Shown here: positions 1 to 64,000 of the stretch, in pieces
How the letters are laid out: every line of letters starts with the position of its first letter
How positions within the stretch are numbered: position 1 is the first letter of the stretch
Assembly (NCBI RefSeq): GCF_001548475.1
Contig: NZ_LRUJ01000010.1
Span: 1-64,000 of the forward strand
Direction: 5' to 3'
DNA from: Bordetella hinzii LMG 13501
GTDB taxonomy: Bacteria > Pseudomonadota > Gammaproteobacteria > Burkholderiales > Burkholderiaceae_B
Length of the DNA stretch: 64,000 bases
Notes under the pieces: model-generated
Told to the model about the DNA's origin: nothing
The model's database searches: none
Seen by the model: only the letters and a program-made list of their open reading frames with translations
Made by a program: the position numbers and the translations under genes

Positions 1-697
1 CCAGCAAGCCCGCCCCGTTGCCGCTATGGCCCGCGGCCCCGCCGCTGGCCACCGCGGCGGCCGGCGCTTCTTCGGCGGGCACGGCCTGCGCGGCCGCCGG
101 CGGCAGGACCGCCGCGGGCGCGGCGGCCTCGTCCGTGCGGACCTGCTGCGGACTGAGCTCGACGGTCACCATCTGCCCCTGCTGGATGCCATTGGCCTGG
201 AAACGCAGCTCGCCGCTGAAGGCGCTCTCGCCGCCACGGCCGCTGCGCATCAGCAGCACGCGATAACGCAGGCCGCTGCCGACGCGCGAGAACTCCGCGC
301 CGCGGATATCGATGGAGCCCGCCGGCCCGGGCGGCAGCAATTGCTCATAGAAGGCCAGCTGGTCGCGCACGCGGCCCACCTCGGCCTGCGAGGCGCGCAG
401 CTGGGTCTCGAGCTCCTGGCGGGCCGCCCGCTCGACCGCGATCTCGCCATCGGCCGTATCGAGCTGGGCGCGCAGGAAACGCACCTCGGTCTCGCGCTGG
501 CGCAGGCTGGCATCCTGCGCCTGGACCTGCGCCTCGGTGAGCATCACCATATGCGCGGGCCGTCCCGGCCCCAGGGCGTATTGATAGCCCAGGCCGGCGC
601 CGGCGGCCACCCCCAGGCCCGCCATGAACGCCATCCAGGCCGCGCGCCGCCACCCGCGTTTGCGGGGCGGGACAGCGGAAGCGGGATTCTTGGACAT
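1..697 (-). CDS. DUF6776-like membrane-anchored coiled-coil protein (3' end cut by window)
   Basis: I read this frame directly on the minus strand. It starts at the ATG at 697 and stays open to the window edge, so the stop is missing (at least 232 residues). The N-terminus is basic and is followed by one hydrophobic segment at about residues 19-40. Residues 50-120 are rich in Q, E, R, A and L with heptad-like spacing, suggesting a coiled coil. A compact domain of about 75 residues follows, and then an Ala/Pro-rich tail. This layout and the place just downstream of argC resemble the DUF6776 proteins of Bordetella and relatives, whose function is unknown. The family name is from memory of the layout, not a search. 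The protein is probably anchored in the inner membrane. Confidence 0.7.
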   Translation of the reverse strand, partial: MSKNPASAVPPRKRGWRRAAWMAFMAGLGVAAGAGLGYQYALGPGRPAHMVMLTEAQVQAQDASLRQRETEVRFLRAQLDTADGEIAVERAARQELETQLRASQAEVGRVRDQLAFYEQLLPPGPAGSIDIRGAEFSRVGSGLRYRVLLMRSGRGGESAFSGELRFQANGIQQGQMVTVELSPQQVRTDEAAAPAAVLPPAAAQAVPAEEAPAAAVASGGAAGHSGNGAGLL

Positions 698-747
698 CGA
701 TGCTCAGGCCGAGGCGCCACGGGCGCCCCTGGGGGGACCGCGGAAAA

Positions 748-1815
748 TCAAGGAAGAATGGCGACCTGGTCCAGGCCGGTGGCCTCGGGCAGGCCGAACA
801 TCAGGTTCATGTTCTGCACCGCCTGGCCCGCCGCGCCCTTGACCAGGTTGTCCTGGACCACCAGGATGACGAGCTGATCGCCATTGCCCGGACGCTGCAC
901 CGAGATACGCAGATTGTTCGAAGCGCGCACGGAGCGGGTCTCGGGCAGGCTGCCGGCCGGCATGACGTCGATGAAGGCCTCGTCGGCATAGCGGGCCTCG
1001 AACAGGGCCTGGAAGTCCGTGTCGCGGGCTTCGGGCAGGATGCGGGCATAAATGGTGGAGAACATGCCGCGGATCATGGGCACCAGATGCGGCACGAAGG
1101 TCAGGCCGACCTTGCCGCCGGCCAGCTTTTCGAGCTGCTCGGTGATCTCGGGATGATGGCGGTGGCCCGCCACGCCATAGGCCTTGAAGTTGTCGCTGGC
1201 TTCGGAAAACAGCGAGCCCACCTCGGCCTTGCGGCCGGCGCCCGAGACGCCCGACTTGCAGTCGGCGATCAGGGTCTGGGTATCGACCAGCTTCTTGCCG
1301 CCTTCGATCAGCGGCGCCAGGCCCAGGATGACGGTCGTGGGATAGCAGCCCGGGTTGCCGATCACCTTGGCCCCGGCTATGGCGGCGCGATTGAGCTCGA
1401 CCAGGCCATAGGCCGATTGGCCGGCCAGGATGTCCGGGCAGCTATGCGGCATCTTGTACCAGCGCTCGAACATCGCGGTGTCCTGCAGGCGGAAGTCCGC
1501 GGCCAGGTCGATCACGCGCGTGCCGGCGGCGGTCAGCTCCCGGGCCTGGGCCATGGCCACCCCGTGGGGCGTCGCGAAGAACACCACGTCGCAATCGGTC
1601 AGCGTGGCCTTTTCCGGCGCGGAGAAGGCCAGCTTCACGCGGCCGCGCAGGTTGGGATACATGTCCGCCACGGGCAGGCCGTCTTCCTTGCGCGAGGTGA
1701 TGGCGGTCAGTTCGACATTGGGGTGCTGAGACAGCAAGCGCAGCAGCTCGACGCCGGTATATCCGGTGCCGCCGACGATGCCGACCTTGATGCGGGGATG
1801 ACTTGCTTGGGCCAT
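748..1815 (-). CDS. argC: N-acetyl-gamma-glutamyl-phosphate reductase
   Basis: ArgC catalyses the NADPH-dependent reduction of N-acetyl-glutamyl-5-phosphate to the semialdehyde, the third step of arginine synthesis, in the cytoplasm. The 355-residue product opens with an NADP-binding glycine motif ([10 protein letters not shown], about residues 12-21). It carries the catalytic cysteine in NPGCYPT at residue 157, plus the GHRHHPEI and FVPHLVPM segments typical of the family. The frame stays open far upstream, but the ATG at 1815 gives [16 protein letters not shown], the normal family start, with a purine-rich stretch just before it. It lies downstream of rpsI on the same strand, separated from it by a strong terminator, so it is probably transcribed on its own. 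Confidence 0.96.
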
Positions 1816-1971
1816 GGTAGCTTCTTCCTGGGTGTGAGGCACGCTGGAGTGTGGCACGGGGCGCGACACGCCTGAATGAATTGTATCGCTGCGACACCCG
1901 CGGCCCTCCTGAGGACTGCCGCAGAGTGGGACAGGATAGGCGGCCCGGGGTTCCCCGGGCGGGCCAAAAGC

Positions 1972-1996
1972 AAAAAGGCCGCTTGCGCGGCCTTTC
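1972..1996 (-). terminator. Rho-independent terminator after rpsI
   Basis: On the minus strand this is a perfect 9-bp stem (AAAGGCCGC / GCGGCCTTT) with a TTGC-type loop, ending in a run of five T. It starts 13 nt past the rpsI stop, so it ends the rplM-rpsI transcript before argC. Confidence 0.9.
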
Positions 1997-2008
1997 TGCA
2001 TGCAGCGA

Positions 2009-2401
2009 TTAACGCTTGCTGAACTGCTTGCGGCGGCGCGCCTTGCGCAGACCGACCTTCTTACGTTCAACTTCGCGCGCATCGCGGGTCACGAAGCCCG
2101 CTTGCGACAGCGCCGGCTTCAGGGTCGCGTCGTAGTCGATCAGGGCGCGCGTGATGCCATGACGAACCGCGCCAGCCTGACCCGTCTCGCCGCCACCGAT
2201 CACGTTGACCTTGATGTCGAACGATTCGAGGTGGCCGGTCAGCGCCAGGGGCTGGCGCACGACCATGCGGCCGGTTTCGCGAGCGAAAAACTCGTCGACG
2301 GGCTTGCCGTTGACGACGATCTTGCCCGTACCCTTCTTGATGAAAACACGAGCCACCGAGGTTTTGCGACGGCCGGTTCCGTAGTTCCAGTTACCGATCA
2401 T
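2009..2401 (-). CDS. rpsI: 30S ribosomal protein S9
   Basis: Small-subunit ribosomal protein whose C-terminal tail reaches the P-site tRNA. The 130-residue product has the normal family length. It starts [20 protein letters not shown] and ends with the highly basic tail [11 protein letters not shown], in which the conserved final SKR contacts tRNA. The [15 protein letters not shown] segment is also characteristic. It follows rplM by 9 nt on the same strand, the usual bacterial L13-S9 operon, and ends at a clear intrinsic terminator. Confidence 0.98.
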
Positions 2402-2410
2402 GGCGTTTCC

Positions 2411-2839
2411 TTAGATATCCAGCGGCTTGGGCTGCTGAGCGGTGTGCGGATGCTCGGCACCAGCGTACACCTTGAGTTTCTTGATCATGGCGTAGCCCAG
2501 CGGACCCTTGGGCAGCATGCCCTTGACGGCCTTCTGGATGGCGCGGCCGGGAAAACGCTCTTGCATTTTCTCGAAGTTCGTTTCGCGGATACCGCCCGGG
2601 TAGGTGGTGTGGCGGAAGTACTTCTTGTCTTGCGCCTTGGTACCCGTAACGACGATATCGGAAGCGTTGATGATGACGATGTAATCGCCGGTATCAACGT
2701 GCGGCGTGAATTCGGGTTTGTGCTTGCCACGCAGACGGCGTGCGACTTCGCTGGCCACACGACCGAGGACTTTGCCCTTGGCGTCGATCACAAACCAGTC
2801 ACGCTTGACTTCATGCGGCTTGGCCACAAAGGTCTTCAT
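2411..2839 (-). CDS. rplM: 50S ribosomal protein L13
   Basis: Early-assembling large-subunit ribosomal protein. The start at 2839 gives [20 protein letters not shown], the usual N-terminus, and a 142-residue product of normal length. An in-frame upstream extension (to 2908) is not conserved in the family. An AGGAACC-type ribosome-binding stretch precedes the chosen ATG. Family segments include [18 protein letters not shown] and [18 protein letters not shown]. It is the first gene of the rplM-rpsI operon. The roughly 190-nt leader between the likely promoter and the gene holds a small CCGGC/GCCGG hairpin (2995-3008) and could take part in ribosomal-protein feedback, but nothing here proves that. 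Confidence 0.97.
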
Positions 2840-3026
2840 GATGGTTCCTAAGAATTGAATAAAGGTTGCCCGCCAGAACATCCTGGCCGGGATCTTTCCC
2901 GATGGCAAACCCGCGGCAGCGCCCGGGATGGGACTCGCCCCGGCCCCCCGTCTAAGCGTTATTACCCGCCCGTACTGGTGACCCTAGCCATGCTCCGGCC
3001 AAAGCCGGATAAAGGGAAAGCTAGCT

Positions 3027-3057
3027 AGTTTAGCACGCCTGCTCAATTTTTGTGCAA
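3027..3057 (-). promoter_or_regulatory. Putative promoter of rplM-rpsI
   Basis: On the minus strand TTGCAC (3057-3052) and TAAACT (3032-3027) are separated by 19 bp in an AT-rich patch that stands out from its GC-rich surroundings, about 190 nt before rplM. The spacing is slightly long for sigma-70, so this is a tentative call. Confidence 0.4.
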
Positions 3058-3106
3058 GCGCGCGGCAAAATCCCGCCCAGGACCGCCGACCCTAAAAAGG
3101 GACGTA

Positions 3107-4213
3107 TTATCGGCGCCGGCGCACGGCCAGCGCCATGCTCATCAGGTATTGATCGTAGGCGTTTTCGCTGATCCGGAACCAGGGCAGGACATCGTCCTGG
3201 AAGCCCATATAGTTCTCGTGCAGGGTCTTGAAGGCCGGATCCTTGTCCGACCAGGCCTGATACACCTGGGCGCTGGCCTCGAAGGCGGCGTCCAGCACGG
3301 CGCGCGGGAAGGCGCGCAGCTCGGCGCCGGCCGCGGCCAGGCGCCGCATGGCGGCCGGGTTGCGGGCGTCATAGCTTGCGGTCACGCCCACATGGACGGC
3401 ACGGCTGGCCGATTCGATCGCGGACCGGTAGTGCTTGGGCAGTTTTTCCCAGGCGGCTTCGTTGATATAGAGCGAGGCTTGCACGCCGCCCGCCCACCAC
3501 CCCGGGTAGTAGTAATACTTGGCGAGCTTCTGCAGGCCCAGGGCCTCGTCGTCGACGGGGCTGGCGGCTTGCACGGCATCCAGCGCGTCCTTCTCCAGCG
3601 AAGCGGCCAGTTCAGCGGCGGCTAGCTGCTGCGGCGCCACGCCCAGGCGCGCAAGCACTTCGCCGGCCAGGCCGGCCGTCTGCATGCGCACGCCCTTGAG
3701 GTCTTCGAGGGTCTTGATCTCCTTGCGGTACCAGCCCCCCATCTGCACGCCCGTATTACCCATGGGCAGATTGACGATCTTGTGCGGCTTGAACAGTTCG
3801 CGCGTGAGTTTCAGGCCGTCGCCCTCGAACATCCAGGCATTCATCTGGCGCGCATTCAGCCCAAAGGGCACGGCGGAGTCAAAGCACAGCGCCGGCGCTT
3901 TGTCGAAGTAGGCGGACGAGAAGCCATGCCCGCAATCCACGGTGTGGTTGGATACCGCATCCAGGACCGTCGTGTCCGGGGCGATCTCGCCGCCCGGGGA
4001 CTGGCGGATGCTGAACTTGCCGCCGGTGGCCTCGCCCACGTACTTGCAGAACGCCTCGCCGGCGCCATAGAGCGCCTCGAGCTTGGGGTTGAAGCCGGAA
4101 GCCAGGCGCCAGCTGAGCGAAGGCATGTCCTGGGCGAAGACGGGCGCGGCCACCGCCGCGCTGCCGGCCATCGCGCCCATGCCCGCATGCTTCAAGAACG
4201 AACGACGTTGCAT
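3107..4213 (-). CDS. TRAP-type (DctP family) periplasmic solute-binding protein
   Basis: The 368-residue product begins with a twin-arginine signal (RRSFLK at residues 3-8, hydrophobic stretch, likely cleavage after VFA near residue 27). The body has DctP-family features: a conserved ETLEDLKG-like segment (here KTLEDLKGVRMQT), GAGEAFCKYV near the start, and the aromatic YYYYPGWWAGGV segment seen in the 7-TM-associated and mannonate-type receptors. Such proteins capture organic acids in the periplasm and pass them to a DctQ/DctM membrane pair. No such membrane genes lie nearby on either strand, so this is an orphan receptor that must use components encoded elsewhere. The gene ends in an Arg-rich tail. 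The substrate cannot be told from the sequence. Confidence 0.88.
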   Translation of the reverse strand: MQRRSFLKHAGMGAMAGSAAVAAPVFAQDMPSLSWRLASGFNPKLEALYGAGEAFCKYVGEATGGKFSIRQSPGGEIAPDTTVLDAVSNHTVDCGHGFSSAYFDKAPALCFDSAVPFGLNARQMNAWMFEGDGLKLTRELFKPHKIVNLPMGNTGVQMGGWYRKEIKTLEDLKGVRMQTAGLAGEVLARLGVAPQQLAAAELAASLEKDALDAVQAASPVDDEALGLQKLAKYYYYPGWWAGGVQASLYINEAAWEKLPKHYRSAIESASRAVHVGVTASYDARNPAAMRRLAAAGAELRAFPRAVLDAAFEASAQVYQAWSDKDPAFKTLHENYMGFQDDVLPWFRISENAYDQYLMSMALAVRRRR

Positions 4214-4264
4214 CTGTTGGCTCCTCGTCTCTCGAGACTACCGAAGATAACCCGCAATGCATAT

Positions 4265-4286
4265 TACACGCCGCGTACACGCCGCG
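4265..4286. repeat. Two tandem copies of an 11-bp unit
   Basis: TACACGCCGCG occurs twice back to back in the short gap between the FkbM-type gene and the DctP-type gene. Its role is unknown; it may be a chance duplication. Confidence 0.6.
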
Positions 4287-4301
4287 CTGGCCAAAGGCGC
4301 T

Positions 4302-5507
4302 TCAGGCGGCCGGCCCGCCAACATCGTCCACGTAGAGAATCAGGTCCCAGAGCGTGGAATCGTGCTGCCGTAGGCGCAGGCGCCCGCGCCCCAGTTCGCG
4401 AAAGAAGGCGCACAGCTCCAGCACGTCCTGGGGATAGTGATAGGCGGCCACGGCCACCCGGCACTCCGGCCGGGCGACATGGCCGATGGCGCCTTGCAGC
4501 ACGTCCAGCTCCCCGCCTTCGACGTCGATCTTCAGGAGCGTGACGGGCTCGGGCACCAAGGTGTCGAGCGTCACGCAGGGCACCGATTCGATATGCGCCG
4601 CGTTGGCCTGGCGCCAGGCCGGGCCGCATTCAGGCGGCACCAGGCGCGAGCCGTCCTGGTTGACCGGATCGGTGTAGAACTCGACACTGCCGCCATGGCG
4701 CCCACAGGCAAAACTGCGCGCCACCCGCGCGGGCAGGAAGAACCGGAGCTGCTTGAGGTGGGCGAAGTCGACCGCATTGGGCTCCAGGGCCCAGAAGCGG
4801 GATCGGTCCAGGTCGTCGACCAGGCTGGCCAGCCTGAGCAGCTCCGCGCCATTGGTCGCGCCCACGTCGACGTAGTTTTCCCAGGCGCGGGGCACGAAGG
4901 AGTCCGCCTCGTTGAGGGCATTGAAGTACATATGCGCGAAAGGCGTGGCCTCGCGCTGCAGCAGATGGCGATCCAGGCTGGCCAGCGCGGCCAGCCGCGC
5001 GCGCATCGCGCCTTGAGAGCGCGCATCCATGCCCTCGACCAGGGCGAGGTAGTCCGGCAGCCGGGTCAGCGTCAGCTCGCGCTCCTCGGCCAGCGGCATG
5101 TAGACCATGGGACGGTTACGCTCCGCCAGATAGGCCAGGAAGTCGAACGTCCAGGCCTGGAACCTGCGCAGCAGCAGTTGCTCCTCGGGCGTCGCGCAGA
5201 AGGTCAGCATGCCTATCCGGCCGCCGCTGCGCATCTGCTGCTGCAACACCTCGGCGAAGGGCCGGTACTCGCCCTCGCCCGGCCAGCGCGCATCGGCCAG
5301 CCAGGGAAAGCCGGAGGGCGCGCCCAGCGAGCAATAGCCCAGAAAACGGGGATCGTCGCGATAGTGGCCGGACAGCAGATAATGATGGGCGCGCGTCGCG
5401 GTGCTGGCGGCGCTGTGCGCGTAGACGTAAAACCCTTCGAGCTGGCGGATGAAGCGCAACCGCTCGTCGCCCTGCGCGCGCAGGGCGGACCAATCCAAGA
5501 CCGACAC
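4302..5507 (-). CDS. FkbM-family SAM-dependent methyltransferase with N-terminal extension
   Basis: The second half of this 401-residue protein carries the FkbM methyltransferase signature: the SAM-binding glycine motif DVGATNG (214-220), an acidic residue after the second strand (LEPN, 241-244), KIDVEGGE (326-333) and the closing HDSTLWDLILYV segment (382-393). The first 200 residues form an all-alpha-looking extension that I do not recognise. FkbM enzymes mostly O-methylate sugars, glycans or other cell-surface molecules; the substrate here is unknown. I start it at a GTG (5507) because a well-placed AGGAG lies 7 nt before it. The upstream region holds a 14-bp tandem repeat. pmbA upstream has its own terminator, so this gene probably has its own promoter in or near the repeat region. 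Confidence 0.83.
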   Translation of the reverse strand: MSVLDWSALRAQGDERLRFIRQLEGFYVYAHSAASTATRAHHYLLSGHYRDDPRFLGYCSLGAPSGFPWLADARWPGEGEYRPFAEVLQQQMRSGGRIGMLTFCATPEEQLLLRRFQAWTFDFLAYLAERNRPMVYMPLAEERELTLTRLPDYLALVEGMDARSQGAMRARLAALASLDRHLLQREATPFAHMYFNALNEADSFVPRAWENYVDVGATNGAELLRLASLVDDLDRSRFWALEPNAVDFAHLKQLRFFLPARVARSFACGRHGGSVEFYTDPVNQDGSRLVPPECGPAWRQANAAHIESVPCVTLDTLVPEPVTLLKIDVEGGELDVLQGAIGHVARPECRVAVAAYHYPQDVLELCAFFRELGRGRLRLRQHDSTLWDLILYVDDVGGPAA

Positions 5508-5546
5508 TGGGAAACTCCTGACGGCACCCCGGCAATGGATCGATCC

Positions 5547-5654
5547 AGGGCACCCAACTCAGGGCACCCAACTCAGGGCACCCAACTCAGGGCACCCAAC
5601 TCAGGGCACCCAACTCAGGGCACCCAACTCAGGGCACCCAACTCAGGGCACCCA
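5547..5654. repeat. 14-bp tandem repeat, 7.7 copies, upstream of FkbM-type gene
   Basis: The unit AGGGCACCCAACTC (plus strand) is repeated seven times without a single mismatch, followed by ten bases of an eighth copy. The array begins 40 bp before the GTG start of the methyltransferase gene and ends about 80 bp before the pmbA terminator. Read on the minus strand, successive units bring a TGA into each frame, so the array is not part of the coding region. Perfect identity of all copies suggests recent expansion and variable copy number between strains. Confidence 0.97.
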
Positions 5655-5732
5655 GGATCCTGGATAGTGTGGCGGCCCCGGGCATGCCCTGTCTGCCGGC
5701 CGTGTCGCCGAGTCAGGAAAGAAATTTCCTTT

Positions 5733-5770
5733 AAAAACAAAAACCTGCCCGGGCTTGGCGCGCGGGCAGG
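5733..5770 (-). terminator. Rho-independent terminator after pmbA
   Basis: On the minus strand CCTGCCCG...CGGGCAGG forms an 8-bp GC-rich stem, followed by TTTTTGTTTTT. It lies 11 nt past the pmbA stop. Confidence 0.9.
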
Positions 5771-5781
5771 CAGCGGCGGCT

Positions 5782-7146
5782 TCAGGCGCCGGCGATGGAC
5801 ATCTGCTCGATGAGAATGGAGCCCGTGGTCTTGGTGCCGCGCGACAGCGTGTCGGCCCCGACCGCCACGATCTGGCGGAACATATCGGCCAGATTGCCGG
5901 CGATGGTGATCTCCTCCACGGCATGCTGGATCTGGCCGTTTTCGACCCAGTAGCCGAAGGCGCCGCGCGAGTAGTCGCCGGTGAGGTAGTTCACGCCCTG
6001 GCCGATGAGTTCGGTCACCAGCAGGCCGGTGCCCAGCTTCTTCAACATGGCGCGGAAGTCGTCTTCCGGACGGGTCAGGCGCGAGGTCAGGGACAGGTTG
6101 TGCGAACCGCCGGCATTGCCGGTGGTGCTCATGCCCAGCTTGCGCGCGGTATAGGAGGACAGGAAATAGCCTTCCAGGGTACCGGCGGCCACCACGCGGC
6201 GCGCGCGGGTGCGCACGCCTTCGTCATCAAAGGGCGAGGAGCCCATGGCGCCGGGCACATGCGGGTCTTCGAGCACGTCGATGTGGTCGGCGAAGATGGG
6301 CTTGCCCAAGGCGTCGACCAGAAAGCTCGCCTTGCGGTAGAGCGCGCCTCCGCTGGCCGCCTGGGTAAAGGCGCCCAGCAGGCCCAGGGCCAGCGGCGCC
6401 TCGAACAGCACGGGCGCCTTGGTGGTGCGCAGGCGGCGCGCCGACAAGCGGGCCAGCGTGCGTTCGGCGGCGTAGCGGCCCACCGCCTCGGGCGAGGCCA
6501 GGCGGACGGGATCGCGCTCGGAGGTATACCAGTAGTCGCGCTGCATATTGCCGCCGCGCCCGGCGATGGGCGCCACCGACAGGCTGTGGCGGCTATAGGC
6601 ATAGCCGCCCAGAAAGCCGCGGGTATTGCCCATGACGAACTGGCCTTCGTAGGTGTTGACGCCCGCGCCGTCGGTATTGGTGATGCGGCGGTCGACCGCC
6701 CGGGCGGCGCGCTCGCCGCGCAGGGCCAGCTCGGCGGCCTCCTCGGTGCCGATGGCCCAGGGATGATGCAGGTCCAGGTCGGCATGCTCGGTGGCCAGCA
6801 TTTCGGCATCCGGCAGGCCGGCGGCTTCGTCGGCAGCCGTATGGCGGGCGATATGCCAGGCCGCCTCCACCGTCTGGCGCAGGGCCGCCTCGGAGAAATC
6901 GGAGGTCGAGGCCGAGCCCCGGCTCTGGCCGGCATAGACCGTCAGGTCCAGCGAGCGGTCGCGGGTCTGCTCGACCGTCTCGATATCGTTCTTGCGCACC
7001 GAGACCGAGAGACCCAGGCTTTCGGAGACTTCGGCGGCGGCGTCGCTCGCGCCAATCTGGCGCGCATAGGCCAGCACCTGTTCGACGAGTTCGGAAAAAC
7101 GCGCCTGGTTGGCGGCGATCGGCAGGGAGGAGGAGGAAGTGACCAT
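5782..7146 (-). CDS. pmbA: TldE/PmbA-family metalloprotease subunit
   Basis: PmbA (TldE) is the non-catalytic partner of TldD. Together they form a cytosolic metalloprotease that processes unfolded peptides and microcin B17 in E. coli. The 454-residue product has normal length and family segments such as [16 protein letters not shown] near the end and SPFDDEGV in the middle. It lacks the HExxxH metal motif of TldD, as expected. I chose the ATG at 7146 because the frame further upstream runs into the divergent gene and is not conserved in the family. It stands back to back with darP (58 bp between start codons), a pairing common in proteobacteria. Confidence 0.93.
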
Positions 7147-7204
7147 TGCTGTCCAATTTGCAGAGACGGTTATCATAGCCAAGTCCGTCTTTTTGCAGTG
7201 TCCC

Positions 7205-7759
7205 ATGAGCTTTCCCGACTCCGAAACCCCCGTCGATGACGACGGCTACGATGAAAACGGCTACGACCGGCCCAGCAAGTCCCAGGTCAAGCGCGACATG
7301 CACGCGCTGCTGGACCTGGGCAAGCAGCTGATCGGCCTGTCCCCCGAACGCCTGCGCCAGTTGCCGCTCGAAGAGCGGCTGTACGAGGCCATCCGCGAAG
7401 CCCAGCGCACCACCAGCCGCGAAGGCCTGCGCCGCCAGACCCATTACGTGGGCAAGCTGATGCGCGCCGCGCCCGCCGACGAAATCCGGCACCAATTGGA
7501 CGTCTGGGAAAACGGCTCGCGCGAAGAAACCGCCGCCATGCACCGTCTGGAGGGCCTGCGCGAGCGGCTCCTCCAGGACGACGAGGCGCTGACCGAATTG
7601 CTGGCGCGCTACCCCGGGGCCGATGTCCAGCATTTGCGCGCCGTCATCCGCGCCGCCCGCAAGGAAGCGCAGCACAATGCCGCCCTGCAGCAAGGCCAGG
7701 AGCCGCAGCGCAAGCAATACCGGGCCCTGTTCCAGGCGCTCAAGTCCCTCACACAATGA
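7205..7759 (+). CDS. darP: Ribosome-associated protein DarP (YjgA, DUF615)
   Basis: The 184-residue acidic-then-helical product matches the YjgA/DUF615 family by its [18 protein letters not shown] start, the ERLYEAI and [11 protein letters not shown] segments, and overall length. E. coli YjgA associates with late pre-50S particles and was renamed DarP for a role in large-subunit maturation. The ATG at 7205 follows a poor Shine-Dalgarno but gives the usual short acidic N-terminus. The longer upstream frame would overlap the pmbA promoter area. It is followed 7 nt later by an esterase gene, likely co-transcribed. Confidence 0.92.
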
Positions 7760-7766
7760 CCGCCCC

Positions 7767-8432
7767 ATGAGCCAAGACCTTCTGGACTGCATCGAAGTCG
7801 AAACCGGCGCCAACCCCGCCCATGCCGTGATCTGGCTGCATGGCCTGGGCGCCGATGGCAATGATTTCGTCCCCGTCGTGCCCGAGCTGGGCCTGCGCGC
7901 GCCGGTGCGCTTCATCTTTCCGAACGCCCCGGTGGCGCCGGTGACCATCAATGGCGGCATGGCCATGCGCTCGTGGTACGACATCCTGGTCATGGACCTG
8001 GTGCGCCGCGAAGACGCCGCCGGCATCCGCGCCTCGGAAGCGGCCATCCAGAAGCTGGTCGCGCGCGAGAACGCGCGCGGCATCCCGACCTCGCGCATCG
8101 TGCTGGCCGGCTTCTCGCAGGGCTGCGCCATGACGCTGCATACCGGCCTGCGGCTGCCCGAGAAACTGGCCGGCATGGTGGGCCTGTCGGGCTACCTGCC
8201 CCTGATCGATACGGCCCAGGCCGAACGCCTGCCGGCCAACGCCGACACGCCCATCTTCCTGGCCCACGGCCTGTACGATCCGGTCGTGGCGCTGGCCCGC
8301 GCCGAAGCGTCGCGCGAGACGCTGCAACGCCTGGGCTATGCGGTCCAGTGGCACACCTACCCCATGCCGCACTCGGTCTGCCTGGAAGAAATCCAGGACA
8401 TCGGCGCCTTCTTGCGCGAAGTCCTGCGCTGA
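7767..8432 (+). CDS. Carboxylesterase / phospholipase family alpha/beta hydrolase
   Basis: A 221-residue alpha/beta hydrolase of the carboxylesterase 2 family (like Pseudomonas EstB and E. coli YpfH). The nucleophile elbow GFSQG puts Ser at 117, and Asp171 (GLYDPVV) and His202 (MPHSV) complete a plausible triad. The oxyanion segment is WLHGLGADGND near residue 23. No signal peptide is visible, so it should be cytoplasmic. It probably hydrolyses short acyl esters, but the natural substrate is unknown. It follows darP and converges on boxA with only one base between the stop codons, so no room remains for a separate terminator. Confidence 0.88.
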   Translation: MSQDLLDCIEVETGANPAHAVIWLHGLGADGNDFVPVVPELGLRAPVRFIFPNAPVAPVTINGGMAMRSWYDILVMDLVRREDAAGIRASEAAIQKLVARENARGIPTSRIVLAGFSQGCAMTLHTGLRLPEKLAGMVGLSGYLPLIDTAQAERLPANADTPIFLAHGLYDPVVALARAEASRETLQRLGYAVQWHTYPMPHSVCLEEIQDIGAFLREVLR

Positions 8433-8433
8433 G

Positions 8434-9633
8434 TCAGTAAGTCTCGAAATGCATGCGGCCCTCGCGCCGCAGCGTTTCGGACAGCGCGGCCCAGTCGTGG
8501 CCGCCCTCCCGGGCGATATCCGACAGCGCTTGCAGCACCCCCTGCTCCATGCCCTTCAGGCCACAGACGTAGATATAGGTGTCGCCGGCGGTCAGCAGCC
8601 GCAAGACATCTTCCGCTCGCTGCCGCATGGCGTCCTGCACATAGCGCCGGGGCTGGCCGGCCTCGCGCGAGAGCGCCAGGTTGATATCGATGAAATCCTT
8701 GGGCAGTTTCATCAGCGGCCCGAAATAAGGCAGCTCGCGCTCGGTGCGCGCGCCGAAGAACAGCATAAGGCGGCCCAGGCCGCCCTGCGCCAGGCGCCGG
8801 CGGCTGTTTTCGGTCATGGCGCGCATGGGCGCGGCGCCCGTGCCGGTGCAGATCATCATCAGGTTGGCGCCGGGATGGTTGGGCATCAAGAAGGTATGGC
8901 CGAACGGCCCGATGACCTGGACGGTATCGCCCTTGGCCAGGTCGCAGAGATAGTTGGAGCACACCCCGCGCACCGCCTGCCCATCGTGGCCCTCGGTCAC
9001 CCGCTTCACGGTGATGGACAGATTGTTGTAGCCCGGGCGCTCGCCATCGCGGGGGCTGGCCAGCGAGTACTGGCGGGCATGATGGGGCCGGCCGTGTTCG
9101 TCGGCACCGGGCGGCAGGATGCCGATGGACTGCCCCTCCAGCACCGGAAAGGGCTGCGCGCCGAAGTCCAGCACGATGTGCCGGATGTCGCTGTGGGTGT
9201 CCGAGTCCGTGACGCGGTAATTGCCCACCACCGTGGCCGTCACCGGCGTCTTGTGGGTATAGAGGTTGACGTAGGGATGGGCCGCCGACCAGGGCGGCAC
9301 CGCCGCGCCGGGCCCGGCGGCGGCGACCTGCGGCGGGGGCTCGGCCGCCGGCCCGGCCTGGGCGGCCTGGGGCTGTTCGGCGGGCAGTTCGTCCCAGCCC
9401 AGCTGCTCATCCAGGCTGTAGGCCCGCGCCACCAGGCGCCAGCTGTCGATCGCGCCGGTCGGACATGGCGGCACACAGGCCATGCAGCCATTGCAGATCT
9501 CCGCGTTCACGACATAGTTGCGGCTGTCATGCGTGATGGCGTCGATCGGGCATGTCTCTTCGCACGTGTTGCAGCGGATGCAGATCTCGGGATCGATGAG
9601 GTGCTGCCTGAGCAGCTCGGCGGGCGCGTTCAT
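8434..9633 (-). CDS. boxA: Benzoyl-CoA 2,3-epoxidase reductase component BoxA
   Basis: BoxA passes electrons from NADPH to the BoxB oxygenase. The 399-residue product starts with a two-[4Fe-4S] ferredoxin domain (Cys18, 21, 24, 28 and Cys47, 50, 53, 57). An Ala/Pro-rich linker (about 85-115) and a ferredoxin-NADP reductase module follow. The FAD motif RQYSLAS is at 186-192, and the nucleotide-binding [11 protein letters not shown] and YVCGLKGM segments come later. This domain order is typical of BoxA. It is the last gene of the leftward boxR-boxC-boxB-boxA set and lies 7 nt after boxB, so it is very likely co-transcribed. Confidence 0.95.
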
Positions 9634-9640
9634 GGCGGGC

Positions 9641-11068
9641 TCAGCTGAAACGGACGTACTCGAAATTCACCGGCTGGCGATTGATGCCCATGACGGGCGG
9701 CGCGATCCAGTTGGCGAACTTGCCGGGCTCGCTCACGCGGCCCATCAGCGAGGCCACGAAAGCGCGGTCCTCGGCCGTCGGCAGCCATTTGTCGCGGTTG
9801 GCCAGCCACTGGCTTTCGCTCAGCACCTCGCCGTCGGGCGAGACGCGGATACCGGCCAGCGTGCCGATCTGGCGGTTGAAGGCCTTGTGCGGCACCGACA
9901 GGCGAAAGGGGATGCCGTTCTTCTCGATCACCTTGTTCCAGCGGCCCACGCCGGCCATGGAGTCACGGATGAAGTCGTCGCGCAGCACTTCGTTGAGCGC
10001 GTTGAGCATGGGCACCTCCACCTCGCGCAGCCGGCCGTCGGCCACGGTCAGCACGCGGTAGCTGTCGTTCTTGAGCTGGTGGTCATCGTTGCGCTTGCCT
10101 TCTTCAAAGCGGCCCTTCAGGCCCGAGCTGTAGAAGATGGCGGCGTTGGAGGACTGGTCGGCGCCGAACAGGTCGATAGTCACGCTGTAGTGGAAATTCA
10201 GGTAGCGCTGGATGGTCTGCAGGTCGATCACGCCGGCGGCGCGCACGGCGGCCGGGTCATCGGTCTTGAGCTGGTTCATGACCTCGCAGGTGCGCTGGAT
10301 CACGCGCGAGACGCCGGACTCGCCCACGAACATGTGGTGGGCCTCTTCGGTCAGCATGAACTTCGTCGTGCGCGCCAGCGGATCGAAGCTGGACTCGGCC
10401 AGTGCGCAGAGCTGGAACTTGCCGTCGCGGTCGGTGAAATAGGTGAACATATAAAAGGCCAGCCAATCCGGCGTCTTCTCATTGAAGGCGCCCAGGATGC
10501 GCGGGTTGTCTTCATCGCCCGAGCTGCGCTGCAGCAGCGCGTCGGCCTCTTCGCGGCCATCGCGCCCGAAATAGCGATGCAGCAGATAGACCATGGCCCA
10601 GAGATGGCGGCCCTCTTCGACATTGATCTGGAACAGATTGCGCAGGTCATATTGCGACGGCGCGGTCATGCCCAGGTGGCGCTGCTGTTCGATGGAGGCC
10701 GGCTCGGTGTCCCCTTGGGTGACGATAATGCGGCGCAGGTTGGCGCGATGCTCGCCCGGCACGTCCTGCCAGACGTCGCGGCCCATGTTCTCGCCGAAAT
10801 GGATCTTGCGCTGCCCGTCCTGCGGCGCCAGGAAGATGCCCCAACGATAGTCCGGCATCTTGACGTGGTCGAAGTGCGCCCAGCCGTCGGGCTCGACGCT
10901 GACGGCGGTGCGCAGATAGACATCGAAGTCCTGTGAGCCGTCCGGGCCCATGTCGCGCCACCACTGCAGGTAATTGGGCTGCCAGTGCTCCAGCGCGCGC
11001 TGCAGCGCCCGGTCGCCGGACAGGTTGACGTTGTTGGGGATTTTGTCGCTGTAGTTGATGCCGCTCAT
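9641..11068 (-). CDS. boxB: Benzoyl-CoA 2,3-epoxidase oxygenase component BoxB
   Basis: BoxB is the di-iron oxygenase that inserts one oxygen atom into benzoyl-CoA to form 2,3-epoxybenzoyl-CoA. The 475-residue product has the usual length. Likely iron ligands are Glu122, Glu152 and His155 (EEGRH), Asp213, Glu242 and His245 (EEAHH), a pattern that fits the known BoxB site with a constant offset. The ATG at 11068 gives [17 protein letters not shown], the standard start, preceded by GGAGACAG. The frame is open further upstream, but that extension is not family-like. It lies between boxC and boxA on the same strand. Confidence 0.96.
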
Positions 11069-11126
11069 ATCTGTCTCCTGAAGGACGGCGCGCATGGCCG
11101 CCGGATGATTCCGCCGCCGGACCGGG

Positions 11127-12770
11127 CTAGACCCGGTTCCAGTCGAAGTTGGCCTGTTCGCCCTTGCCGTAGAGCTTGAGCGCGCCTTTCTCGCCCGCCG
11201 CATTGGGGCGGTTGAAGATCCAGTTCTGCCAGGCCGTCAGGCGCCCGAAGATGCGCGTGAGCATGTTTTCGCGGCCGCTGAAACGCAGATTGGCCTCCAG
11301 GCCGGTCAGCGCATCGGGCGACAGCGCGCGGCGCTCTTCCAGGGCCAGGCGGATCTCATCGTCCCAGTCCAGGCTGTCCGGCGTGAAGGTCACGAGGCCC
11401 AGGTCCAGGGCCTCTTGCGGCCCGATGGGCCGGCCCGCCGCCGCCCGCACGGCCTCCAGCGGACCGGCTTCTTCATGGAAGCGGCGCTGCAGGCGCGACT
11501 GGCCGTTGACCATGGGATAGGCGCCGAAATTGCGCTCGTCGATGACCAGGGCGACCGGTCGCTCTTCATCGTCGAGCATGTAGACGCGGTCGGCGGCCAA
11601 TGCCAGCTCGAGCAGGGTGCCCGCAAAGCATGAACCCGGCTCCACGCAGGCATAAAGGGTGCGCGAGGTGACATCCAGGCGGGCGAGCGTGCGGCGCAGC
11701 ATGCCGGCGGTCTCGCGCACGAACCAATGCGAGGCATGGCGCTGCAGGATCTCGTCGGCGGCCAGCACATGGGCGGCATCGCCCTCGGTCTTGATGACCC
11801 AAGTGCCGATATCCAGTTCGTTGGTGCGCATATAGAGGATGGCGTCGTCCAGCTCGCGCGCCATCGCCAGCGGCCACCAGTCGGCGCCCGCGGCGAGGAT
11901 GGCGTCGATCCCGCTCTCGACCGGCGCCTGCGGGGCGCGCACCACCCAGGTGGCCAGGCGTTTTTCGCGGTCGATGCCGACCTCGACATGGCGGTAGCGC
12001 AGCCCCTGCGGACCGTCCTCGCGCTCAAGCCGCGTCAAGGCCACGCCGGGGCCTCCCGGACGGTCGCTGGCGGCGGCCAGTTCGCGCACGCGGGCCTGCA
12101 CCGCCTCCTGGAACTGCGCCGGCTTGACCACGGCGTCGACCAGGCGCCAATCCTTGGCGCGCTGGCCACGCACGCCTTCGACCAGGGTGCAGAAAATGTC
12201 CGCCAGGTCGTGGCGCACACGCCGCTTGTCGGTCACCCGGGTCAGGCCGCCGGTACCCGGCAGCACGCCCAGCAGCGGCACCTCGGGCAAGGCCACGGCC
12301 GATGAGCGGTCGTCGATGAGGAAGATCTCGTCGCAGGCCAGGGCCAGCTCATAGCCGCCGCCGGCGCAGGCGCCATTGAGCGCGGCGATGAACTTCAGGC
12401 CGCTGTGCTGGCTGGCGTCTTCCATGCCATTGCGGGTTTCGTTGGTGAACTTGCAGAAGTTGACCTTCCAGGCGTGCGAGGACAGGCCGAGCATGAAGAT
12501 ATTGGCGCCCGAACAGAAAATGCGGTCTTTCATGCTGGTGACCACCACGGCGCGCACCTCCGGGTGCTCGAAGCGGATGCGCTGCAAGGCGTCGTGCAGC
12601 TCGATGTCCACGCCCAGGTCATAGGAATTGAGCTTGAGCTTGTAGCCCGGACGCAGGCCGGCATCCTCGGAGACGTCCATGGCCAGGGTGGCCACTTCGC
12701 CTTCGCAATTCAAACGCCAATGACGGTACTGCTGGGGTTCGGTCCGAAAATCCACCGGGGGGGTGCTCAT
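11127..12770 (-). CDS. boxC: 2,3-epoxybenzoyl-CoA dihydrolase BoxC
   Basis: BoxC opens the epoxidised ring hydrolytically, releasing formate and yielding 3,4-dehydroadipyl-CoA semialdehyde. The 547-residue product is a double-length crotonase-fold protein: an enoyl-CoA hydratase-like half with the oxyanion segments FCSGANIFML and GACAGGGYELALACDEIFL, and a more diverged second half. I start it at the ATG at 12770 (MSTPPVDFRTEPQQYRHW), preceded by GGAGACAGAGC. The upstream extension is not conserved. A 148-bp region rich in TGCA sites separates it from boxR and probably holds the promoter and BoxR operator for boxCBA. Confidence 0.95.
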   Translation of the reverse strand: MSTPPVDFRTEPQQYRHWRLNCEGEVATLAMDVSEDAGLRPGYKLKLNSYDLGVDIELHDALQRIRFEHPEVRAVVVTSMKDRIFCSGANIFMLGLSSHAWKVNFCKFTNETRNGMEDASQHSGLKFIAALNGACAGGGYELALACDEIFLIDDRSSAVALPEVPLLGVLPGTGGLTRVTDKRRVRHDLADIFCTLVEGVRGQRAKDWRLVDAVVKPAQFQEAVQARVRELAAASDRPGGPGVALTRLEREDGPQGLRYRHVEVGIDREKRLATWVVRAPQAPVESGIDAILAAGADWWPLAMARELDDAILYMRTNELDIGTWVIKTEGDAAHVLAADEILQRHASHWFVRETAGMLRRTLARLDVTSRTLYACVEPGSCFAGTLLELALAADRVYMLDDEERPVALVIDERNFGAYPMVNGQSRLQRRFHEEAGPLEAVRAAAGRPIGPQEALDLGLVTFTPDSLDWDDEIRLALEERRALSPDALTGLEANLRFSGRENMLTRIFGRLTAWQNWIFNRPNAAGEKGALKLYGKGEQANFDWNRV

Positions 12771-12798
12771 GCTCTGTCTCCTCAAAACCTTGCGGGTC

Positions 12799-12895
12799 TG
12801 CACTGGGGCGCCCGATGGCGCACGCACAATAATGCATTTGATGAATTAAAATGCAGAATAGTGCAGAAAAAAATGCACGTCAACTCCGACGTGCA
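12799..12895 (-). promoter_or_regulatory. Cluster of TGCA motifs upstream of boxC (candidate BoxR operator)
   Basis: TGCA occurs at 12799, 12833, 12852, 12862, 12874 and 12892 in an AT-rich patch between boxR and boxC. The pair at 12833 and 12852 is separated by exactly 15 bp, the arrangement reported for operators of the related regulator BzdR. The density of this palindromic tetramer in fewer than 100 bp is unusual for such GC-rich DNA. Confidence 0.6.
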
Positions 12896-12918
12896 CTAAA
12901 ACGCAGTTTTTGAGGGAC

Positions 12919-13827
12919 TCAGAGCGGCAGGCTGCAGGCCTTGCGCACCTGGGTGCGCAGGCCGGCGAAACTCTCCGCCAGGCTCAGGTCGCTGGTGACC
13001 CAGGTAAGGTCGGCCTTGGCATAGAACGCCTCGCGGCCGGCCAGGATGCGCTTGAGATCGGCCATGGCCTCGGCGTTGCCGGACATGGGCCGGAAATCGC
13101 CCTGCGCCATGACGCGGCCCATGTGCTCTTCGGGCGTGGCGCGCAGCCATACGGTATAGCAATGCGCCAGCAGCAGATTGAAGGTGGCGGGCTCCGACAC
13201 CAGGCCGCCGGGCGTGGCCAGCACCATCTCCGGGTAGATCTGCACGGCCTCTTCGAGCGCCCGGCGCTCATAGCGGCGGTAGGCGTTGGGGCCATACAGA
13301 TTGTGGATTTCGAGGATGCTGCAGCCGGCCACCCGCTCGATCTCGCGGTTGAGCTCGATGAAGGGATAGCCCAGGTCATCGGCCAGCATCTGCCCCAGGG
13401 TGGATTTGCCCGCGCCGCGCAGGCCGATGAGCGCGATGCGCTGGTAGCGGTTGGGCCGCTGCGCGCCCGCGCCCACGCCGAACAACTGGGACAGGGACTC
13501 GCGCGCCCGCTGCAGGTCCGATTCGCTGCGGCCACTGAGCAGCTCACGGATCAACAGCCATTCAGGCGATTCGGTGGTGACGTCGCCCACCAGCTCGGCC
13601 AGCGCGCAATTGAAGGCCCGGGCGATCTGCAGCAGCACCAGGATGGAGGCATTGCCCACCCCATGCTCCAGATTGGCCAGATGGCGTTCGGACACGCCGG
13701 TGGCTTGTGACAGGCTTTTGCGCGTCATGCCCCGTATGGCGCGCAAGCGCCGCACCCGTTCGCCCAAGGCGATCAGGAATACGTCACGGCGCGGCTCTTC
13801 CGCGTTCGGCTCCAGCGCTGGCTCCAT
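12919..13827 (-). CDS. boxR: Transcriptional repressor BoxR (XRE helix-turn-helix fused to shikimate-kinase-like domain)
   Basis: BoxR represses the box genes and is released by benzoyl-CoA. The 302-residue product has an XRE-type helix-turn-helix at about 22-78 (MTRKSLSQATGVSERHLANLE), a linker, and a shikimate-kinase-like module with P-loop GLRGAGKS at 135-142. This fusion is specific to the BoxR/BzdR family, in which the kinase-like part senses the CoA thioester rather than phosphorylating shikimate. It is leftward, upstream of boxCBA and divergent from the boxD-side genes, so one regulator sits between both arms. Its start is the ATG at 13827. Confidence 0.95.
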   Translation of the reverse strand: MEPALEPNAEEPRRDVFLIALGERVRRLRAIRGMTRKSLSQATGVSERHLANLEHGVGNASILVLLQIARAFNCALAELVGDVTTESPEWLLIRELLSGRSESDLQRARESLSQLFGVGAGAQRPNRYQRIALIGLRGAGKSTLGQMLADDLGYPFIELNREIERVAGCSILEIHNLYGPNAYRRYERRALEEAVQIYPEMVLATPGGLVSEPATFNLLLAHCYTVWLRATPEEHMGRVMAQGDFRPMSGNAEAMADLKRILAGREAFYAKADLTWVTSDLSLAESFAGLRTQVRKACSLPL

Positions 13828-13867
13828 CGTCTGCGACTCCGCACTAACCCTTAAGAGAACATGAACT

Positions 13868-13903
13868 ATAGTGCTTGACGGTCACCATATAAAGCACTAT
13901 TTT
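13868..13903 (+). promoter_or_regulatory. Promoter overlapped by a perfect inverted repeat (rightward benzoate operon)
   Basis: TTGACG (13875-13880) and TATTTT (13898-13903) with a 17-bp spacer form a good sigma-70 promoter reading toward the DUF4863 gene. ATAGTGCTT (13868-13876) and AAGCACTAT (13892-13900) are perfect inverted arms, 15 bp apart, and cover both promoter elements. This is a likely repressor site, possibly for BoxR, whose gene begins 40 bp away on the other strand. Confidence 0.6.
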
Positions 13904-14010
13904 TCCATCAACCACCGCCAAACGCGCATTGACGATGCCTGTACCGGCACCCACAAGCACTCTGTTGCATGAGATTTCGGTACGGGACGATAAGTGTATA
14001 GGACGCCACC

Positions 14011-14487
14011 ATGAGTACGCCTGAACAGTTCCACGCGCTGATGCGCGAGGTCACCGGCCAGATCGGCGCCGCCGCCCTGGATCAATCCCTCGAAGACCGC
14101 CTCAATCGCGAGCTGGGCGCCGGCAGCGATCTGTATGCGCGCATTTTCGACGCCTGTCGCCAGGGCGTCGCCGCCGGCTGGATGTGCAAATACGAAGGCG
14201 GCGGCATCCGCTATGGCCGCGTCATCAAACCCGACGCCGCGCTGGGCGGCTACTCGGTTGACGTGGTGGACATGGACGATCTTGCCGGCCCGCACCACCG
14301 CCATCCCCAGGGCGAAATCGACTTGATCATGCCGCTGTCGGACCAGGCGCGATTTGATGGCCGGGGCGCGGGATGGCTGGTCTACGGACCGGGCACCGCC
14401 CACCGCCCCACGGTCAGCGCAGGCAGGGCCCTGGTGCTCTATCTCCTGCCGGACGGCGCCATCGAATTCACCCGCCAGACGGCCTGA
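14011..14487 (+). CDS. DUF4863 / 4-hydroxylaminobenzoate lyase-like cupin-type protein
   Basis: The 158-residue product has a helical first third and then a small beta-rich part with PHHRHPQGEIDLIMPL, a cupin-style histidine/glutamate metal motif, and YGPGTAHRPTV near the end. It resembles the DUF4863 family, some members of which are annotated as 4-hydroxylaminobenzoate lyase (PnbB). Here it opens the rightward benzoate operon, 10 nt before boxD, so a role in benzoyl-CoA metabolism is likelier than nitroarene degradation. That is inference from context only. It could act on a side product or on a ring-opening intermediate. The preceding region holds a promoter with an overlapping palindrome. 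Confidence 0.75.
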   Translation: MSTPEQFHALMREVTGQIGAAALDQSLEDRLNRELGAGSDLYARIFDACRQGVAAGWMCKYEGGGIRYGRVIKPDAALGGYSVDVVDMDDLAGPHHRHPQGEIDLIMPLSDQARFDGRGAGWLVYGPGTAHRPTVSAGRALVLYLLPDGAIEFTRQTA

Positions 14488-14497
14488 GGGACGGGAC

Positions 14498-16057
14498 ATG
14501 CATATTCTGGAGAACTACCTCGCCGGCCAATGGCGCGCGGGCCAGGGCCAGCCGGCCCGCCTGCTCGATCCGGTGACCGGCGAGCTGCTGGCCAGCGCGA
14601 GCAGCGCGGGCCTGGACCTGCCGGCCGCTTTCGCCTGGGCCCGCGAACAAGGTGGCGCGGCGCTGCGCGCCATGAGCTATGCGCAGCGCGCGGCCCTGCT
14701 GGCCCGCGTGGCCGAGGTGCTGGCGGCCCATCGCGACAAATACTTCGGGATCGCGCTGGCCAACAGCGGCACGGTGCAGGCCGATTCGGCCATCGACATC
14801 GACGGCGCCATCTATACCGTGGGCTATTACGCCAAACAGGGATCGCGCCTGGCCGAGAATGCCTGGCGCATGGACGGCCCGGCCGACGCCCTGGCCCGCG
14901 ACAACGCCTATGCGGTGCAGCACGTCCGCACGCCGGCGCGCGGCTTGGCGCTGCTCATCAATGCCTTCAACTTCCCGTCATGGGGGCTGTGGGAAAAAGC
15001 CGCGCCCGCCCTGCTTTCGGGCGTGCCCATCGTGGCCAAGCCCGCCACCGCCACCGCCTGGCTGGCGCATGAGATGGTGCGCGACGTCATCCAGGCCGGC
15101 ATCCTGCCGCCCGGCGCGCTCAGCCTGGTCTGTGGCGGCTCGGCCGGTCTCATGGACGCGCTGCGGCCGCTTGATCTGCTGTCGTTCACCGGCTCGGCCG
15201 ATACGGCCGCCCAGCTGCGCGCCCATCCCGCGCTGCTGCGCGGCGAGGTGAGTCTGAACGCCGAGACCGACAGCGTCAACAGCGCCGTGCTCGGCCCCGA
15301 CGCCGGCGAGGGCAGCCCCGCCTTCGATGCGCTGGTGCGCGAAGTGGTGCGCGAGATGCGCGCCAAGTCGGGCCAGAAATGCACGGCCATCCGGCGCATC
15401 ATGGTGCCAGCCGACCGCTACGACGCCGTGGCCGGCGCCATCTCGGCCCAGCTGGCCCGCATCACCGTGGGCAATCCGCGCAACGACAGCGTGAAGATGG
15501 GCGCGCTGGTCAGCCGCGCCCAGTTCGACCACGTGCAATCGGGCCTGGCCGCCCTGCGCGGCGTGGCCGAGGTACTGCACGACGGTTCGCACGCGGCGCT
15601 GGTCGACGCCGATCCCGCCATCGCCGCCTGCATGGCGCCGACCTTGCTCGGTTCGCGCCAGCCCCATGCCCTGCTGCACCAGACCGAGGTGTTCGGGCCG
15701 GTCGCCACGCTCATGCCCTATCGCGATCCCGCGCAGGCCTGGGCCATGGCCCGGCTGGGCGACGGGTCGCTGGTGGCCTCTCTCTATAGCGACGACAGCG
15801 CCTTCCTGGCGCAAGGCGCCCAGGCGCTGGCCGAAAGCCACGGCCGCGTGCATCTGGTCAGCCCCGAAGCGGCCCAGGCCCATACCGGACACGGCAACGT
15901 CATGCCGCAATCGCTGCATGGCGGGCCCGGCCGCGCCGGCGGCGGCCAGGAACTCGGCGGATTGCGGGCCCTGGATTTCTATCACCGCCGCAGCGCCGTG
16001 CAAGGCGCGCCCGCCCGGCTGGAGAACCTGCCAGCCGCGCCGGCCTTTGCCGGATAG
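14498..16057 (+). CDS. boxD: 3,4-dehydroadipyl-CoA semialdehyde dehydrogenase BoxD
   Basis: BoxD is the NADP-dependent aldehyde dehydrogenase that oxidises the ring-opening product of BoxC to 3,4-dehydroadipyl-CoA. The 519-residue product shows the aldehyde dehydrogenase order: [13 protein letters not shown], Lys181 (VAKPATATA), catalytic Glu256 (LNAETDSVN) and nucleophilic Cys295 ([10 protein letters not shown]). These variants resemble the PaaZ-type branch, as expected for BoxD. The ATG at 14498 gives [15 protein letters not shown], the usual start; an in-frame extension overlaps the upstream gene and is rejected. It is the second gene of the rightward operon, followed by benzoate-CoA ligase. 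Confidence 0.94.
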
Positions 16058-16107
16058 CCGCCCATCAGAGCCATCAGGCCGCGGGCCCGCCTCTCGAGGA
16101 GACAACC

Positions 16108-17664
16108 ATGCACGACTGCCCCAACGAGCTGAATTTCGCCAGCCATCTGGCCGCGCTGAATGCGCCGCGCGCCGCCAAGACCGCCTATATCGATGACGAG
16201 CGCCGGCTCAGCTACGGCGAGCTGGCCGAGCGCGTGGCCCGCTTCGGCGGCGCCTTGCGCCAGCTGGGCTTGCGCCGCGAAGAACGCATCCTCATGGTGA
16301 TGCACGACACGGTGGACTGGCCGGTGACGTTCCTGGGCGCGCTGCACGCGGGCATCGTGCCGGTGGCCGTCAACACCTTGTTGACCCCGGACGACTACGC
16401 CTATATCGCCGCCCATTGCCGGGCGCGGGCGCTGGTCGTCTCCGCCGGCCTGCTGCCGCAGCTGCGGCCCGCGCTGGACAGCGGCCAGCACGATATCGAG
16501 CACGTCATCGTTTCGCAGCCGGCGCAAGCGGCGGCGGGCCAGCATGCTTTCGAGGCCTTGATCGCCCAGGCGCCCATCCTGCCGGCGGCCCGCACGCTGG
16601 CCGACGAAATCGCCTTCTGGCTCTATTCGTCGGGCTCCACGGGCAAGCCTAAAGGCGTGGTCCACACCCATGGCAACCTCTGGCACACGGCGGAACTCTA
16701 TGCCAAGCCGGTGCTGGGCATCCGCGAGGACGATGTGGCGTTTTCGGCCGCCAAGCTGTTCTTCGCCTATGGCCTGGGCAACGGCCTGACCTTTCCGCTG
16801 TCGGTCGGCGCGACCACCATTTTGATGGCCGAGCGCCCCACCCCGCAGGCCGTCTTCAAGCGCCTGACCACGCACCGCCCCTCCGTCTTCTATGGCGTGC
16901 CCACGCTCTACGCCAGCATGATGGCCTCGCCCGAGCTGCCGCCGCGCGACAACGTTTCCATGCGCATCTGTACCTCGGCGGGCGAGGCCCTGCCGCGCGA
17001 CATCGGGGAACGCTTCACCCGCCATTTCGGCTGCCAAATTCTCGACGGCATCGGCTCGACCGAGATGCTGCACATCTTCCTGTCCAATCAACCGGGCCAG
17101 TTCCGCTATGGCACCACGGGCAAGCCCGTGCCCGGCTACGAGGTGCAGCTGCGCGACGAGGCCGGACTGCCCGTGCCTCCCGGCGCCATCGGCGACCTCT
17201 ATATCAAGGGGCCGAGCGCCGCGCTCATGTACTGGAACAACCGCGACAAGACGCGCCAGTGCTTCCTGGGAGACTGGCTCAAGAGCGGCGACAAATACCT
17301 GTGCGACGAAGACGGCTATTACGTCTACGCCGGGCGCAGCGACGACATGATCAAGGTCAGCGGGCAGTATGTCTCGCCGGTGGAGGTCGAGAACGTTCTG
17401 GTGCAGCACGAGGCCGTGCTGGAAGCCGCCGTCATCGGCGTGCCCGACCACGACGGGCTGGTCAAGACCAAGGCCTATGTCGTGCTGCGTCCGGGCTACG
17501 CGCCCGACGCCACGACGGGCGCGGCGCTGCAAGACTATGTCAAAGCGCACTTGGCGCCCTTCAAGTATCCGCGCCAGATCAATTTCACCGAAGAGCTGCC
17601 CAAGACCGCCACCGGCAAGATCCAGCGCTTTCGCCTGCGCCAGCTGGAAGAGGCCGGCCTATGA
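16108..17664 (+). CDS. bclA: Benzoate-CoA ligase
   Basis: This enzyme activates benzoate with ATP and CoA to benzoyl-CoA, the entry step of the box pathway, in the cytoplasm. The 518-residue ANL-superfamily enzyme has the AMP-binding loop SSGSTGKPKG (174-183), the ILDGIGSTEMLHIF segment typical of benzoate and aryl-CoA ligases, and the C-terminal catalytic lysine in TATGKIQRF (Lys504). An AGGAG lies before the ATG at 16108. It is the third gene of the rightward operon, and its last codons overlap the start of the next gene by the sequence ATGA, suggesting translational coupling. Confidence 0.94.
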   Translation: MHDCPNELNFASHLAALNAPRAAKTAYIDDERRLSYGELAERVARFGGALRQLGLRREERILMVMHDTVDWPVTFLGALHAGIVPVAVNTLLTPDDYAYIAAHCRARALVVSAGLLPQLRPALDSGQHDIEHVIVSQPAQAAAGQHAFEALIAQAPILPAARTLADEIAFWLYSSGSTGKPKGVVHTHGNLWHTAELYAKPVLGIREDDVAFSAAKLFFAYGLGNGLTFPLSVGATTILMAERPTPQAVFKRLTTHRPSVFYGVPTLYASMMASPELPPRDNVSMRICTSAGEALPRDIGERFTRHFGCQILDGIGSTEMLHIFLSNQPGQFRYGTTGKPVPGYEVQLRDEAGLPVPPGAIGDLYIKGPSAALMYWNNRDKTRQCFLGDWLKSGDKYLCDEDGYYVYAGRSDDMIKVSGQYVSPVEVENVLVQHEAVLEAAVIGVPDHDGLVKTKAYVVLRPGYAPDATTGAALQDYVKAHLAPFKYPRQINFTEELPKTATGKIQRFRLRQLEEAGL

Positions 17665-18470
17665 ACACGGCCCCGGTCGAGCGCGCCGGCATCGCGGCCC
17701 ACGGGCTGCGCTTCGATCTGGAATACCGCTGGATCGAACCGCGGCGCCGCGACCGCCCGCTGCTGGTCTTCCTGCACGAGGGGCTGGGCTCGGTCGCCAT
17801 GTGGCGCGACTTCCCGGACCGCCTGTGCGCGGGCGCCGGCTGCCGCGGCCTGGTCTATTCGCGGCGCGGCTATGGTCAATCGACCGCGCGGCCGGCCGGG
17901 GAACGCTGGCCGGTGGACTTCATGCACCGCGAAGCCAGGGAGGTCCTGCCGGCCCTGATGGACGCGCTGGGCTTGCAGCAGGAGCGGCCGCTGCTGTTCG
18001 GCCACAGCGATGGCGGCTCCATCGCCCTGTTATATGCCGCCATGTACCCGGAGAGGACGGCCGGCATCGTGGTGGCCGCGCCCCATATCTTCGTCGAGGA
18101 CCTCACCCTGGCGAACATCGAGGCCGCGCGCGCGGCCTATCTGGAGAGCGACTTGCGGCAGCGGCTGGCGCGCTATCACGCCGACCCGGACTCCGCCTTC
18201 TGGGGCTGGAACCAGGTCTGGCTGGACCCGGCCTTCGCGCAATGGAATATCGAGGACCACCTGTCCGGCCTGCGCTGCCCGACGCTGGCCATGCAGGGCC
18301 TCGACGACGAGTACGGCACCCTGGCCCAGATAGAAGGCATACAGCGTCATGCGCCGCAGACGCGCCTGCTGACGCTGCCCGAGTGCCGGCATTCCCCCCA
18401 CAGGGACCAACCCCAGGCCGTCATCCAGGCCGTCGCCGACTTCGTCGGCGGCCTGGCCGGCCACGCATAA
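17661..18470 (+). CDS. Alpha/beta hydrolase of the benzoate operon
   Basis: A 269-residue alpha/beta hydrolase without signal peptide. The oxyanion segment is FLHEGLGS (about 37-44), the nucleophile is Ser116 in GHSDGG, the acid lies around QGLDDEYG and the histidine in ECRHSPHRD. Proteins of this type are often found in box and related aromatic-CoA operons. They may act as thioesterases or enol-lactone hydrolases, recycling CoA from dead-end intermediates, but the substrate is not shown by the sequence. It overlaps benzoate-CoA ligase by four bases and precedes the ABC transporter genes, so it belongs to the same transcript. Confidence 0.82.
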   Translation: MNTAPVERAGIAAHGLRFDLEYRWIEPRRRDRPLLVFLHEGLGSVAMWRDFPDRLCAGAGCRGLVYSRRGYGQSTARPAGERWPVDFMHREAREVLPALMDALGLQQERPLLFGHSDGGSIALLYAAMYPERTAGIVVAAPHIFVEDLTLANIEAARAAYLESDLRQRLARYHADPDSAFWGWNQVWLDPAFAQWNIEDHLSGLRCPTLAMQGLDDEYGTLAQIEGIQRHAPQTRLLTLPECRHSPHRDQPQAVIQAVADFVGGLAGHA

Positions 18471-18489
18471 CAAGCACAGGAGACCCGCG

Positions 18490-19659
18490 ATGCCATCCAC
18501 CCCCCAACGCGCCGCCAGGCTGGCCGGCGCCGCCTTCCTCGCCCTGGCCGCCCACCAGGCGCAGGCCGCCGCTCCCATCAAAGTGGGTTTCATGCTGCCT
18601 TACAGCGGCACCTATGCCGCGCTGGGCACGGCCATCGAAAACGGCTTCAAGCTCTACGTGCAGGAACAGGGCGGCAAGCTGGCCGGGCGCGAGGTCGAGT
18701 ACTTCAAGGTCGACGATGAGTCCAACCCGGCCAAGGGACCCGAGAACGCCAACCGCCTCATCAAGCGCGACAAGGTCGATGTGCTCATCGGCACGGTGCA
18801 CTCCGGCGTGGCCATGGCGCTGGCCAAGGCCGCCAAGGACAGCGACACCACGCTGATCGTGGCCAATGCCGGCGCCGACGCCATCACTGGCCCCATGTGC
18901 GGCCCGGGCATTTTCCGCACCTCGTTCACCAATTGGCAGCCGGCTTACGCCATGGGTCCGGTAGCCGCGGCCAAGGGCCATAAGACCGCCATCACCGTGA
19001 CCTGGAAATACGCGGCCGGCGACGAAGCCGTGGCGGGTTTCCGCGAGGGCTTCGAGAAGTCCGGCGGCAAGGTGATCAAGGACCTGACGGTGCCCTTTCC
19101 CAATGTGGAGTTCCAGTCGGTGCTGACCGAGATCGCGGCCAGCAAGCCCGACATGGTGTTCACCTTCTTCGCCGGCGGCGGCGCGGTGAAGTTCGTGCAG
19201 GACTATGCGGCCGCCGGTCTGGGCAAGAACATCCCGCTGTATGGCTCGGGCTTCCTGACCGACGGCACGCTGCAGGCCCAGGGCGCCTCGGCCCAGGGCC
19301 TGCTGACCACGCTGCACTATGCCGATGGCCTGAACACGCCGCGCGACAACGCCTTCCGCGCCGACTACAACAAGGCCTACAAGCTGGCGCCCGACGTCTA
19401 TGCGGTGCAGGGCTATGACGCCGCGCAGTTGCTGCGGGCGGGGCTGGCGGCGGTGCAGGGCGACATCGGCAAGAAGGCCGATATGCGCCGCGCGATGCGG
19501 GCGGCGACCATCGATTCGCCGCGCGGACCCTTCACGCTGTCGGCCGCCGGCAACCCGGTGCAGGACATCTACCTGCGCAAGGTGGAGGGACTGGAAAACA
19601 AAGTGGTCGAGGTCGCCGTCAAACAGCTGGCCGACCCGGCCCGCGGCTGCAAGCTCTGA
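18490..19659 (+). CDS. Branched-chain amino acid-type ABC transporter substrate-binding protein, probably for benzoate
   Basis: The 389-residue product has a signal peptide (basic start, hydrophobic 8-21, AQA cleavage near 27). The LivK-type periplasmic binding fold follows, starting IKVGFMLPYSGTYAALG. It lies directly after the benzoate catabolic enzymes and before livHMGF-type genes, so it very likely binds benzoate or a close aromatic acid rather than leucine. This is the common arrangement in betaproteobacterial box clusters. The substrate is inferred from context. Confidence 0.92.
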   Translation: MPSTPQRAARLAGAAFLALAAHQAQAAAPIKVGFMLPYSGTYAALGTAIENGFKLYVQEQGGKLAGREVEYFKVDDESNPAKGPENANRLIKRDKVDVLIGTVHSGVAMALAKAAKDSDTTLIVANAGADAITGPMCGPGIFRTSFTNWQPAYAMGPVAAAKGHKTAITVTWKYAAGDEAVAGFREGFEKSGGKVIKDLTVPFPNVEFQSVLTEIAASKPDMVFTFFAGGGAVKFVQDYAAAGLGKNIPLYGSGFLTDGTLQAQGASAQGLLTTLHYADGLNTPRDNAFRADYNKAYKLAPDVYAVQGYDAAQLLRAGLAAVQGDIGKKADMRRAMRAATIDSPRGPFTLSAAGNPVQDIYLRKVEGLENKVVEVAVKQLADPARGCKL

Positions 19660-19665
19660 CGCGCC

Positions 19666-20547
19666 ATGGATCCGGGCATCTTCCTCATCCACGCCCTGAA
19701 CGCGCTGCAGTACGGGCTGCTGCTTTTCCTGGTGGCCAGCGGTCTGACGCTGATCTTCGGGATCATGGGCATCATCAACCTGGCGCATGGCAGCTTCTAC
19801 ATGATCGGGGCCTACATGGCCTTCGCGCTCGGTCCTGTCGTGCAGGCGCATCTGGGCGGCGGCTTTTTCCTCACGCTGGCGGTATGCGTGGCCGCCGCCT
19901 TGCTGCTGGGGTATGTGCTGGAAGCCGTGTTCTTCAGTTTCCTGTACACACGCGACCACCTGCAGCAGGTGCTCATGACCTATGGGCTCATCCTGGTGTT
20001 CGAGGAAGTGCGCAGCCTGCTGGTCGGCAATGACGTGCATGGCGTGCCCATGCCGTCATGGCTGGCCGGCGCGGTGCCGCTGGGCGAGGTCATGACCTAT
20101 CCCGTCTATCGCCTCTTCGTGGCGGCGATGGCCCTGGTCGCCGCCGCCCTGCTCTACTGGGTCATCGCCCGCACCCGGGTCGGCATGATGGTGCGCGCCG
20201 GCGCCAGCAACCGCGAGATGATCGGCAGCCTGGGCGTCAATATCAACCGCCTCTACCGCTGGGTTTTCGCCGCGGGCGTGGCCATGGCCGCGCTGGCGGG
20301 CGCGCTGGCCGCGCCGATGTCGTCGGTCTATCCGGGCATGGGTCATGGCGTACTCATCGTGTGTTTCGTGGTGGTCGTAATTGGCGGCATCGGCTCCATC
20401 CGGGGCACCTTCCTGGCCGCCATGCTGGTGGCCGCCGTCGAGACCTTCGGACAGGTGTGGTTCCCGGCCGCCGCCGGTGTGCTGGTCTATCTGCTGATGG
20501 CCACGATTTTGCTGTTCCGGCCGGAAGGCCTGTTCCGGCAGGGCTAA
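19666..20547 (+). CDS. ABC transporter permease, LivH type (benzoate uptake)
   Basis: A 293-residue inner-membrane protein with about eight hydrophobic segments. The LivH start is recognisable (LQYGLLLFLVASGLTLIFGIMGIINLAHG), a hallmark of this permease family. The EAA-like cytoplasmic loop ASNREMIGSLGVN, which docks the ATPase, lies near residue 182. It follows the binding protein gene by 6 nt. It would pair with the LivM-type permease below to form the channel of an aromatic-acid importer. Confidence 0.93.
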   Translation: MDPGIFLIHALNALQYGLLLFLVASGLTLIFGIMGIINLAHGSFYMIGAYMAFALGPVVQAHLGGGFFLTLAVCVAAALLLGYVLEAVFFSFLYTRDHLQQVLMTYGLILVFEEVRSLLVGNDVHGVPMPSWLAGAVPLGEVMTYPVYRLFVAAMALVAAALLYWVIARTRVGMMVRAGASNREMIGSLGVNINRLYRWVFAAGVAMAALAGALAAPMSSVYPGMGHGVLIVCFVVVVIGGIGSIRGTFLAAMLVAAVETFGQVWFPAAAGVLVYLLMATILLFRPEGLFRQG

Positions 20548-20557
20548 GGAGGGCCGC

Positions 20558-21592
20558 ATGTCGCATCCATCAACGCAGCGCTTCGCGCGCCAGGGCCTGC
20601 CCCTGCTCTGCCTGCTGGCGCTGGCCGCCTTCGCCTTCGTCGGCGGCGATTACTACACCGGCCTGGCGCTGAAGATCATGATCTACAGCATCTTCGCGCT
20701 CGGCCTGCAATTGCTGGTCGGCAGCGCCGGACTGGTCAGCCTCGGGCAGGCCGCCTTCTTCGGCCTGGGCGCCTATGCCGCCGCGCTGCTCTCGCCGGCC
20801 GGCTCGGCAGCCTCGCTGTGGTGGCTGCTGCCGGCCGCGCTGGCCGCCGCCGGCCTTTATGCCCTGGCCACCGGCGCCCTGGCGCTGCGCACCAAGGGGG
20901 TCTACTTCATCATGGTGACGCTGGCCTTCTCGCAGATGGCCTACTACGTCATGCATGACACCAAGCTGGGCGGCGGCAGCGACGGCATCTATCTCTATTT
21001 CCGCCCCGAACCGGCCATCGGCGGCTGGCTGCCCTTCGACCTGGGCGAGGCCCGCAGCTTCTACTTCTTCGTGCTGGGCTGCCTGGCGGCGGCCTGGATT
21101 TTCCTGGCGCTGTTGCGGCGCTCGCCTTTCGGCGCGGCCTTGACCGGCATCGGCATCAATGAACAGCGCATGCGCGCCGCGGGCTACGCCAGCTACCCCT
21201 ATAAGCTGGCCGCCTATGTCATCGCCGCCGTGCTGGCCGGCCTGGCGGGCTTTCTCTATGCCCTGAAGGACGGCTTTGTCACGCCGGAGCTGCTGGCCTG
21301 GGAGCAATCCGCGCTCGTGCTGTTGATGGTCATCCTGGGCGGCCAGTCCCGCCAGGGCGGCGCGGTGCTGGGCGCGGCCGCCTTGCTGCTGCTGCAGGAG
21401 GTCTTTCAATCCCGGGAGATCTTCGGCGGCTTCGCCGATCATTGGCACCTGCCCCTGGGGCTGGCCATCATCGCCCTGGTGGCCTGGCTGCCCCAGGGCC
21501 TCATCGGCCTGGCCGGCCAGTTCCGCCGCAAGCCGGCGGACGGGAAGACCGCCGGCGACACGCTGCCCGTCTCGGGAGACTCCCATGCCTGA
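20558..21592 (+). CDS. ABC transporter permease, LivM type (benzoate uptake)
   Basis: A 344-residue inner-membrane protein of the LivM family. It has the conserved YSIFALGLQLLVGSAGLVSLGQAAFFG region after the first membrane helix, FIMVTLAFSQMAYYV in the middle, and the ATPase-docking loop NEQRMRAAGY near residue 200. It is preceded by AAGGAGGG, a strong ribosome-binding site. Its last eight bases overlap the start of the LivG-type gene. The C-terminal tail after the last helix is hydrophilic. Confidence 0.93.
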   Translation: MSHPSTQRFARQGLPLLCLLALAAFAFVGGDYYTGLALKIMIYSIFALGLQLLVGSAGLVSLGQAAFFGLGAYAAALLSPAGSAASLWWLLPAALAAAGLYALATGALALRTKGVYFIMVTLAFSQMAYYVMHDTKLGGGSDGIYLYFRPEPAIGGWLPFDLGEARSFYFFVLGCLAAAWIFLALLRRSPFGAALTGIGINEQRMRAAGYASYPYKLAAYVIAAVLAGLAGFLYALKDGFVTPELLAWEQSALVLLMVILGGQSRQGGAVLGAAALLLLQEVFQSREIFGGFADHWHLPLGLAIIALVAWLPQGLIGLAGQFRRKPADGKTAGDTLPVSGDSHA

Positions 21593-22334
21593 CATCCTGC
21601 TGCGCGCCCGCGACATCACGCGGCGCTTCGGCGGCCTGGTCGCCGTCAACGGCGTATCGCTGGAGCTGCCGCGCGGCGCCGTGCATGCCGTCATCGGAAC
21701 CAATGGCGCCGGCAAGTCCACCCTCATCAACATCCTGTCCGGCGAGCTGGCGGCCAGCTCGGGCAGCGTAATGCTGGACGGCAAAGACGTGAGCGCCTGG
21801 TCCCAGCCCCGGCGCGCGCAGGCCGGCCTGGGCCGGACCTATCAGCGCTCCACCATCTTCCCGTCCTTGAGCGTCTTCGAAAACTGCCGCCTGGCGGCCC
21901 AATCGCGCCGCCAGCGCTTCTGGCGCTGGACGGCCCGGGCGGCCGACTGCCCGCACAGCGCGGGCCAGGCCGACGCGGCGCTGTCGCGCACCGGCCTGCG
22001 CCAGCAAGCCGATCGCCCGGCCGGGCTCCTGCCCCATGGGCACAAGCGGCAGCTTGAGATCGCCATGTGCCTGGCCGGCACGCCCTCGGTGCTGCTGCTG
22101 GACGAACCCCTGGCCGGCATGGGGCCGGAAGAAACCGAGCGCATACTCGAACTGCTGCAGACGCTGAAGGCCGACCACGCCATCTTGCTGGTCGAGCATG
22201 ACATGGACGCCGTCTTCCGCGTGGCCGACCGGGTGACCGTCATGGTCAACGGCACGGTGCTCGCCAGCGGCGATCCGGCCGCGGTGCGCGCCGACCCGCA
22301 GGTGCAGACCGCCTATCTGGGAGAACAGGCATGA
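21585..22334 (+). CDS. ABC transporter ATP-binding protein, LivG type, with altered signature motif
   Basis: A 249-residue ATPase subunit. Walker A GTNGAGKST is at 38-46, the Q-loop is TYQRST (85-90), Walker B is LLLDEP (170-175), and the switch histidine is 205 (LVEHDMD). The LivG-type signature is normally LSHGE(K/Q)RQLEI. Here it reads LPHGHKRQLEI (about 149-159), replacing the serine and the glutamate, both central to ATP contact in the dimer. The segment before it (AADCPHSAGQAD) also looks diverged. Either the transporter works with an asymmetric site, since LivF below is canonical, or this copy is weakened. It overlaps livM-type and livF-type neighbours by a few bases. Confidence 0.9.
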   Translation: MPDILLRARDITRRFGGLVAVNGVSLELPRGAVHAVIGTNGAGKSTLINILSGELAASSGSVMLDGKDVSAWSQPRRAQAGLGRTYQRSTIFPSLSVFENCRLAAQSRRQRFWRWTARAADCPHSAGQADAALSRTGLRQQADRPAGLLPHGHKRQLEIAMCLAGTPSVLLLDEPLAGMGPEETERILELLQTLKADHAILLVEHDMDAVFRVADRVTVMVNGTVLASGDPAAVRADPQVQTAYLGEQA

Positions 22335-23035
22335 GCGCCGCCACGCTTCTACAAGCCCAGGACCTGCACGTCCACTATGGCGCCAGCCATGTGTTGCGCG
22401 GCGTGGACCTGGCCATCCAAACCGGGGAGTCGGTGGGCCTGCTCGGACGCAACGGCATGGGCAAGACCACACTGATCCGCACCCTGGCCGGGCTGCTGCG
22501 GCCCACGCGCGGATCGGTCGCCGTGCACGGCCGCCCCGCCACCGCGCCGCATGCGGTGGCGCGCATGGGCCTGGCCTATGTGCCGGAAGGCCGCGGTATC
22601 TTTCCCAACCTGAGCGTGCGCGAAAACCTGCTGGTGGCCGCCCGGCCCGGCAAGCACCGGGCCTGGGACTACGCGCGCGTGCTGCGGACCTTTCCCAGGC
22701 TTTCGGAGCGGCTGGAGCACGGCGGCCACCAGCTCTCCGGCGGCGAGCAGCAGATGCTGGCGATCGGGCGCGCCTTGATGACCAATCCCGACCTGCTCAT
22801 CCTCGACGAAGCCACGGAGGGCCTGGCGCCGCTGATCGTGGCCGAGATCTGGAGCATCATCGCCCTGATCCGCGCCTCGGGCATGTCCACCCTGGTGGTG
22901 GATCGCAATTTCCGCGCGGTGCTGGCTCACACCGACCGCTGCGTGGTGATGGAAAAAGGCCGGCTGGTCGAAGGCGGGGACAGCGCCGGATTCGTCCGCC
23001 AGCCCCACCTGCTCACCCGTTATCTCGGCGTCTAG
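22331..23035 (+). CDS. ABC transporter ATP-binding protein, LivF type
   Basis: A 234-residue ATPase subunit with canonical motifs: Walker A GRNGMGKTT near residue 40, signature LSGGEQQML, Walker B LLILDEATEGLAP. The switch residue lies in VVDRNF, where the usual histidine of EH is replaced by an Arg-Asn pair, a change seen in some LivF proteins. It overlaps the LivG-type gene by ATGA and ends the rightward benzoate operon. Its TAG stop lies within a CTAG that also supplies the stop of the convergent gene. Confidence 0.92.
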   Translation: MSAATLLQAQDLHVHYGASHVLRGVDLAIQTGESVGLLGRNGMGKTTLIRTLAGLLRPTRGSVAVHGRPATAPHAVARMGLAYVPEGRGIFPNLSVRENLLVAARPGKHRAWDYARVLRTFPRLSERLEHGGHQLSGGEQQMLAIGRALMTNPDLLILDEATEGLAPLIVAEIWSIIALIRASGMSTLVVDRNFRAVLAHTDRCVVMEKGRLVEGGDSAGFVRQPHLLTRYLGV

Positions 23036-25518
23036 GCCGGCTCGCCCTCGCCGGCCTTGATGGCGGCCTCCGGATCCGGCCGCAAGGACAGCCAGACGCG
23101 CCGCATGGTCGGATCCTCCGGATCGGGATCGTTGGTAAAGCCCAGCCGCGTCATGAGCGTGAGCATGGGCCGGTTGGTCGAGAGCACCAGGCCATCGATG
23201 TACTCCAGCCCCTGCTCACGCGCCTCGGCGATGAGCGCGCTCATCAGCTGGCCGCCCAGGCGCCGGCGCTGCCAGTCATCGCCGATCACCAGGGCATATT
23301 CCGCGCCGCGCCCGTCCGGATTGCGCAAGTAGTGCGCGAAGCCGATGATGACCTCGCGCGGGTGCCCCCGGTTGGCGGGATTGGGCAGCTGGGTGGCCGC
23401 CACCAGCGCCAGCTCGCGGTGATAGTCCACCTGGGTGTAGCGGGCCACCATGCGCGGCGTGAGCTCGCGCATCATGGACACGAAGCGCATATAACGCGAG
23501 CGCTCCGACAAGCCGCGGATGAATTCCTGCAAGGGCTCGCCGTCCTCGGGACGGATAGGCCGGATCACCCAGGGCGTGCCGTCCTCGAAGCGGCGCATCT
23601 GCACCAGGCGCGCCGGATAAGGATGGATGGCCATATGCGGATAGCCCGAGGTCTGCGGCGACGCGCAGGCCGGGGTCTCGGTCAGCGTCATGCGCAGGCC
23701 GCCCGCGCGCAGCCGGTTTTCGCCGGCATACAGGGGATCGATATCCAGCGATTGGATGTCCGGCATCTCGGACACCAGTTCGGAGACCTGCACCAGGGCA
23801 TGCTGCAAAGCCTCGGTGGCCGCATTGCTGACCTGCGGCGCCAGCACCCGGCGCCAGATGCGGCTGCGTTCGATCAGCTGGCGGGCCAGGAAGTTGTTCA
23901 GGGGCGGCAGGTCCATGCCGCGCTCGGCCACCGACAGCAAGGCGTCGGGGCCGCCGGCGCCAAAACGGATGACCGGGCCGAACTTGGCGTCCGAGCGCAC
24001 GCGGATGGCCATGGGCCGGGATTCGGGTTCGACCGGCCGCACATCCAACGGGCCATCGCGCAGCGGGACATGAAAAGCGTCCAGCAGCGCCCGGCATTCG
24101 GCCGGGGCCAGTTCGCGCCGGCCCGCGGCGCGGGCGGCGGCGATCACGGCGCGCGCGGCCGCCATGTCGGGCAGGCGGCCCGGCGGCTCGGGCGGCTGCG
24201 TCTGCAGCAGCAGCTGCTGGTTGTAATAGTGGGTGGCCAGCACGCCGAAGGCGTCGGCGGCGGACTCCGGCGTGCGAAAGGCCGGGGTGCCGGCGTCATC
24301 GAGCATGCGCCGCAACGGCCGCATGCCGGCATCGCCCATGAAACAGCTCACCACCGGCTTGCGGGCCTTGGGCGCGAACTGCGCCAGCTGCCGCGCCACC
24401 GCCGGCATATCGGCCAGCGCGTCGGGCGCCAGCAGCACCAGCACGCCGTCCACGCCGGTGTCGTCGATCAGGCAGTCCAGCAATTGCTGCAGGCGCTCGG
24501 GAGTGAGCGGCGGATAGGTGATGACCGGGTTGCCGGCCGGGGCATCGGGCTCCAGCAGGCTGGCCAGCGTGCGCTGCGTGGCCGGCGACAGCTCGGCCTT
24601 GAGCACGGCGGCCTCCGGCCCGATCAGGTCCAGGGCCAGCTGGGGCGGCCCGCTGCCGTTGGACAACAGCGCCACGCGGCGGCCCCGCGGGCGCCTGGCA
24701 TAGCCCAGCACCTTGACCGCGGAGAAGAGCTGCACGAAGTAGCGCACCCGCACCGCGCCCGCCCGGCGCAAGGCGGCATCGAAGACCGCGTCGGCACCGC
24801 CGGGCTCGCCGCGGCCGGCCTTGAGCACGATGACCGGCTTGACGCTGGCCGCCGCGCGCAGGGCGCTCATGAACTCGCGCGCCGGCCCGATGTTTTCCAG
24901 GTAGAGCACGATGCTGTCGGTGCGCGGATCGCTGGCGAGGAAATCCAGCACTTCCGACAGCCCCACCACGGCCTCGTCGCCCAGCGACACCGCCAGGGAG
25001 AAACCGATGTGCACGTCCTCGGCCCAGTCCATCACGGCCGCCATGATGGAGCGCGACTGCGCCACCAGGGCCACGCGGCCGGCGCGGGCCAGCGTCGGAT
25101 GCTGGCTGAGGTTGAGCCCGGCATGCGGGCGCTGCGCGCCGAAGGAACGCGGCCCCAGCAGCTGGCAATGGTGCTCGCGCGCCCAGGCCTCGCACAAGGC
25201 CAGCGTGCCACGCGGGTAGGGATCGGGCAATTCGTGGGGCAGCAGGATGAGCCCGCGCGGGGCTAGGCGCGCCAGCCGCCGCAGCGTCTCGGGCAATACG
25301 GCCGGGGACACGCACACCAGGGCCAGGTCCACCCGCTCGCCGTCCTCCAGGCCGCTGCACCGCTCGGGCAGCTCCGGCGCCTGGCCCGGCGGGCTGTCTA
25401 TCATGGTGGTCCGGGCACGCAAAGCCCCCGGCAGCACCGAGGCGGCGGGGAGCGTGCGATCGGCCACGATCAGCAAGGACCGGGGCTCGAAAAGCGGTGC
25501 AAGCACGTGTCGGAGCAT
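23032..25518 (-). CDS. Fused NDP-forming acyl-CoA synthetase-like / GNAT acetyltransferase (Pat/PatZ type)
   Basis: The 828-residue product combines a CoA-binding and succinyl-CoA-ligase-like part (about 1-450) with a degenerate ATP-grasp part (about 460-600) and a C-terminal GNAT acetyltransferase domain (about 630-800). The GNAT core is visible as [23 protein letters not shown]. This order is that of PatZ/YfiQ, protein lysine acetyltransferases that acetylate and switch off acyl-CoA synthetases such as Acs. Because it adjoins the benzoate genes, benzoate-CoA ligase is a possible target, as for Rhodopseudomonas Pat and BadA; this is inference. It converges with the ABC transporter operon, sharing the stop tetramer CTAG, and is divergent from gltX. 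Confidence 0.86.
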
Positions 25519-25646
25519 CGGGGTTTGGCACTATTCTAAAATGCTGTCATCGTAACAATACAACCTGCCCGCCATCCATGGTGGGCAGCGCACGCGCCAT
25601 TTTTCATGGAGGGCCGCCGCGGCCAACGCGGCGCCAATACCGGCCT

Positions 25647-27053
25647 ATGACTTCCGCCAAACCCGTCCGTACCCGCTTCGCTCCCTCGCCCACCGGCTTC
25701 CTGCATCTGGGCGGCGCGCGCACCGCGCTGTTCTCCTGGGCTTTTGCCCGCCACAACAAGGGCGTGTTCGTGCTGCGCATCGAAGACACCGACGTGGAGC
25801 GTTCGACCGACGCGGCCGTGCAGGCCATCCTCGACAGCATGGAGTGGCTGGGCATGCAGCCCGACGAAGGCCCCTTCTACCAAATGAAGCGCCTGGACCG
25901 CTACGCCGAGGTCCTGAAGGACATGCTGGCCGCCGGCACCGCCTACCACTGCTACAGCACGCCCGAAGAAGTGGAAGCCATGCGCGAGGCCGCGCGCGCC
26001 AAGGGCGAAAAGCCCCGCTACGATGGCACCTGGCGCCCCGAGCCCGGCAAGGTGCTGCCGCCTATTCCCGCAGGCCGCAAGCCGGTGATCCGCTTCAAGA
26101 ACCCGCAAGGCGGCGTGACGGCCTGGGACGATCTGGTCAAGGGCCCGGTCAGCTTCGACAACAGCGAACTCGACGACCTGATCATCGCCCGTCCCGACGG
26201 CACGCCCACCTACAACTTCTGCGTGGTGGTCGATGACTGGGACATGGGCATGACCCACGTGATCCGGGGTGACGACCACGTCAACAACACGCCGCGCCAG
26301 ATCAATATCCTCAAGGCGCTGGGCGCCGACGTGCCCCAGTACGGCCATGTGCCCATGATTCTCGGTCCGGACGGCCTGAAGCTGTCCAAGCGCCATGGCG
26401 CGGTCAATGTCATGGATTACGACGACCAGGGCTATCTGCCCGAGGCCATGGTCAACTACCTGGCGCGCCTGGGCTGGAGCCATGGCGACGCCGAGCTGTT
26501 CAGCCGCGACGAGTTCGTCGAATGGTTCGACACCCGCCACCTGTCCAAATCGCCCTCGCAATGGGACCCCAAAAAGCTGAACTGGGTCAACGCCCACTAC
26601 ATCAAGGGCATGGACAACGCCGAACTGGCGCGCCGCGTGGCGCCCCGCATCGCCAAGCGCGGCGGCGATGCCGCGCGCGCCGACCTGCCCGAGATCATCG
26701 GCCTGTTCAAGGACCGCGCCGAAACGCTGGAGCAGCTGGCCGATGACGCCATGCTCTTTTGCGGCCCCTTCCAGCCGGCGCCGGCCGAACTCGTCGCCCA
26801 GCACCTGACCCCGGCCGCCCGCGAGGCGCTGGCCGGCTTTGCCGCCGCCGCCGCCGGCACCGAATGGACGCGCGAAGCCCTTTCAGCCCTGATCAAGGCG
26901 CAGCTGGCCGAGCGCGGCCTGAAGATGCCGCAGCTGGCCATCCCGCTGCGCGTGGCCGTCACCGGCCGGGCCCAGACGCCGGCCGTGGACGCGGTGCTGG
27001 CGCTGCTGGGCAAGGACGCCGTGCTCGAGCGCCTGGCCAAGCTGCCGGCCTGA
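25647..27053 (+). CDS. gltX: Glutamyl-tRNA synthetase
   Basis: GltX charges tRNA-Glu with glutamate. The 468-residue class I synthetase has the HIGH-like motif in [17 protein letters not shown] (about 14-30) and the KMSKS-like motif LKLSKRHG. Between them lie [14 protein letters not shown] and [12 protein letters not shown]. The start at 25647 gives [17 protein letters not shown], the usual distance to the HIGH motif; an in-frame extension upstream lacks similarity and overlaps the divergent promoter region. The gene converges on an MFS transporter gene 18 bp downstream. Confidence 0.97.
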
Positions 27054-27071
27054 TGCCGGCCGGCCGCGACC

Positions 27072-28262
27072 TCAGGCGGCCGCCGGCCGCCGGGCCAGCG
27101 CCCGGGAAAAAAACAAGCCCAGCAGGGGCAGGCCCAACGCCGCCGAGGCGAACAGGGCCTGCGCGCCCACCGCGTCGACCATGACGCCGGCCAATGCCAC
27201 GCCGGCCGCCTGCCCCATGAAGAGGCAGGACGCGAACCAAGCCACCGCCGTGCCGCGCGCATCGGGCACCATCTGGGTGGCATTGGTCTGCAAAGTGGCG
27301 TGCAGCAGGTAATAGCCAAACCCCGCCAGCGCGCTGGCCAGGACGGCCCAGCCCCAGGCCGGGCCCAGCAGATAGACCAGGAACGCCAGGCACAGCACCA
27401 CGCCGCCGGCCAGCGCCAGTCCGCGCTCGCCCAGGCGGCGCAGCACGGCGCCGGCCACGAAGGTGTACATCATCCCGCCGACCGCATAGAGCGCGACCAG
27501 GGCGCCGGCCATCGTCAGCGAGACACCGAAGCGGGCATGCAGATAGGCCGGCGCGAAGGCCAGCGTGCCGAAGACCAGCAGGCCCTCGATGAACACCGTC
27601 GCCAGGACCACGCGCGCCCAGCGCACGCCCCAGATGCGCCGCGCCTGCGCCAGGAAACCCTGGCCGCCCGCGCGGCCGTGGCCGGCCAGGCCCTGCGCCT
27701 GCTGCCGCCGCAGCTCGGCCCACAACAACAGGCCGACCACCAGATAACAGGCCACCAGCACCAGGAAGGCCGAACGCCAGCCTATGGTGTCGGCGAACAG
27801 GCCGCCGGCCAGGCTGCCGGCCGCCATGCCCAGGATGGTGCCGGTCAGGAAACGCGCCAGCGTGGCCTGGCGGCGCTCGTAAGGCACGTTGTCGCCTATC
27901 CAGGCCATGGACAAGGGCACGATGCCCGCGCCCGCCGCGCCCGAGAGCATGCGGCAGATGACCAGCGTGTCCAGGCTGCCGGCCATGGCCGCGCCGGCGC
28001 TGCCGATGGCGCAGGCAAACGTCGCCAGGCAGATCACCCGGTATTTGCCATAGCGGTCGCCCACCGGGCCGAAGAACATCTGCAATAGCCCATAAGCCAC
28101 GGCAAACGCGGTGACCGCGTGCCCGGCCTGCCCGGTGGTGGTGGAAAACTCCTGCGCCAGCTGCGGCAGCATGGGATCGCAAATGCGAAAGGCGCTGGCG
28201 CTGGCAAACGCGGCCAACGCCAGGAGGGCGATGGCTCGGCCCTCGGAATAGGCGGCGGACAT
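27072..28262 (-). CDS. MFS transporter
   Basis: A 396-residue inner-membrane protein with about twelve hydrophobic helices in two halves. The MFS loop 2-3 motif reads GPVGDRYGKYRVI (about 65-77), and SLAGGLFADTIGWRSAFLV marks the helix 5 antiporter-like region. This pattern fits the drug/H+ antiporter-like (DHA1) branch. The substrate cannot be judged. It has no clear operon partner: gltX converges from the left and the next gene on the same strand is a small lipoprotein 78 bp upstream. Confidence 0.88.
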   Translation of the reverse strand: MSAAYSEGRAIALLALAAFASASAFRICDPMLPQLAQEFSTTTGQAGHAVTAFAVAYGLLQMFFGPVGDRYGKYRVICLATFACAIGSAGAAMAGSLDTLVICRMLSGAAGAGIVPLSMAWIGDNVPYERRQATLARFLTGTILGMAAGSLAGGLFADTIGWRSAFLVLVACYLVVGLLLWAELRRQQAQGLAGHGRAGGQGFLAQARRIWGVRWARVVLATVFIEGLLVFGTLAFAPAYLHARFGVSLTMAGALVALYAVGGMMYTFVAGAVLRRLGERGLALAGGVVLCLAFLVYLLGPAWGWAVLASALAGFGYYLLHATLQTNATQMVPDARGTAVAWFASCLFMGQAAGVALAGVMVDAVGAQALFASAALGLPLLGLFFSRALARRPAAA

Positions 28263-28340
28263 GGCGACAAGAATGGAAGAAAGTCCGAAACCTTACCCCA
28301 AGCGCGCGCCCTTGGCGACCCCGCGCCGGACCGCCCCACC

Positions 28341-28859
28341 CTAGTTGGGCAGGCGATAGCCCGGCTGCATGCGGCGCGCGCTGATCTGCTGGCCGTCGGC
28401 CTTCAGTTCGCGCAGCACCAGGCGCGAGCGATCCACGCTCTGCACCTGGTAGCGCGTTTGATAGATGGGGTCGTCGGCATCGACCGGCTCGCCATTGGAC
28501 TTGGTGGTGCGCAGGGTATAGACGCCGTTGGCCACGCTCCAGCAGCCGCTTTCGCGCAGCGCCGGGCGGATGCGCTTGCCGACCTTGAGCTGGGTTTCAT
28601 ACGTCATGCTGCCGTCGGCCGACAACACGGTCAGCGTCTGGAGATCACCGGCAAAGCCGCGCGGACGCGATACCGAATACCAGGTCCCCACCATGGGGCT
28701 GTCGGCCCCGGCTGGGGTGCATGCCACCGGCCGGGGCGCGGGAGCCTGGGCGGGCGCCTCGGCGCCGCCCCCTTTTTTGGCGGCACAACCGGCCAACGCC
28801 GCCCCCACGATCAGACCACCGCAAACGGCGCGCGCCAACGACACATACGAATACATCAT
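28341..28859 (-). CDS. Small hypothetical lipoprotein
   Basis: A 172-residue product with a lipoprotein signal peptide: hydrophobic 8-21 and lipobox LAGC with the acylated cysteine at 25. Ala/Pro/Gly-rich spacing follows, and then a beta-rich domain (VGTWYSVSRPRGF... YETQLKVGKRIRP) whose single pair of cysteines (CTPAG and SGCWSV) may form a disulfide. I do not recognise the family. A GAGGAA site lies just before a double ATG, and I chose the first; the second ATG, three bases later, is equally possible. A longer frame exists but would lose the signal-peptide logic. Confidence 0.75.
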   Translation of the reverse strand: MMYSYVSLARAVCGGLIVGAALAGCAAKKGGGAEAPAQAPAPRPVACTPAGADSPMVGTWYSVSRPRGFAGDLQTLTVLSADGSMTYETQLKVGKRIRPALRESGCWSVANGVYTLRTTKSNGEPVDADDPIYQTRYQVQSVDRSRLVLRELKADGQQISARRMQPGYRLPN

Positions 28860-29073
28860 GACTTCCTCAGGAACTCCCCTGCACGACCCATCGCGCGCGC
28901 ATTCCCCTGCGCCGGCAGCGATTGCAGGCACTCTAAAGAGCGGCCGGACACAATGCAATGCGCGCGTGCGGGCTAGTGCATTTGCGCAACACTCATGGTC
29001 GCAAAAGCGCGGGCAGCCGGGGCGTTACAGCTGTTTCTGGAAGCACCCCCTTCTATATAGATAGAGAGCGCCG

Positions 29074-29526
29074 CTACAGCGGCAGCCGCAGGTCATGCTT
29101 GATCTCGCGCAGCGCCACGATGCTGCGCGTCTGGCGGATGCCGGGCAGGTTGAACAGGAAACGATGCAGGAAGCGGTCGTACTCCTCGGGGCTCTCCACC
29201 AGGATCTTGAGCAGGAAATCCGAATCCCCCGTCACCGAATAGCACTCCAGGATTTCGGGCGCGTCGCGCACCGAGCGCTCGAAATTGGCCACGGTCTCGG
29301 CCGAATGCCGCTCCAGGCTGATCTGCGCGAACATGCAGCCGCCCAGCCCCACCTTGCTGCGGTCGACCTGGGCGCTATATCCCTGGATGACGCCGGCGGA
29401 CTCCAGTGCCTTGACGCGCCGCCACACCGGCGCGGGCGACAGCCCCACCTGTTCGGACAATTGCTGGGCCGAGGCGCGGCCGTCCTCCTGCAGCGCGCGC
29501 AGGATGGCGATATCGGTTTTATCCAT
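29074..29526 (-). CDS. Lrp/AsnC-family transcriptional regulator
   Basis: A 150-residue regulator with an N-terminal winged helix-turn-helix (DKTDIAILRALQEDGRASAQQLSEQVGLS) and a C-terminal RAM domain (VTGDSDFLLKILVES) that usually binds an amino acid. It is divergent from the indolepyruvate ferredoxin oxidoreductase gene, with 122 bp between starts. Such regulators commonly control the neighbouring amino-acid catabolic gene, so an aromatic amino acid or its keto acid is a plausible effector. This is inference from context. The ATG at 29526 follows a GGAGACAT ribosome-binding site. Confidence 0.93.
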   Translation of the reverse strand: MDKTDIAILRALQEDGRASAQQLSEQVGLSPAPVWRRVKALESAGVIQGYSAQVDRSKVGLGGCMFAQISLERHSAETVANFERSVRDAPEILECYSVTGDSDFLLKILVESPEEYDRFLHRFLFNLPGIRQTRSIVALREIKHDLRLPL

Positions 29527-29552
29527 CGTATGTCTCCTCTTTTTCCCAAAAC

Positions 29553-29574
29553 GAAATGTTTATTTCAAATTATA
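29553..29574 (-). promoter_or_regulatory. Perfect -10 box and small palindrome between lrp-type gene and ior
   Basis: On the minus strand TATAAT (29574-29569) lies about 45 bp before the regulator start. It abuts GAAAT-GTTT-ATTTC (29553-29566), an AT-rich inverted repeat of the kind Lrp-family proteins bind. The -35 element is weak. The arrangement suggests autoregulation. Confidence 0.45.
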
Positions 29575-29648
29575 GGGAATTCACGATCCGATAACGCAAT
29601 AAACCGGCATCGCGGCGCTCCTATCATGATCGAAATACAGGAGCGCTC

Positions 29649-32600
29649 ATGGACGGCACCCCCGCGGTCGATCATCCCATCGATCTGGACTATCAACTCG
29701 GAGACAACCTCAGCCGCAGCCAGGGACGCATTTTCCTGACCGGCACGCAGGCCCTGGTGCGCATCATGCTCGCGCAGCGGCGGGCCGATCGCGAGCGCGG
29801 ACTGAATACCGCCGGCTTTGTCTCCGGCTATCGTGGCTCGCCCCTGGGCGGCGTGGACATGGCCATGTGGAAGGCGCAGCAAGCGCTGGACGCCAACCAG
29901 ATCACCTTCCTGCCGGCGATCAACGAAGACCTGGCCGCCACCGCCGTCATGGGCACGCAGCAGGTCGGCGCGCGCGCCGACCGCAAGGTCGATGGCGTAT
30001 ACGCCATGTGGTACGGCAAGGGCCCGGGCCTGGACCGCGCCGGCGACGCTCTTCATCACGGCCACGCGGCCGGCGCCTCGCGCCACGGCGGCGTGCTGAT
30101 GGTGGTGGGCGATGATCACACGGCCGTCTCCTCGTCCATTCCGCATTCCAGCGAGACCTCGCTCATCGGCTGGCATGTGCCCATCGTGCACCCGGCGTCC
30201 ATCGACGAGTACGAGACCTTCGCGCTCTGGGGCTGGGCGCTGTCGCGCCACAGCGGCGCCTGGGTGGCGTTCAAGGTGACGTCCGAGTCGGTGGAGACCG
30301 GCCAGTCTTTCGAGGCCCGGCCCGCGGCGCACTACGACATGCCCGAGGACGAGGACGCGGCCGGGCGTGAATACAACGCCAGCGACTTCCTGTCGCCCGC
30401 CATCGAGGCCCGCATGGCACGCCGCCTGCGCGCCGTGGCCGCCTTTGCCGCGCGCCACAGCATAGACCAGCTGATTTCTCCCGCCCCCGGCGCGAGCATA
30501 GGCATCGTCACCGTGGGCAAGGCCCACCTGGACGCCATGGAGGCGCTGGCCCGCCTGGGCGTGGATACCCGCCAGGTGCGCCTCTACAAGCCCGGCCTGG
30601 TATGGCCGCTGGAACGCGAACGCCTGCTGGCCTTCGCCCAGGGCCTGCGCCATATCCTGGTCATCGAAGAAAAAGACGGCATCGTCGAAGCCCAGATCAA
30701 GGACCTGCTCTACAACCGCGGCGACCGGCCCTCGGTCTGTGGCAAGCGGGGGTTCGACGGCGAGACCCTCATCCCGGCCGCCGGGCAGCTACGGCCCTCC
30801 ATCCTGGCCGCGCCGCTGGCCGGCTGGCTGCAGCGCACCGCCGGCCTGGCCCTGGGCGCGGACAGCGCCGCCTTCGCCTGTGCCCAGGCCTTGTCCAACG
30901 AGGCCGACGGCATGCGGCGCCGGCCATATTTCTGCTCAGGCTGTCCGCACAACAGTTCGACCAAGGTGCCGGAAGGCAGCCAGGCGCGCTCGGGCGTGGG
31001 CTGCCATTACATGGCCGCCTGGATGGACCGCGAGACCGGCGGCCTGACGCAGATGGGCGGCGAAGGCGTGGACTGGATCGGCGTGGCGCCCTATATCGAG
31101 TCGCCCCACGTCTTCCAGAACATGGGGGAAGGCACCTACTACCATTCCGGCTACCTGGCGATCCGCCAGGCCGTGGCCGCGCGCACCAACATCACCTACA
31201 AGATCCTGTTCAACGACGCCGTCGCCATGACCGGCGGACAGCCGGTGGACGGTCCGATCTCGGTGCCGCAGATCTGCCAACAGCTGCGCGGCGAACATGT
31301 CGCCCGCATCGTCGTCACCACCGACGAGCCGGACAAATACCGCGGCATCGACCTCGGCCCCGGCATCGCCGTGCACCATCGCCGCGAGCTCGACGCCCTG
31401 CAGCGCGAACTGCGCGCCACCCCGGGCGTCACTGTCCTCATCCATGACCAGACCTGCGCGGCCGAAAAGCGCCGCCGCCGCAAGAAAAAGACCTTTCCCG
31501 ATCCGGCGCGGCGCCTCTTCATCAACAGCGCGGTCTGCGAAGGCTGCGGCGACTGCGGCACGCAATCTAACTGCCTGTCCATCGTGCCGCTGGAGACTCC
31601 CTATGGCCGCAAGCGCGCCGTGGACCAGTCCAGCTGCAACAAGGACTATTCCTGCGCCGAAGGCTTCTGTCCCAGCTTTGTGTCGGTCGAAGGCGGCCAG
31701 CCGCGCAAGCGGCGCGCGGCGGGCCGGGACTGGCAGGCCCGGCTGGGTGAATTGCCCATGCCGTCCATCGTCCCCCCGCAAGCGCCCTACCGCTTGCTGG
31801 TCGCCGGCATGGGCGGCACGGGCGTCATCACCATCGGCGCGCTGGTCTCCATGGCCGCGCACCTGCAAGGCCTGTCCGCCTCGGTGCTGGACCTGACCGG
31901 CCTGGCGCAAAAAGGCGGCACCGTCATCAGCCACATCCGGCTGGCGCCGGCGGGCACGCCGGCCGGTCCGGCGCGGCTGGATTGGCAGCAGGCCGACGCC
32001 GCCATCCTCTGCGATCCGGTGGCCGCCGTCGCCCCCGAGGCGCTGGGCACGCTGCGCCGCGGCCATAGCCGCGTGACCGCCAATACCTATGTGGCCCCGG
32101 TGTCGGACTTCACGCGCCAGCCCGATGTCCCCATGCGAGGGGAAGCGCTGCTGGAGAAAATCCGCCATGCCGCCGGCGACGGACAGACCGCCGCGCTGGA
32201 CGCGCACGGCGCCGCGCTGACGCTGTTCGGCGATAGCATCCTGTCCAATGTCTTCCTGCTGGGCTATGCCTGGCAGCGGGGCGACGTGCCGCTGACGCTG
32301 GCCGCCCTCACCCGGGCCATCGAACTCAACGGCGTGGCCGTGGCCAGCAACCAAGCGGCCTTCGACGCCGGCCGCCTGGCCGCGCATGCGCCCCAGGCCC
32401 TGGACTTCGCGCTGCAGCCGCCCGCCCAGGTCATCGCCCTGCATCGGCCCGAGCGCCTGGAAGAGGCCGTGGCGCGGCGGGTGGCCGACCTGACGGCCTA
32501 TCAGGACGCCGCGTATGCGGCGCGCTACCGCCAACTGGTCGAAGAAGTGGCCGCGCGCGAGCGCGCGCTGGGCGCCGGCCCCGCCCGGCTGGCGCTGGCG

Positions 32601-33122
32601 GTGGCGCGCGGCCTGTTCAAGCTCATGGCCTACAAGGACGAATACGAAGTCGCCCGTCTCTACACCGACGGCAGCTTCGCCGCGCAGCTGGCCGAACAAT
32701 TCGAAGGCGAATACCGGTTGCGCTTCCATATGGCGCCGCCGCTGCTGGCGCGCAAGGATCCGCGCACCGGCGTGCCGCGCAAGATGGCCCTGGGTCCGCG
32801 CACCCTGACGGCGCTGCGTTGGCTGGCGCGCTGCAAGCGCGTGCGCGGCACTTGGGCCGATCCTTTCGGGTATACGGCCGAACGGCGCATGGAGCGCGCC
32901 CTTATCCGCGAGTACGAAGCCCTGGTCCGACGCCTGCTCGCCGGCCTGTCGGTGGACAAGATCGGCGCTGCGGCTACAATCGCGGGCCTTGCCGAAAACG
33001 TGCGCGGCTATGGCCATATCAAGGCCGCCGCGGTGGCGCGCTTCCGCCAGGAACGCGACCGCCTGCTGGAAAGCTACGAGCGGCCTGATTTTGCGCCGAC
33101 CGAGGTCCGGAGAAGCGCATAA
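29649..33122 (+). CDS. Indolepyruvate ferredoxin oxidoreductase, fused single-chain form
   Basis: The 1157-residue protein joins what archaea encode as separate subunits. It would oxidatively decarboxylate aryl pyruvates (from tryptophan, tyrosine or phenylalanine) to aryl-acetyl-CoA with ferredoxin. An N-terminal pyrimidine-type domain (AGFVSGYRGSPLGGVD near 55-70) is followed by a thiamine diphosphate-binding region (NMGEGTYYHSG near 490), a cysteine-rich segment (VCEGCGDCGTQSNC near 630-645) fit for a [4Fe-4S] cluster, and a gamma-type domain (AGMGGTGVITIGALVSMAA near 719). It is divergent from an Lrp-type regulator. A GGAGCGCTC site precedes the ATG. The product could feed phenylacetyl-CoA metabolism. 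Confidence 0.92.
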   Translation: MDGTPAVDHPIDLDYQLGDNLSRSQGRIFLTGTQALVRIMLAQRRADRERGLNTAGFVSGYRGSPLGGVDMAMWKAQQALDANQITFLPAINEDLAATAVMGTQQVGARADRKVDGVYAMWYGKGPGLDRAGDALHHGHAAGASRHGGVLMVVGDDHTAVSSSIPHSSETSLIGWHVPIVHPASIDEYETFALWGWALSRHSGAWVAFKVTSESVETGQSFEARPAAHYDMPEDEDAAGREYNASDFLSPAIEARMARRLRAVAAFAARHSIDQLISPAPGASIGIVTVGKAHLDAMEALARLGVDTRQVRLYKPGLVWPLERERLLAFAQGLRHILVIEEKDGIVEAQIKDLLYNRGDRPSVCGKRGFDGETLIPAAGQLRPSILAAPLAGWLQRTAGLALGADSAAFACAQALSNEADGMRRRPYFCSGCPHNSSTKVPEGSQARSGVGCHYMAAWMDRETGGLTQMGGEGVDWIGVAPYIESPHVFQNMGEGTYYHSGYLAIRQAVAARTNITYKILFNDAVAMTGGQPVDGPISVPQICQQLRGEHVARIVVTTDEPDKYRGIDLGPGIAVHHRRELDALQRELRATPGVTVLIHDQTCAAEKRRRRKKKTFPDPARRLFINSAVCEGCGDCGTQSNCLSIVPLETPYGRKRAVDQSSCNKDYSCAEGFCPSFVSVEGGQPRKRRAAGRDWQARLGELPMPSIVPPQAPYRLLVAGMGGTGVITIGALVSMAAHLQGLSASVLDLTGLAQKGGTVISHIRLAPAGTPAGPARLDWQQADAAILCDPVAAVAPEALGTLRRGHSRVTANTYVAPVSDFTRQPDVPMRGEALLEKIRHAAGDGQTAALDAHGAALTLFGDSILSNVFLLGYAWQRGDVPLTLAALTRAIELNGVAVASNQAAFDAGRLAAHAPQALDFALQPPAQVIALHRPERLEEAVARRVADLTAYQDAAYAARYRQLVEEVAARERALGAGPARLALAVARGLFKLMAYKDEYEVARLYTDGSFAAQLAEQFEGEYRLRFHMAPPLLARKDPRTGVPRKMALGPRTLTALRWLARCKRVRGTWADPFGYTAERRMERALIREYEALVRRLLAGLSVDKIGAAATIAGLAENVRGYGHIKAAAVARFRQERDRLLESYERPDFAPTEVRRSA

Positions 33123-33149
33123 AACCTGGCGCTGAGCAAGCACTTCGGC

Positions 33150-33173
33150 GGGCGCGCCTTGATCGGCGCGCCC
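33150..33173 (+). terminator. Hairpin after the ior gene
   Basis: A perfect 9-bp stem GGGCGCGCC / GGCGCGCCC with a TTGATC loop lies 28 nt past the stop. The following bases are CCTCGCATTT, without a true T-run, so it may be a weak terminator or simply a 3' stabilising hairpin. Confidence 0.5.
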
Positions 33174-33238
33174 CTCGCATTTCGTAACAACTAAATTTGA
33201 ACTTCCTGTAAGACCAGTCTTGTTCGCCGTACCGACCC

Positions 33239-33254
33239 TCACTAGAATTAGTGC
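33239..33254 (+). promoter_or_regulatory. NrdR box 1 upstream of nrdA
   Basis: TCACTAGAATTAGTGC is a 16-bp imperfect palindrome that fits the NrdR consensus ACACTATATATAGTGT in most symmetric positions. It lies 32 bp (three helical turns) before a second such box, the arrangement needed by the NrdR repressor. The 304-bp gap before nrdA (33123-33426) otherwise holds the ior hairpin and no gene that I can see. Confidence 0.75.
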
Positions 33255-33270
33255 CATGCGAGGGGGTGGT

Positions 33271-33286
33271 ACACTATATCTTGTGG
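33271..33286 (+). promoter_or_regulatory. NrdR box 2 upstream of nrdA
   Basis: ACACTATATCTTGTGG matches the NrdR-box consensus with only few changes in the right arm. Its TACACTATA core may overlap the -10 region of the nrdA promoter, so that bound NrdR would block RNA polymerase. Confidence 0.8.
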
Positions 33287-33426
33287 TCGAATTCATCAGC
33301 TGTTGACCCGCTGGCCACGTTCACAGGACCGCGCGTCCTGGTTTTTTCGCCCCCCTCACACCGAATTCTTTTTGTTCCGACATGGCTCGGCCATGTCCCG
33401 TTTCCGCTATTCGCACAGGAGCTTCC

Positions 33427-36354
33427 ATGCAGACTACGATCGCCTCTGTGACTCGGCCCACGGCCGTGCCGCCCGAATCCAACGAGACCCCGGCCAATAC
33501 CGGCCAGGCCGGCCAATGGGCCAGTTACAACCTGATCCGCCGCAATGGCTCGGTGGTTGGCTTCGAGCCGGGCAAGATCGCCATCGCCATGACCAAGGCC
33601 TTCCTGGCGGTCAATGGCGGCCAAGGCGCCGCCTCGGCGCGTGTGCGCGAGCTGGTCGAGCAATTGACCGCCCAGGTCGTCAACGCCCTGGTGCGCAATC
33701 GCCCCAGCGGCGGCACCTTCCATATCGAAGACGTGCAGGACCAGGTCGAGCTGGCGCTGATGCGCTCGGGCCAGCATGACGTCGCCCGCTCCTACGTGCT
33801 GTACCGCGAACGCCGCGCGCAGGAGCGCGCCGCCGCCGCCGAGGTGCTGGACAAGGCCGCCCCCGCCGTCCAGGAAGTCTCGCTCAACGTCACCGACAAC
33901 GGCGTGCGCCGCCCGCTGGACATGGCACAGCTGCGCGCCACCATCGAAGCCGCCGGCGTGGGCCTGACCGAGTTCATCGACACCGAAGCCATCCTGAAGG
34001 AAACGGTCAAGAACCTGTACGACGGCGTGCCGGTCGACGAGGTCTTCAAGTCCGCCATCCTGGCCGCCCGCGCCCTGGTCGAGAAGGACCCGGCCTACAG
34101 CCAGGTCACCGCCCGCCTGCTGCTGCACACGATCCGCAAGGAAGTCCTGGGCGAGGAGGTCTCGCAGGCCGACATGGCCCAGCGCTATGCCGAGTATTTC
34201 CCGGCCTTCATCCAGCGCGGTATCGAAGCCGGCCTGCTGGACGCCAAGCTGGCCGAGTTCGACCTGCAGCGCGTGGCCCGCGCCCTGGACGCCAACCGCG
34301 ACCTGCAATTCGGCTACCTCGGCCTGCAGACGCTGTACGACCGCTACTTCCTGCACGTGCGCGGCACGCGGATCGAACTGCCGCAGGTCTTCTTCATGCG
34401 CGTGGCCATGGGCCTGGCGCTGCGCGAGACCGACCGCGAAGCCCGCGCCATCGAGTTCTACGAGATCCTGTCCTCGTTCGACTTCATGAGCTCGACGCCG
34501 ACGCTGTTCAACTCCGGCACGCTGCACTCGCAGCTGTCGTCGTGCTACCTGACCACGGTCTCCGACGACCTGGAAGGCATCTACGACGCCATCAAGGAGA
34601 ACGCCCTGCTGGCCAAGTACGCCGGCGGCCTGGGCAATGACTGGACCCCGGTGCGCGCGCTGCGCAGCCACATCAAGGGCACCAATGGCGAAAGCCAGGG
34701 CGTCGTGCCCTTCCTGAAGGTGGTCAACGACACCGCCGTGGCGGTCAACCAGGGCGGCAAGCGCAAGGGCGCGGTCTGCACCTATCTCGAAACCTGGCAC
34801 CTGGACATCGAAGAGTTCCTGGAGCTGCGCAAGAACACCGGCGACGAGCGCCGCCGCACCCACGACATGAACACGGCGAACTGGATTCCCGACCTGTTCA
34901 TGAAGCGCGTGATGGAAAACGGCGAATGGACGCTGTTCTCGCCCTCCGATTGCCCGGACCTGCACGACAAGTACGGCCGCGAGTTCGAGCGTGCCTACCT
35001 GGGCTATGAAGCCAAGGTCGCCAGCGGCGAACTGAAGCTGTTCAAGAAGATGCCGGCCATCTCGCTGTGGCGCAAGATGCTGTCCATGCTGTTCGAGACC
35101 GGCCATCCCTGGATCACGTTCAAGGATCCCTGCAACATCCGCTCGCCGCAGCAGCACGTCGGCGTGGTGCACAGCTCCAATCTCTGCACCGAGATCACGC
35201 TGAACACCAACGAGTCCGAAATCGCCGTCTGCAACCTCGGCTCGGTGAACCTGGTCGCGCACATGAAGCCCTCCGCCAACGGCGGCTACGAACTCGACCA
35301 CGACAAGCTCAAGCGCACCGTGGGCATCGCCATGCGCATGCTCGACAACGTGATCGACATCAACTATTACGCCGTGGAGAAGGCGCGCAACTCCAACCTG
35401 CGCCACCGCCCCGTCGGCATGGGCATCATGGGCTTCCAGGACTGCCTGCACATGATGCGCGTGCCCTACGCCTCGCAAGCAGCCATCGAGTTCGCCGACC
35501 GCTCGATGGAAGCCGTGTGCTATCAAGCGTATTGGGCCTCGAGCGAACTCGCCCAGGAGCGCGGCCGCTATGAATCGTATGAAGGCTCGCTGTGGTCGCG
35601 CGGCATCCTGCCGCAAGACTCCATCGCGATGCTGCGCGATGAGCGCGGCGGCAATGTCGACGTCGATGAATCGAGCTCGCTCGATTGGAATACGTTGCGC
35701 GCGCGCATCAAAGAACATGGCATGCGCAACTCGAACTGCATCGCTATTGCCCCAACCGCGACGATTTCCAATATCATTGGCGTATCTGCGTGCATCGAAC
35801 CCACTTTCCAGAACTTGTACGTCAAATCGAATCTCTCCGGCGAGTTCACGGTCGTAAACGATTATCTCGTTCGTGATCTGAAGAAACTCGGTCTGTGGGA
35901 CGAAGTCATGGTCGCTGACCTCAAGTACTTCGATGGCAGCCTGTCCCGCATCGATCGTGTTCCGACCGAACTGCGCGAACTCTACGCCACCGCGTTCGAA
36001 GTCGAACCGAGCTGGCTGGTCGAGTGCGCCGCGCGCCGCCAGAAGTGGATCGATCAGGCCCAGTCGCTGAACATCTACATGGCTGGCGCCTCGGGCAAGA
36101 AACTGGACGACACTTACAAGCTCGCATGGCAGCGTGGCCTGAAGACCACCTACTACCTGCGCACCATGGGCGCCACCAGCGCCGAGAAATCCACGGGCCG
36201 CGGCGGCGAACTGAACGCCGTCAGCGCTGGCAACCATAACGCCACGGCCCCCGTAGCCGCAGCACCTGTTTTGCCCGAACCCGAGATCGTCGGGGCGGTT
36301 TGCACGATGCGGCCGGGAGACCCCGGCTTCGAAGAGTGCGAAGCCTGCCAGTAA
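33427..36354 (+). CDS. nrdA: Class Ia ribonucleotide reductase, large (R1) subunit
   Basis: NrdA reduces ribonucleoside diphosphates to deoxyribonucleotides. The 975-residue product starts with an ATP-cone (NGSVVGFEPGKIAIAMTKAF, about 37-56). It carries the active-site set Cys373 (SSCYLT), Asn585, Cys587 and Glu589 (NLCTE), Cys602 (VCNLGS), the APTATISNIIGV loop, the radical-transfer tyrosines Tyr909-Tyr910 (TTYYLRT), and the C-terminal redox pair Cys971/Cys974. I chose the ATG at 33427 because AGGAG precedes it closely. Codon choice changes within the gene: from about 35.5 to 36.0 kb many codons end in A or T, unlike the first two-thirds. nrdB follows by 21 nt. Confidence 0.97.
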   Translation: MQTTIASVTRPTAVPPESNETPANTGQAGQWASYNLIRRNGSVVGFEPGKIAIAMTKAFLAVNGGQGAASARVRELVEQLTAQVVNALVRNRPSGGTFHIEDVQDQVELALMRSGQHDVARSYVLYRERRAQERAAAAEVLDKAAPAVQEVSLNVTDNGVRRPLDMAQLRATIEAAGVGLTEFIDTEAILKETVKNLYDGVPVDEVFKSAILAARALVEKDPAYSQVTARLLLHTIRKEVLGEEVSQADMAQRYAEYFPAFIQRGIEAGLLDAKLAEFDLQRVARALDANRDLQFGYLGLQTLYDRYFLHVRGTRIELPQVFFMRVAMGLALRETDREARAIEFYEILSSFDFMSSTPTLFNSGTLHSQLSSCYLTTVSDDLEGIYDAIKENALLAKYAGGLGNDWTPVRALRSHIKGTNGESQGVVPFLKVVNDTAVAVNQGGKRKGAVCTYLETWHLDIEEFLELRKNTGDERRRTHDMNTANWIPDLFMKRVMENGEWTLFSPSDCPDLHDKYGREFERAYLGYEAKVASGELKLFKKMPAISLWRKMLSMLFETGHPWITFKDPCNIRSPQQHVGVVHSSNLCTEITLNTNESEIAVCNLGSVNLVAHMKPSANGGYELDHDKLKRTVGIAMRMLDNVIDINYYAVEKARNSNLRHRPVGMGIMGFQDCLHMMRVPYASQAAIEFADRSMEAVCYQAYWASSELAQERGRYESYEGSLWSRGILPQDSIAMLRDERGGNVDVDESSSLDWNTLRARIKEHGMRNSNCIAIAPTATISNIIGVSACIEPTFQNLYVKSNLSGEFTVVNDYLVRDLKKLGLWDEVMVADLKYFDGSLSRIDRVPTELRELYATAFEVEPSWLVECAARRQKWIDQAQSLNIYMAGASGKKLDDTYKLAWQRGLKTTYYLRTMGATSAEKSTGRGGELNAVSAGNHNATAPVAAAPVLPEPEIVGAVCTMRPGDPGFEECEACQ

Positions 36355-36375
36355 CGACTTTCGGAGAATTCGATC

Positions 36376-37569
36376 ATGCTTAATTGGGAAGACGACAACC
36401 TCGCCACGCAAGCCGCCAAGACGCCCGCCCCCGCGGCGGGCGCGGGTGGCGCCGCGCCCGAACCGGTGCGCGCCGCCACCGGCGTGTTTGGCGACTCGGC
36501 CTTGCCCACCCCGGCCGCGCCGCAATCCGCGGCCGACCTGGGCAATACCGCGCGCCGCGTGAAGGTCGCCGACAAGCGCATCATCAACGGCGAAACGGAC
36601 GTCAACCAGCTGGTGCCGTTCAAGTACAAGTGGGCCTGGGAAAAATACCTGGCCACTTGCGCCAACCACTGGATGCCGCAAGAAATCAACATGTCGCGCG
36701 ACATCGCCCTCTGGAAAAACCCCAACGGGTTGACCGAGGACGAGCGCCGCATCGTCAAGCGCAACCTGGGCTTCTTCGTGACGGCCGACTCGCTGGCCGC
36801 CAACAACATCGTGCTGGGCACCTACCGCCACATCACGGCCCCCGAGTGCCGCCAGTTCCTGCTGCGCCAAGCCTTCGAAGAAGCCATCCACACCCACGCC
36901 TATCAGTACATCGTCGAAAGCCTGGATCTGGACGAATCGGAAATCTTCAACGCCTATAACGAGGTTCCCTCGATACGCGACAAGGATGAGTTCCTGATCC
37001 CCTTCATCGAAGCCATCGCCGATCCGAATTTCAAGACGGGTACCCCGGAAGCCGACCAGACGCTTCTGAAGTCCCTGATCGTGTTCGCCTGCCTGATGGA
37101 AGGGCTGTTCTTCTATGTCGGCTTTACCCAGATCCTGGCGCTGGGCCGACAGAACAAGATGACCGGCGCGGCCGAGCAGTACATGTACATCCTGCGCGAT
37201 GAATCCATGCACTGCAATTTCGGCATCGACCTGATCAACACCATCAAGCTCGAAAATCCCCATCTGTGGACGCCCGAGTTCCGCGAAGAAATCCGCGAAC
37301 TCTTCCGCAAAGCAGTGGAACTCGAATACGCTTACGCCGAAGACACCATGCCGCGCGGCGTGCTGGGCCTGAATGCGCCGATGTTCAAATCGTATCTGCG
37401 CTTCATCGCCAACCGCCGTTGCCAGCAGATCGGCATCGAGCCGCTCTACCCGCAGGAAGAAAACCCCTTCCCGTGGATGGCGGAAATGATCGACCTGAAG
37501 AAGGAACGCAACTTTTTTGAAACTCGCGTGATCGAATACCAGACCGGCGGCACGCTGAGCTGGGAGTAG
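36376..37569 (+). CDS. nrdB: Class Ia ribonucleotide reductase, small (R2) subunit
   Basis: NrdB holds the di-iron centre and stable tyrosyl radical. The 397-residue product has the helical-bundle motifs [13 protein letters not shown], giving a Glu and a His iron ligand with the radical tyrosine four residues after the His, and [10 protein letters not shown], giving Glu and His ligands of the second half. The first 60 residues are a low-complexity Ala/Pro-rich extension before the conserved core starting near [15 protein letters not shown]; similar extensions occur in some beta- and gammaproteobacterial R2 proteins. GGAGAATTC precedes the ATG. Co-transcribed with nrdA, under the two NrdR boxes. 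Confidence 0.97.
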
Positions 37570-37864
37570 TCGGCAGGGCCTGGTGGCCCGCCATGGTTGT
37601 GCTCCCGGTTGGTGTATTCGGACACGTAGGACGTAGCGGTAGGCTGCCGGTTCGCCGGCGCCTACCGGCGCCATTTGAAATGGCTCGCGCCCGCGCGGGG
37701 GCCATATCAAATGGCTGTGCTGAATTCATTAGCGCAAGCCGTAAAGAACTGCCGCCCGCAAGGGGCAGTGGCATGCGCCGATGAATAGCCCGGGTGCGGT
37801 TCGCCGTTGGCGCTCCGTGACACGGGTTTAAGTTCTGGGACCCCTGAACCTAAGGAGCATGACC
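37570..37864 (+). other. Non-coding region between nrdB and the H1-like gene, with several structured elements
   Basis: No plausible gene lies here. In order it holds GGGCC-TGGT-GGCCC just after nrdB (37576-37589), a hairpin closed by GGTAGGC/GCCTACC with an inner GCCGG-TTCG-CCGGC stem and one bulged T (37638-37666), a pair of 15-bp palindromes listed separately, and ACTGCC...GGCAGT (37748-37769). None is followed by a T-run, so I do not call a standard terminator. The density of symmetric elements suggests a regulated promoter, a structured leader for the H1-like gene, or both. Confidence 0.6.
37670..37715. promoter_or_regulatory. Pair of related 15-bp palindromes, 31 bp apart
   Basis: GCCATTTGAAATGGC (37670-37684) and GCCATATCAAATGGC (37701-37715) share 12 of 15 bases. 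Their starts are 31 bp apart, close to three helical turns, so both face the same side of the DNA. This suggests paired operator sites for a dimeric regulator of the H1-like gene. The regulator is unknown. Confidence 0.55.
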
Positions 37865-38407
37865 ATGGCAACTGCCAAGAAAGCCGCCAAGAAAGCGGTG
37901 AAGAAACCCGCCGCCAAGAAGGCCGCGGCCAAGAAGGCCCCCGCCAAGAAGGCTGCGGTCAAGAAGGTCGCTGTGAAGAAGGTCGCCGCCAAGAAACCGG
38001 CGGTCAAGAAAGTCGCCGCCAAGAAGGTCGCCGCCAAGAAACCGGCCGCCAAGAAGGCTGTCGCCAAGAAGGCCGTGGCCAAGAAAGCCGTAGCCAAGAA
38101 GGCTGTCGCCAAGAAGGCCGTCGCCAAGAAGGCCGTGGCCAAGAAGGCTGTCGCCAAGAAAGCCGTAGCCAAGAAGGCCGTCGCCAAGAAGGCGCCTGCC
38201 AAGAAGGCTGCTGCCAAGAAGGCGCCGGCCAAGAAGGCTGCTGCGAAGAAGCCGGCGGCCAAGAAGCCTGCCGCCAAGAAGCCCGCGGCCAAGAAGGCTG
38301 CCCCCAAGAAGCCCGCCACGCCGCCCTCCACGGCGGCCGCCCCGGGCGCCAAGACCGCGCTGAATCCGGCCGCGTCGTGGCCCTTCCCCACGGGTGGCCG
38401 TCCCTAA
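37865..38407 (+). CDS. bph1: Histone H1-like DNA-binding protein (BpH1 type)
   Basis: The 180-residue product is almost wholly built of Lys-, Ala-, Val- and Pro-containing pentamer-like units ([15 protein letters not shown]), like the C-terminal arm of eukaryotic H1 and the BpH1 protein of Bordetella. It should bind DNA without sequence specificity and help compact the nucleoid. A short non-repetitive tail (about 155-180) follows. I start at the second ATG (37865), since AGGAG lies 7 nt before it but only one base before the first ATG. The repeats make this gene prone to in-frame length changes, which are known for this gene in Bordetella strains. Confidence 0.93.
37880..38310. repeat. Degenerate 12-15 bp coding repeats within the H1-like gene
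   Basis: Units of the type GCCAAGAAGGCC and GTCGCCAAGAAGGCC recur across most of the gene. Lengths are multiples of three, so gain or loss of units keeps the frame. Confidence 0.9.
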
Positions 38408-38434
38408 GGGACTGGCCAGCCTGAGGTAGGCATC

Positions 38435-38465
38435 AAGCCGCCTGGCGCAAGCCGGGCGGCTTTTT
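38435..38465 (+). terminator. Rho-independent terminator after the H1-like gene
   Basis: AAGCCGCC (38435-38442) pairs with GGCGGCTT (38455-38462), and five T end the hairpin (38461-38465). It lies 27 nt after the stop codon. Confidence 0.9.
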
Positions 38466-38564
38466 CATTGCCATGCCGGCATCTTGCCGGCAACACCACG
38501 AAAGCCGCAGTGTTTTCACATTCATCATGCGACAATAGAAGGCGTTACTTCTGGTAGATAGTCC

Positions 38565-39119
38565 ATGATCGGCGATATCCTGCGTTTCCTCATCGACATC
38601 CTGTTCACGCTGTTCGGCGCGGCCCTGTTGCTGCGCGCCTGGATGCACGCGGTGCGCCTGCATCCCTTCAACCCGCTGGCCCGCGCCATCTACCAGGCCA
38701 CCAACTGGCTGATACTGCCCTTGCGGCGGATCATCCCGGCCACCGGCAGCGTCGACTGGACCAGCTTGTTCGCCGCCTGGCTGGCCGCCCTGGTGTTCTT
38801 CCTGCTGGTCATCCTGGTCAGCGTGGGCATGCTGCCCCCGGCCGGCGCCCTGCCCCGCGTTCTGCTGACCGCCCTGTTCACCGAAATGCGCTGGGCCTTG
38901 AACCTCGTGGTCTGGCTGACCCTGATCCAAGCGGTGCTGTCCTGGGTCAACCCCATGTCGCCCCTGATGGCGCTGCTGCAGACCCTGACCGCGCCGCTGC
39001 TCGATCCGATCCGGCGCATCCTGCCGCGCACCGCCATCGACTTCTCGCCACTGGTGCTGCTCATCCTGGCGCAGATCGCCGCCATGATGCTCACCCGGCT
39101 GTCCTACGGCGGCATCTGA
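38565..39119 (+). CDS. YggT family integral membrane protein
   Basis: A 184-residue inner-membrane protein with two copies of the YggT domain, each a pair of helices with a conserved polar loop: NPLARAIYQATNWLILPLRRIIP near 35-58 and APLLDPIRRILPRTAIDFSPL near 143-163. In other bacteria YggT proteins affect membrane or osmotic homeostasis and septum-related functions (cyanobacterial and plant CCB3-like members), but the biochemical role is not settled. The H1-like gene's terminator separates it from upstream, so it should have its own promoter. It converges with the dlt-like operon. Confidence 0.87.
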   Translation: MIGDILRFLIDILFTLFGAALLLRAWMHAVRLHPFNPLARAIYQATNWLILPLRRIIPATGSVDWTSLFAAWLAALVFFLLVILVSVGMLPPAGALPRVLLTALFTEMRWALNLVVWLTLIQAVLSWVNPMSPLMALLQTLTAPLLDPIRRILPRTAIDFSPLVLLILAQIAAMMLTRLSYGGI

Positions 39120-39132
39120 CCGCCGGACAGGG

Positions 39133-39156
39133 CAAGGGCGCCGCGAGGCGCCCTTG
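39133..39156. terminator. Perfect hairpin between convergent yggT-type gene and dltA
   Basis: CAAGGGCGCC-GCGA-GGCGCCCTTG is a perfect 10-bp stem with a GCGA tetraloop, placed between the two stop codons. No T-run is present, but its position suggests a shared 3' end for both transcripts. Confidence 0.65.
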
Positions 39157-39161
39157 TCACG

Positions 39162-40592
39162 TCAAAGACCCGCGTAGATCTCCAGCAGTTTCTTGCGGTC
39201 GGTCTTGTGGTTGTTGGACACCGGCAAAGCCGGGCAGAGCACCAGCTCCGCGGGCACCATATAAGGCGGCAGGCGCTCGGCCAACAGGCGCTTCCATTCG
39301 GCCTGGGCCGCCTCGCCGGCAAAAGCCGGCGCCGGCACATCCGCATCCAGGAAACCGATCAGCCGCACGGCAGTGCCGTCCGGGCGGCGCAAGACCGCGC
39401 AGGCGCCTGCCCGCACGCCGGCCAGGCCATGCAGGGCCGCGTCGATCTCGGACAGCTCAATGCGATAGCCATTGAGCTTGATCTGGTCGTCCATACGCCC
39501 GCGGCAAAAGAGCAGACCGTCCTCGCCCTGCTCGCCCAGGTCGCCCGTGCGGAACCCCCGCCGGCCGTCGCTGGCGCGGAAACACTTGCTCGCGTTCAGG
39601 TCGGGGCGGTTCAGGTAGCCGCGCATGACATGGTCGCCTACGATGCAGAGTTCGCCCTCGTCGACATAGACGCGCGCCTGCGGCTTGGCGTAGCCGATGG
39701 GCAGCGGGTCATGCGCGGCGATCACGGCATCGTCGATGACGATGGCCGTCGTGGCCACCGTGGCCTCGGTCGGCCCATAGGTGTTCAGGATGCGCGCCTG
39801 CGGAAAACGCTGGCGCAGCTTGCGCGCCAGGGCCACGGTCAGCGGCTCGCCGCAGAAGAGAAAGGTATCGAGCGCTGGCAGGACCGCCGGCGCGAAATCG
39901 CGGTTGACCAGCTGCTGGTGGGCGAACGACGGCGTCGACACCCAGCAGCTGATGCCATGGGCCGCCAGGCGCGCATACCATTCGGCCGGCGCGGCGATCT
40001 GCTCGCGGGCATTCAGCACGCAGCTGCCGCCCAGGGCCAGCGTGCCAAATACCTCGTACATGGAGAGGTCGAAGCTGAAGGGGGCCTGGTTCATGAAGAC
40101 CGGCGCCTCGCCCAGTCCAAAACCGCTCATCCATTCACCCAGCAGGGCCACGCTTTCGCGGCCGATCTGCACGCCCTTCGGATCGCCTGTGCTGCCGGAA
40201 GTGAAGATCACATAGGCCAGGCCCTTCTCGTCCAGCACGCTCGGCGCGCCAGCCTCGAAGCGGTCGGTCCGGGCGTCATAGACGGCGCCGGCGCGCACGA
40301 TCTCGACGATGCGGCGCAGCCGCTCGACCGGATAGATGGTGTCCACCGGCACGAAAGGCGCGCCCAGCATCAGCGCACCGACCATGGCCACGAAGAATCC
40401 GGTCTCCTTGTGGCCGTAGACGACCACCGGCACATCGGCCGTGATGCCCTGCTCGCGGGCCCGCGCGGCCCAGGCCGCGGCGGCCTCGGCCAGCGCCTGC
40501 CAGCTCAGCGCGCCATCGGCGCCCGCCACGGCCAGCGCCTGCGGCGCGCGCGCCGACGGGACGAACTCGAAGGTATTCAGATCAAAACGCAT
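39162..40592 (-). CDS. dltA: D-alanine--carrier protein ligase, DltA-like (draA-type)
   Basis: DltA adenylates D-alanine and loads it on the phosphopantetheine arm of DltC. The 476-residue ANL enzyme has the ATP loop FTSGSTGDPKG, NTYGPTEATVA, the RTGDLGEQGEDGLLFCRGRMDDQIKLNGYRIEL-type hinge (shown in parts) and a C-terminal lysine in NHKTDRKKL. These match DltA rather than generic acyl-CoA ligases. In Bordetella the homologous dra locus adds D-alanine to an outer-membrane component and raises resistance to antimicrobial peptides. It is the last gene of the leftward operon, 11 nt after dltB. Confidence 0.92.
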   Translation of the reverse strand: MRFDLNTFEFVPSARAPQALAVAGADGALSWQALAEAAAAWAARAREQGITADVPVVVYGHKETGFFVAMVGALMLGAPFVPVDTIYPVERLRRIVEIVRAGAVYDARTDRFEAGAPSVLDEKGLAYVIFTSGSTGDPKGVQIGRESVALLGEWMSGFGLGEAPVFMNQAPFSFDLSMYEVFGTLALGGSCVLNAREQIAAPAEWYARLAAHGISCWVSTPSFAHQQLVNRDFAPAVLPALDTFLFCGEPLTVALARKLRQRFPQARILNTYGPTEATVATTAIVIDDAVIAAHDPLPIGYAKPQARVYVDEGELCIVGDHVMRGYLNRPDLNASKCFRASDGRRGFRTGDLGEQGEDGLLFCRGRMDDQIKLNGYRIELSEIDAALHGLAGVRAGACAVLRRPDGTAVRLIGFLDADVPAPAFAGEAAQAEWKRLLAERLPPYMVPAELVLCPALPVSNNHKTDRKKLLEIYAGL

Positions 40593-40603
40593 GGCTGAGG
40601 GAA

Positions 40604-41731
40604 TCAGATCGGACTGCGGCCGCTGAAGACATACAGCGCCAGCGCGGCCAGGATGAGCGTAAGCACGCGGCCGGCGAACTTCACCCAGCCGCGCGCCAGC
40701 CAGGCAGCCAGCGCGGGCCGCGTGCGGGCCGCGTTGACCAGCAGGTTATGGCCCACGGAATAGGCGCCGAACATCATGCCGCTGACCACGTAGTGCAAGG
40801 ACAGCCCGTTCCAGATGCCCATGGCCAGCAGCGTGGCGAAAATGCCGATGTTCTGCGCGGCCAGGCGATGGCGGCCAAAGAAAGCCGTCTTGGACAAGGC
40901 CTTGTAGATGGGCATGAAGATCACATCGCGCAGCCACTCCGACAGGCTGATATGCCAGCGGCGCCAGAAGTCCTGCGGATTGACCGTGGCCAGCGGATTG
41001 CGGAAATTGACCGGCAACACGAAGCCGAAGAACATGCCGATGCCGACCGCCATGCTGCTGTAGCCGGCGAAATCAAAGAACAGATAGAAACTGTAGAGCG
41101 TCGCGTTGGCCGCCACGCCGGTAAAAGAGTAGTCGTGCGCGTCCAGCGTGGACAGGCCATAGCGCCAGATGGCCTCGGCCAGGCCGAACTTCTGGATGAC
41201 GCCCAGCAGCGTCAGTTCCAGGCCGGTCAGCCAGGTATCGAGCGTCACGCCATCGTAGCCGCGCTTGAGATCGGCCTGGAAATTGCGCCAGCGGTACATG
41301 GGGCCGGCCAGCAGCGTGAGCGGAAAAAACAGATAGATGAAATAGTCCAGCGGCGAGACGCGCTCGTTGCGTTGCGCGAACAAGAGCACGTCGATGGCGC
41401 GGAAGGTCGCGAACGACAGGCCCAGCATGGCGGGCAGATGGGTGAGGCCGGTCTTGACCAGCAACAGCGGGGCCATGGTGACGATGACCGAAAGCCAGGT
41501 CGGGATCCACCCGCGCCGGTTGGCCCACAGGGCCGCGCCCGACACGGCGAACAGGCCCACGGGCTGCCAGGGGCGCACGCCGAAGACCGCCAGCCAGATG
41601 AGCACCGACAGCGCGGCGATCACATGGCGGTAGCCCAGCCGCCACGGCATGGCCAGCGATCGATAAAGCAACAGGCCCAGGCCGCCGACAATGGCGCCGC
41701 CGAAGAAGTTCAAGCTGCCGAACAGTTCCAT
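40604..41731 (-). CDS. dltB: MBOAT-family D-alanyl transfer protein, DltB-like
   Basis: DltB is the membrane-bound O-acyltransferase that moves D-alanine from DltC across the inner membrane. The 375-residue product has about ten hydrophobic helices, the MBOAT segments FFDFAGYSSMAVGIG (about 218-232) and DFWRRWHISLSEWLRD (His260), and the near-invariant catalytic histidine in WNGLSLHYVVSG (His313). The ATG at 41731 lies 7 nt after the stop of the tiny dltX-like gene, so translation is probably coupled. DltA, DltC, DltD and the small DltX-like protein are its expected partners. Confidence 0.93.
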   Translation of the reverse strand: MELFGSLNFFGGAIVGGLGLLLYRSLAMPWRLGYRHVIAALSVLIWLAVFGVRPWQPVGLFAVSGAALWANRRGWIPTWLSVIVTMAPLLLVKTGLTHLPAMLGLSFATFRAIDVLLFAQRNERVSPLDYFIYLFFPLTLLAGPMYRWRNFQADLKRGYDGVTLDTWLTGLELTLLGVIQKFGLAEAIWRYGLSTLDAHDYSFTGVAANATLYSFYLFFDFAGYSSMAVGIGMFFGFVLPVNFRNPLATVNPQDFWRRWHISLSEWLRDVIFMPIYKALSKTAFFGRHRLAAQNIGIFATLLAMGIWNGLSLHYVVSGMMFGAYSVGHNLLVNAARTRPALAAWLARGWVKFAGRVLTLILAALALYVFSGRSPI

Positions 41732-41738
41732 GGCCGGG

Positions 41739-41864
41739 TCAGAACTGTTGATATTGGAATTCGACCTTGATCGGCCCGCCGCTGCCCGTGGGGGGCTGCG
41801 CTTGCAGGATGAAGACCAGGATCAGGCCGAGATAAAGGCAGAGATGCCAGAAGAAACGTTTCAT
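41739..41864 (-). CDS. dltX: DltX-like 41-residue membrane microprotein
   Basis: This 41-codon gene lies between dltD and dltB. Its ATG overlaps the dltD stop (ATGA). The product has a basic start (MKRFFW), one hydrophobic helix (about 7-21), a short polar stretch, and the C-terminal hexapeptide FQYQQF. Firmicute DltX proteins are equally short, have one helix, and end in an F-x-Y-x-x-F-like motif whose tyrosine is reported to accept D-alanine from DltB before DltD hands it to teichoic acid. Position, size, topology and terminal motif all agree. It is too short for most gene finders. That it works the same way in a Gram-negative envelope is inference. Confidence 0.85.
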   Translation of the reverse strand: MKRFFWHLCLYLGLILVFILQAQPPTGSGGPIKVEFQYQQF

Positions 41865-43036
41865 CGCGAGAAGAACTCCGCAATGCCCCTGTCGGCCATG
41901 GCCCAGCCCACTTCGGCCAGGTGCATATCGTCGCGCACCATTCCAGGCTGGAAGGGGATGCTGTAGAGATCGAGGCAGCCCATGCCATAGCGTTCGCACA
42001 TGCCCTTGATGGCCGTGACGACCGGATCGAAGCGCTCGACGTCCAGGATCAGCTTGGGATTGAAGGGCTGGATGATGAAATAGGCGCGCACCTTGCGCTG
42101 TTGCAGCAGCGCCATCACGCGCGCCAAGTCGCCCAGCTCGGGCCGGGTCATGGGCGGGACGTCGGGAAACTCGTTGCGCGCCGGCGACGGCAGCATCGCC
42201 AGGTATTTCTGGTAGTAATCGTCGCGCACGTCGTAGGGGTTCTTGCTGCCCAGTTGGCGTTCGACATCGACCGCCTGATCGATCAGTTCGCTCCAGTGCT
42301 GGCCCGACAGGCGGGCCGAGGACGGCCAGGTCACGAACTTGTGCGCCGGCACCGCCAGCGCGCTGCGCGGGCGATCCAGCGCCGGCTGGCTGCGCGCATG
42401 CCACCATGCGGCGACCTTGTCCTTGAACTCGGCGACCTGCCCATTGGCCAGCAGCCACAGCAGCCCCCAGTTGGCGTTGGCGCTGATCCAAGTCTGCATC
42501 TGCTCGCGGGTTGCCTCCCGGTCCCAGAGGCGGTCCCAGACCGGGCCGGTCACATGTTCGGCAAAGGCCGAGCGCGGCAGCTGGCCGCCGGAGGCGAACC
42601 AGGCCGGCGACACCATGACCACCAGGCGGGTATTGGGCGTGAGCGAGTCCGCCACCGACTCCAGCACGCTGACAATGCCAAAGGACTGGAACATGGCGTG
42701 GCCATAGGCCAGCGTCGGCACTTTGAGTTCGCGCGGGAAGAAATGATAGGGAACGAAGCGTAGATCGTGGCTGGAGAGCTCGGAGGACCCCAGCACCACC
42801 AGCGTGCCGTCGCTCAGGGCGCGCGACAGGCGGTTCAGATTGACATGCTGCGTGCCCCAATCCGGCCCCAGATTGGGCAGATAGTTATCCGTGACGGCGG
42901 GCGCACTGGAAATGGGCTGGACGTTGCGGTCCAGGAAACGGTCCGCGGCCCAATAGGCCATCATGGCCAGGACACAGGCCGTGATTGCCGCAGCGATATG
43001 CGACAACAGCCGGGAATTATGTATGGGCAGCGACAT
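41861..43036 (-). CDS. dltD: D-alanyl transfer protein DltD-like
   Basis: DltD is the extracytoplasmic, membrane-anchored esterase-like enzyme that passes D-alanine to the final acceptor. The 391-residue product has one N-terminal membrane helix (about 11-31) and a periplasmic SGNH-type domain: nucleophile in LGSSELSS (Ser84 or 85) and the Asp-His pair in RDDMHLAEVGW (Asp369, His372). The ATG at 43036 lies inside the end of dltC (20-bp overlap), and its stop overlaps the dltX-like start, so all three are translationally linked. In this organism the acceptor cannot be teichoic acid and must be another envelope glycan or protein. Confidence 0.92.
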   Translation of the reverse strand: MSLPIHNSRLLSHIAAAITACVLAMMAYWAADRFLDRNVQPISSAPAVTDNYLPNLGPDWGTQHVNLNRLSRALSDGTLVVLGSSELSSHDLRFVPYHFFPRELKVPTLAYGHAMFQSFGIVSVLESVADSLTPNTRLVVMVSPAWFASGGQLPRSAFAEHVTGPVWDRLWDREATREQMQTWISANANWGLLWLLANGQVAEFKDKVAAWWHARSQPALDRPRSALAVPAHKFVTWPSSARLSGQHWSELIDQAVDVERQLGSKNPYDVRDDYYQKYLAMLPSPARNEFPDVPPMTRPELGDLARVMALLQQRKVRAYFIIQPFNPKLILDVERFDPVVTAIKGMCERYGMGCLDLYSIPFQPGMVRDDMHLAEVGWAMADRGIAEFFSR

Positions 43037-43253
43037 AGCCGGCGAGCGTGCGGACCGACTGCATGTGCTCGGCGATTTCCGGAGCGGGAATGCTGCAGCC
43101 GTACTCGGACTCGACAGCGAGGGTGATGTCCACCGCGGCCAGGGAATCGACCAGGCCGGAGGCAATCAGGGGAGTATCGGCGGTGACTTTCTTCAGGACG
43201 ATCGACTCGACGATCTCGGCGATACGGGTATGGAGTTCTTGCTCAGTATGCAT
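43017..43253 (-). CDS. dltC: D-alanyl carrier protein DltC-like
   Basis: A 78-residue acyl-carrier-type protein with the phosphopantetheine site GLVDSLAAVD (Ser37). It would receive D-alanine from DltA and deliver it to DltB at the cytoplasmic face. The sequence around the serine (VDSL rather than DSLS of fatty-acid ACP) fits DltC-type carriers. It is the first gene of the operon, giving an order C-D-X-B-A that differs from the X-A-B-C-D order of Firmicutes. A GGTATATGG-like AT-rich stretch lies just before the ATG, and a candidate extended -10 promoter is about 65 bp upstream. Confidence 0.88.
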   Translation of the reverse strand: MHTEQELHTRIAEIVESIVLKKVTADTPLIASGLVDSLAAVDITLAVESEYGCSIPAPEIAEHMQSVRTLAGYVAAHT

Positions 43254-43317
43254 AGGTATATGGTGCTGCGCCGCCTCGCGAGGCCGATTACCCCCGCCCC
43301 CCGGAGTTAGCAGCGCG

Positions 43318-43326
43318 ACTATACCA
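43318..43326 (-). promoter_or_regulatory. Candidate extended -10 promoter of the dlt-like operon
   Basis: On the minus strand TGGTATAGT (43326-43318) reads as an extended -10 (TGnTATAnT). I see no good -35 at the right distance. It would give a leader of about 57 nt before dltC. Confidence 0.4.
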
Positions 43327-43427
43327 ACAGATACTGACTGGCTTCTGAAAGCCCGGGATTTTTTTCGGGGCCGGTCGCGCCGTTGTCGGGATGGCGCAAC
43401 ACCGCCCGCCTCCGGCGCCCAAAAGAC

Positions 43428-43455
43428 AACACCCTCCGGGTGCCCGGAGGGTGTT
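43428..43455 (-). terminator. Terminator of the glycine-zipper lipoprotein gene
   Basis: AACACCCTCCGG and CCGGAGGGTGTT form a perfect 12-bp stem with a GTGC/GCAC-type loop. On the minus strand it is followed by GTCTTTTGG. It lies 24 nt past the stop. Confidence 0.8.
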
Positions 43456-43478
43456 CATCGCAGGGCCTGGCCGTGGGA

Positions 43479-43982
43479 TCAGTAGGGAACCACCCGGGTC
43501 GGGCCGCTGCCGCTGATGACCTGCACGCGCTGGCCCACGCTGACCGGCACGTCGGCTTCCTGGGCGACCACACGGGTTTCGCCGTTATCCAGGCGCACCG
43601 TGATTTCGTAACCCGAGGCCTTGCCGACCTGGTTTTCGACCGCATTGCCCGCCAGCGCGCCCAGGATGGCGCCGCCGACCGTGGCGATGGTGCGGCCCGT
43701 GCCGCCGCCGATGGCGTTGCCAGCCACGCCGCCCAGGGCGCCGCCGGCCACCATGCCGACGCCGCTGGACTTGTCGTTCTGGATGGTGATCGGACGCACG
43801 CCAGTCACCGTGCCCGTGCGGACGATCTGCTCGCGCTGGGCCTGGTCATAGCTGTAAACACCGCTGGACGCGCTGCGGTTGGCGCAACCCGCCAGCACCG
43901 CCATGCTGGCAGCCAGCGTGACCACGACGATTCCGCGACCGATACGGCCAGCCGAAATGGACGGAGAAATTGTTGTGCTCAT
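43479..43982 (-). CDS. Glycine-zipper 2TM lipoprotein (SlyB / 17-kDa antigen type)
   Basis: The 167-residue product has a lipoprotein signal (hydrophobic 18-30, lipobox LAGC with Cys33). Its central glycine-zipper region, VGMVAGGALGGVAGNAIGG followed by GGAILGALAGNAVENQ (about 76-116), is the hallmark of SlyB and of the rickettsial 17-kDa antigen. A small beta domain (GYEITVRLDNGETRVV...) ends the protein. It should sit in the outer membrane. SlyB homologues help stabilise the envelope under stress. GAGGAGTCTC precedes the ATG at 43982. A strong hairpin after the gene suggests a monocistronic transcript. Confidence 0.9.
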   Translation of the reverse strand: MSTTISPSISAGRIGRGIVVVTLAASMAVLAGCANRSASSGVYSYDQAQREQIVRTGTVTGVRPITIQNDKSSGVGMVAGGALGGVAGNAIGGGTGRTIATVGGAILGALAGNAVENQVGKASGYEITVRLDNGETRVVAQEADVPVSVGQRVQVISGSGPTRVVPY

Positions 43983-44155
43983 TGAGACTCCTCGATCGGG
44001 ATGTACCGACACATTCGATAATACTCTCCCGCAACACTTTTCGTTGCCGGGGTCGAAACAGGGTGCAACCAAATTGGGCGGCGCCGCCGCCTGACCATGA
44101 CATATTGGAGAGGCGCCGCGGCGGCTTGGTTCCGGCTCCTTGCGTTTCTTGACGC

Positions 44156-45097
44156 TCAGGCCGGCAGCGACAGCCCATAGGCCTGCTGCAGGCGGCGATC
44201 GATCTCGGCCCGGCCGGGGGCGTGGTTCTGCGGACCGCGCGAGGCGATCTTGATGGCGCCCATCAGGTTGGCCAGGCGCGCGCTGTCGGGCCAGCTCCAG
44301 CCCGAGGTCAGGCCGTAGAGCAGGCCGGCGCGATGGGCGTCGCCGCAGCCGGTCGGGTCCACGACGTCGTCGGCCTGGACCGGCTCGATCCGGATCTCCT
44401 GGCCCTCGGTGTACAGCGTGGCGCCCTGCGCCCCGCGCGTGACGACCACGGCGCGCAGGCCGCGGGCGATCTCGGCCATGTTGCGGCCGGTGCGCTGCTC
44501 GACCACGCTGGCCTCGTAGTCGTTGACCGTCAGGGCCTGGCACAGCCCGAGCATGCGCTCCAGGTCCGCGCCGTCGAACAGCGGCATGGCCTGGCCCAGG
44601 TCGAAGATGAAGGGGATGCCGCGCGCGGCCAGGGCCTGGGCGTGGGCGAACATGCCTTCCTTGGCATCGGGCGCGACGATGGCCCAGGCCGCCTCGGCCT
44701 GGCTCAGGTCATTCTGGGCGGAGAAAGCCATCGCGCCCGGGTGGAAAGCGGTGATCTGGTTGTCGTCCAGGTCGGTGGTGATGAAACACTGCGCCGTGAA
44801 CGTCCCCGGCACGACCTTGACGCGGCGGGTATCGATGCCCAGGCCGTTCAAGCGCTCGAGATAATCACCGGAATCCTCGCCCACCGTGGCCACCGGCACC
44901 GGCTGGCCGCCCAGCAGTTTCATGTTGTAGGCGATGTTGCCCGCGCAGCCGCCATACTCCTTGCGCATGCCGGGCACCAGAAAGGACACGCTCAGCGATT
45001 GGATGCGGTCGGGCAGGATGTGATCCTTGAAATGGCCTTCAAAGACCGCGATGGTGTCGAACGCCATCGAACCGCAAACCAGCACAGGAGAAGCCAT
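44156..45097 (-). CDS. PfkB-family carbohydrate (probable adenosine/ribokinase-type) kinase
   Basis: A 313-residue sugar or nucleoside kinase. PfkB signature 1 is seen as YGGCAGNIAYNMKLLGG (about 48-64). Signature 2 reads VVDPTGCGDAHRAGLLYG and carries the catalytic Asp in GCGDA, where most members have GAGDA. Proteins of this subtype are often annotated adenosine kinase or fructokinase; which sugar is used cannot be decided here. It is on the same strand as the DUF3426 gene 9 nt upstream, so the two may be co-transcribed. Confidence 0.88.
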   Translation of the reverse strand: MASPVLVCGSMAFDTIAVFEGHFKDHILPDRIQSLSVSFLVPGMRKEYGGCAGNIAYNMKLLGGQPVPVATVGEDSGDYLERLNGLGIDTRRVKVVPGTFTAQCFITTDLDDNQITAFHPGAMAFSAQNDLSQAEAAWAIVAPDAKEGMFAHAQALAARGIPFIFDLGQAMPLFDGADLERMLGLCQALTVNDYEASVVEQRTGRNMAEIARGLRAVVVTRGAQGATLYTEGQEIRIEPVQADDVVDPTGCGDAHRAGLLYGLTSGWSWPDSARLANLMGAIKIASRGPQNHAPGRAEIDRRLQQAYGLSLPA

Positions 45098-45106
45098 GGT
45101 GATCCT

Positions 45107-46225
45107 TCAGGGAAAGAATTTATCGAGTTGGTAGCCGTTGACATTGATGCCCTGGACCTCGACAGGCACCGCCAGGCTGACCTCGGCGCCCGCGCCGAAC
45201 GGTCCGCTGGCCCGGGCGGGATCGAGGTAATCCTGGGGCATCAGCACCTTGCGCGCCACCACGGTATCCGAAATATCGGTCAACTCCAGCACCAGGGCGG
45301 GCCAGGGCTGGGGTTTATCGAAACGATTGCGCATGACCACATTGAGCACCATGGGCGAGCGGCCCTCGGCGGCGCTGGCCGCCGCGCCTTGTGGCGTGCG
45401 CAATGAGGACGACGTGATCGCGATGCGCTCCAGGCGCCGCACATAACCCACGCTGCAGTCCAGGGGTTTGCACGCCAACGCCAGCACGGGCCGCAACATG
45501 GGCACGTTGGTGGCGATGCTGCTGCGATAGACATAGACCAGCTGCAGGCCCAGGGCCAAGAGGGCCGCCAGGCAGGCAAGCGCCCACAGGCGCCGGCCCA
45601 GGCCGCGCGCGCGCGCCCGGTCGTCATCGAGGAATTCGGGCGGGGTGCGGCCGCTGTCGGTGGCGCTGGAATAGCGTGTGCGCCGCTCGCCGGGAAAAGC
45701 CAGGTCCTCGCCTTCATCCGGCATGGGCGCATCAGCCAGGCCAGGCTCGGCGGCCAGGCCCGACTCGCGCGGCCCCCCACGCCAGGAATCGCCGTCGCCG
45801 ATGGTCCAGGCCCGCGCATCGTCCCAGGGCGCTTCGTCCCGGCCTGCGTGGAAATCGCCGCCTTCGTGGCGCGCGGACGCCGGATCGGGCGCGTCGTCAT
45901 CTTGGTCGCCGTCCTGGCCCTCATCGTCGGCCGGCCCCGCCTGGCGCATGGCCTGGCGTCCGCGCAGCACGGCCGGCGCCGGCACGGGTTCGGCCGCAGG
46001 TCCGGGGACGGCGGCGGGCGTGGGCGGCATGGGCACGGCCTGTTCCACCACCGGCAGCGGCGCGCGCGTGGCGGGGTCGGGTTCGCCCGGCGTGACCAGG
46101 CAGGCCCTGCCGTCGAAGACGGTATTGCAGACGCCGCAACGCACCAGGCCATTGCGCACGCGCAGCTGATCGGCGACCACCTTGAAGGCGGTCGCGCAAT
46201 GCGGGCAGCGGGTCACCAGCGACAT
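45107..46225 (-). CDS. Zinc-ribbon (MJ0042-type) and DUF3426 membrane protein
   Basis: The 372-residue product starts with a zinc ribbon (TRCPHCATAF...VRCGVCNTVFDG: two CxxC pairs about 20 residues apart). A long acidic, Pro/Ala-rich, disordered part (about 50-195) follows, then one membrane helix (WALACLAALLALGLQLVYVY, about 210-229) and a periplasmic DUF3426 domain. Such proteins are widespread next to prmA in betaproteobacteria, but their role is unknown. It is 21 nt downstream of prmA on the same strand and probably co-transcribed with it and the following PfkB kinase. Confidence 0.9.
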   Translation of the reverse strand: MSLVTRCPHCATAFKVVADQLRVRNGLVRCGVCNTVFDGRACLVTPGEPDPATRAPLPVVEQAVPMPPTPAAVPGPAAEPVPAPAVLRGRQAMRQAGPADDEGQDGDQDDDAPDPASARHEGGDFHAGRDEAPWDDARAWTIGDGDSWRGGPRESGLAAEPGLADAPMPDEGEDLAFPGERRTRYSSATDSGRTPPEFLDDDRARARGLGRRLWALACLAALLALGLQLVYVYRSSIATNVPMLRPVLALACKPLDCSVGYVRRLERIAITSSSLRTPQGAAASAAEGRSPMVLNVVMRNRFDKPQPWPALVLELTDISDTVVARKVLMPQDYLDPARASGPFGAGAEVSLAVPVEVQGINVNGYQLDKFFP

Positions 46226-46246
46226 GATCTCGCCCCGGCCCGGGGG

Positions 46247-47155
46247 TCAGGCCTTGCGGCCGTGCAGGCAGACCCAGCCATCACGGGCGCGCCACACCGA
46301 CATGGCGATCCAGGGGGCATAGGCGGCGGCGACCTCCTCGGCCTGGCGCTCCAGCACCCCGGAGAGCACCAGATCGCCGCCAGGAGCCACGCGGCCGGCC
46401 AGCATGGGCGCCAGGACCTTCAGGGGGTTGGACAGGATGTTGGCCACCACGACCCGGAACTGGCCATCGGCCAGCCCCTCGGGCAGCTCGGCCGCCAGGC
46501 TTACCTGGTTCGCCGCGGCATTGTCGCGCGTGGACTGCACGGCCTGCGGATCGATATCCACCGCCGTGGTCGGGCCCGCGCCGAGCTTGCGCGCAGCGAT
46601 GGCCAGGATGCCCGAACCGCAGCCATAGTCCAGCACGTCGGCGCCAGCGGGCAATTCGGCCTCCAGCCAGGCCAGGCAGAGGTGGGTGGTGGGATGGCTG
46701 CCGGTGCCGAAGGCCAGGCCGGGATCGAGTTCGATGCGGATGGCGCCTTCCGGCGTCGGCACGCTGTCGTCATCGCGATGCCAGCTGGGCACGATCCACA
46801 ATTGGTCGGAAATGCGGATAGGGCCGAACTGCGACTGGGTCAAACGCACCCAGTCCGCATCGGGCACATCGCGCAAGGTCCAGCCGGCAAAGTCCGCCGC
46901 GTTCAGGCTGGCGGACTGGGCGGCCTCTTCGAGCAACTGGGCGGGATCCGCGCCGTCGGGCAGGAGCGCCACCACGCGATTGCGGTCCCAGGCCTGAACC
47001 GAAGGTTCGGTGCCGGGCTCGCCGAACAAAGGCCGCTCATCCTCGGTGCCCAGGTCGGCATCCTCGACGGACACCGACAGCACGCCGGCCTCCAGCAGCG
47101 CGTCGGACAGTGCCTCGGCCTGGGCCTCGCGGCAATAAAGGACCAATTCACGCAT
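46247..47155 (-). CDS. prmA: Ribosomal protein L11 methyltransferase
   Basis: PrmA trimethylates several amino groups of ribosomal protein L11 using SAM. The 302-residue product has normal length, with an N-terminal substrate-recognition domain ([24 protein letters not shown]) and a Rossmann methyltransferase domain. Family motifs include [36 protein letters not shown] and the NPPY-like NILSNPL. It lies downstream of accC, separated by an intrinsic terminator, and upstream of the DUF3426 gene. Confidence 0.96.
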
Positions 47156-47210
47156 GTGCTTCTTCCTTGCGGCAAGGCCCGCGCATCGCGGGCCCTGTCG
47201 CCATCAATAC

Positions 47211-47235
47211 AAAAAACGGGGCCGCGCGGGCCCCG
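47211..47235 (-). terminator. Rho-independent terminator after accC
   Basis: On the minus strand CGGGGCC...GGCCCCG forms a GC-rich stem followed by GTTTTTTG (T-run 47216-47211). It lies 9 nt past the accC stop. A second hairpin with GGCCCGCG/CGCGGGCC arms (about 47176-47193) follows before prmA. Confidence 0.85.
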
Positions 47236-47243
47236 GTCGCTGC

Positions 47244-48590
47244 TCAGGGACGCTGAGCCAGCTTGTTTTCCAGATAGTGGATGCTGGTGCCGCCTTCGAT
47301 GAAGCGGGCATCCTGCAACAGCTCGCGATGCAGCGGGATGTTGGTCTGGATGCCTTCGACCACCATTTCGGACAGGGCAATGCGCATGCGGGCCAGGGCC
47401 TGTTCGCGCGTGTCGCCGTAGGTGATGACCTTGGCGATCATCGAATCGTAGTTGGGCGGCACGAAATAGCTGTTGTAGGCATGCGAATCGATGCGCACCC
47501 CCGGGCCGCCCGGCGTATGCCAGTTGGTGATGCGGCCGGGGCTGGGCACGAAGCGGAAGGGATCTTCCGCGTTGATGCGGCACTCGATGGCATGGCCCTT
47601 GAAGGTCACATCGCGCTGGCGCAGCGCGAATTTCTCGCCGGCGGCGATGAGGATCTGCTGCTGGACCAGGTCCACGCCGGTGATCAGCTCGGTCACCGGG
47701 TGTTCGACCTGGATACGGGTGTTCATTTCAATGAAATAGAACTCGCCGTTTTCGAACAGGAACTCGAACGTGCCGGCGCCGCGATAGCCCATCTTGCGGC
47801 AGGCGTCGGCGCAACGGTCGCCGATGCGCTCGATCAGGCGGCGCGGAATGCCCGGCGCCGGGGCTTCCTCGATGACTTTCTGGTGGCGGCGCTGCATGGA
47901 GCAATCGCGCTCGCCCAGCCAGACGGCGTTGCGTCCACCGTCGGCCAGCACCTGGATCTCCACGTGGCGCGGATTCTCCAGGAACTTCTCCATATAGACT
48001 TCGGGGTTGTTGAAGGCCGCGCCCGCCTCGGAACGAGTCATGTTGACCGCGTTGAGCAGGGCCGCCTCGGTGTACACCACGCGCATGCCCCGGCCACCGC
48101 CGCCGCCGGCGGCCTTGATGATGACCGGATAGCCCACTTCGCGCGCAACGCGCATGATCTCCTGGGGATCGTCGGGCAAGGCGCCCTCCGAGCCGGGTAC
48201 CACGGGCACGCCGGCCTCGATCATGGCGCGCTTGGCGCTGACCTTGTCGCCCATCAGGCGTATGGTTTCCGGGCGCGGACCAATGAAGACGAAGCCGCTT
48301 TTTTCGACCCGCTCGGCAAAATCGGCATTCTCGGAGAGAAAGCCGTAACCCGGGTGGATGGCTTCCGCATCGGTGACCTCGGCGGCCGAGATGATGGCCG
48401 GCATATTGAGGTAGCTTTCGCGGGACGGCGCCGGCCCGATGCACACGGACTCGTCGGCCAGGCGCACGTACTTGGCCTCGCGGTCGGCTTCCGAGTGCAC
48501 CACCACGGTCTTGATGCCCAGCTCGCGGCAGGCGCGCTGGATGCGCAGAGCAATCTCGCCGCGGTTGGCGATCAGGATTTTTTCAAACAT
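47244..48590 (-). CDS. accC: Acetyl-CoA carboxylase, biotin carboxylase subunit
   Basis: AccC carboxylates biotin on AccB with ATP and bicarbonate, the first half-reaction of malonyl-CoA synthesis. The 448-residue product has the N-terminal [17 protein letters not shown] start, ATP-grasp glycine loop [12 protein letters not shown], the catalytic [14 protein letters not shown] region, and normal length. It lies 9 nt after accB and ends at an intrinsic terminator. Confidence 0.98.
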
Positions 48591-48599
48591 TTTGCGCTA

Positions 48600-49055
48600 T
48601 CAGCCAATGACAAACAGCGGTTGACCGTACTCGACGGGCTCGCCGTTCTCGACCAGGATTTCTTTGATCACGCCGGATTTGTCGGCTTCGATCTCGTTGA
48701 GCAGCTTCATGGCTTCGATGATGCACAGCGCATCGCCTTCCTTGACGCTCTGGCCGACATCCACGAAGGGAGCGGCGCCCGGATTGGGCGAGCGGTAGAA
48801 GGTGCCGACCATGGGCGCCTTGACCACATGGCCCTGGATGGCCGGGGCGGCCGGCGCCGCGGCGGGAGCGGCCGCGGCGGCGGGCGCGGCCGCCACGACG
48901 GCGGGCGCGGCTTCGGGCGCATGATAGGCGACAGGTTGCAGGGCCTGGGAGAACTTGACGATGCGAACCTTGCCCTCGCCTTCGGTGATTTCAAGTTCGG
49001 CAATGCCCGATTCAGCCACGAGGTCGATCAGGGTCTTGAGTTTTCGGAGGTCCAT
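48600..49055 (-). CDS. accB: Acetyl-CoA carboxylase, biotin carboxyl carrier protein
   Basis: AccB carries the biotin that shuttles the carboxyl group. The 151-residue product has an N-terminal helical segment ([18 protein letters not shown]), an Ala/Pro-rich flexible linker (about 47-73) and the biotinyl domain with target lysine 117 in EAMKLLN. The start at 49055 follows CGGAGGT. A longer frame upstream is not family-like. It precedes accC in the same transcript and follows aroQ by 90 nt. Confidence 0.97.
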
Positions 49056-49145
49056 GGAAGCTGCTTCCCGATAATGTTGGCGGCACCCGCGCACAGCGGG
49101 AGCTCGTGATGTTTTGCTAAGGAAAAACGTGGGTCCGGGTGAGTT

Positions 49146-49580
49146 TCAATGCCGCGCCGCATAGCGCAAGGCCGCCTCGTAGCCGTTCGCTCCCAGGCCG
49201 CTGATAAGGCCGATGGCGATATCGGAGAGGTAGGAGTGATGCCGGAAGGTCTCGCGCTTATACAGGTTGGACAAATGTACTTCAATAAATGGGATCGCCA
49301 CTCCGGCCAGCGCATCGCGCACCGCCACACTGGTGTGCGTGTAGGCTGCCGCGTTGATGATGATGAAGTCCGTACCGTCATGGGCGGCTGCCTGGATACG
49401 ATCCACCAAGGCCCCTTCATGATTGCTCTGCCAAGCCGACAGGGTGACGCCGAGCTCCGCCGCCAAGGATTCGAGGCCCTCGTTGATCTGGGCAAGCGTG
49501 AGACTGCCGTAGATCTCGGGCTCCCGGGTTCCAAGGAGATTCAGATTCGGGCCATGCAATACCAGGATGCGTCGCGCCAT
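49146..49580 (-). CDS. aroQ: Type II 3-dehydroquinate dehydratase
   Basis: AroQ dehydrates 3-dehydroquinate to 3-dehydroshikimate in the shikimate pathway. The 144-residue product shows the family run [16 protein letters not shown] (about 10-25, with the catalytic Arg and Tyr), [18 protein letters not shown] and FIEVHLSN. The start at 49580 gives [14 protein letters not shown], the usual start; the frame is open further upstream. The order aroQ-accB-accC is common in proteobacteria. Confidence 0.97.
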
Positions 49581-49655
49581 TTGGCCTGCCAGTTGCTGGC
49601 AAAACAATCTATAAACCGCCTTTTTACGCCAATTCGAACTATTTGCGCAACTGGC

Positions 49656-50180
49656 TCAAGCCGCGAGCGCCAGAACGGTCTTTTCGAGCGTGACCGGATC
49701 GATCTGACCCAGGATCTTCTGGTTAATGCTGCCATCTGCATTCAAAACCAGCGTAAACGGCAGGCCTCCGGCCGGGTTGCCCAGGCCGCGCAGCACGTCG
49801 ATCGCCCCGGCTCCCATCACCAGCAAGGGATAGGAAACGGGCACTTTCTCGACAAATTTTCGCATATTCTCGGCAGTATCGACGCCGATCCCGACAAAGC
49901 GCACTTTGCCGGCCTTTTTGTGCATATCGTCGAGCTCGGGCATTTCCTTGACGCAGGGCGCGCACCAGGTGGCCCAGAAATTGATCACCATGGGCTGGCC
50001 GCGCCATTGCGACAACGCCTGCGGCTTACCCTGCAGGTCCGGAAGCGACATGGCCAATAACGCCGCAAGGGGATCCTCGGCGGCCGGCGCCGCCGGCCGG
50101 TCCGAGCGCTGGTAGAAATAGCCTCCAGCCGCCGCCACGATGGCGGCCGCGCCCGCGGAAACAAAGAGACGTCGGTTCAT
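49656..50180 (-). CDS. TlpA/ResA-family thiol-disulfide oxidoreductase
   Basis: A 174-residue thioredoxin-fold protein with an uncleaved signal anchor or signal peptide (hydrophobic 6-23). The redox motif WCAPC (Cys73, Cys76) follows the FWATWC strand typical of TlpA proteins, and the cis-proline loop GGLPFTLV lies near 140. It should act in the periplasm, reducing disulfides, for example during cytochrome c maturation or as protection; the partner is unknown. A second ATG nine bases upstream (50189) would add three residues and cannot be excluded. It is back to back with mpl. Confidence 0.9.
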   Translation of the reverse strand: MNRRLFVSAGAAAIVAAAGGYFYQRSDRPAAPAAEDPLAALLAMSLPDLQGKPQALSQWRGQPMVINFWATWCAPCVKEMPELDDMHKKAGKVRFVGIGVDTAENMRKFVEKVPVSYPLLVMGAGAIDVLRGLGNPAGGLPFTLVLNADGSINQKILGQIDPVTLEKTVLALAA

Positions 50181-50262
50181 GGCGCCCATCATATACCGCC
50201 CGCGCCGGCCGCGCCTAAGCCGGCCGCGCCCTTCCCCTCTACAATGCCGGAAGGAGAACCCC

Positions 50263-51633
50263 ATGCATCTACATATTCTTGGCATTTGCGGCACCTTCAT
50301 GGGCGGACTGGCGCTGATCGCGCGCGAGGCCGGCCATAAAGTGACGGGCTGCGATGCGGGCGTCTATCCGCCCATGAGCACCCAGTTGACCGAGCAGGGC
50401 ATCTCCCTGATAGAGGGCTTCGGGGCGGACCAGCTGGCCCTCAAGCCCGACCTGTTCGTGATCGGCAACGTCGTCAGCCGGGGCAATCCCCTGATGGAAG
50501 CCATCCTCAACAGCGGCGCGCGCTATATCTCGGGCCCGCAATGGCTGGGGGACAACATCCTGCCGCAGGCCCATGTGCTGGCCGTGGCCGGCACCCATGG
50601 CAAGACCACCACCAGCTCGATGCTGGCCTGGATACTGGAACAGGCCGGCCTGAGGCCCAATTTCCTGATCGGCGGCGTCGCCCCGGGCCTGAAGGTCTCG
50701 GCCCGCTACCAGTCCGGTGCGCGTCCCTTCGTGATCGAGGCCGACGAATACGACACGGCTTTTTTCGACAAGCGCTCGAAATTCGTGCATTACCGTCCGC
50801 GCACGGCCATCCTGAACAATCTGGAATACGATCACGCCGACATTTTTCCGGATCTGGCCGCCATCGAGACCCAATTCCATCACCTGGTGCGCACCATCCC
50901 CTCCGAGGGCTGCATCGTCCTGCCCACCCGCAGCGAGGCGCTGGAGCGCGTGCTGGCCCGGGGCAATTGGTCGCGCACGGTGCGCTTTGGCGCCGGCGGC
51001 GCCTGGCAGGCCGGCCCGGCCGACGATGAGGGCGCCTTCACGGTGTTGCGTGACGGCCACGACGTGGGCACGGTGCGCTGGACGCTGGGCGGCGAGCACA
51101 ACCGCATGAACGCCCTGGCGGCCCTGGCCGCGGCCGAGGATATCGGCGTGCCGGCGACCGACGGCGTGGCGGCCCTGAGCCGCTTTGCCGGCGTGAAGCG
51201 GCGCATGGAGGTGCGCGGCACGGTCAATGGCGTGACTGTCTACGATGACTTCGCCCATCACCCCACCGCCATCGCGACCACCGTGGCCGGCCTGCGCCGC
51301 CAGGTCGGCGCGGCCCGCATCCTGGCCGTGCTGGAGCCGCGCTCGAACACCATGAAACTGGGCACGATGGCGGCCCGCCTGCCGCAAGCCCTGGCCGGCG
51401 CCGATCTGGTGTTCTGCTTCGGCGCGCGCGAGGGCAAGCACGCGCTGGGATGGAACCCCGACGAGGTGCTGGCACCGCTGGAAGGGCGCGCCAGCAGCTA
51501 CGATGACCTGGACGCCCTGGTGCAGGCGGTGAGCAAGGCCGCCCGCCCGGGCGACCACATCCTGGTCATGAGCAATGGCGGCTTTGGCGGCGTGCACGGC
51601 AAACTGCTCGACGCCCTGGCCCGTCCCCATTGA
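50263..51633 (+). CDS. mpl: UDP-N-acetylmuramate:L-alanyl-gamma-D-glutamyl-meso-diaminopimelate ligase
   Basis: Mpl reattaches recycled murein tripeptide to UDP-MurNAc in peptidoglycan recycling. The 456-residue Mur-ligase-type protein has MHLHILGICGTFMGGLALIAREAG at its start (quoted family signature in part: GICGTFMGG), P-loop GTHGKTTTSS, EADEYDTAFFDKRSKF, and LEYDHADIFPD, features that separate Mpl from MurC. AGGAGAACCCC precedes the ATG at 50263. It is followed 11 nt later by an esterase gene. Confidence 0.96.
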   Translation: MHLHILGICGTFMGGLALIAREAGHKVTGCDAGVYPPMSTQLTEQGISLIEGFGADQLALKPDLFVIGNVVSRGNPLMEAILNSGARYISGPQWLGDNILPQAHVLAVAGTHGKTTTSSMLAWILEQAGLRPNFLIGGVAPGLKVSARYQSGARPFVIEADEYDTAFFDKRSKFVHYRPRTAILNNLEYDHADIFPDLAAIETQFHHLVRTIPSEGCIVLPTRSEALERVLARGNWSRTVRFGAGGAWQAGPADDEGAFTVLRDGHDVGTVRWTLGGEHNRMNALAALAAAEDIGVPATDGVAALSRFAGVKRRMEVRGTVNGVTVYDDFAHHPTAIATTVAGLRRQVGAARILAVLEPRSNTMKLGTMAARLPQALAGADLVFCFGAREGKHALGWNPDEVLAPLEGRASSYDDLDALVQAVSKAARPGDHILVMSNGGFGGVHGKLLDALARPH

Positions 51634-51644
51634 GGTCCCCGGCC

Positions 51645-52244
51645 ATGCCTGACGCCAAGATCCTGTACCTGCACGGATTCCGCTCCTCGCCCGACTCGTT
51701 CAAGGCGCGGCTGATGGCCCAGGCCATGGCCGGCCTGGGCCGGCAGGGCGACTGGGCCTGCCCGGCCCTGCCGGCCAGTCCGCGCGCGGCGGCCATCCTG
51801 GCGCGCGAGACGGCGCAGGCCTTGCTGGCCGGCGCACCGCCGCGCCGGCTGACCGTCGTGGGTTCCTCGCTGGGGGGCTACTATGCCACCTGGCTGGCCG
51901 AGGCACTGGACTGCAAGGCCGTGATGATCAACCCGGCCGTGAATGCGCCGCGCGACCTCGCCACCCAGGTCGGCGAACACACGATGTATCATTCCGCGGC
52001 TCCGTTTGTCTTTCTGCCCGAATATGTGCAGGAATTGCGCGAGCTGCATGTCCCCATCCTGACCCATCCGGAACGTTATTTCCTGCTCGCCGCGACCGGC
52101 GACGAAGTCCTGGACTGGCGCGAGATGCGCGAACGTTTCGAGGGTTGCCGGCAACGCATCATTCCGGGCAGCGACCACGGCGTGTCCGACTTCGCGCAAT
52201 GGATGCCGGAGGTGCTTGATTTTGCCCTGGGCTACCCCCACTGA
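51645..52244 (+). CDS. YqiA/YcfP-family alpha/beta-fold esterase
   Basis: A 199-residue hydrolase with start MPDAKILYLHGFRSSPDSFKA, nucleophile elbow VVGSSLGGYYATWLAE (Ser near 73), acid in AATGDEVLDW and histidine in PGSDHGVSDF. These segments match the UPF0227/YqiA esterases, which hydrolyse short acyl and palmitoyl-CoA esters in vitro; the natural role is unsettled. The preferred ATG is 51645; an upstream ATG (51630) lies in the mpl stop region. Likely co-transcribed with mpl. Confidence 0.9.
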   Translation: MPDAKILYLHGFRSSPDSFKARLMAQAMAGLGRQGDWACPALPASPRAAAILARETAQALLAGAPPRRLTVVGSSLGGYYATWLAEALDCKAVMINPAVNAPRDLATQVGEHTMYHSAAPFVFLPEYVQELRELHVPILTHPERYFLLAATGDEVLDWREMRERFEGCRQRIIPGSDHGVSDFAQWMPEVLDFALGYPH

Positions 52245-52297
52245 TTAAATTCCCGATACGCCAGGCCGCGCCGCGCCCCGGCCCGATGGACTGATAT

Positions 52298-54178
52298 ATG
52301 TACGTGTTTTACGAAGATGACGGCAGCTTCAAGGCCGGCAATATCCTGTCGGAGACAGACGCCAGCCTGCAGGTGGAGTCGGAATCGGGCAAACGCAGCA
52401 AGATCAAGCGTGCCAACACGCTGTTCACCTTTGCCTCGCCCGAACCCGCCGTCCTGATGCGCGAGGCGGCCGCGCTGGCCGAGGGCATCGACCTGGCCTT
52501 TCTGTGGGAATGCGCGCCACAGGAAGAATTCGACGCGCCCGCGCTGGCGGCGGAGTATTTCGGGCATGCGCCCAGCGCGGTCGAACAGGCCGCCCTGCTG
52601 ATGCGCCTGCACGGCGCGCCGGTCTACTTCCACCGGCGCGGCAAGGGCCGCTACCGTCCCGCGCCCCCCGACATCCTGCAGGCCGCCCTGGCCGCGCTCG
52701 AAAAGAAACAGCGCCAGGCCGAGCAACAGGCGGCCTGGGTCGAGGACATGGCCCAGGGCAGGCTGCCCGAGGAAATCGGCCAGATGGCCGAAACCCTGCT
52801 GGTGCGGCCCGACAAGAACACCATGCAATGGAAGGCCCTGGACGCGGCCTGCACCCGGCTGCAGAAAAGCCCCGAGCGGCTGCTGCTGGAGCTGGGCGCC
52901 TGGCCGCACGCCCTGGCCCTGCACAAGCGGCGCTTCCTGGCGGTCAATTTCCCGCGCGGCGTGGGCTTTCCCGACATCATCCTGCCCACGGTGCAGCGCG
53001 AGCTGCCGCTGGCCGACGCCGAGATCTATTCGGTCGACGATGTCACCACCACCGAGATCGACGACGCCCTGTCGGTGACCCGCCTGTCGGACGGCCGCGT
53101 GCGCGTGGGCATCCACGTCGCCGCCCCCGGGCTGTCGGTCACGCGCGGCAGCGACCTGGACAAGCTGGCGCGCCAGCGCCTGTCCACGGTCTATATGCCG
53201 GGCGACAAGATCCCCATGCAGCCGGACTCGGTCATCCAGACCTTTTCGCTGGACGCCGGCCGCGAAGTGCCCGCCCTCTCGCTCTACGTGACGGCCGACC
53301 CGTCCAGCGGCGAGATCATCGCCTCCGAGACCCGCATCGAGCGCATCGTGGTGCGCGAGAACCTGCGCCACAACCAGCTCGACGCCGAGGTGACCGAGGC
53401 CGCCCTGGCCGATCCGGACGCCCCCCTGCCCTACGGCCACTGGCTGCGGCCCCTGTGGCAGCTGGCCCAGGCGCTGTCGGCGCAGCGCGACATCATCCGA
53501 GGCAAGCCGGAGAACAACAGCCGGGTGGAATACAGCTTCTACCTGGACGGCAACCCCGACGACCCCGATACCCCGGTGCGCCTGGTGCCGCGCCAGCGCA
53601 ACGCGCCGCTGGACCGCATGGTGGCCGAGTACATGATCCTGGCCAACAATCTGTGGGGCGGGCTGTTGCACCAGCATGGGGTGCCCGGCATCTACCGCTC
53701 GCAGCAGGCCGGCCGGGTGCGCATGAGCACCCAGGCCCTGCCGCACGAGGCCATCGGCGTGCCGCAATATGCCTGGAGCACCTCGCCGCTGCGCCGCTAT
53801 GTCGACCTGGTCAATCAATGGCAGCTGATCGCCGCCGTTGAGCATGGCGTCTCGGCCCGGCTGGTCGCGCCCTTCAAGCCCAAGGATGCCGATCTTTTCG
53901 CCATCATCGGCGCCTTTGACGCCCAGTACGCCGCCTGGGCCGATTTCCAGAACGCCATGGAGCGCTATTGGTGCCTGCGCTGGCTGCGCCAGCAGAACAT
54001 CAGCCGCAGCGTGGCCCACGTGCTGCGCGACGATCTGGTGCGGCTGGGCAATGCGCCCTTCGTGACCCGGGTGGGCGGCCTGCCCGAGCTCGAACGCGGC
54101 GCGCCGGTCGAAATCGACATCATGGGCATGGACGAGCTGTCCCTCGAACTGGACTGCCGCTACCTCGGCCCGGCCTAG
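52298..54178 (+). CDS. RNase II/RNB-domain exoribonuclease
   Basis: A 626-residue RNB-family protein. A winged-helix-like N-terminal part (YFHRRGKGRYRPAPPDIL near 108) precedes the RNB catalytic domain, with the magnesium-binding aspartates in SVDDVTTTEIDDALSV (about 246-261) and the later YSTSPLRRYVDLVNQ-like segment (here WSTSPLRRYVDLVNQ). It lacks an obvious long C-terminal S1 region, so it is shorter than E. coli RNase R (about 810) and close to RNase II length. It should degrade RNA processively from the 3' end. The gene stands 53 bp after the esterase and is followed by a TonB-like gene. Confidence 0.9.
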   Translation: MYVFYEDDGSFKAGNILSETDASLQVESESGKRSKIKRANTLFTFASPEPAVLMREAAALAEGIDLAFLWECAPQEEFDAPALAAEYFGHAPSAVEQAALLMRLHGAPVYFHRRGKGRYRPAPPDILQAALAALEKKQRQAEQQAAWVEDMAQGRLPEEIGQMAETLLVRPDKNTMQWKALDAACTRLQKSPERLLLELGAWPHALALHKRRFLAVNFPRGVGFPDIILPTVQRELPLADAEIYSVDDVTTTEIDDALSVTRLSDGRVRVGIHVAAPGLSVTRGSDLDKLARQRLSTVYMPGDKIPMQPDSVIQTFSLDAGREVPALSLYVTADPSSGEIIASETRIERIVVRENLRHNQLDAEVTEAALADPDAPLPYGHWLRPLWQLAQALSAQRDIIRGKPENNSRVEYSFYLDGNPDDPDTPVRLVPRQRNAPLDRMVAEYMILANNLWGGLLHQHGVPGIYRSQQAGRVRMSTQALPHEAIGVPQYAWSTSPLRRYVDLVNQWQLIAAVEHGVSARLVAPFKPKDADLFAIIGAFDAQYAAWADFQNAMERYWCLRWLRQQNISRSVAHVLRDDLVRLGNAPFVTRVGGLPELERGAPVEIDIMGMDELSLELDCRYLGPA

Positions 54179-54222
54179 CGCCCGCCTGGGCGAGGAGCGG
54201 ACGGTTCCCCTAAAATGCTGTC

Positions 54223-55095
54223 GTGCACCGCTCCCTCCTCACCCCTCTCCGGGCGCCCGGCCAGCACTATCTGCCGATCGCCATCGCCATCTCGCTGCTG
54301 GTCCATGCCGGCCTGCTGGCCTGGCGCTTCACAGCGCCGCCGCTGCCGCGCCCGCCGCTCACCAGCCTGGAGATCACGCTGGTCAACGCGCATACCGACA
54401 GCCCGCCGCCGCGCGCCCAGGTCCATGCCCAGGCCTCGGTGGACGGCGGCGGCAATGCCCGCTCGGGCGTGGCCAGCACGCCGCTGCCGCGCACGGGCGA
54501 ATCTCCCGACACCATCGTGCTGCAGGCCATGCGCAAGCGCCAGGCCCAGCTCGAAGCCGAACAGGCGCGCCTGCTGACCCAGCTCACCGCCGAAGAGCGG
54601 ACCGGCGCGGCGCGCGAGCCCGTGCATCCCTGGGATGAATCCCAGGCGCCGGGCGACAGTGTCGAGGACCAGGCCGGCATCGTGCAGAATGCCCAGGTCG
54701 CCACCCTGGCCAATCGCGTGCAAGCCTATAGCGCGCTGCCGCGCAAGACCTTCGTGGCCCCGGCCGCCCAGGCCTCGCCCTATGCCGCCTACCTGGACGC
54801 CTGGCGCACCCGCATCGAGACCGTCGGCACGCAGCACTTCCCCGAAGAAGCACGCGGACGCATCTACGGCACGCTGCGCATCACGGTCAGCGTCCGCCGC
54901 GACGGCAGCCTGGCCGGCTTCGACATCGACCAGCCCTCGCCGCACGCCGTGCTCAACCAGGCCGCGCGGCGTATTGTGCAGATGGCCGCGCCCTTCGCCC
55001 CCTTCCCGCCCGAACTGGCCCGGGATACCGACGTGCTGGTCATCACGCGCACCTGGCATTTCGTCAACGATTCCCTGGAAACCTCCGCCCCATGA
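54223..55095 (+). CDS. TonB-family energy-transducer-like protein
   Basis: A 290-residue protein with an N-terminal membrane helix (about 18-36, start MHRSLLTPLRAPGQHYLPIA), a long Ala/Pro/Gln-rich periplasmic spacer with a charged helix (QAMRKRQAQLEAEQARLLTQL), and a C-terminal TonB-type domain (GTLRITVSVRRDGSLAGFDI...AAPFAPFPP). No exbB/exbD or receptor gene is nearby. Such solitary TonB-like proteins, placed before aroE and mtgA, are common in this group, and their receptor is unknown. The start codon is GTG. Its end overlaps the aroE start by ATGA. Confidence 0.87.
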   Translation: MHRSLLTPLRAPGQHYLPIAIAISLLVHAGLLAWRFTAPPLPRPPLTSLEITLVNAHTDSPPPRAQVHAQASVDGGGNARSGVASTPLPRTGESPDTIVLQAMRKRQAQLEAEQARLLTQLTAEERTGAAREPVHPWDESQAPGDSVEDQAGIVQNAQVATLANRVQAYSALPRKTFVAPAAQASPYAAYLDAWRTRIETVGTQHFPEEARGRIYGTLRITVSVRRDGSLAGFDIDQPSPHAVLNQAARRIVQMAAPFAPFPPELARDTDVLVITRTWHFVNDSLETSAP

Positions 55096-55961
55096 TCCCC
55101 ACCCAGGCTCCCGCGCTGCTGCGCTACGCCGTCATCGGCAACCCGGTGGCGCACAGCCGTTCGCCGCAGATCCACGCGATGTTCGCCGAACAGACCCATA
55201 TCGCCCTGGAGTACGAACGCCTGCCGGCGCCGCTGGACGGTTTCCGCGACACGGTCTGGAAGTTCTTCCTGGCCGGCGGCCGCGGGCTGAACGTCACGGT
55301 GCCCTTCAAGCAGGAGGCGTTTGCGCTGGCGCATGACCATCTATCGGCGCGCGCGCGCGTGGCCGGCGCGGTCAACACCCTGACCTGGCGCGACGGCGTG
55401 CTGCATGGCTGCAATACAGACGGCGTGGGCCTGGTCGAGGACCTCAAGCGCCTGGGCGCGCCGCTGCGGGGCGCCCACCTGTTGCTGGTGGGCGCCGGCG
55501 GCGCGGCGCGCGGCGTGCTGCAGCCGCTGGCCGAGACCGGCTGCGCCGAAATCCGCATCGTCAACCGCAACCCCGCGCGCGCGGCCGAACTGGTCGCCGC
55601 CTGGCAGGCCAGCGGCATACACAGCGGCACCCGCATAACCGCCGGCGGCCTGCCCGACGCGGCCCGCGCCGGCGGCTGGGACGTGGTGATCAACGCCACC
55701 GCCAGCGGCCTGCTGGACGAGGCGCCGGCGCTACCCGGGGACCTGTATGCCCCCGATGCGCTGGCCTACGACATGGTCTACGGCGCCCGCCCCACGGCCT
55801 TCATGCGGCAGGCCACGGCCGACGGCGCGGCGCGCACCGCCGACGGGCTGGGCATGCTGGTGGGCCAGGCGGCCGAGAGCTTTTTCATCTGGCACGGCCA
55901 GCGGCCCGACCCTTCCCCGGTGCTGACCGCGCTGCGCGCCGAGCTGTTGGCCGAGGGCTAG
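55092..55961 (+). CDS. aroE: Shikimate dehydrogenase
   Basis: AroE reduces 3-dehydroshikimate to shikimate with NADPH. The 289-residue product has the family segments AVIGNPVAHSRSPQIHAMF (about 11-29, SxS substrate motif), NVTVPFK with catalytic lysine, NTDGVGLVEDL with the catalytic aspartate, and the Rossmann glycine loop GAGGAARGV. Overlap with the TonB-like gene suggests coupled translation; mtgA follows by 15 nt. Confidence 0.97.
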   Translation: MIPTQAPALLRYAVIGNPVAHSRSPQIHAMFAEQTHIALEYERLPAPLDGFRDTVWKFFLAGGRGLNVTVPFKQEAFALAHDHLSARARVAGAVNTLTWRDGVLHGCNTDGVGLVEDLKRLGAPLRGAHLLLVGAGGAARGVLQPLAETGCAEIRIVNRNPARAAELVAAWQASGIHSGTRITAGGLPDAARAGGWDVVINATASGLLDEAPALPGDLYAPDALAYDMVYGARPTAFMRQATADGAARTADGLGMLVGQAAESFFIWHGQRPDPSPVLTALRAELLAEG

Positions 55962-55976
55962 GCGGACGAGGCCCGA

Positions 55977-56693
55977 ATGGCGCGCTCCCGTTCCTGGTTC
56001 CGCATCGTCACCGGCGCCATCATGGCGCTGCTGTGCCTGCTGCTCATCTATGAGCTGGCCATGTTTTCCATGGTGGTGTGGTATGCCTATCGCGATCCAG
56101 GCAGCAGCGCCATCATGCGCCAGGAGCTCTCGCGCCTGCGCGAAACCGATCCAAAGGCCGAGCTGCGCTACACCTGGGTGCCCTACGACCGCATCAACGC
56201 CTCGCTCAAGCGGGCCGTCGTGGCCTCCGAAGACGCCAACTTCACGGAACACGACGGCGTCGAATGGGACGCCATACGCAAGGCCTGGGAGTACAACCAC
56301 GAGCAGCAGGCCCAGGGGCGCGGCAAGATGCGCGGCGGCTCGACCATCACCCAGCAATTGGCCAAGAATCTTTTCCTGTCCAGCTCGCGCAGCTATCTGC
56401 GCAAGGGGCAGGAACTGGTGCTGACCTATATGATCGAACACGTCATGCCCAAGGAGCGCATCCTGGAGCTCTACCTGAACGTGGCGGAATGGGGCGTGGG
56501 CGTATTCGGGGCCGAAGCCGCGGCGCGCCATTACTATGGCACGAGCGCGGCCGGCCTGGGCGCTTCGCAATCGGCCCGGCTGGCGGCCATGCTGCCCAAT
56601 CCCCGCTACTACGACAAGCACAGAAACACCAGCTATCTCAACTCCCGCACGGCGACACTGTTGCGCCGGATGCGCATGGTGGACATTCCGTGA
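55977..56693 (+). CDS. mtgA: Monofunctional biosynthetic peptidoglycan transglycosylase
   Basis: MtgA polymerises lipid II into glycan strands. The 238-residue product has one N-terminal membrane helix (about 10-36) and a GT51 domain in the periplasm: catalytic Glu85 in ASEDANFTEHDG, the GGSTITQQLAKNLFLS motif (about 120-135) and KERILELYLNVAEWG with the second catalytic glutamate. Normal family length. It follows aroE closely and is probably in the same transcript. Confidence 0.96.
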   Translation: MARSRSWFRIVTGAIMALLCLLLIYELAMFSMVVWYAYRDPGSSAIMRQELSRLRETDPKAELRYTWVPYDRINASLKRAVVASEDANFTEHDGVEWDAIRKAWEYNHEQQAQGRGKMRGGSTITQQLAKNLFLSSSRSYLRKGQELVLTYMIEHVMPKERILELYLNVAEWGVGVFGAEAAARHYYGTSAAGLGASQSARLAAMLPNPRYYDKHRNTSYLNSRTATLLRRMRMVDIP

Positions 56694-56774
56694 CCCGCAA
56701 GGGGCGGGGCCGGCTCCATATTTGTTAAAGTCTGGTGTTTTAGGCGCCCCGCGCCCTGAAGGTTTTTGAGATTC

Positions 56775-57938
56775 ATGCGTACAGCCCGCCGCTATCTGGC
56801 CCGCGAGATCTATCGCTCCTGCGCAGTGGTCCTCCTGGCCCTGCTGGGGCTGTTCACGTTCTTCGCCCTGGTCGACGACCTGGACAACGTGGGCGACAAG
56901 TTCAGCATGCTGGCCCTGCTCTATATGCAGGCGCTGGCGCTGCCCACCCGCCTGTACGACCTGCTGCCCATCGGCTTGCTGATCGGCGCCATCCTCGCGC
57001 TGGCCGGCCTGGCGCAGCGCAATGAGCTGGTCATCCTGCGGGTGTCGGGCGTGAGCGGCATGCGGCTGATGCGCATGCTGTGGATCATCACCATCCCGAT
57101 GATGATAGGCGCGACCCTGCTCTCGGAGTTCGTCACCCCCATTGCCGAAATCAAAAGCGGCGAAGCCGACCTCACCTTCCGCGGCAAAGCCGGCGGCGGG
57201 CGCCTGAACAGCGGCTACTGGTTCAAGGAGCCGACCCGCGACGGCGGCACCCGCATCATCAACATCAAGACCCTGCTGGCCGACGGCCAGGTGCGCGACG
57301 TCACCTTGTACGAATTCAAGCCCAACCTGGAGCTGGAATCCCTGTCCACGGCCGCCACCGGCCAGTTCACCGGCGGCGATCTGGTCCTGACCGACGTGGT
57401 GCAGACGCGCATCGACGACAAGGCCGCCGAGGCGCTGGCCAACGCCAGACCGCCCGCCACGCCCCCGGCTTCGGTGAGCCGGCAACCCAACCTGCGCCTG
57501 GACACCACGCTCAGCTCCGAGCGCCTGCTGGCCCGCGTGCTCACGCCCGAGCGCATGTCGGCCGTCACCCTGCTGGACTACATCGATTATCTGCATCACA
57601 ACCAGCTGCAGGCCGATCGCCAGATCGTCGCCCTGTGGCGCAAGTTCGTCTATCCTTTCACCCTGCTGGTGATGATCACCATCGCCGCGCCGATCGCCTT
57701 CATGCAGACCCGCCGCGGCGGCGTCGGCGCCAAGGTCTTCATCGGCATCCTGATGGGGGTGGCCTTCTTCATGGTCAACCAGCTGGCCCTGAACGTCGGC
57801 ATGCTCAGCCGCTGGCCGCCCTGGCTGACGGCCCTGGGCCCGAACGCCGCCGCCATGGTGCTCGCGCTGGGCGCGCTGGTCATGATGGAGTACCGGCACG
57901 GGTTCACCCGTCAATCGCAACAACGCAAGGCCGCCTGA
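56775..57938 (+). CDS. lptG: LPS export ABC transporter permease LptG (YjgQ)
   Basis: LptG is one of two permeases that, with LptB, extract lipopolysaccharide from the inner membrane. The 387-residue product has six hydrophobic helices arranged three plus three around a periplasmic jellyroll domain (about 130-270). The N-terminal [21 protein letters not shown] and the later [19 protein letters not shown] coupling-helix region are typical. I cannot fully exclude that it is LptF, but length and sequence fit LptG better. LptF is usually the gene just upstream; here mtgA is, so the partner is elsewhere. The frame also offers a TTG nine bases earlier. Confidence 0.85.
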
Positions 57939-57984
57939 AAGCGGTCCTTGGCAAGACCTCCTCAACCCGGAGATTAGCGTCGGC

Positions 57985-58821
57985 ATGACGACTGGCAGCA
58001 TCTGGATGATCGGCGACGTGCAAGGGTGCTGCACACCGCTGCAGCAATTATTGGCGCACCCCGATATCGCGTCCGATCCCGACTCGCGCTTCTGGTTCGC
58101 GGGCGACCTGGTCAACCGCGGCCCGGAGTCGCTGGCGACCCTGCGGCGCATCATGGCGCTCGGCGACCGCGCCGTGGCCATCCTCGGCAACCACGACCTG
58201 CACCTGCTGGCCACGGCGGCGGGCGTGCGCAAGCCCTCGCGCTCGGACACGCTCGATGACATCCTCAATGCGCCGGACGCCGCCGACCTGATCGACTGGC
58301 TGCGCCACCGGCCGCTGGCGCACTACGCGCATGAGCACCTGATGGTGCACGCCGGCGTGCTGGCCAAGTGGGATGTCGAAAAAACGCTGGCGCTGGCCGG
58401 CGAGGTGGAGGCCGCGCTGCGCGGCCCCAACTGGCAGAAAGCGCTGCAGAAGATGTATGGCAACGAGCCGGTCAACTGGAAGGAAGACCACAAGGGCGGC
58501 AAGCGCATGCGCGTCATCATCAATGCGCTCACCCGCATGCGCCTGTGCACGCCCGCCGGCCATATGGAGTTCGCCACCAAGGTGGCTCCGGGCGCCTGGC
58601 CCAGCGGCCTGGTGCCCTGGTTCGATGTCCCCCGCCGCGCCACGCGCGACGTGACCATCGTCTTCGGCCACTGGTCCACGCTGGGCCTGCTGATCCGGCC
58701 TCACCTGATCTGCCTGGATACCGGCTGCGTCTGGGGCGGCGCGCTGACCGCCATGCGGCTGCAGGACCGCAAGCTGGTGCAGATCAAATGCAGCCAGTTT
58801 CAGGACCCGCTGTCCGAATAA
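57985..58821 (+). CDS. apaH: Symmetrical bis(5'-nucleosyl)-tetraphosphatase
   Basis: ApaH splits Ap4A into two ADP and also removes Np4 caps from RNA. The 278-residue product is a calcineurin-type phosphoesterase with the metal motifs GDVQGC (10-15), [10 protein letters not shown] (about 41-50), GNHDLHLLA (about 69-77), and a late GHWSTLG. Normal length. It stands 46 bp after lptG and converges with the plsC gene almost without gap. Confidence 0.95.
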
Positions 58822-58825
58822 AGCC

Positions 58826-59566
58826 TCAGAGCTGCGCCAGGATGGCCTCGCGCGCCAGGCGCGAGAGCTCCAGCCGCGTATAGGGCGTGCCGTCCTCGTG
58901 CAGGGTATGCACCGGCGGCAGGAACACCACCTCGACCGCCAGGCCGGTGGCGCCCAGCACGCGCCACAGATTGGCGACCAGCGTTTCCTCGCCGACAAAG
59001 GCCGCGAAGCCGCTGCGCTGGCCATGATGCAGAAAGCGCAAGGCCACGGGCTGGATGTCCACCCCGGCAGCCCGGGCCGGCTCGAACAGGCTGGCATGGA
59101 AGGGCCGCAGTTCGAAGCCTTCGGTCGTCGTGCCCTCCGGAAACAACCCCACGGCGTCGCCGCGCGCGAAACATTCATGGATGGACTGCCCCATGGCATG
59201 CACGGCGTGGCGCTGGCTGCGTTCGATGAACAGCGTCCCGGCGCCGGCGGCCAGCCAGCCGATCACCGGCCAGCCGCGTATCTCGCTCTTGGCGACAAAG
59301 GCGGTGGCGCGCACCGCATTGACCACGAAGATATCGATCCAGGAAACATGGTTGGCGGCCCAGAGGACGGCGCCTGTCAGGCGCGGCTCGCCCTTGATGG
59401 ACAGGCGCACGCCGCACATGCGCATCAGCCGGCGCGACCAGAATCGGTTGAGCGCCGCGCGCTGTCCGGCGGACAGGAATCGATAGACCAGGCTGACGCA
59501 GAACAGGCCGAACAACAGCCAGGGCAGCACCAGCATGGCCCGCAGGACAAAGCGCAAGAGCTTCAA
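58826..59566 (-). CDS. plsC: 1-acyl-sn-glycerol-3-phosphate acyltransferase-like protein
   Basis: PlsC-type enzymes add the second acyl chain to lysophosphatidic acid at the inner membrane. The 246-residue product has an N-terminal membrane helix and the motifs NHVSWIDIF (HX4D) and FPEGTTTEG. I prefer the TTG at 59566, whose TTGA overlaps the stop of the pyrC'-like gene; the next ATG is at 59536, deep inside the membrane helix. It is the last gene of the coupled yqgE-ruvX-pyrB-pyrC'-plsC group. Confidence 0.88.
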   Translation of the reverse strand: MKLLRFVLRAMLVLPWLLFGLFCVSLVYRFLSAGQRAALNRFWSRRLMRMCGVRLSIKGEPRLTGAVLWAANHVSWIDIFVVNAVRATAFVAKSEIRGWPVIGWLAAGAGTLFIERSQRHAVHAMGQSIHECFARGDAVGLFPEGTTTEGFELRPFHASLFEPARAAGVDIQPVALRFLHHGQRSGFAAFVGEETLVANLWRVLGATGLAVEVVFLPPVHTLHEDGTPYTRLELSRLAREAILAQL

Positions 59567-60762
59567 GCCGGCATCTCCCAGAGTATGTTCCCGCCTATCA
59601 AGGTGGCGCGGACACGGCCGGGCAGCATCATACCCGCGAACGGCGTCTGCGCGCTGCCGCTCTGCATCTCCGCCACCCGGCGTTCGTCGTCCAGGTCCAC
59701 CAGGCAGAGATCGGCCGGCGCGCCCGGCGCCAGGCTGGGCGCGGGCAGGCCGAGCACGCGGGCCGGGCCCAGCGTGACGCAGGCCAGCGCGCGCGCAGGG
59801 GCCAGTCCGCGCGCGCGGGCCCATTTGAGCGCCAGCGGCAACAACAGCTCCACGCCGCTGGCGCCCGGCGACGTTTCGGCAAAAGGCCCGGCCTTCTCGG
59901 CCGCGCCCAGGGGACGATGGTCGGAGCACAGGGCGTCCAGCGTGCCGTCGGCCAGGGCCTGGGCGATGGCCTCCCGGTCGCGCTGGCCGCGCAAGGGCGG
60001 GCGCAGGTGGCAGCGGCTGTCGTAGAAGCCGATGTCCAGGTCGGTCAGGTGCAGATGGTGGATGGAAGCGTCGGCCGTCACGGGCAGGCCTTCGGCGCGC
60101 GCGGCCCGCAGCAAGGCGATCCCGGCGGCGCTGGACAAGCGGCACAGGTGCAGGCGTGCTCCGGTGGCGCGCTGCAGGGTGAACAAGGTGTGAAGGGCCA
60201 GGACTTCGGCCTGTTCCGGAATGCCGGGCAGGCCCAGCCGGGTCGCGTAGGCGCCGGCCGCCATCACGCCGCCGGCGGCCAGCCCGGCATCCTCGGGACG
60301 CAGCCACAGGGTGGCGCCCAGGTCGGCCGCGTATTGCATGGCGCGCCACAGCAGGGCGCTGCCCGGCAGGGGCGCGTCGCCCAGGGCGATGCCGGCGCAA
60401 CCCTGGTCCAGCAGGCCGGCCATGGCCGACAGCCGGCCCGCCGCATCCAGCATGGGCCCCAGGCGCAGGCTCCGCGGCATGCCCGGACCGTCCGGGGCCT
60501 CTGCCGGCAGCACCAGGCGGACCACGCCGCCGGACAGGGCCGCGCGGCCTTCCCGCCGCGGGTCCGCGCCCAGCTGCGCGGCCAGGTCGGTCAGGCCCGG
60601 CAAGACCGCCAGCCCGCCGGCCTCGATCACGCGCTCGGCCTGGAAGCCGGCCGGCGCCTGGCCATGGGCGATGATGCAGCCGTCGGCCAGGAAAAGATCC
60701 GCGACCTCGTCACGCCCGTCGAGCGGGTCCAGATGGCGGGCCGCGCGGATATGGATTCTCAT
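59563..60762 (-). CDS. Dihydroorotase-like protein lacking the metal site (PyrC' type)
   Basis: The 399-residue product has the amidohydrolase barrel layout: an N-terminal small domain (LIxxGxI-like LFLADGCIIAHG), LPGLTDL, a central barrel, HHLHLTDLDIGFYDS near the substrate loop, ALCSDHRPL and a C-terminal strand LIGGNILWE. The DxHxHxR metal motif that should follow LPGLTDL reads LAAQLGADPR, so the first two metal histidines are missing. Inactive DHOase-like PyrC' proteins are known in Pseudomonas, where they assemble with aspartate carbamoyltransferase. Its pyrB neighbour here is also degenerate. Its start overlaps pyrB by ATGA. Confidence 0.85.
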   Translation of the reverse strand: MRIHIRAARHLDPLDGRDEVADLFLADGCIIAHGQAPAGFQAERVIEAGGLAVLPGLTDLAAQLGADPRREGRAALSGGVVRLVLPAEAPDGPGMPRSLRLGPMLDAAGRLSAMAGLLDQGCAGIALGDAPLPGSALLWRAMQYAADLGATLWLRPEDAGLAAGGVMAAGAYATRLGLPGIPEQAEVLALHTLFTLQRATGARLHLCRLSSAAGIALLRAARAEGLPVTADASIHHLHLTDLDIGFYDSRCHLRPPLRGQRDREAIAQALADGTLDALCSDHRPLGAAEKAGPFAETSPGASGVELLLPLALKWARARGLAPARALACVTLGPARVLGLPAPSLAPGAPADLCLVDLDDERRVAEMQSGSAQTPFAGMMLPGRVRATLIGGNILWEMPA

Positions 60763-61529
60763 GGCGCCCCCGCGACAAGCTGGCGGAACACCGCCATGGA
60801 CGCGGCCTGCAAGCCCGGTCCATCCGGCGGCCCGAGGCGCAGCACGCCGGGCGCGGCCGCGCCCAGCGTCCAGCGGCGCGCATAGTCTTCGGCCGAAGGC
60901 AGGGCCGACAGGGCCTCCTCCGTCAGGCCGAGCTCCACCACGACGTCGACGCCATCGACGGCCTGGGCCAGGGAATCACAGGCGCGCAAGCCCAATTGGG
61001 GCAGGCCTTCGGGCAACAATGCCCGGGGGCCGGCGGCGCGCAGTTCGGGCGCGCCCAGCGTGGTCAGGGCGTGCGCCAGCGAACGGCCGCGCCCCGAATG
61101 CGCGAAATCGCCGATGAATGCCACCCGCAACTCGGTGAACCCGCCCTTGGCTTGGCGGATCGCCAGCAAATCGGCCAGGGCGGCCAGCGGCCGCGCATGC
61201 CAGCCGTCGCCGGCGTTGACCACGCGAGGCAGGCGGGCCGCCAGCGCATGGGCCGCGCCGCTGGCATGGTGGCGCAGCACATGGATATCGGCCTGGCTGG
61301 CGGCCGGCGGCGCGGCCAGCCGGCGCGTGGCCGCGCCCAGCGCGAGCGCCGCCTGTTCCAGGGCCTGGAGGGCGGCGCCGTCCGGACCGATCAGGCAGAC
61401 CTCGCGGCCGGCCAGCGCGGCGCCGCCGCCATGGACGGCGAGCAAGGACTCCAGCAAGCGCTTGGGCAGGCCTTCGGTGGACAGGAAATGCAGCAGCTCG
61501 CCGCGCGGGCTCAATTGCGGATTGAACAT
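60759..61529 (-). CDS. pyrB: Degenerate aspartate carbamoyltransferase-like protein
   Basis: The start FNPQLSPRGELLHFLSTEGLP, NAGDGWHARPL and LTTLGAPELRAAGP are clear relatives of PyrB. The protein has only 256 residues instead of about 310-335. The carbamoyl-phosphate loop STRTR is replaced (region 49-56 reads PDGAALQA). The HSR arginine has become Gly (HSG, 144-146), LRLQ has become LGLT (200-203), and HPGPMNRG is not recognisable (LGPPDGPG, 232-239). The 80s loop is deleted. His111 and Arg86 remain. The frame is intact and tightly coupled to its neighbours, so this looks like a pseudoenzyme rather than a fresh pseudogene. I keep the symbol for homology only. Confidence 0.85.
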   Translation of the reverse strand: MFNPQLSPRGELLHFLSTEGLPKRLLESLLAVHGGGAALAGREVCLIGPDGAALQALEQAALALGAATRRLAAPPAASQADIHVLRHHASGAAHALAARLPRVVNAGDGWHARPLAALADLLAIRQAKGGFTELRVAFIGDFAHSGRGRSLAHALTTLGAPELRAAGPRALLPEGLPQLGLRACDSLAQAVDGVDVVVELGLTEEALSALPSAEDYARRWTLGAAAPGVLRLGPPDGPGLQAASMAVFRQLVAGAP

Positions 61530-61534
61530 ATGCC

Positions 61535-61930
61535 TCAGGGCAGACGGTCGAGATAGCGCTGCAGGATGACGGCTGCGGCCATGGCATCGTCGGGCGCATG
61601 GCTGCCCAGCTGCGCCTGGGCCTCCATGCTGGAGCCGCGCTCGTCGACCAGCTCCACGGCCAGGCCGAAGCGGCCATGCAGCTGGTTGGCGAAACGCCGG
61701 CAGCGCTGGGTGGCGGGCTGTTCGCCGCCGTCGGTGGCCAGGGCCAGGCCCACGACCACGCGCTGGGGCTGCCACTCCTGGAGCAGTTGCGCGATACGGC
61801 CGAAGCGCTCGTCGCGGCGCTCGGAAAAGATGATCTCCAGCGGCCGCGCCTGGCGGGTCAGCGTATTGCCGATCGCGATGCCGATTTTTTTTTCGCCGAA
61901 ATCAAAGGCCAGCAGGGTTTCCTCAGGCAT
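61535..61930 (-). CDS. ruvX: Putative pre-16S rRNA nuclease / Holliday-junction resolvase-like YqgF
   Basis: A 131-residue RNase H-fold protein of the YqgF/RuvX family, implicated in 16S rRNA 5'-end maturation. The catalytic acids are visible in LLAFDFGEKKIGIAIG (first Asp), VDERGSS (Glu) and DDAMAAAVILQRYLD (last Asp). Its start overlaps yqgE by eight bases and its stop lies 5 nt before the pyrB-like gene. In relatives pyrR often sits between ruvX and pyrB; it is absent here. Confidence 0.94.
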   Translation of the reverse strand: MPEETLLAFDFGEKKIGIAIGNTLTRQARPLEIIFSERRDERFGRIAQLLQEWQPQRVVVGLALATDGGEQPATQRCRRFANQLHGRFGLAVELVDERGSSMEAQAQLGSHAPDDAMAAAVILQRYLDRLP

Positions 61931-62516
61931 GGCCCGCTTCGCCGGCCAGCATCACCGGATCGATTCCCAGAAGCTTCATGGCGGCGGGATAGCGGTCTTC
62001 GGCCGGCACGTCGAAAATGACGGCGGGATCGGCCGCGACATTGAGCCAGGCGTTCTGGCTCATTTCGCTCTCCAGCTGGCCGGCGCCCCAGCCGGCATAG
62101 CCCAGGGTCACGAGCATGCGCGCCGGGCCATTACCGTCGGCCACCGCCTGCAGCACATCGCGCGAAGTGGTCAGGGCCAGCTCGCCCAGCTTGATGCTGG
62201 AGCTGTAGTCGCCGGCCGGCGCGTGCAGCACAAAACCGCGGTCGGTCTGCACCGGACCGCCGAAAAAGACTTTTGCGTCGCCGACCGGGCCGATCTCCAG
62301 CTTGAGGTCGATGCGCTCGAACAGCGAAGCCAGCGTGAGATCGGTGGGCCGGTTGATGACCAGGCCCAGGGCGCCGCGGGCGGTATGCTCGCAGATGTAG
62401 ATCACGGTGCCGGCCAGGTTTTCGTCGACCATGCCGGGCATGGCCATCAGGAACTGGTTGGAGAAGTCAGTGGGCAACGCGCCCGCGTCGGCCTCGGAAT
62501 GGGGAATGTCGGTCAT
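61923..62516 (-). CDS. yqgE: UPF0301 (YqgE/AlgH family) protein
   Basis: A 197-residue protein with the family run FSNQFLMAMPGM (about 18-29), GALGLVINRP and YAGWGAGQLESEM. YqgE/AlgH proteins have a known fold but no settled function; in Pseudomonas AlgH influences alginate regulation. The start at 62516 gives MTDIPHSEADAG, a short variable tail before the conserved core; an extended frame upstream is not family-like. First gene of the coupled leftward group. Confidence 0.93.
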   Translation of the reverse strand: MTDIPHSEADAGALPTDFSNQFLMAMPGMVDENLAGTVIYICEHTARGALGLVINRPTDLTLASLFERIDLKLEIGPVGDAKVFFGGPVQTDRGFVLHAPAGDYSSSIKLGELALTTSRDVLQAVADGNGPARMLVTLGYAGWGAGQLESEMSQNAWLNVAADPAVIFDVPAEDRYPAAMKLLGIDPVMLAGEAGHA

Positions 62517-62578
62517 GGCGGTCTCCAGAACCTGTAGGGGGCGGCCAGCCAGGGCCGCCTGATAGGCCGAGGACCGGG

Positions 62579-62743
62579 TCAGATTTCCATCAGCTCGAAG
62601 TCTTCCTTGCGGGCGCCGCATTCGGGACAGACCCAGTTGGGGGGCACATCCTCCCAGCGGGTGCCCGGGGCGATGCCCTCGTCCGGCAGACCGGCCTCTT
62701 CATCATAGACCCAGCCACAGATAAGACACATCCAAGTACGCAT
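62579..62743 (-). CDS. Rubredoxin
   Basis: A 54-residue iron protein with the two metal-binding pairs Cys6/Cys9 (CLICG) and Cys39/Cys42 (CPECG) and the intervening GLPDEGIAPGTRWEDVPPNW core, exactly rubredoxin length. It carries one electron at low potential, for example to oxygen-reducing or alkane hydroxylase systems; the partner is not visible here. The ATG at 62743 is preceded by GAGAGAAC. It is divergent from the ThiD-like gene. Confidence 0.95.
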   Translation of the reverse strand: MRTWMCLICGWVYDEEAGLPDEGIAPGTRWEDVPPNWVCPECGARKEDFELMEI

Positions 62744-62848
62744 AGTTCTCTCTAGTTCTCTGTGCGCCCCGCCCCCGCGGGGGCAAAGCACGAATCGCAT
62801 CCATTAGAATGGGCATATCTTACCGAAACCCCGTCAGGATGCCGTCTG

Positions 62849-63703
62849 ATGCAGAGCAAAGAAAGCATCCCTCCCCGTCCAGCCCAGCCCTCCGTGACCG
62901 CTGTTACCCCCCCTCTCGTACTGATTCTGGGTCCCCTGGACCCCACCGGCGCCGATGGCCTGCCGGCCGACGCCGTGACCTGCGCGCAATTGGGCTGTCA
63001 TGGCCTGGCATCCGTCACCGCATTGACGGTGCAGGACACCGCCGGCATCGAGGACATCCACCCGGTCTCGCCCGACCTGCTCGACGACCAGGCGCGCTGC
63101 CTGCTCGAAGACATGCCGGTACAGGCGATCAAGGTAGGCGGCATGTTCTCGCCCGAGACCGCCAGCGTGGTCGCCCAGCTGGCGGCCGACTACAGCCAGG
63201 TGCCGCTGGTGCTGCACCTGGGGCCGCGCGCGCCCACGCCGCAGGACGCGGTCGAGCAGGACGACGCGGAGGAGCTGCTGGCCGCCACGCTGGAACTGGT
63301 GCTGCCCCAGACGGATCTGGTGGTGGTCGAGCATATGCGCCTGGCGCAATGGCAATCCGATGGCAGCATCGACACCTCGGGCTCGCCTTCGCCCGCCCAT
63401 GCCCTGCTGGCCGGCGGCGCCCAATGGGCCCTGGTGCTGGGCAGTCCGCTGCGCCCGGGCCATGCGGCCAATGTGCTGGTGGGCCAGGATGGCCGCAGCT
63501 TCACCTGGACCTGGCAGGCGCCCCCGGCCCGCAGCGGAGACACTGGCGGCCTGCTGGCCGCGGCGGCCGCCGCCCTGCTGGCCGCCGGCCGCGACGTGCC
63601 CGCGGCGGTCGAGCAGGCCCTGACACATGCCGAGCAAGGCCTGGCCGCCAGCTTCACGGCCGGCATGGGCCGTCCCCTTCCCAACCGGCTGCCCCGGCCA
63701 TGA
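62849..63703 (+). CDS. Diverged hydroxymethylpyrimidine(-phosphate) kinase-like protein (ThiD family)
   Basis: The 284-residue product follows the ThiD/ribokinase fold: LVLILGPLDPTGADGLPADAVTCAQLGCHGLASVTALTVQDT near the start (shown because ThiD normally has SDPSGGAG and VTALTAQNT here; quoted parts are LGPLDPTGADG and SVTALTVQDT), IKVGGMFSPE, and a late SGDTGGLLAAA where GTGCT or GDTF-type anion-hole residues are expected. The ATP and substrate loops are therefore altered, and it may be a weak or changed kinase. It overlaps thiE by ATGA, so it is still placed in thiamine synthesis. AGGATG precedes the ATG. Confidence 0.8.
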   Translation: MQSKESIPPRPAQPSVTAVTPPLVLILGPLDPTGADGLPADAVTCAQLGCHGLASVTALTVQDTAGIEDIHPVSPDLLDDQARCLLEDMPVQAIKVGGMFSPETASVVAQLAADYSQVPLVLHLGPRAPTPQDAVEQDDAEELLAATLELVLPQTDLVVVEHMRLAQWQSDGSIDTSGSPSPAHALLAGGAQWALVLGSPLRPGHAANVLVGQDGRSFTWTWQAPPARSGDTGGLLAAAAAALLAAGRDVPAAVEQALTHAEQGLAASFTAGMGRPLPNRLPRP

Positions 63704-64000
63704 CCCAGACCCGCTTCCCCATCGGCCTGTATGGCGTGACGCCGGAATGGGATGACACGGCGCGGCTGCTGGACGCCGTGCGCCAGGCGGCCGCCGGCGG
63801 CATGCGCGCCTTGCAGCTGCGCCGCAAGCACCTCTCGCGCGCGCAACGCCTGGCGCAGGCGCGCGAACTCGCCCCGCTGTGCCGCGAGCTGGGCGTGGTC
63901 TTCCTGGTCAACGACGATTGGCAGACCGCCCTGGAAGCAGGCGCCGATGGCGCCCACCTGGGCCGCGAGGACGCCTCGCTGGCCGAGGTGCGCGCCGCCG
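63700..64000 (+). CDS. thiE: Thiamine-phosphate synthase (3' end cut by window)
   Basis: ThiE couples hydroxymethylpyrimidine diphosphate with the thiazole phosphate to thiamine phosphate. The visible 100 residues show the TIM-barrel start GLYGVTPEW, the substrate segment MRALQLRRKHLS (where LQLR.K binds pyrophosphate), FLVNDDWQTALEAGADGAHLGREDAS, all typical. The stop lies beyond the window. It overlaps the ThiD-like gene, indicating one transcript. Confidence 0.93.
   Translation, partial: MTQTRFPIGLYGVTPEWDDTARLLDAVRQAAAGGMRALQLRRKHLSRAQRLAQARELAPLCRELGVVFLVNDDWQTALEAGADGAHLGREDASLAEVRAA

What the first reader, a model, noticed from the sequence alone, without database searches (positions are those of the whole stretch)
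41739..41864. A DltX-like microprotein in a Gram-negative dlt/dra operon
A 41-codon gene, overlapping dltD and 7 nt before dltB, encodes one membrane helix and the terminal FQYQQF. In Firmicutes the DltX tyrosine in such a terminal hexapeptide is reported as the covalent D-alanyl relay between DltB and DltD. Finding it here implies that the whole tyrosine-relay mechanism exists in a bacterium without teichoic acid. Most annotations would skip a gene of this size.
Basis: partly seen in the sequence, partly recalled or inferred. Interest (0 to 1): 0.85.

Follow-up and report, generated by a model that had tools for sequence, protein, structure and literature searches.

The report
Gram-negative DltX-like acyl-relay microprotein
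A 41-residue membrane protein in a Gram-negative dlt operon keeps the tyrosine tail that in Gram-positive bacteria hands D-alanine from one enzyme to the next, so the same relay very probably works here, although this has not been tested at the bench.

Summary
Window 41739-41864 (-) encodes a 41-aa protein ending FQYQQF. It overlaps dltD by 4 nt, lies 7 nt before dltB, and sits in a C-D-X-B-A operon.

It is a real gene. pN/pS is 0.11 over 51 distinct sequences. All 107 DltD loci examined (65 genomes) carry one, each with the tyrosine and final phenylalanine. A motif-matching X also occurs in Photorhabdus, enterobacterial plasmids and a Bacteroidetes MAG.

In the loci seen, the motif comes in trans where DltB is short. 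69 of 71 complete generic MBOATs carry it fused at their own C-terminus; 2 carry near-variants. It most likely works like DltX: DltC to DltB to X-Tyr to DltD.

By sequence it is not a member of Pfam DltX (PF12459). A Gram-negative DltX was mentioned in print in 2017, and tyrosine relay was shown for PatA in 2025, so the claim of a first is too strong.

Unexpected: 42 genomes, the window's own included, carry a second stand-alone dltD2-dltX2 pair with no dltA, B or C found nearby. In 11 of them the operon's DltB is the only MBOAT found without its own motif. One DltB may feed two X-D heads.

The parts
41739..41864 (-). dltX-like microprotein gene, 41 aa, one membrane helix, C-terminal FQYQQF
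   Evidence: conservation
41742..41759 (-). codons of the terminal hexapeptide FQYQQF; Tyr38 codon at 41751-41753
   Evidence: sequence; Tyr and last Phe in 116 of 116 X rows counted (7 rows are repeats of the same places)
41805..41855 (-). predicted membrane helix F4-L20
   Evidence: hydropathy
41861..43036 (-). dltD (SGNH acyltransferase), 391 aa; GSSE and DDMH blocks present
   Evidence: PF04914 E 1.6e-56; PDB DltD entries 6o93, 7dxm, 6pfx and 3bma matched by the profile of ten DltD; alignment
40604..41731 (-). dltB (MBOAT), 375 aa, no C-terminal FxYxxF of its own; His260 and His313 present
   Evidence: PF03062 E 1.4e-14, TIGR04091 E 1.4e-59; 6bug/8jem E 1e-31
43017..43253 (-). dltC-like carrier protein, 78 aa
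   Evidence: PF00550 E 1e-8; TIGR01688 E 2.3e-4, below cut-off
39162..40592 (-). dltA-like adenylating ligase, 476 aa
   Evidence: PF00501 E 9e-56; TIGR01734 E 9.2e-114, below equivalog cut-off

Best explanation
The gene encodes a trans-acting acyl shuttle. DltA loads an amino acid (most likely D-alanine) on DltC. The MBOAT DltB takes it from DltC in the cytoplasm and esterifies it to Tyr38 of the microprotein, whose tail lies at the periplasmic face. The tail then swings to the SGNH enzyme DltD, which takes the group on its serine and puts it on an envelope acceptor that is still unidentified. Shown here: gene, operon, motif, purifying selection, pairing with DltD in all loci read, absence of the motif from DltB and its presence on other MBOATs. 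Inferred: membrane orientation, complex formation, the covalent D-Ala-Tyr intermediate and the acceptor.
For: C-D-X-B-A operon with family-level matches. X next to dltD in 106 of 107 DltD loci; in the 107th (L145) it directly precedes dltB (window). Invariant Tyr and terminal Phe. pN/pS 0.11. Cis/trans dichotomy: 7 of 7 DltB-type loci of the named-genome scan have a separate X and no fused motif, while 69 of 71 complete generic MBOATs end in the motif and 2 end in variants HIYFQF and PIYLQF (anchored recount). Same split inside 11 genomes: 11 of 11 DltBs without, 9 of 9 other MBOATs with FLYFQF. The fused version of this tail is acylated on the Tyr in PatA, and acetyl-FIYANF donates to PatB (PMC12148441 passages). 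A Dickeya dltB mutant is polymyxin-sensitive (PMC3544676 passages).
Against: No match to PF12459 (control B. thuringiensis DltX scores E 2e-21). Profile comparison with 7 Firmicute DltX gives probability 49% and aligns only the helix. A Dickeya dltD mutant is reported to be as polymyxin-resistant as wild type (Pandin 2016, as cited in PMC5541007), which a strict B to X to D chain does not predict. One enterobacterial DltB (L082) has Asn at the His313 position. One genome (G014) keeps intact X frames beside a dltB, dltA and second dltD that look broken, so an intact X alone does not prove a working system. No biochemistry exists for this protein in anything I read.
Confidence: 0.85

Rival explanations
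1. X is a structural or assembly subunit that holds DltB and DltD together; the tail plugs the DltB tunnel but is never acylated.
For: It is linked to DltD also where no dltB was found near, as an assembly factor would be. The phenolic OH is not shown to be used here.
Against: The Tyr is invariant while neighbouring tail positions vary. The fused counterpart is acylated on this Tyr in PatA.
Confidence: 0.08
2. X is a relay, but the cargo is not D-alanine.
For: DltA and DltC lie below the NCBI equivalog cut-offs; DltA specificity was not tested.
Against: The title of Taneja 2013 (J Bacteriol; seen in a reference list) reports D-alanine modification by the B. pertussis dra locus.
Confidence: 0.05
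3. Chance open frame or untranslated remnant.
For: Very short; a longer frame on the same strand masks it in a mechanical ORF list.
Against: pN/pS 0.11, no stop in frame in 51 of 51 distinct X1 sequences, stops in 47 of 51 in the next frame; one such ORF per locus.
Confidence: 0.01

Closest known systems
DltX of Firmicutes (PF12459, formerly DUF3687)
   Same: About 40-50 aa, one helix, C-terminal [FY]xYxxF, dlt operon, DltB without its own motif.
   Different: No significant sequence match. Gene lies between dltD and dltB, not before dltA. Tail FQYQQF rather than FIYNEF. Host is Gram-negative, where teichoic acids are not expected (general knowledge).
PatA/PatB and other MBOAT-SGNH systems with a fused motif
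   Same: Same hexapeptide and, for PatA, a demonstrated acyl-Tyr relay (PMC12148441).
   Different: There the motif is the C-terminus of a longer MBOAT (66 of 71 complete frames 440-560 codons long) and the paper reports no similar carrier protein; here it is a separate protein beside a 375-aa DltB.
Dickeya/Pectobacterium dlt genes
   Same: My recollection is that Pandin 2016 calls the operon dltDXBAC; that paper was not held.
   Different: dltC is last there and first here; DltD 21-25% and DltB 44-46% identical.
Bordetella pertussis dra locus (BP2987-BP2991)
   Same: D-alanylation locus of five consecutive tags (PMC9858536 passage).
   Different: I could not see whether one of the five tags is the microprotein; Taneja 2013 was not held. 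A search for the five tags showed no product names.

Membership tests
DltX (PF12459) | HMM score over the curated cut-off of 25 bits | tested here: not met
   Own genome 0 matches; window protein no PF12459 hit at E up to 10; of five relatives scanned the best, Bacteroidetes L152, has 16.5 bits, E 0.0062
DltX (PF12459) | Terminal FXYXXF with invariant Tyr | tested here: met
   Window FQYQQF; Tyr and last Phe in 116 of 116 rows, first position Phe in 109 and Tyr in 7
DltX (PF12459) | Single helix, N-terminus inside, tail outside | tested here: inconclusive
   One hydrophobic segment and positive N-terminus by hydropathy; orientation not measured
DltX (PF12459) | Partner DltB lacks the motif and the extra C-terminal helices | tested here: met
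   DltB 375 aa ending LYVFSGRSPI; 11 of 11 DltBs without motif; 7 of 7. Helices were judged from length and sequence only
DltX (PF12459) | Gene immediately before dltA, as in most Firmicutes | tested here: not met
   Lies between dltD and dltB
DltX (PF12459) | D-Ala-Tyr intermediate passed from DltB to DltD | not testable with these tools
   Needs biochemistry
DltB / MBOAT | PF03062 over cut-off; DltB equivalog TIGR04091 | tested here: inconclusive
   PF03062 met (54.6 against 27 bits); TIGR04091 E 1.4e-59 but 202 against 375 bits
DltD | PF04914 over cut-off; catalytic Ser and Asp-His blocks | tested here: met
   192.6 against 22.7 bits; G[SA]SE and DxxH in 70 of 70 first-operon rows (7 repeats) and 41 of 42 second-copy rows. 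The NCBI equivalog TIGR04092 is not met (107 against 150 bits)

The most novel reading that the evidence does not exclude
One acyl-loading MBOAT serves two interchangeable heads. DltA, DltC and DltB of the window's operon charge both X1, paired with DltD1, and X2, paired with DltD2 from a distant two-gene locus, so that the same D-alanyl donor is sent to two different envelope acceptors. The Tyr microprotein would then be the adaptor that defines which SGNH enzyme is fed.
Probability: 0.45. Interest if true: 0.65.

Novelty: new variant of a known kind. Interest (0 to 1): 0.52.

Why it matters
It extends the tyrosine relay in its separate-protein form to Gram-negative dlt operons and gives a sequence-level rule for the loci seen: an MBOAT of this kind either ends in the hexapeptide or has a microprotein that does. 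The acceptor of D-alanine in these bacteria is not identified in what I read. The stand-alone D2-X2 pair makes the question of how acceptor choice is made directly testable by gene removal, and shows that D and X can sit as a unit apart from B.

Tried and rejected
Pfam and NCBIfam scans of X gave only a chance PsbL hit. No solved structure matches X. Search for Firmicute DltX through the genomes behind loci L175, L197, L203, L166 and L198 gave none (0 of 5), and 0 of 149 genomes of the class of one of them; Firmicute DltX sequences were then taken from plasmid records (searches gave no annotated DltX). Profile comparison with B. thuringiensis DltX alone aligned 5 residues. The fused-motif test was not anchored at the last residue; the anchored recount gives the same 69 of 71 (68 of them exactly FxYxxF). 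MICRO flags that one search prints for the fused MBOATs are ORFs inside the same frame (one, in L183, lies upstream) and were not counted. The ihfA and merR queries were translated in a wrong frame and are not used. The D tree groups D2 of the two genera (83/80) but has long branches and is only suggestive. Horizontal spread in E. coli: no match in 20,395 records in 'near' mode. No structure prediction was run; the tool models single chains only, so the DltB-X complex was out of reach.

Papers: passages only of PMC12148441, PMC11035591, PMC10903887, PMC11279074, PMC9858536, PMC3544676, PMC9558356; passages and section 20 of PMC5541007. Schultz 2023, Pandin 2016 and Taneja 2013 were not held; what I say of them comes from citing papers or recollection, as marked. 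Searches that could have shown a description of the stand-alone D2-X2 pair or the Gram-negative tail; none of the listings or passages I saw describes them, but listings were capped and most subscription papers are not in the library.

Full report
OBSERVATION. The operon on the minus strand is dltC (43253-43017), dltD (43036-41861), X (41864-41739), dltB (41731-40604), dltA (40592-39162). DltB matches MBOAT and the solved DltB structures (E 1e-31), DltD matches PF04914 at E 1.6e-56, and A and C match at the family level. The window genome has no PF12459 DltX match.

REAL GENE. DltD was searched in the window's family (59 of 268 genomes positive), in an even sample of the phylum (6 of 398), of the order (4 of 399) and of the order of an enterobacterial hit (5 of 295); these samples overlap. 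I read the DltD loci of all these positives (E up to 1e-5): 59 first copies and 42 second copies in the window's family, 5 in one enterobacterial family and 1 in another family of the window's order, that is 107 loci in 65 genomes. Searches scanned 112 locus records (105 distinct places; 7 are repeats) for a short ORF near the dltD stop that ends in the motif. All 112 hold one, starting -3 to +110 nt from the dltD stop. The window makes 106. The last, L145, has X directly before dltB in an X-B-A-D arrangement. Because that scan looked for the motif, one search is the control: among 4,065 short ORFs of 77 loci nothing but X ends that way. Tyr and terminal Phe are invariant in 116 of 116 rows (112 plus four added from L145, L149, L151, L152). 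pN/pS is 0.11 for X1 (51 distinct sequences) and 0.21 for X2 (42); other frames of the same strand give 1.2 to 8.8. One antisense frame also has a low ratio (0.20 and 0.38), as can happen where its third positions mirror those of the coding frame, but 20 of 51 and 19 of 42 sequences have stops there.

CIS OR TRANS. All 7 have an MBOAT without the motif and a separate microprotein beside it. The other 73 are generic MBOATs at 28-36% identity. Two are cut by contig ends; of the 71 complete, 69 end in the motif with hydrophobic first and last positions and 2 end HIYFQF and PIYLQF. The Bacteroidetes locus has D-X-B-A order (D and A recognised by eye from their sequences). The link of G492 to Achromobacter xylosoxidans and of G390 to P. 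versatile rests on equal contig lengths.

SECOND HEAD. 42 genomes of the family, the window's own included (G000:C2), carry a second DltD directly followed by a second X ending FQYQQF, FQYSKF or FQYQKF. tblastn at E 1e-3 finds no dltA, dltB or dltC in these 42 loci of 5.7 to 14 kb; in three of them (L097, L109, L111) one flank is under 3.5 kb. All 42 genomes also have the first DltD; 11 genomes with the same type of first operon lack a second hit, one of them (G483) only 57% complete. The flanks differ: pheS/pheT-like neighbours in 4 of 42, others elsewhere (gene labels are my reading), and a tRNA-Pro beside the pair in the window's genome. SGNH Ser and Asp-His blocks are kept in 41 of 42; the exception, G014, has an internal stop in D2. 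In 11 of the 42 genomes I listed the MBOATs found with PF03062: 11 DltBs, none with the motif, and 9 others, all ending FLYFQF. In two genomes DltB is the only MBOAT found. An X profile finds two X genes in each of the 11, plus one weak hit (E 0.27). The simplest reading is that one DltB serves both heads. That D2-X2 is inactive, or uses another donor, is not excluded.

MECHANISM AND PRIOR KNOWLEDGE. PMC12148441 (passages) describes Dlt: DltC to DltB to DltX-Tyr to DltD, and shows acetyl-Tyr in the fused tail of PatA. It also states that other MBOAT pathways lack a DltX-like microprotein. [quoted passage not shown] So the gene's existence in some Gram-negatives was known. What I did not find in print (searches listed in Tried and rejected) is the shared hexapeptide in Gram-negative dlt operons, its presence beside every DltD read, and the stand-alone D2-X2 pair. 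Against a simple chain: in Dickeya the dltD mutant is reported to be as polymyxin-resistant as wild type while the dltB mutant is sensitive.

FAMILY. By sequence it is not a PF12459 member. Profile comparison with seven Firmicute DltX gives 49% probability over the helix only, and the Bacteroidetes X scores weakly (E 0.0062, under cut-off). Common descent or convergence on the tail is undecided.

VERDICT. A genuine, conserved, very probably functional relay peptide; a new variant of a known kind.

Noticed in passing
G000:C2:196916-197038 and L026:6914-8199: Second, stand-alone dltD2-dltX2 pair in the window's own genome, between pheS/pheT-like genes (label by my reading) and a tRNA-Pro, with no dltA, B or C found in 14 kb.
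   Followed up: yes
L226:3652-7704, L227:3652-7704, L228:1-2243: Complete dltD-X-B-A-C operon with IS transposase genes on both sides on plasmids of Klebsiella electrica and Enterobacter cloacae (100.0% identical over 4,053 bases; the latter plasmid typed conjugative); a K. pneumoniae plasmid record holds 55% of it at the record start plus a second place. X is annotated in the first two as a 40-aa hypothetical protein.
   Followed up: partly
L033 and L029 (genome G014): The main dltB and dltA match in two overlapping pieces in different frames and the second dltD has an internal stop, so this species' system looks decayed, yet both X frames are open.
   Followed up: no
L082 DltB (genome G257): Asn in place of the nearly invariant His at the position of window DltB His313.
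   Followed up: no
L234:3516-4924; L235:3728-4927: dltB genes without other annotated dlt genes in the stretch on Firmicute plasmids, one directly after a bactofencin-type bacteriocin gene: the mirror image of the lone D-X pair.
   Followed up: no
window 37859-38407: Alanine/lysine-rich repetitive protein (KKAVAKKAV units), resembling histone H1-like proteins (recalled resemblance).
   Followed up: no
L031, L047 and other g4 (Achromobacter-type) loci: X1 has a variable N-terminal extension (50-75 aa in all in 41 of 54 X1 rows) before the conserved 41-residue core.
   Followed up: partly
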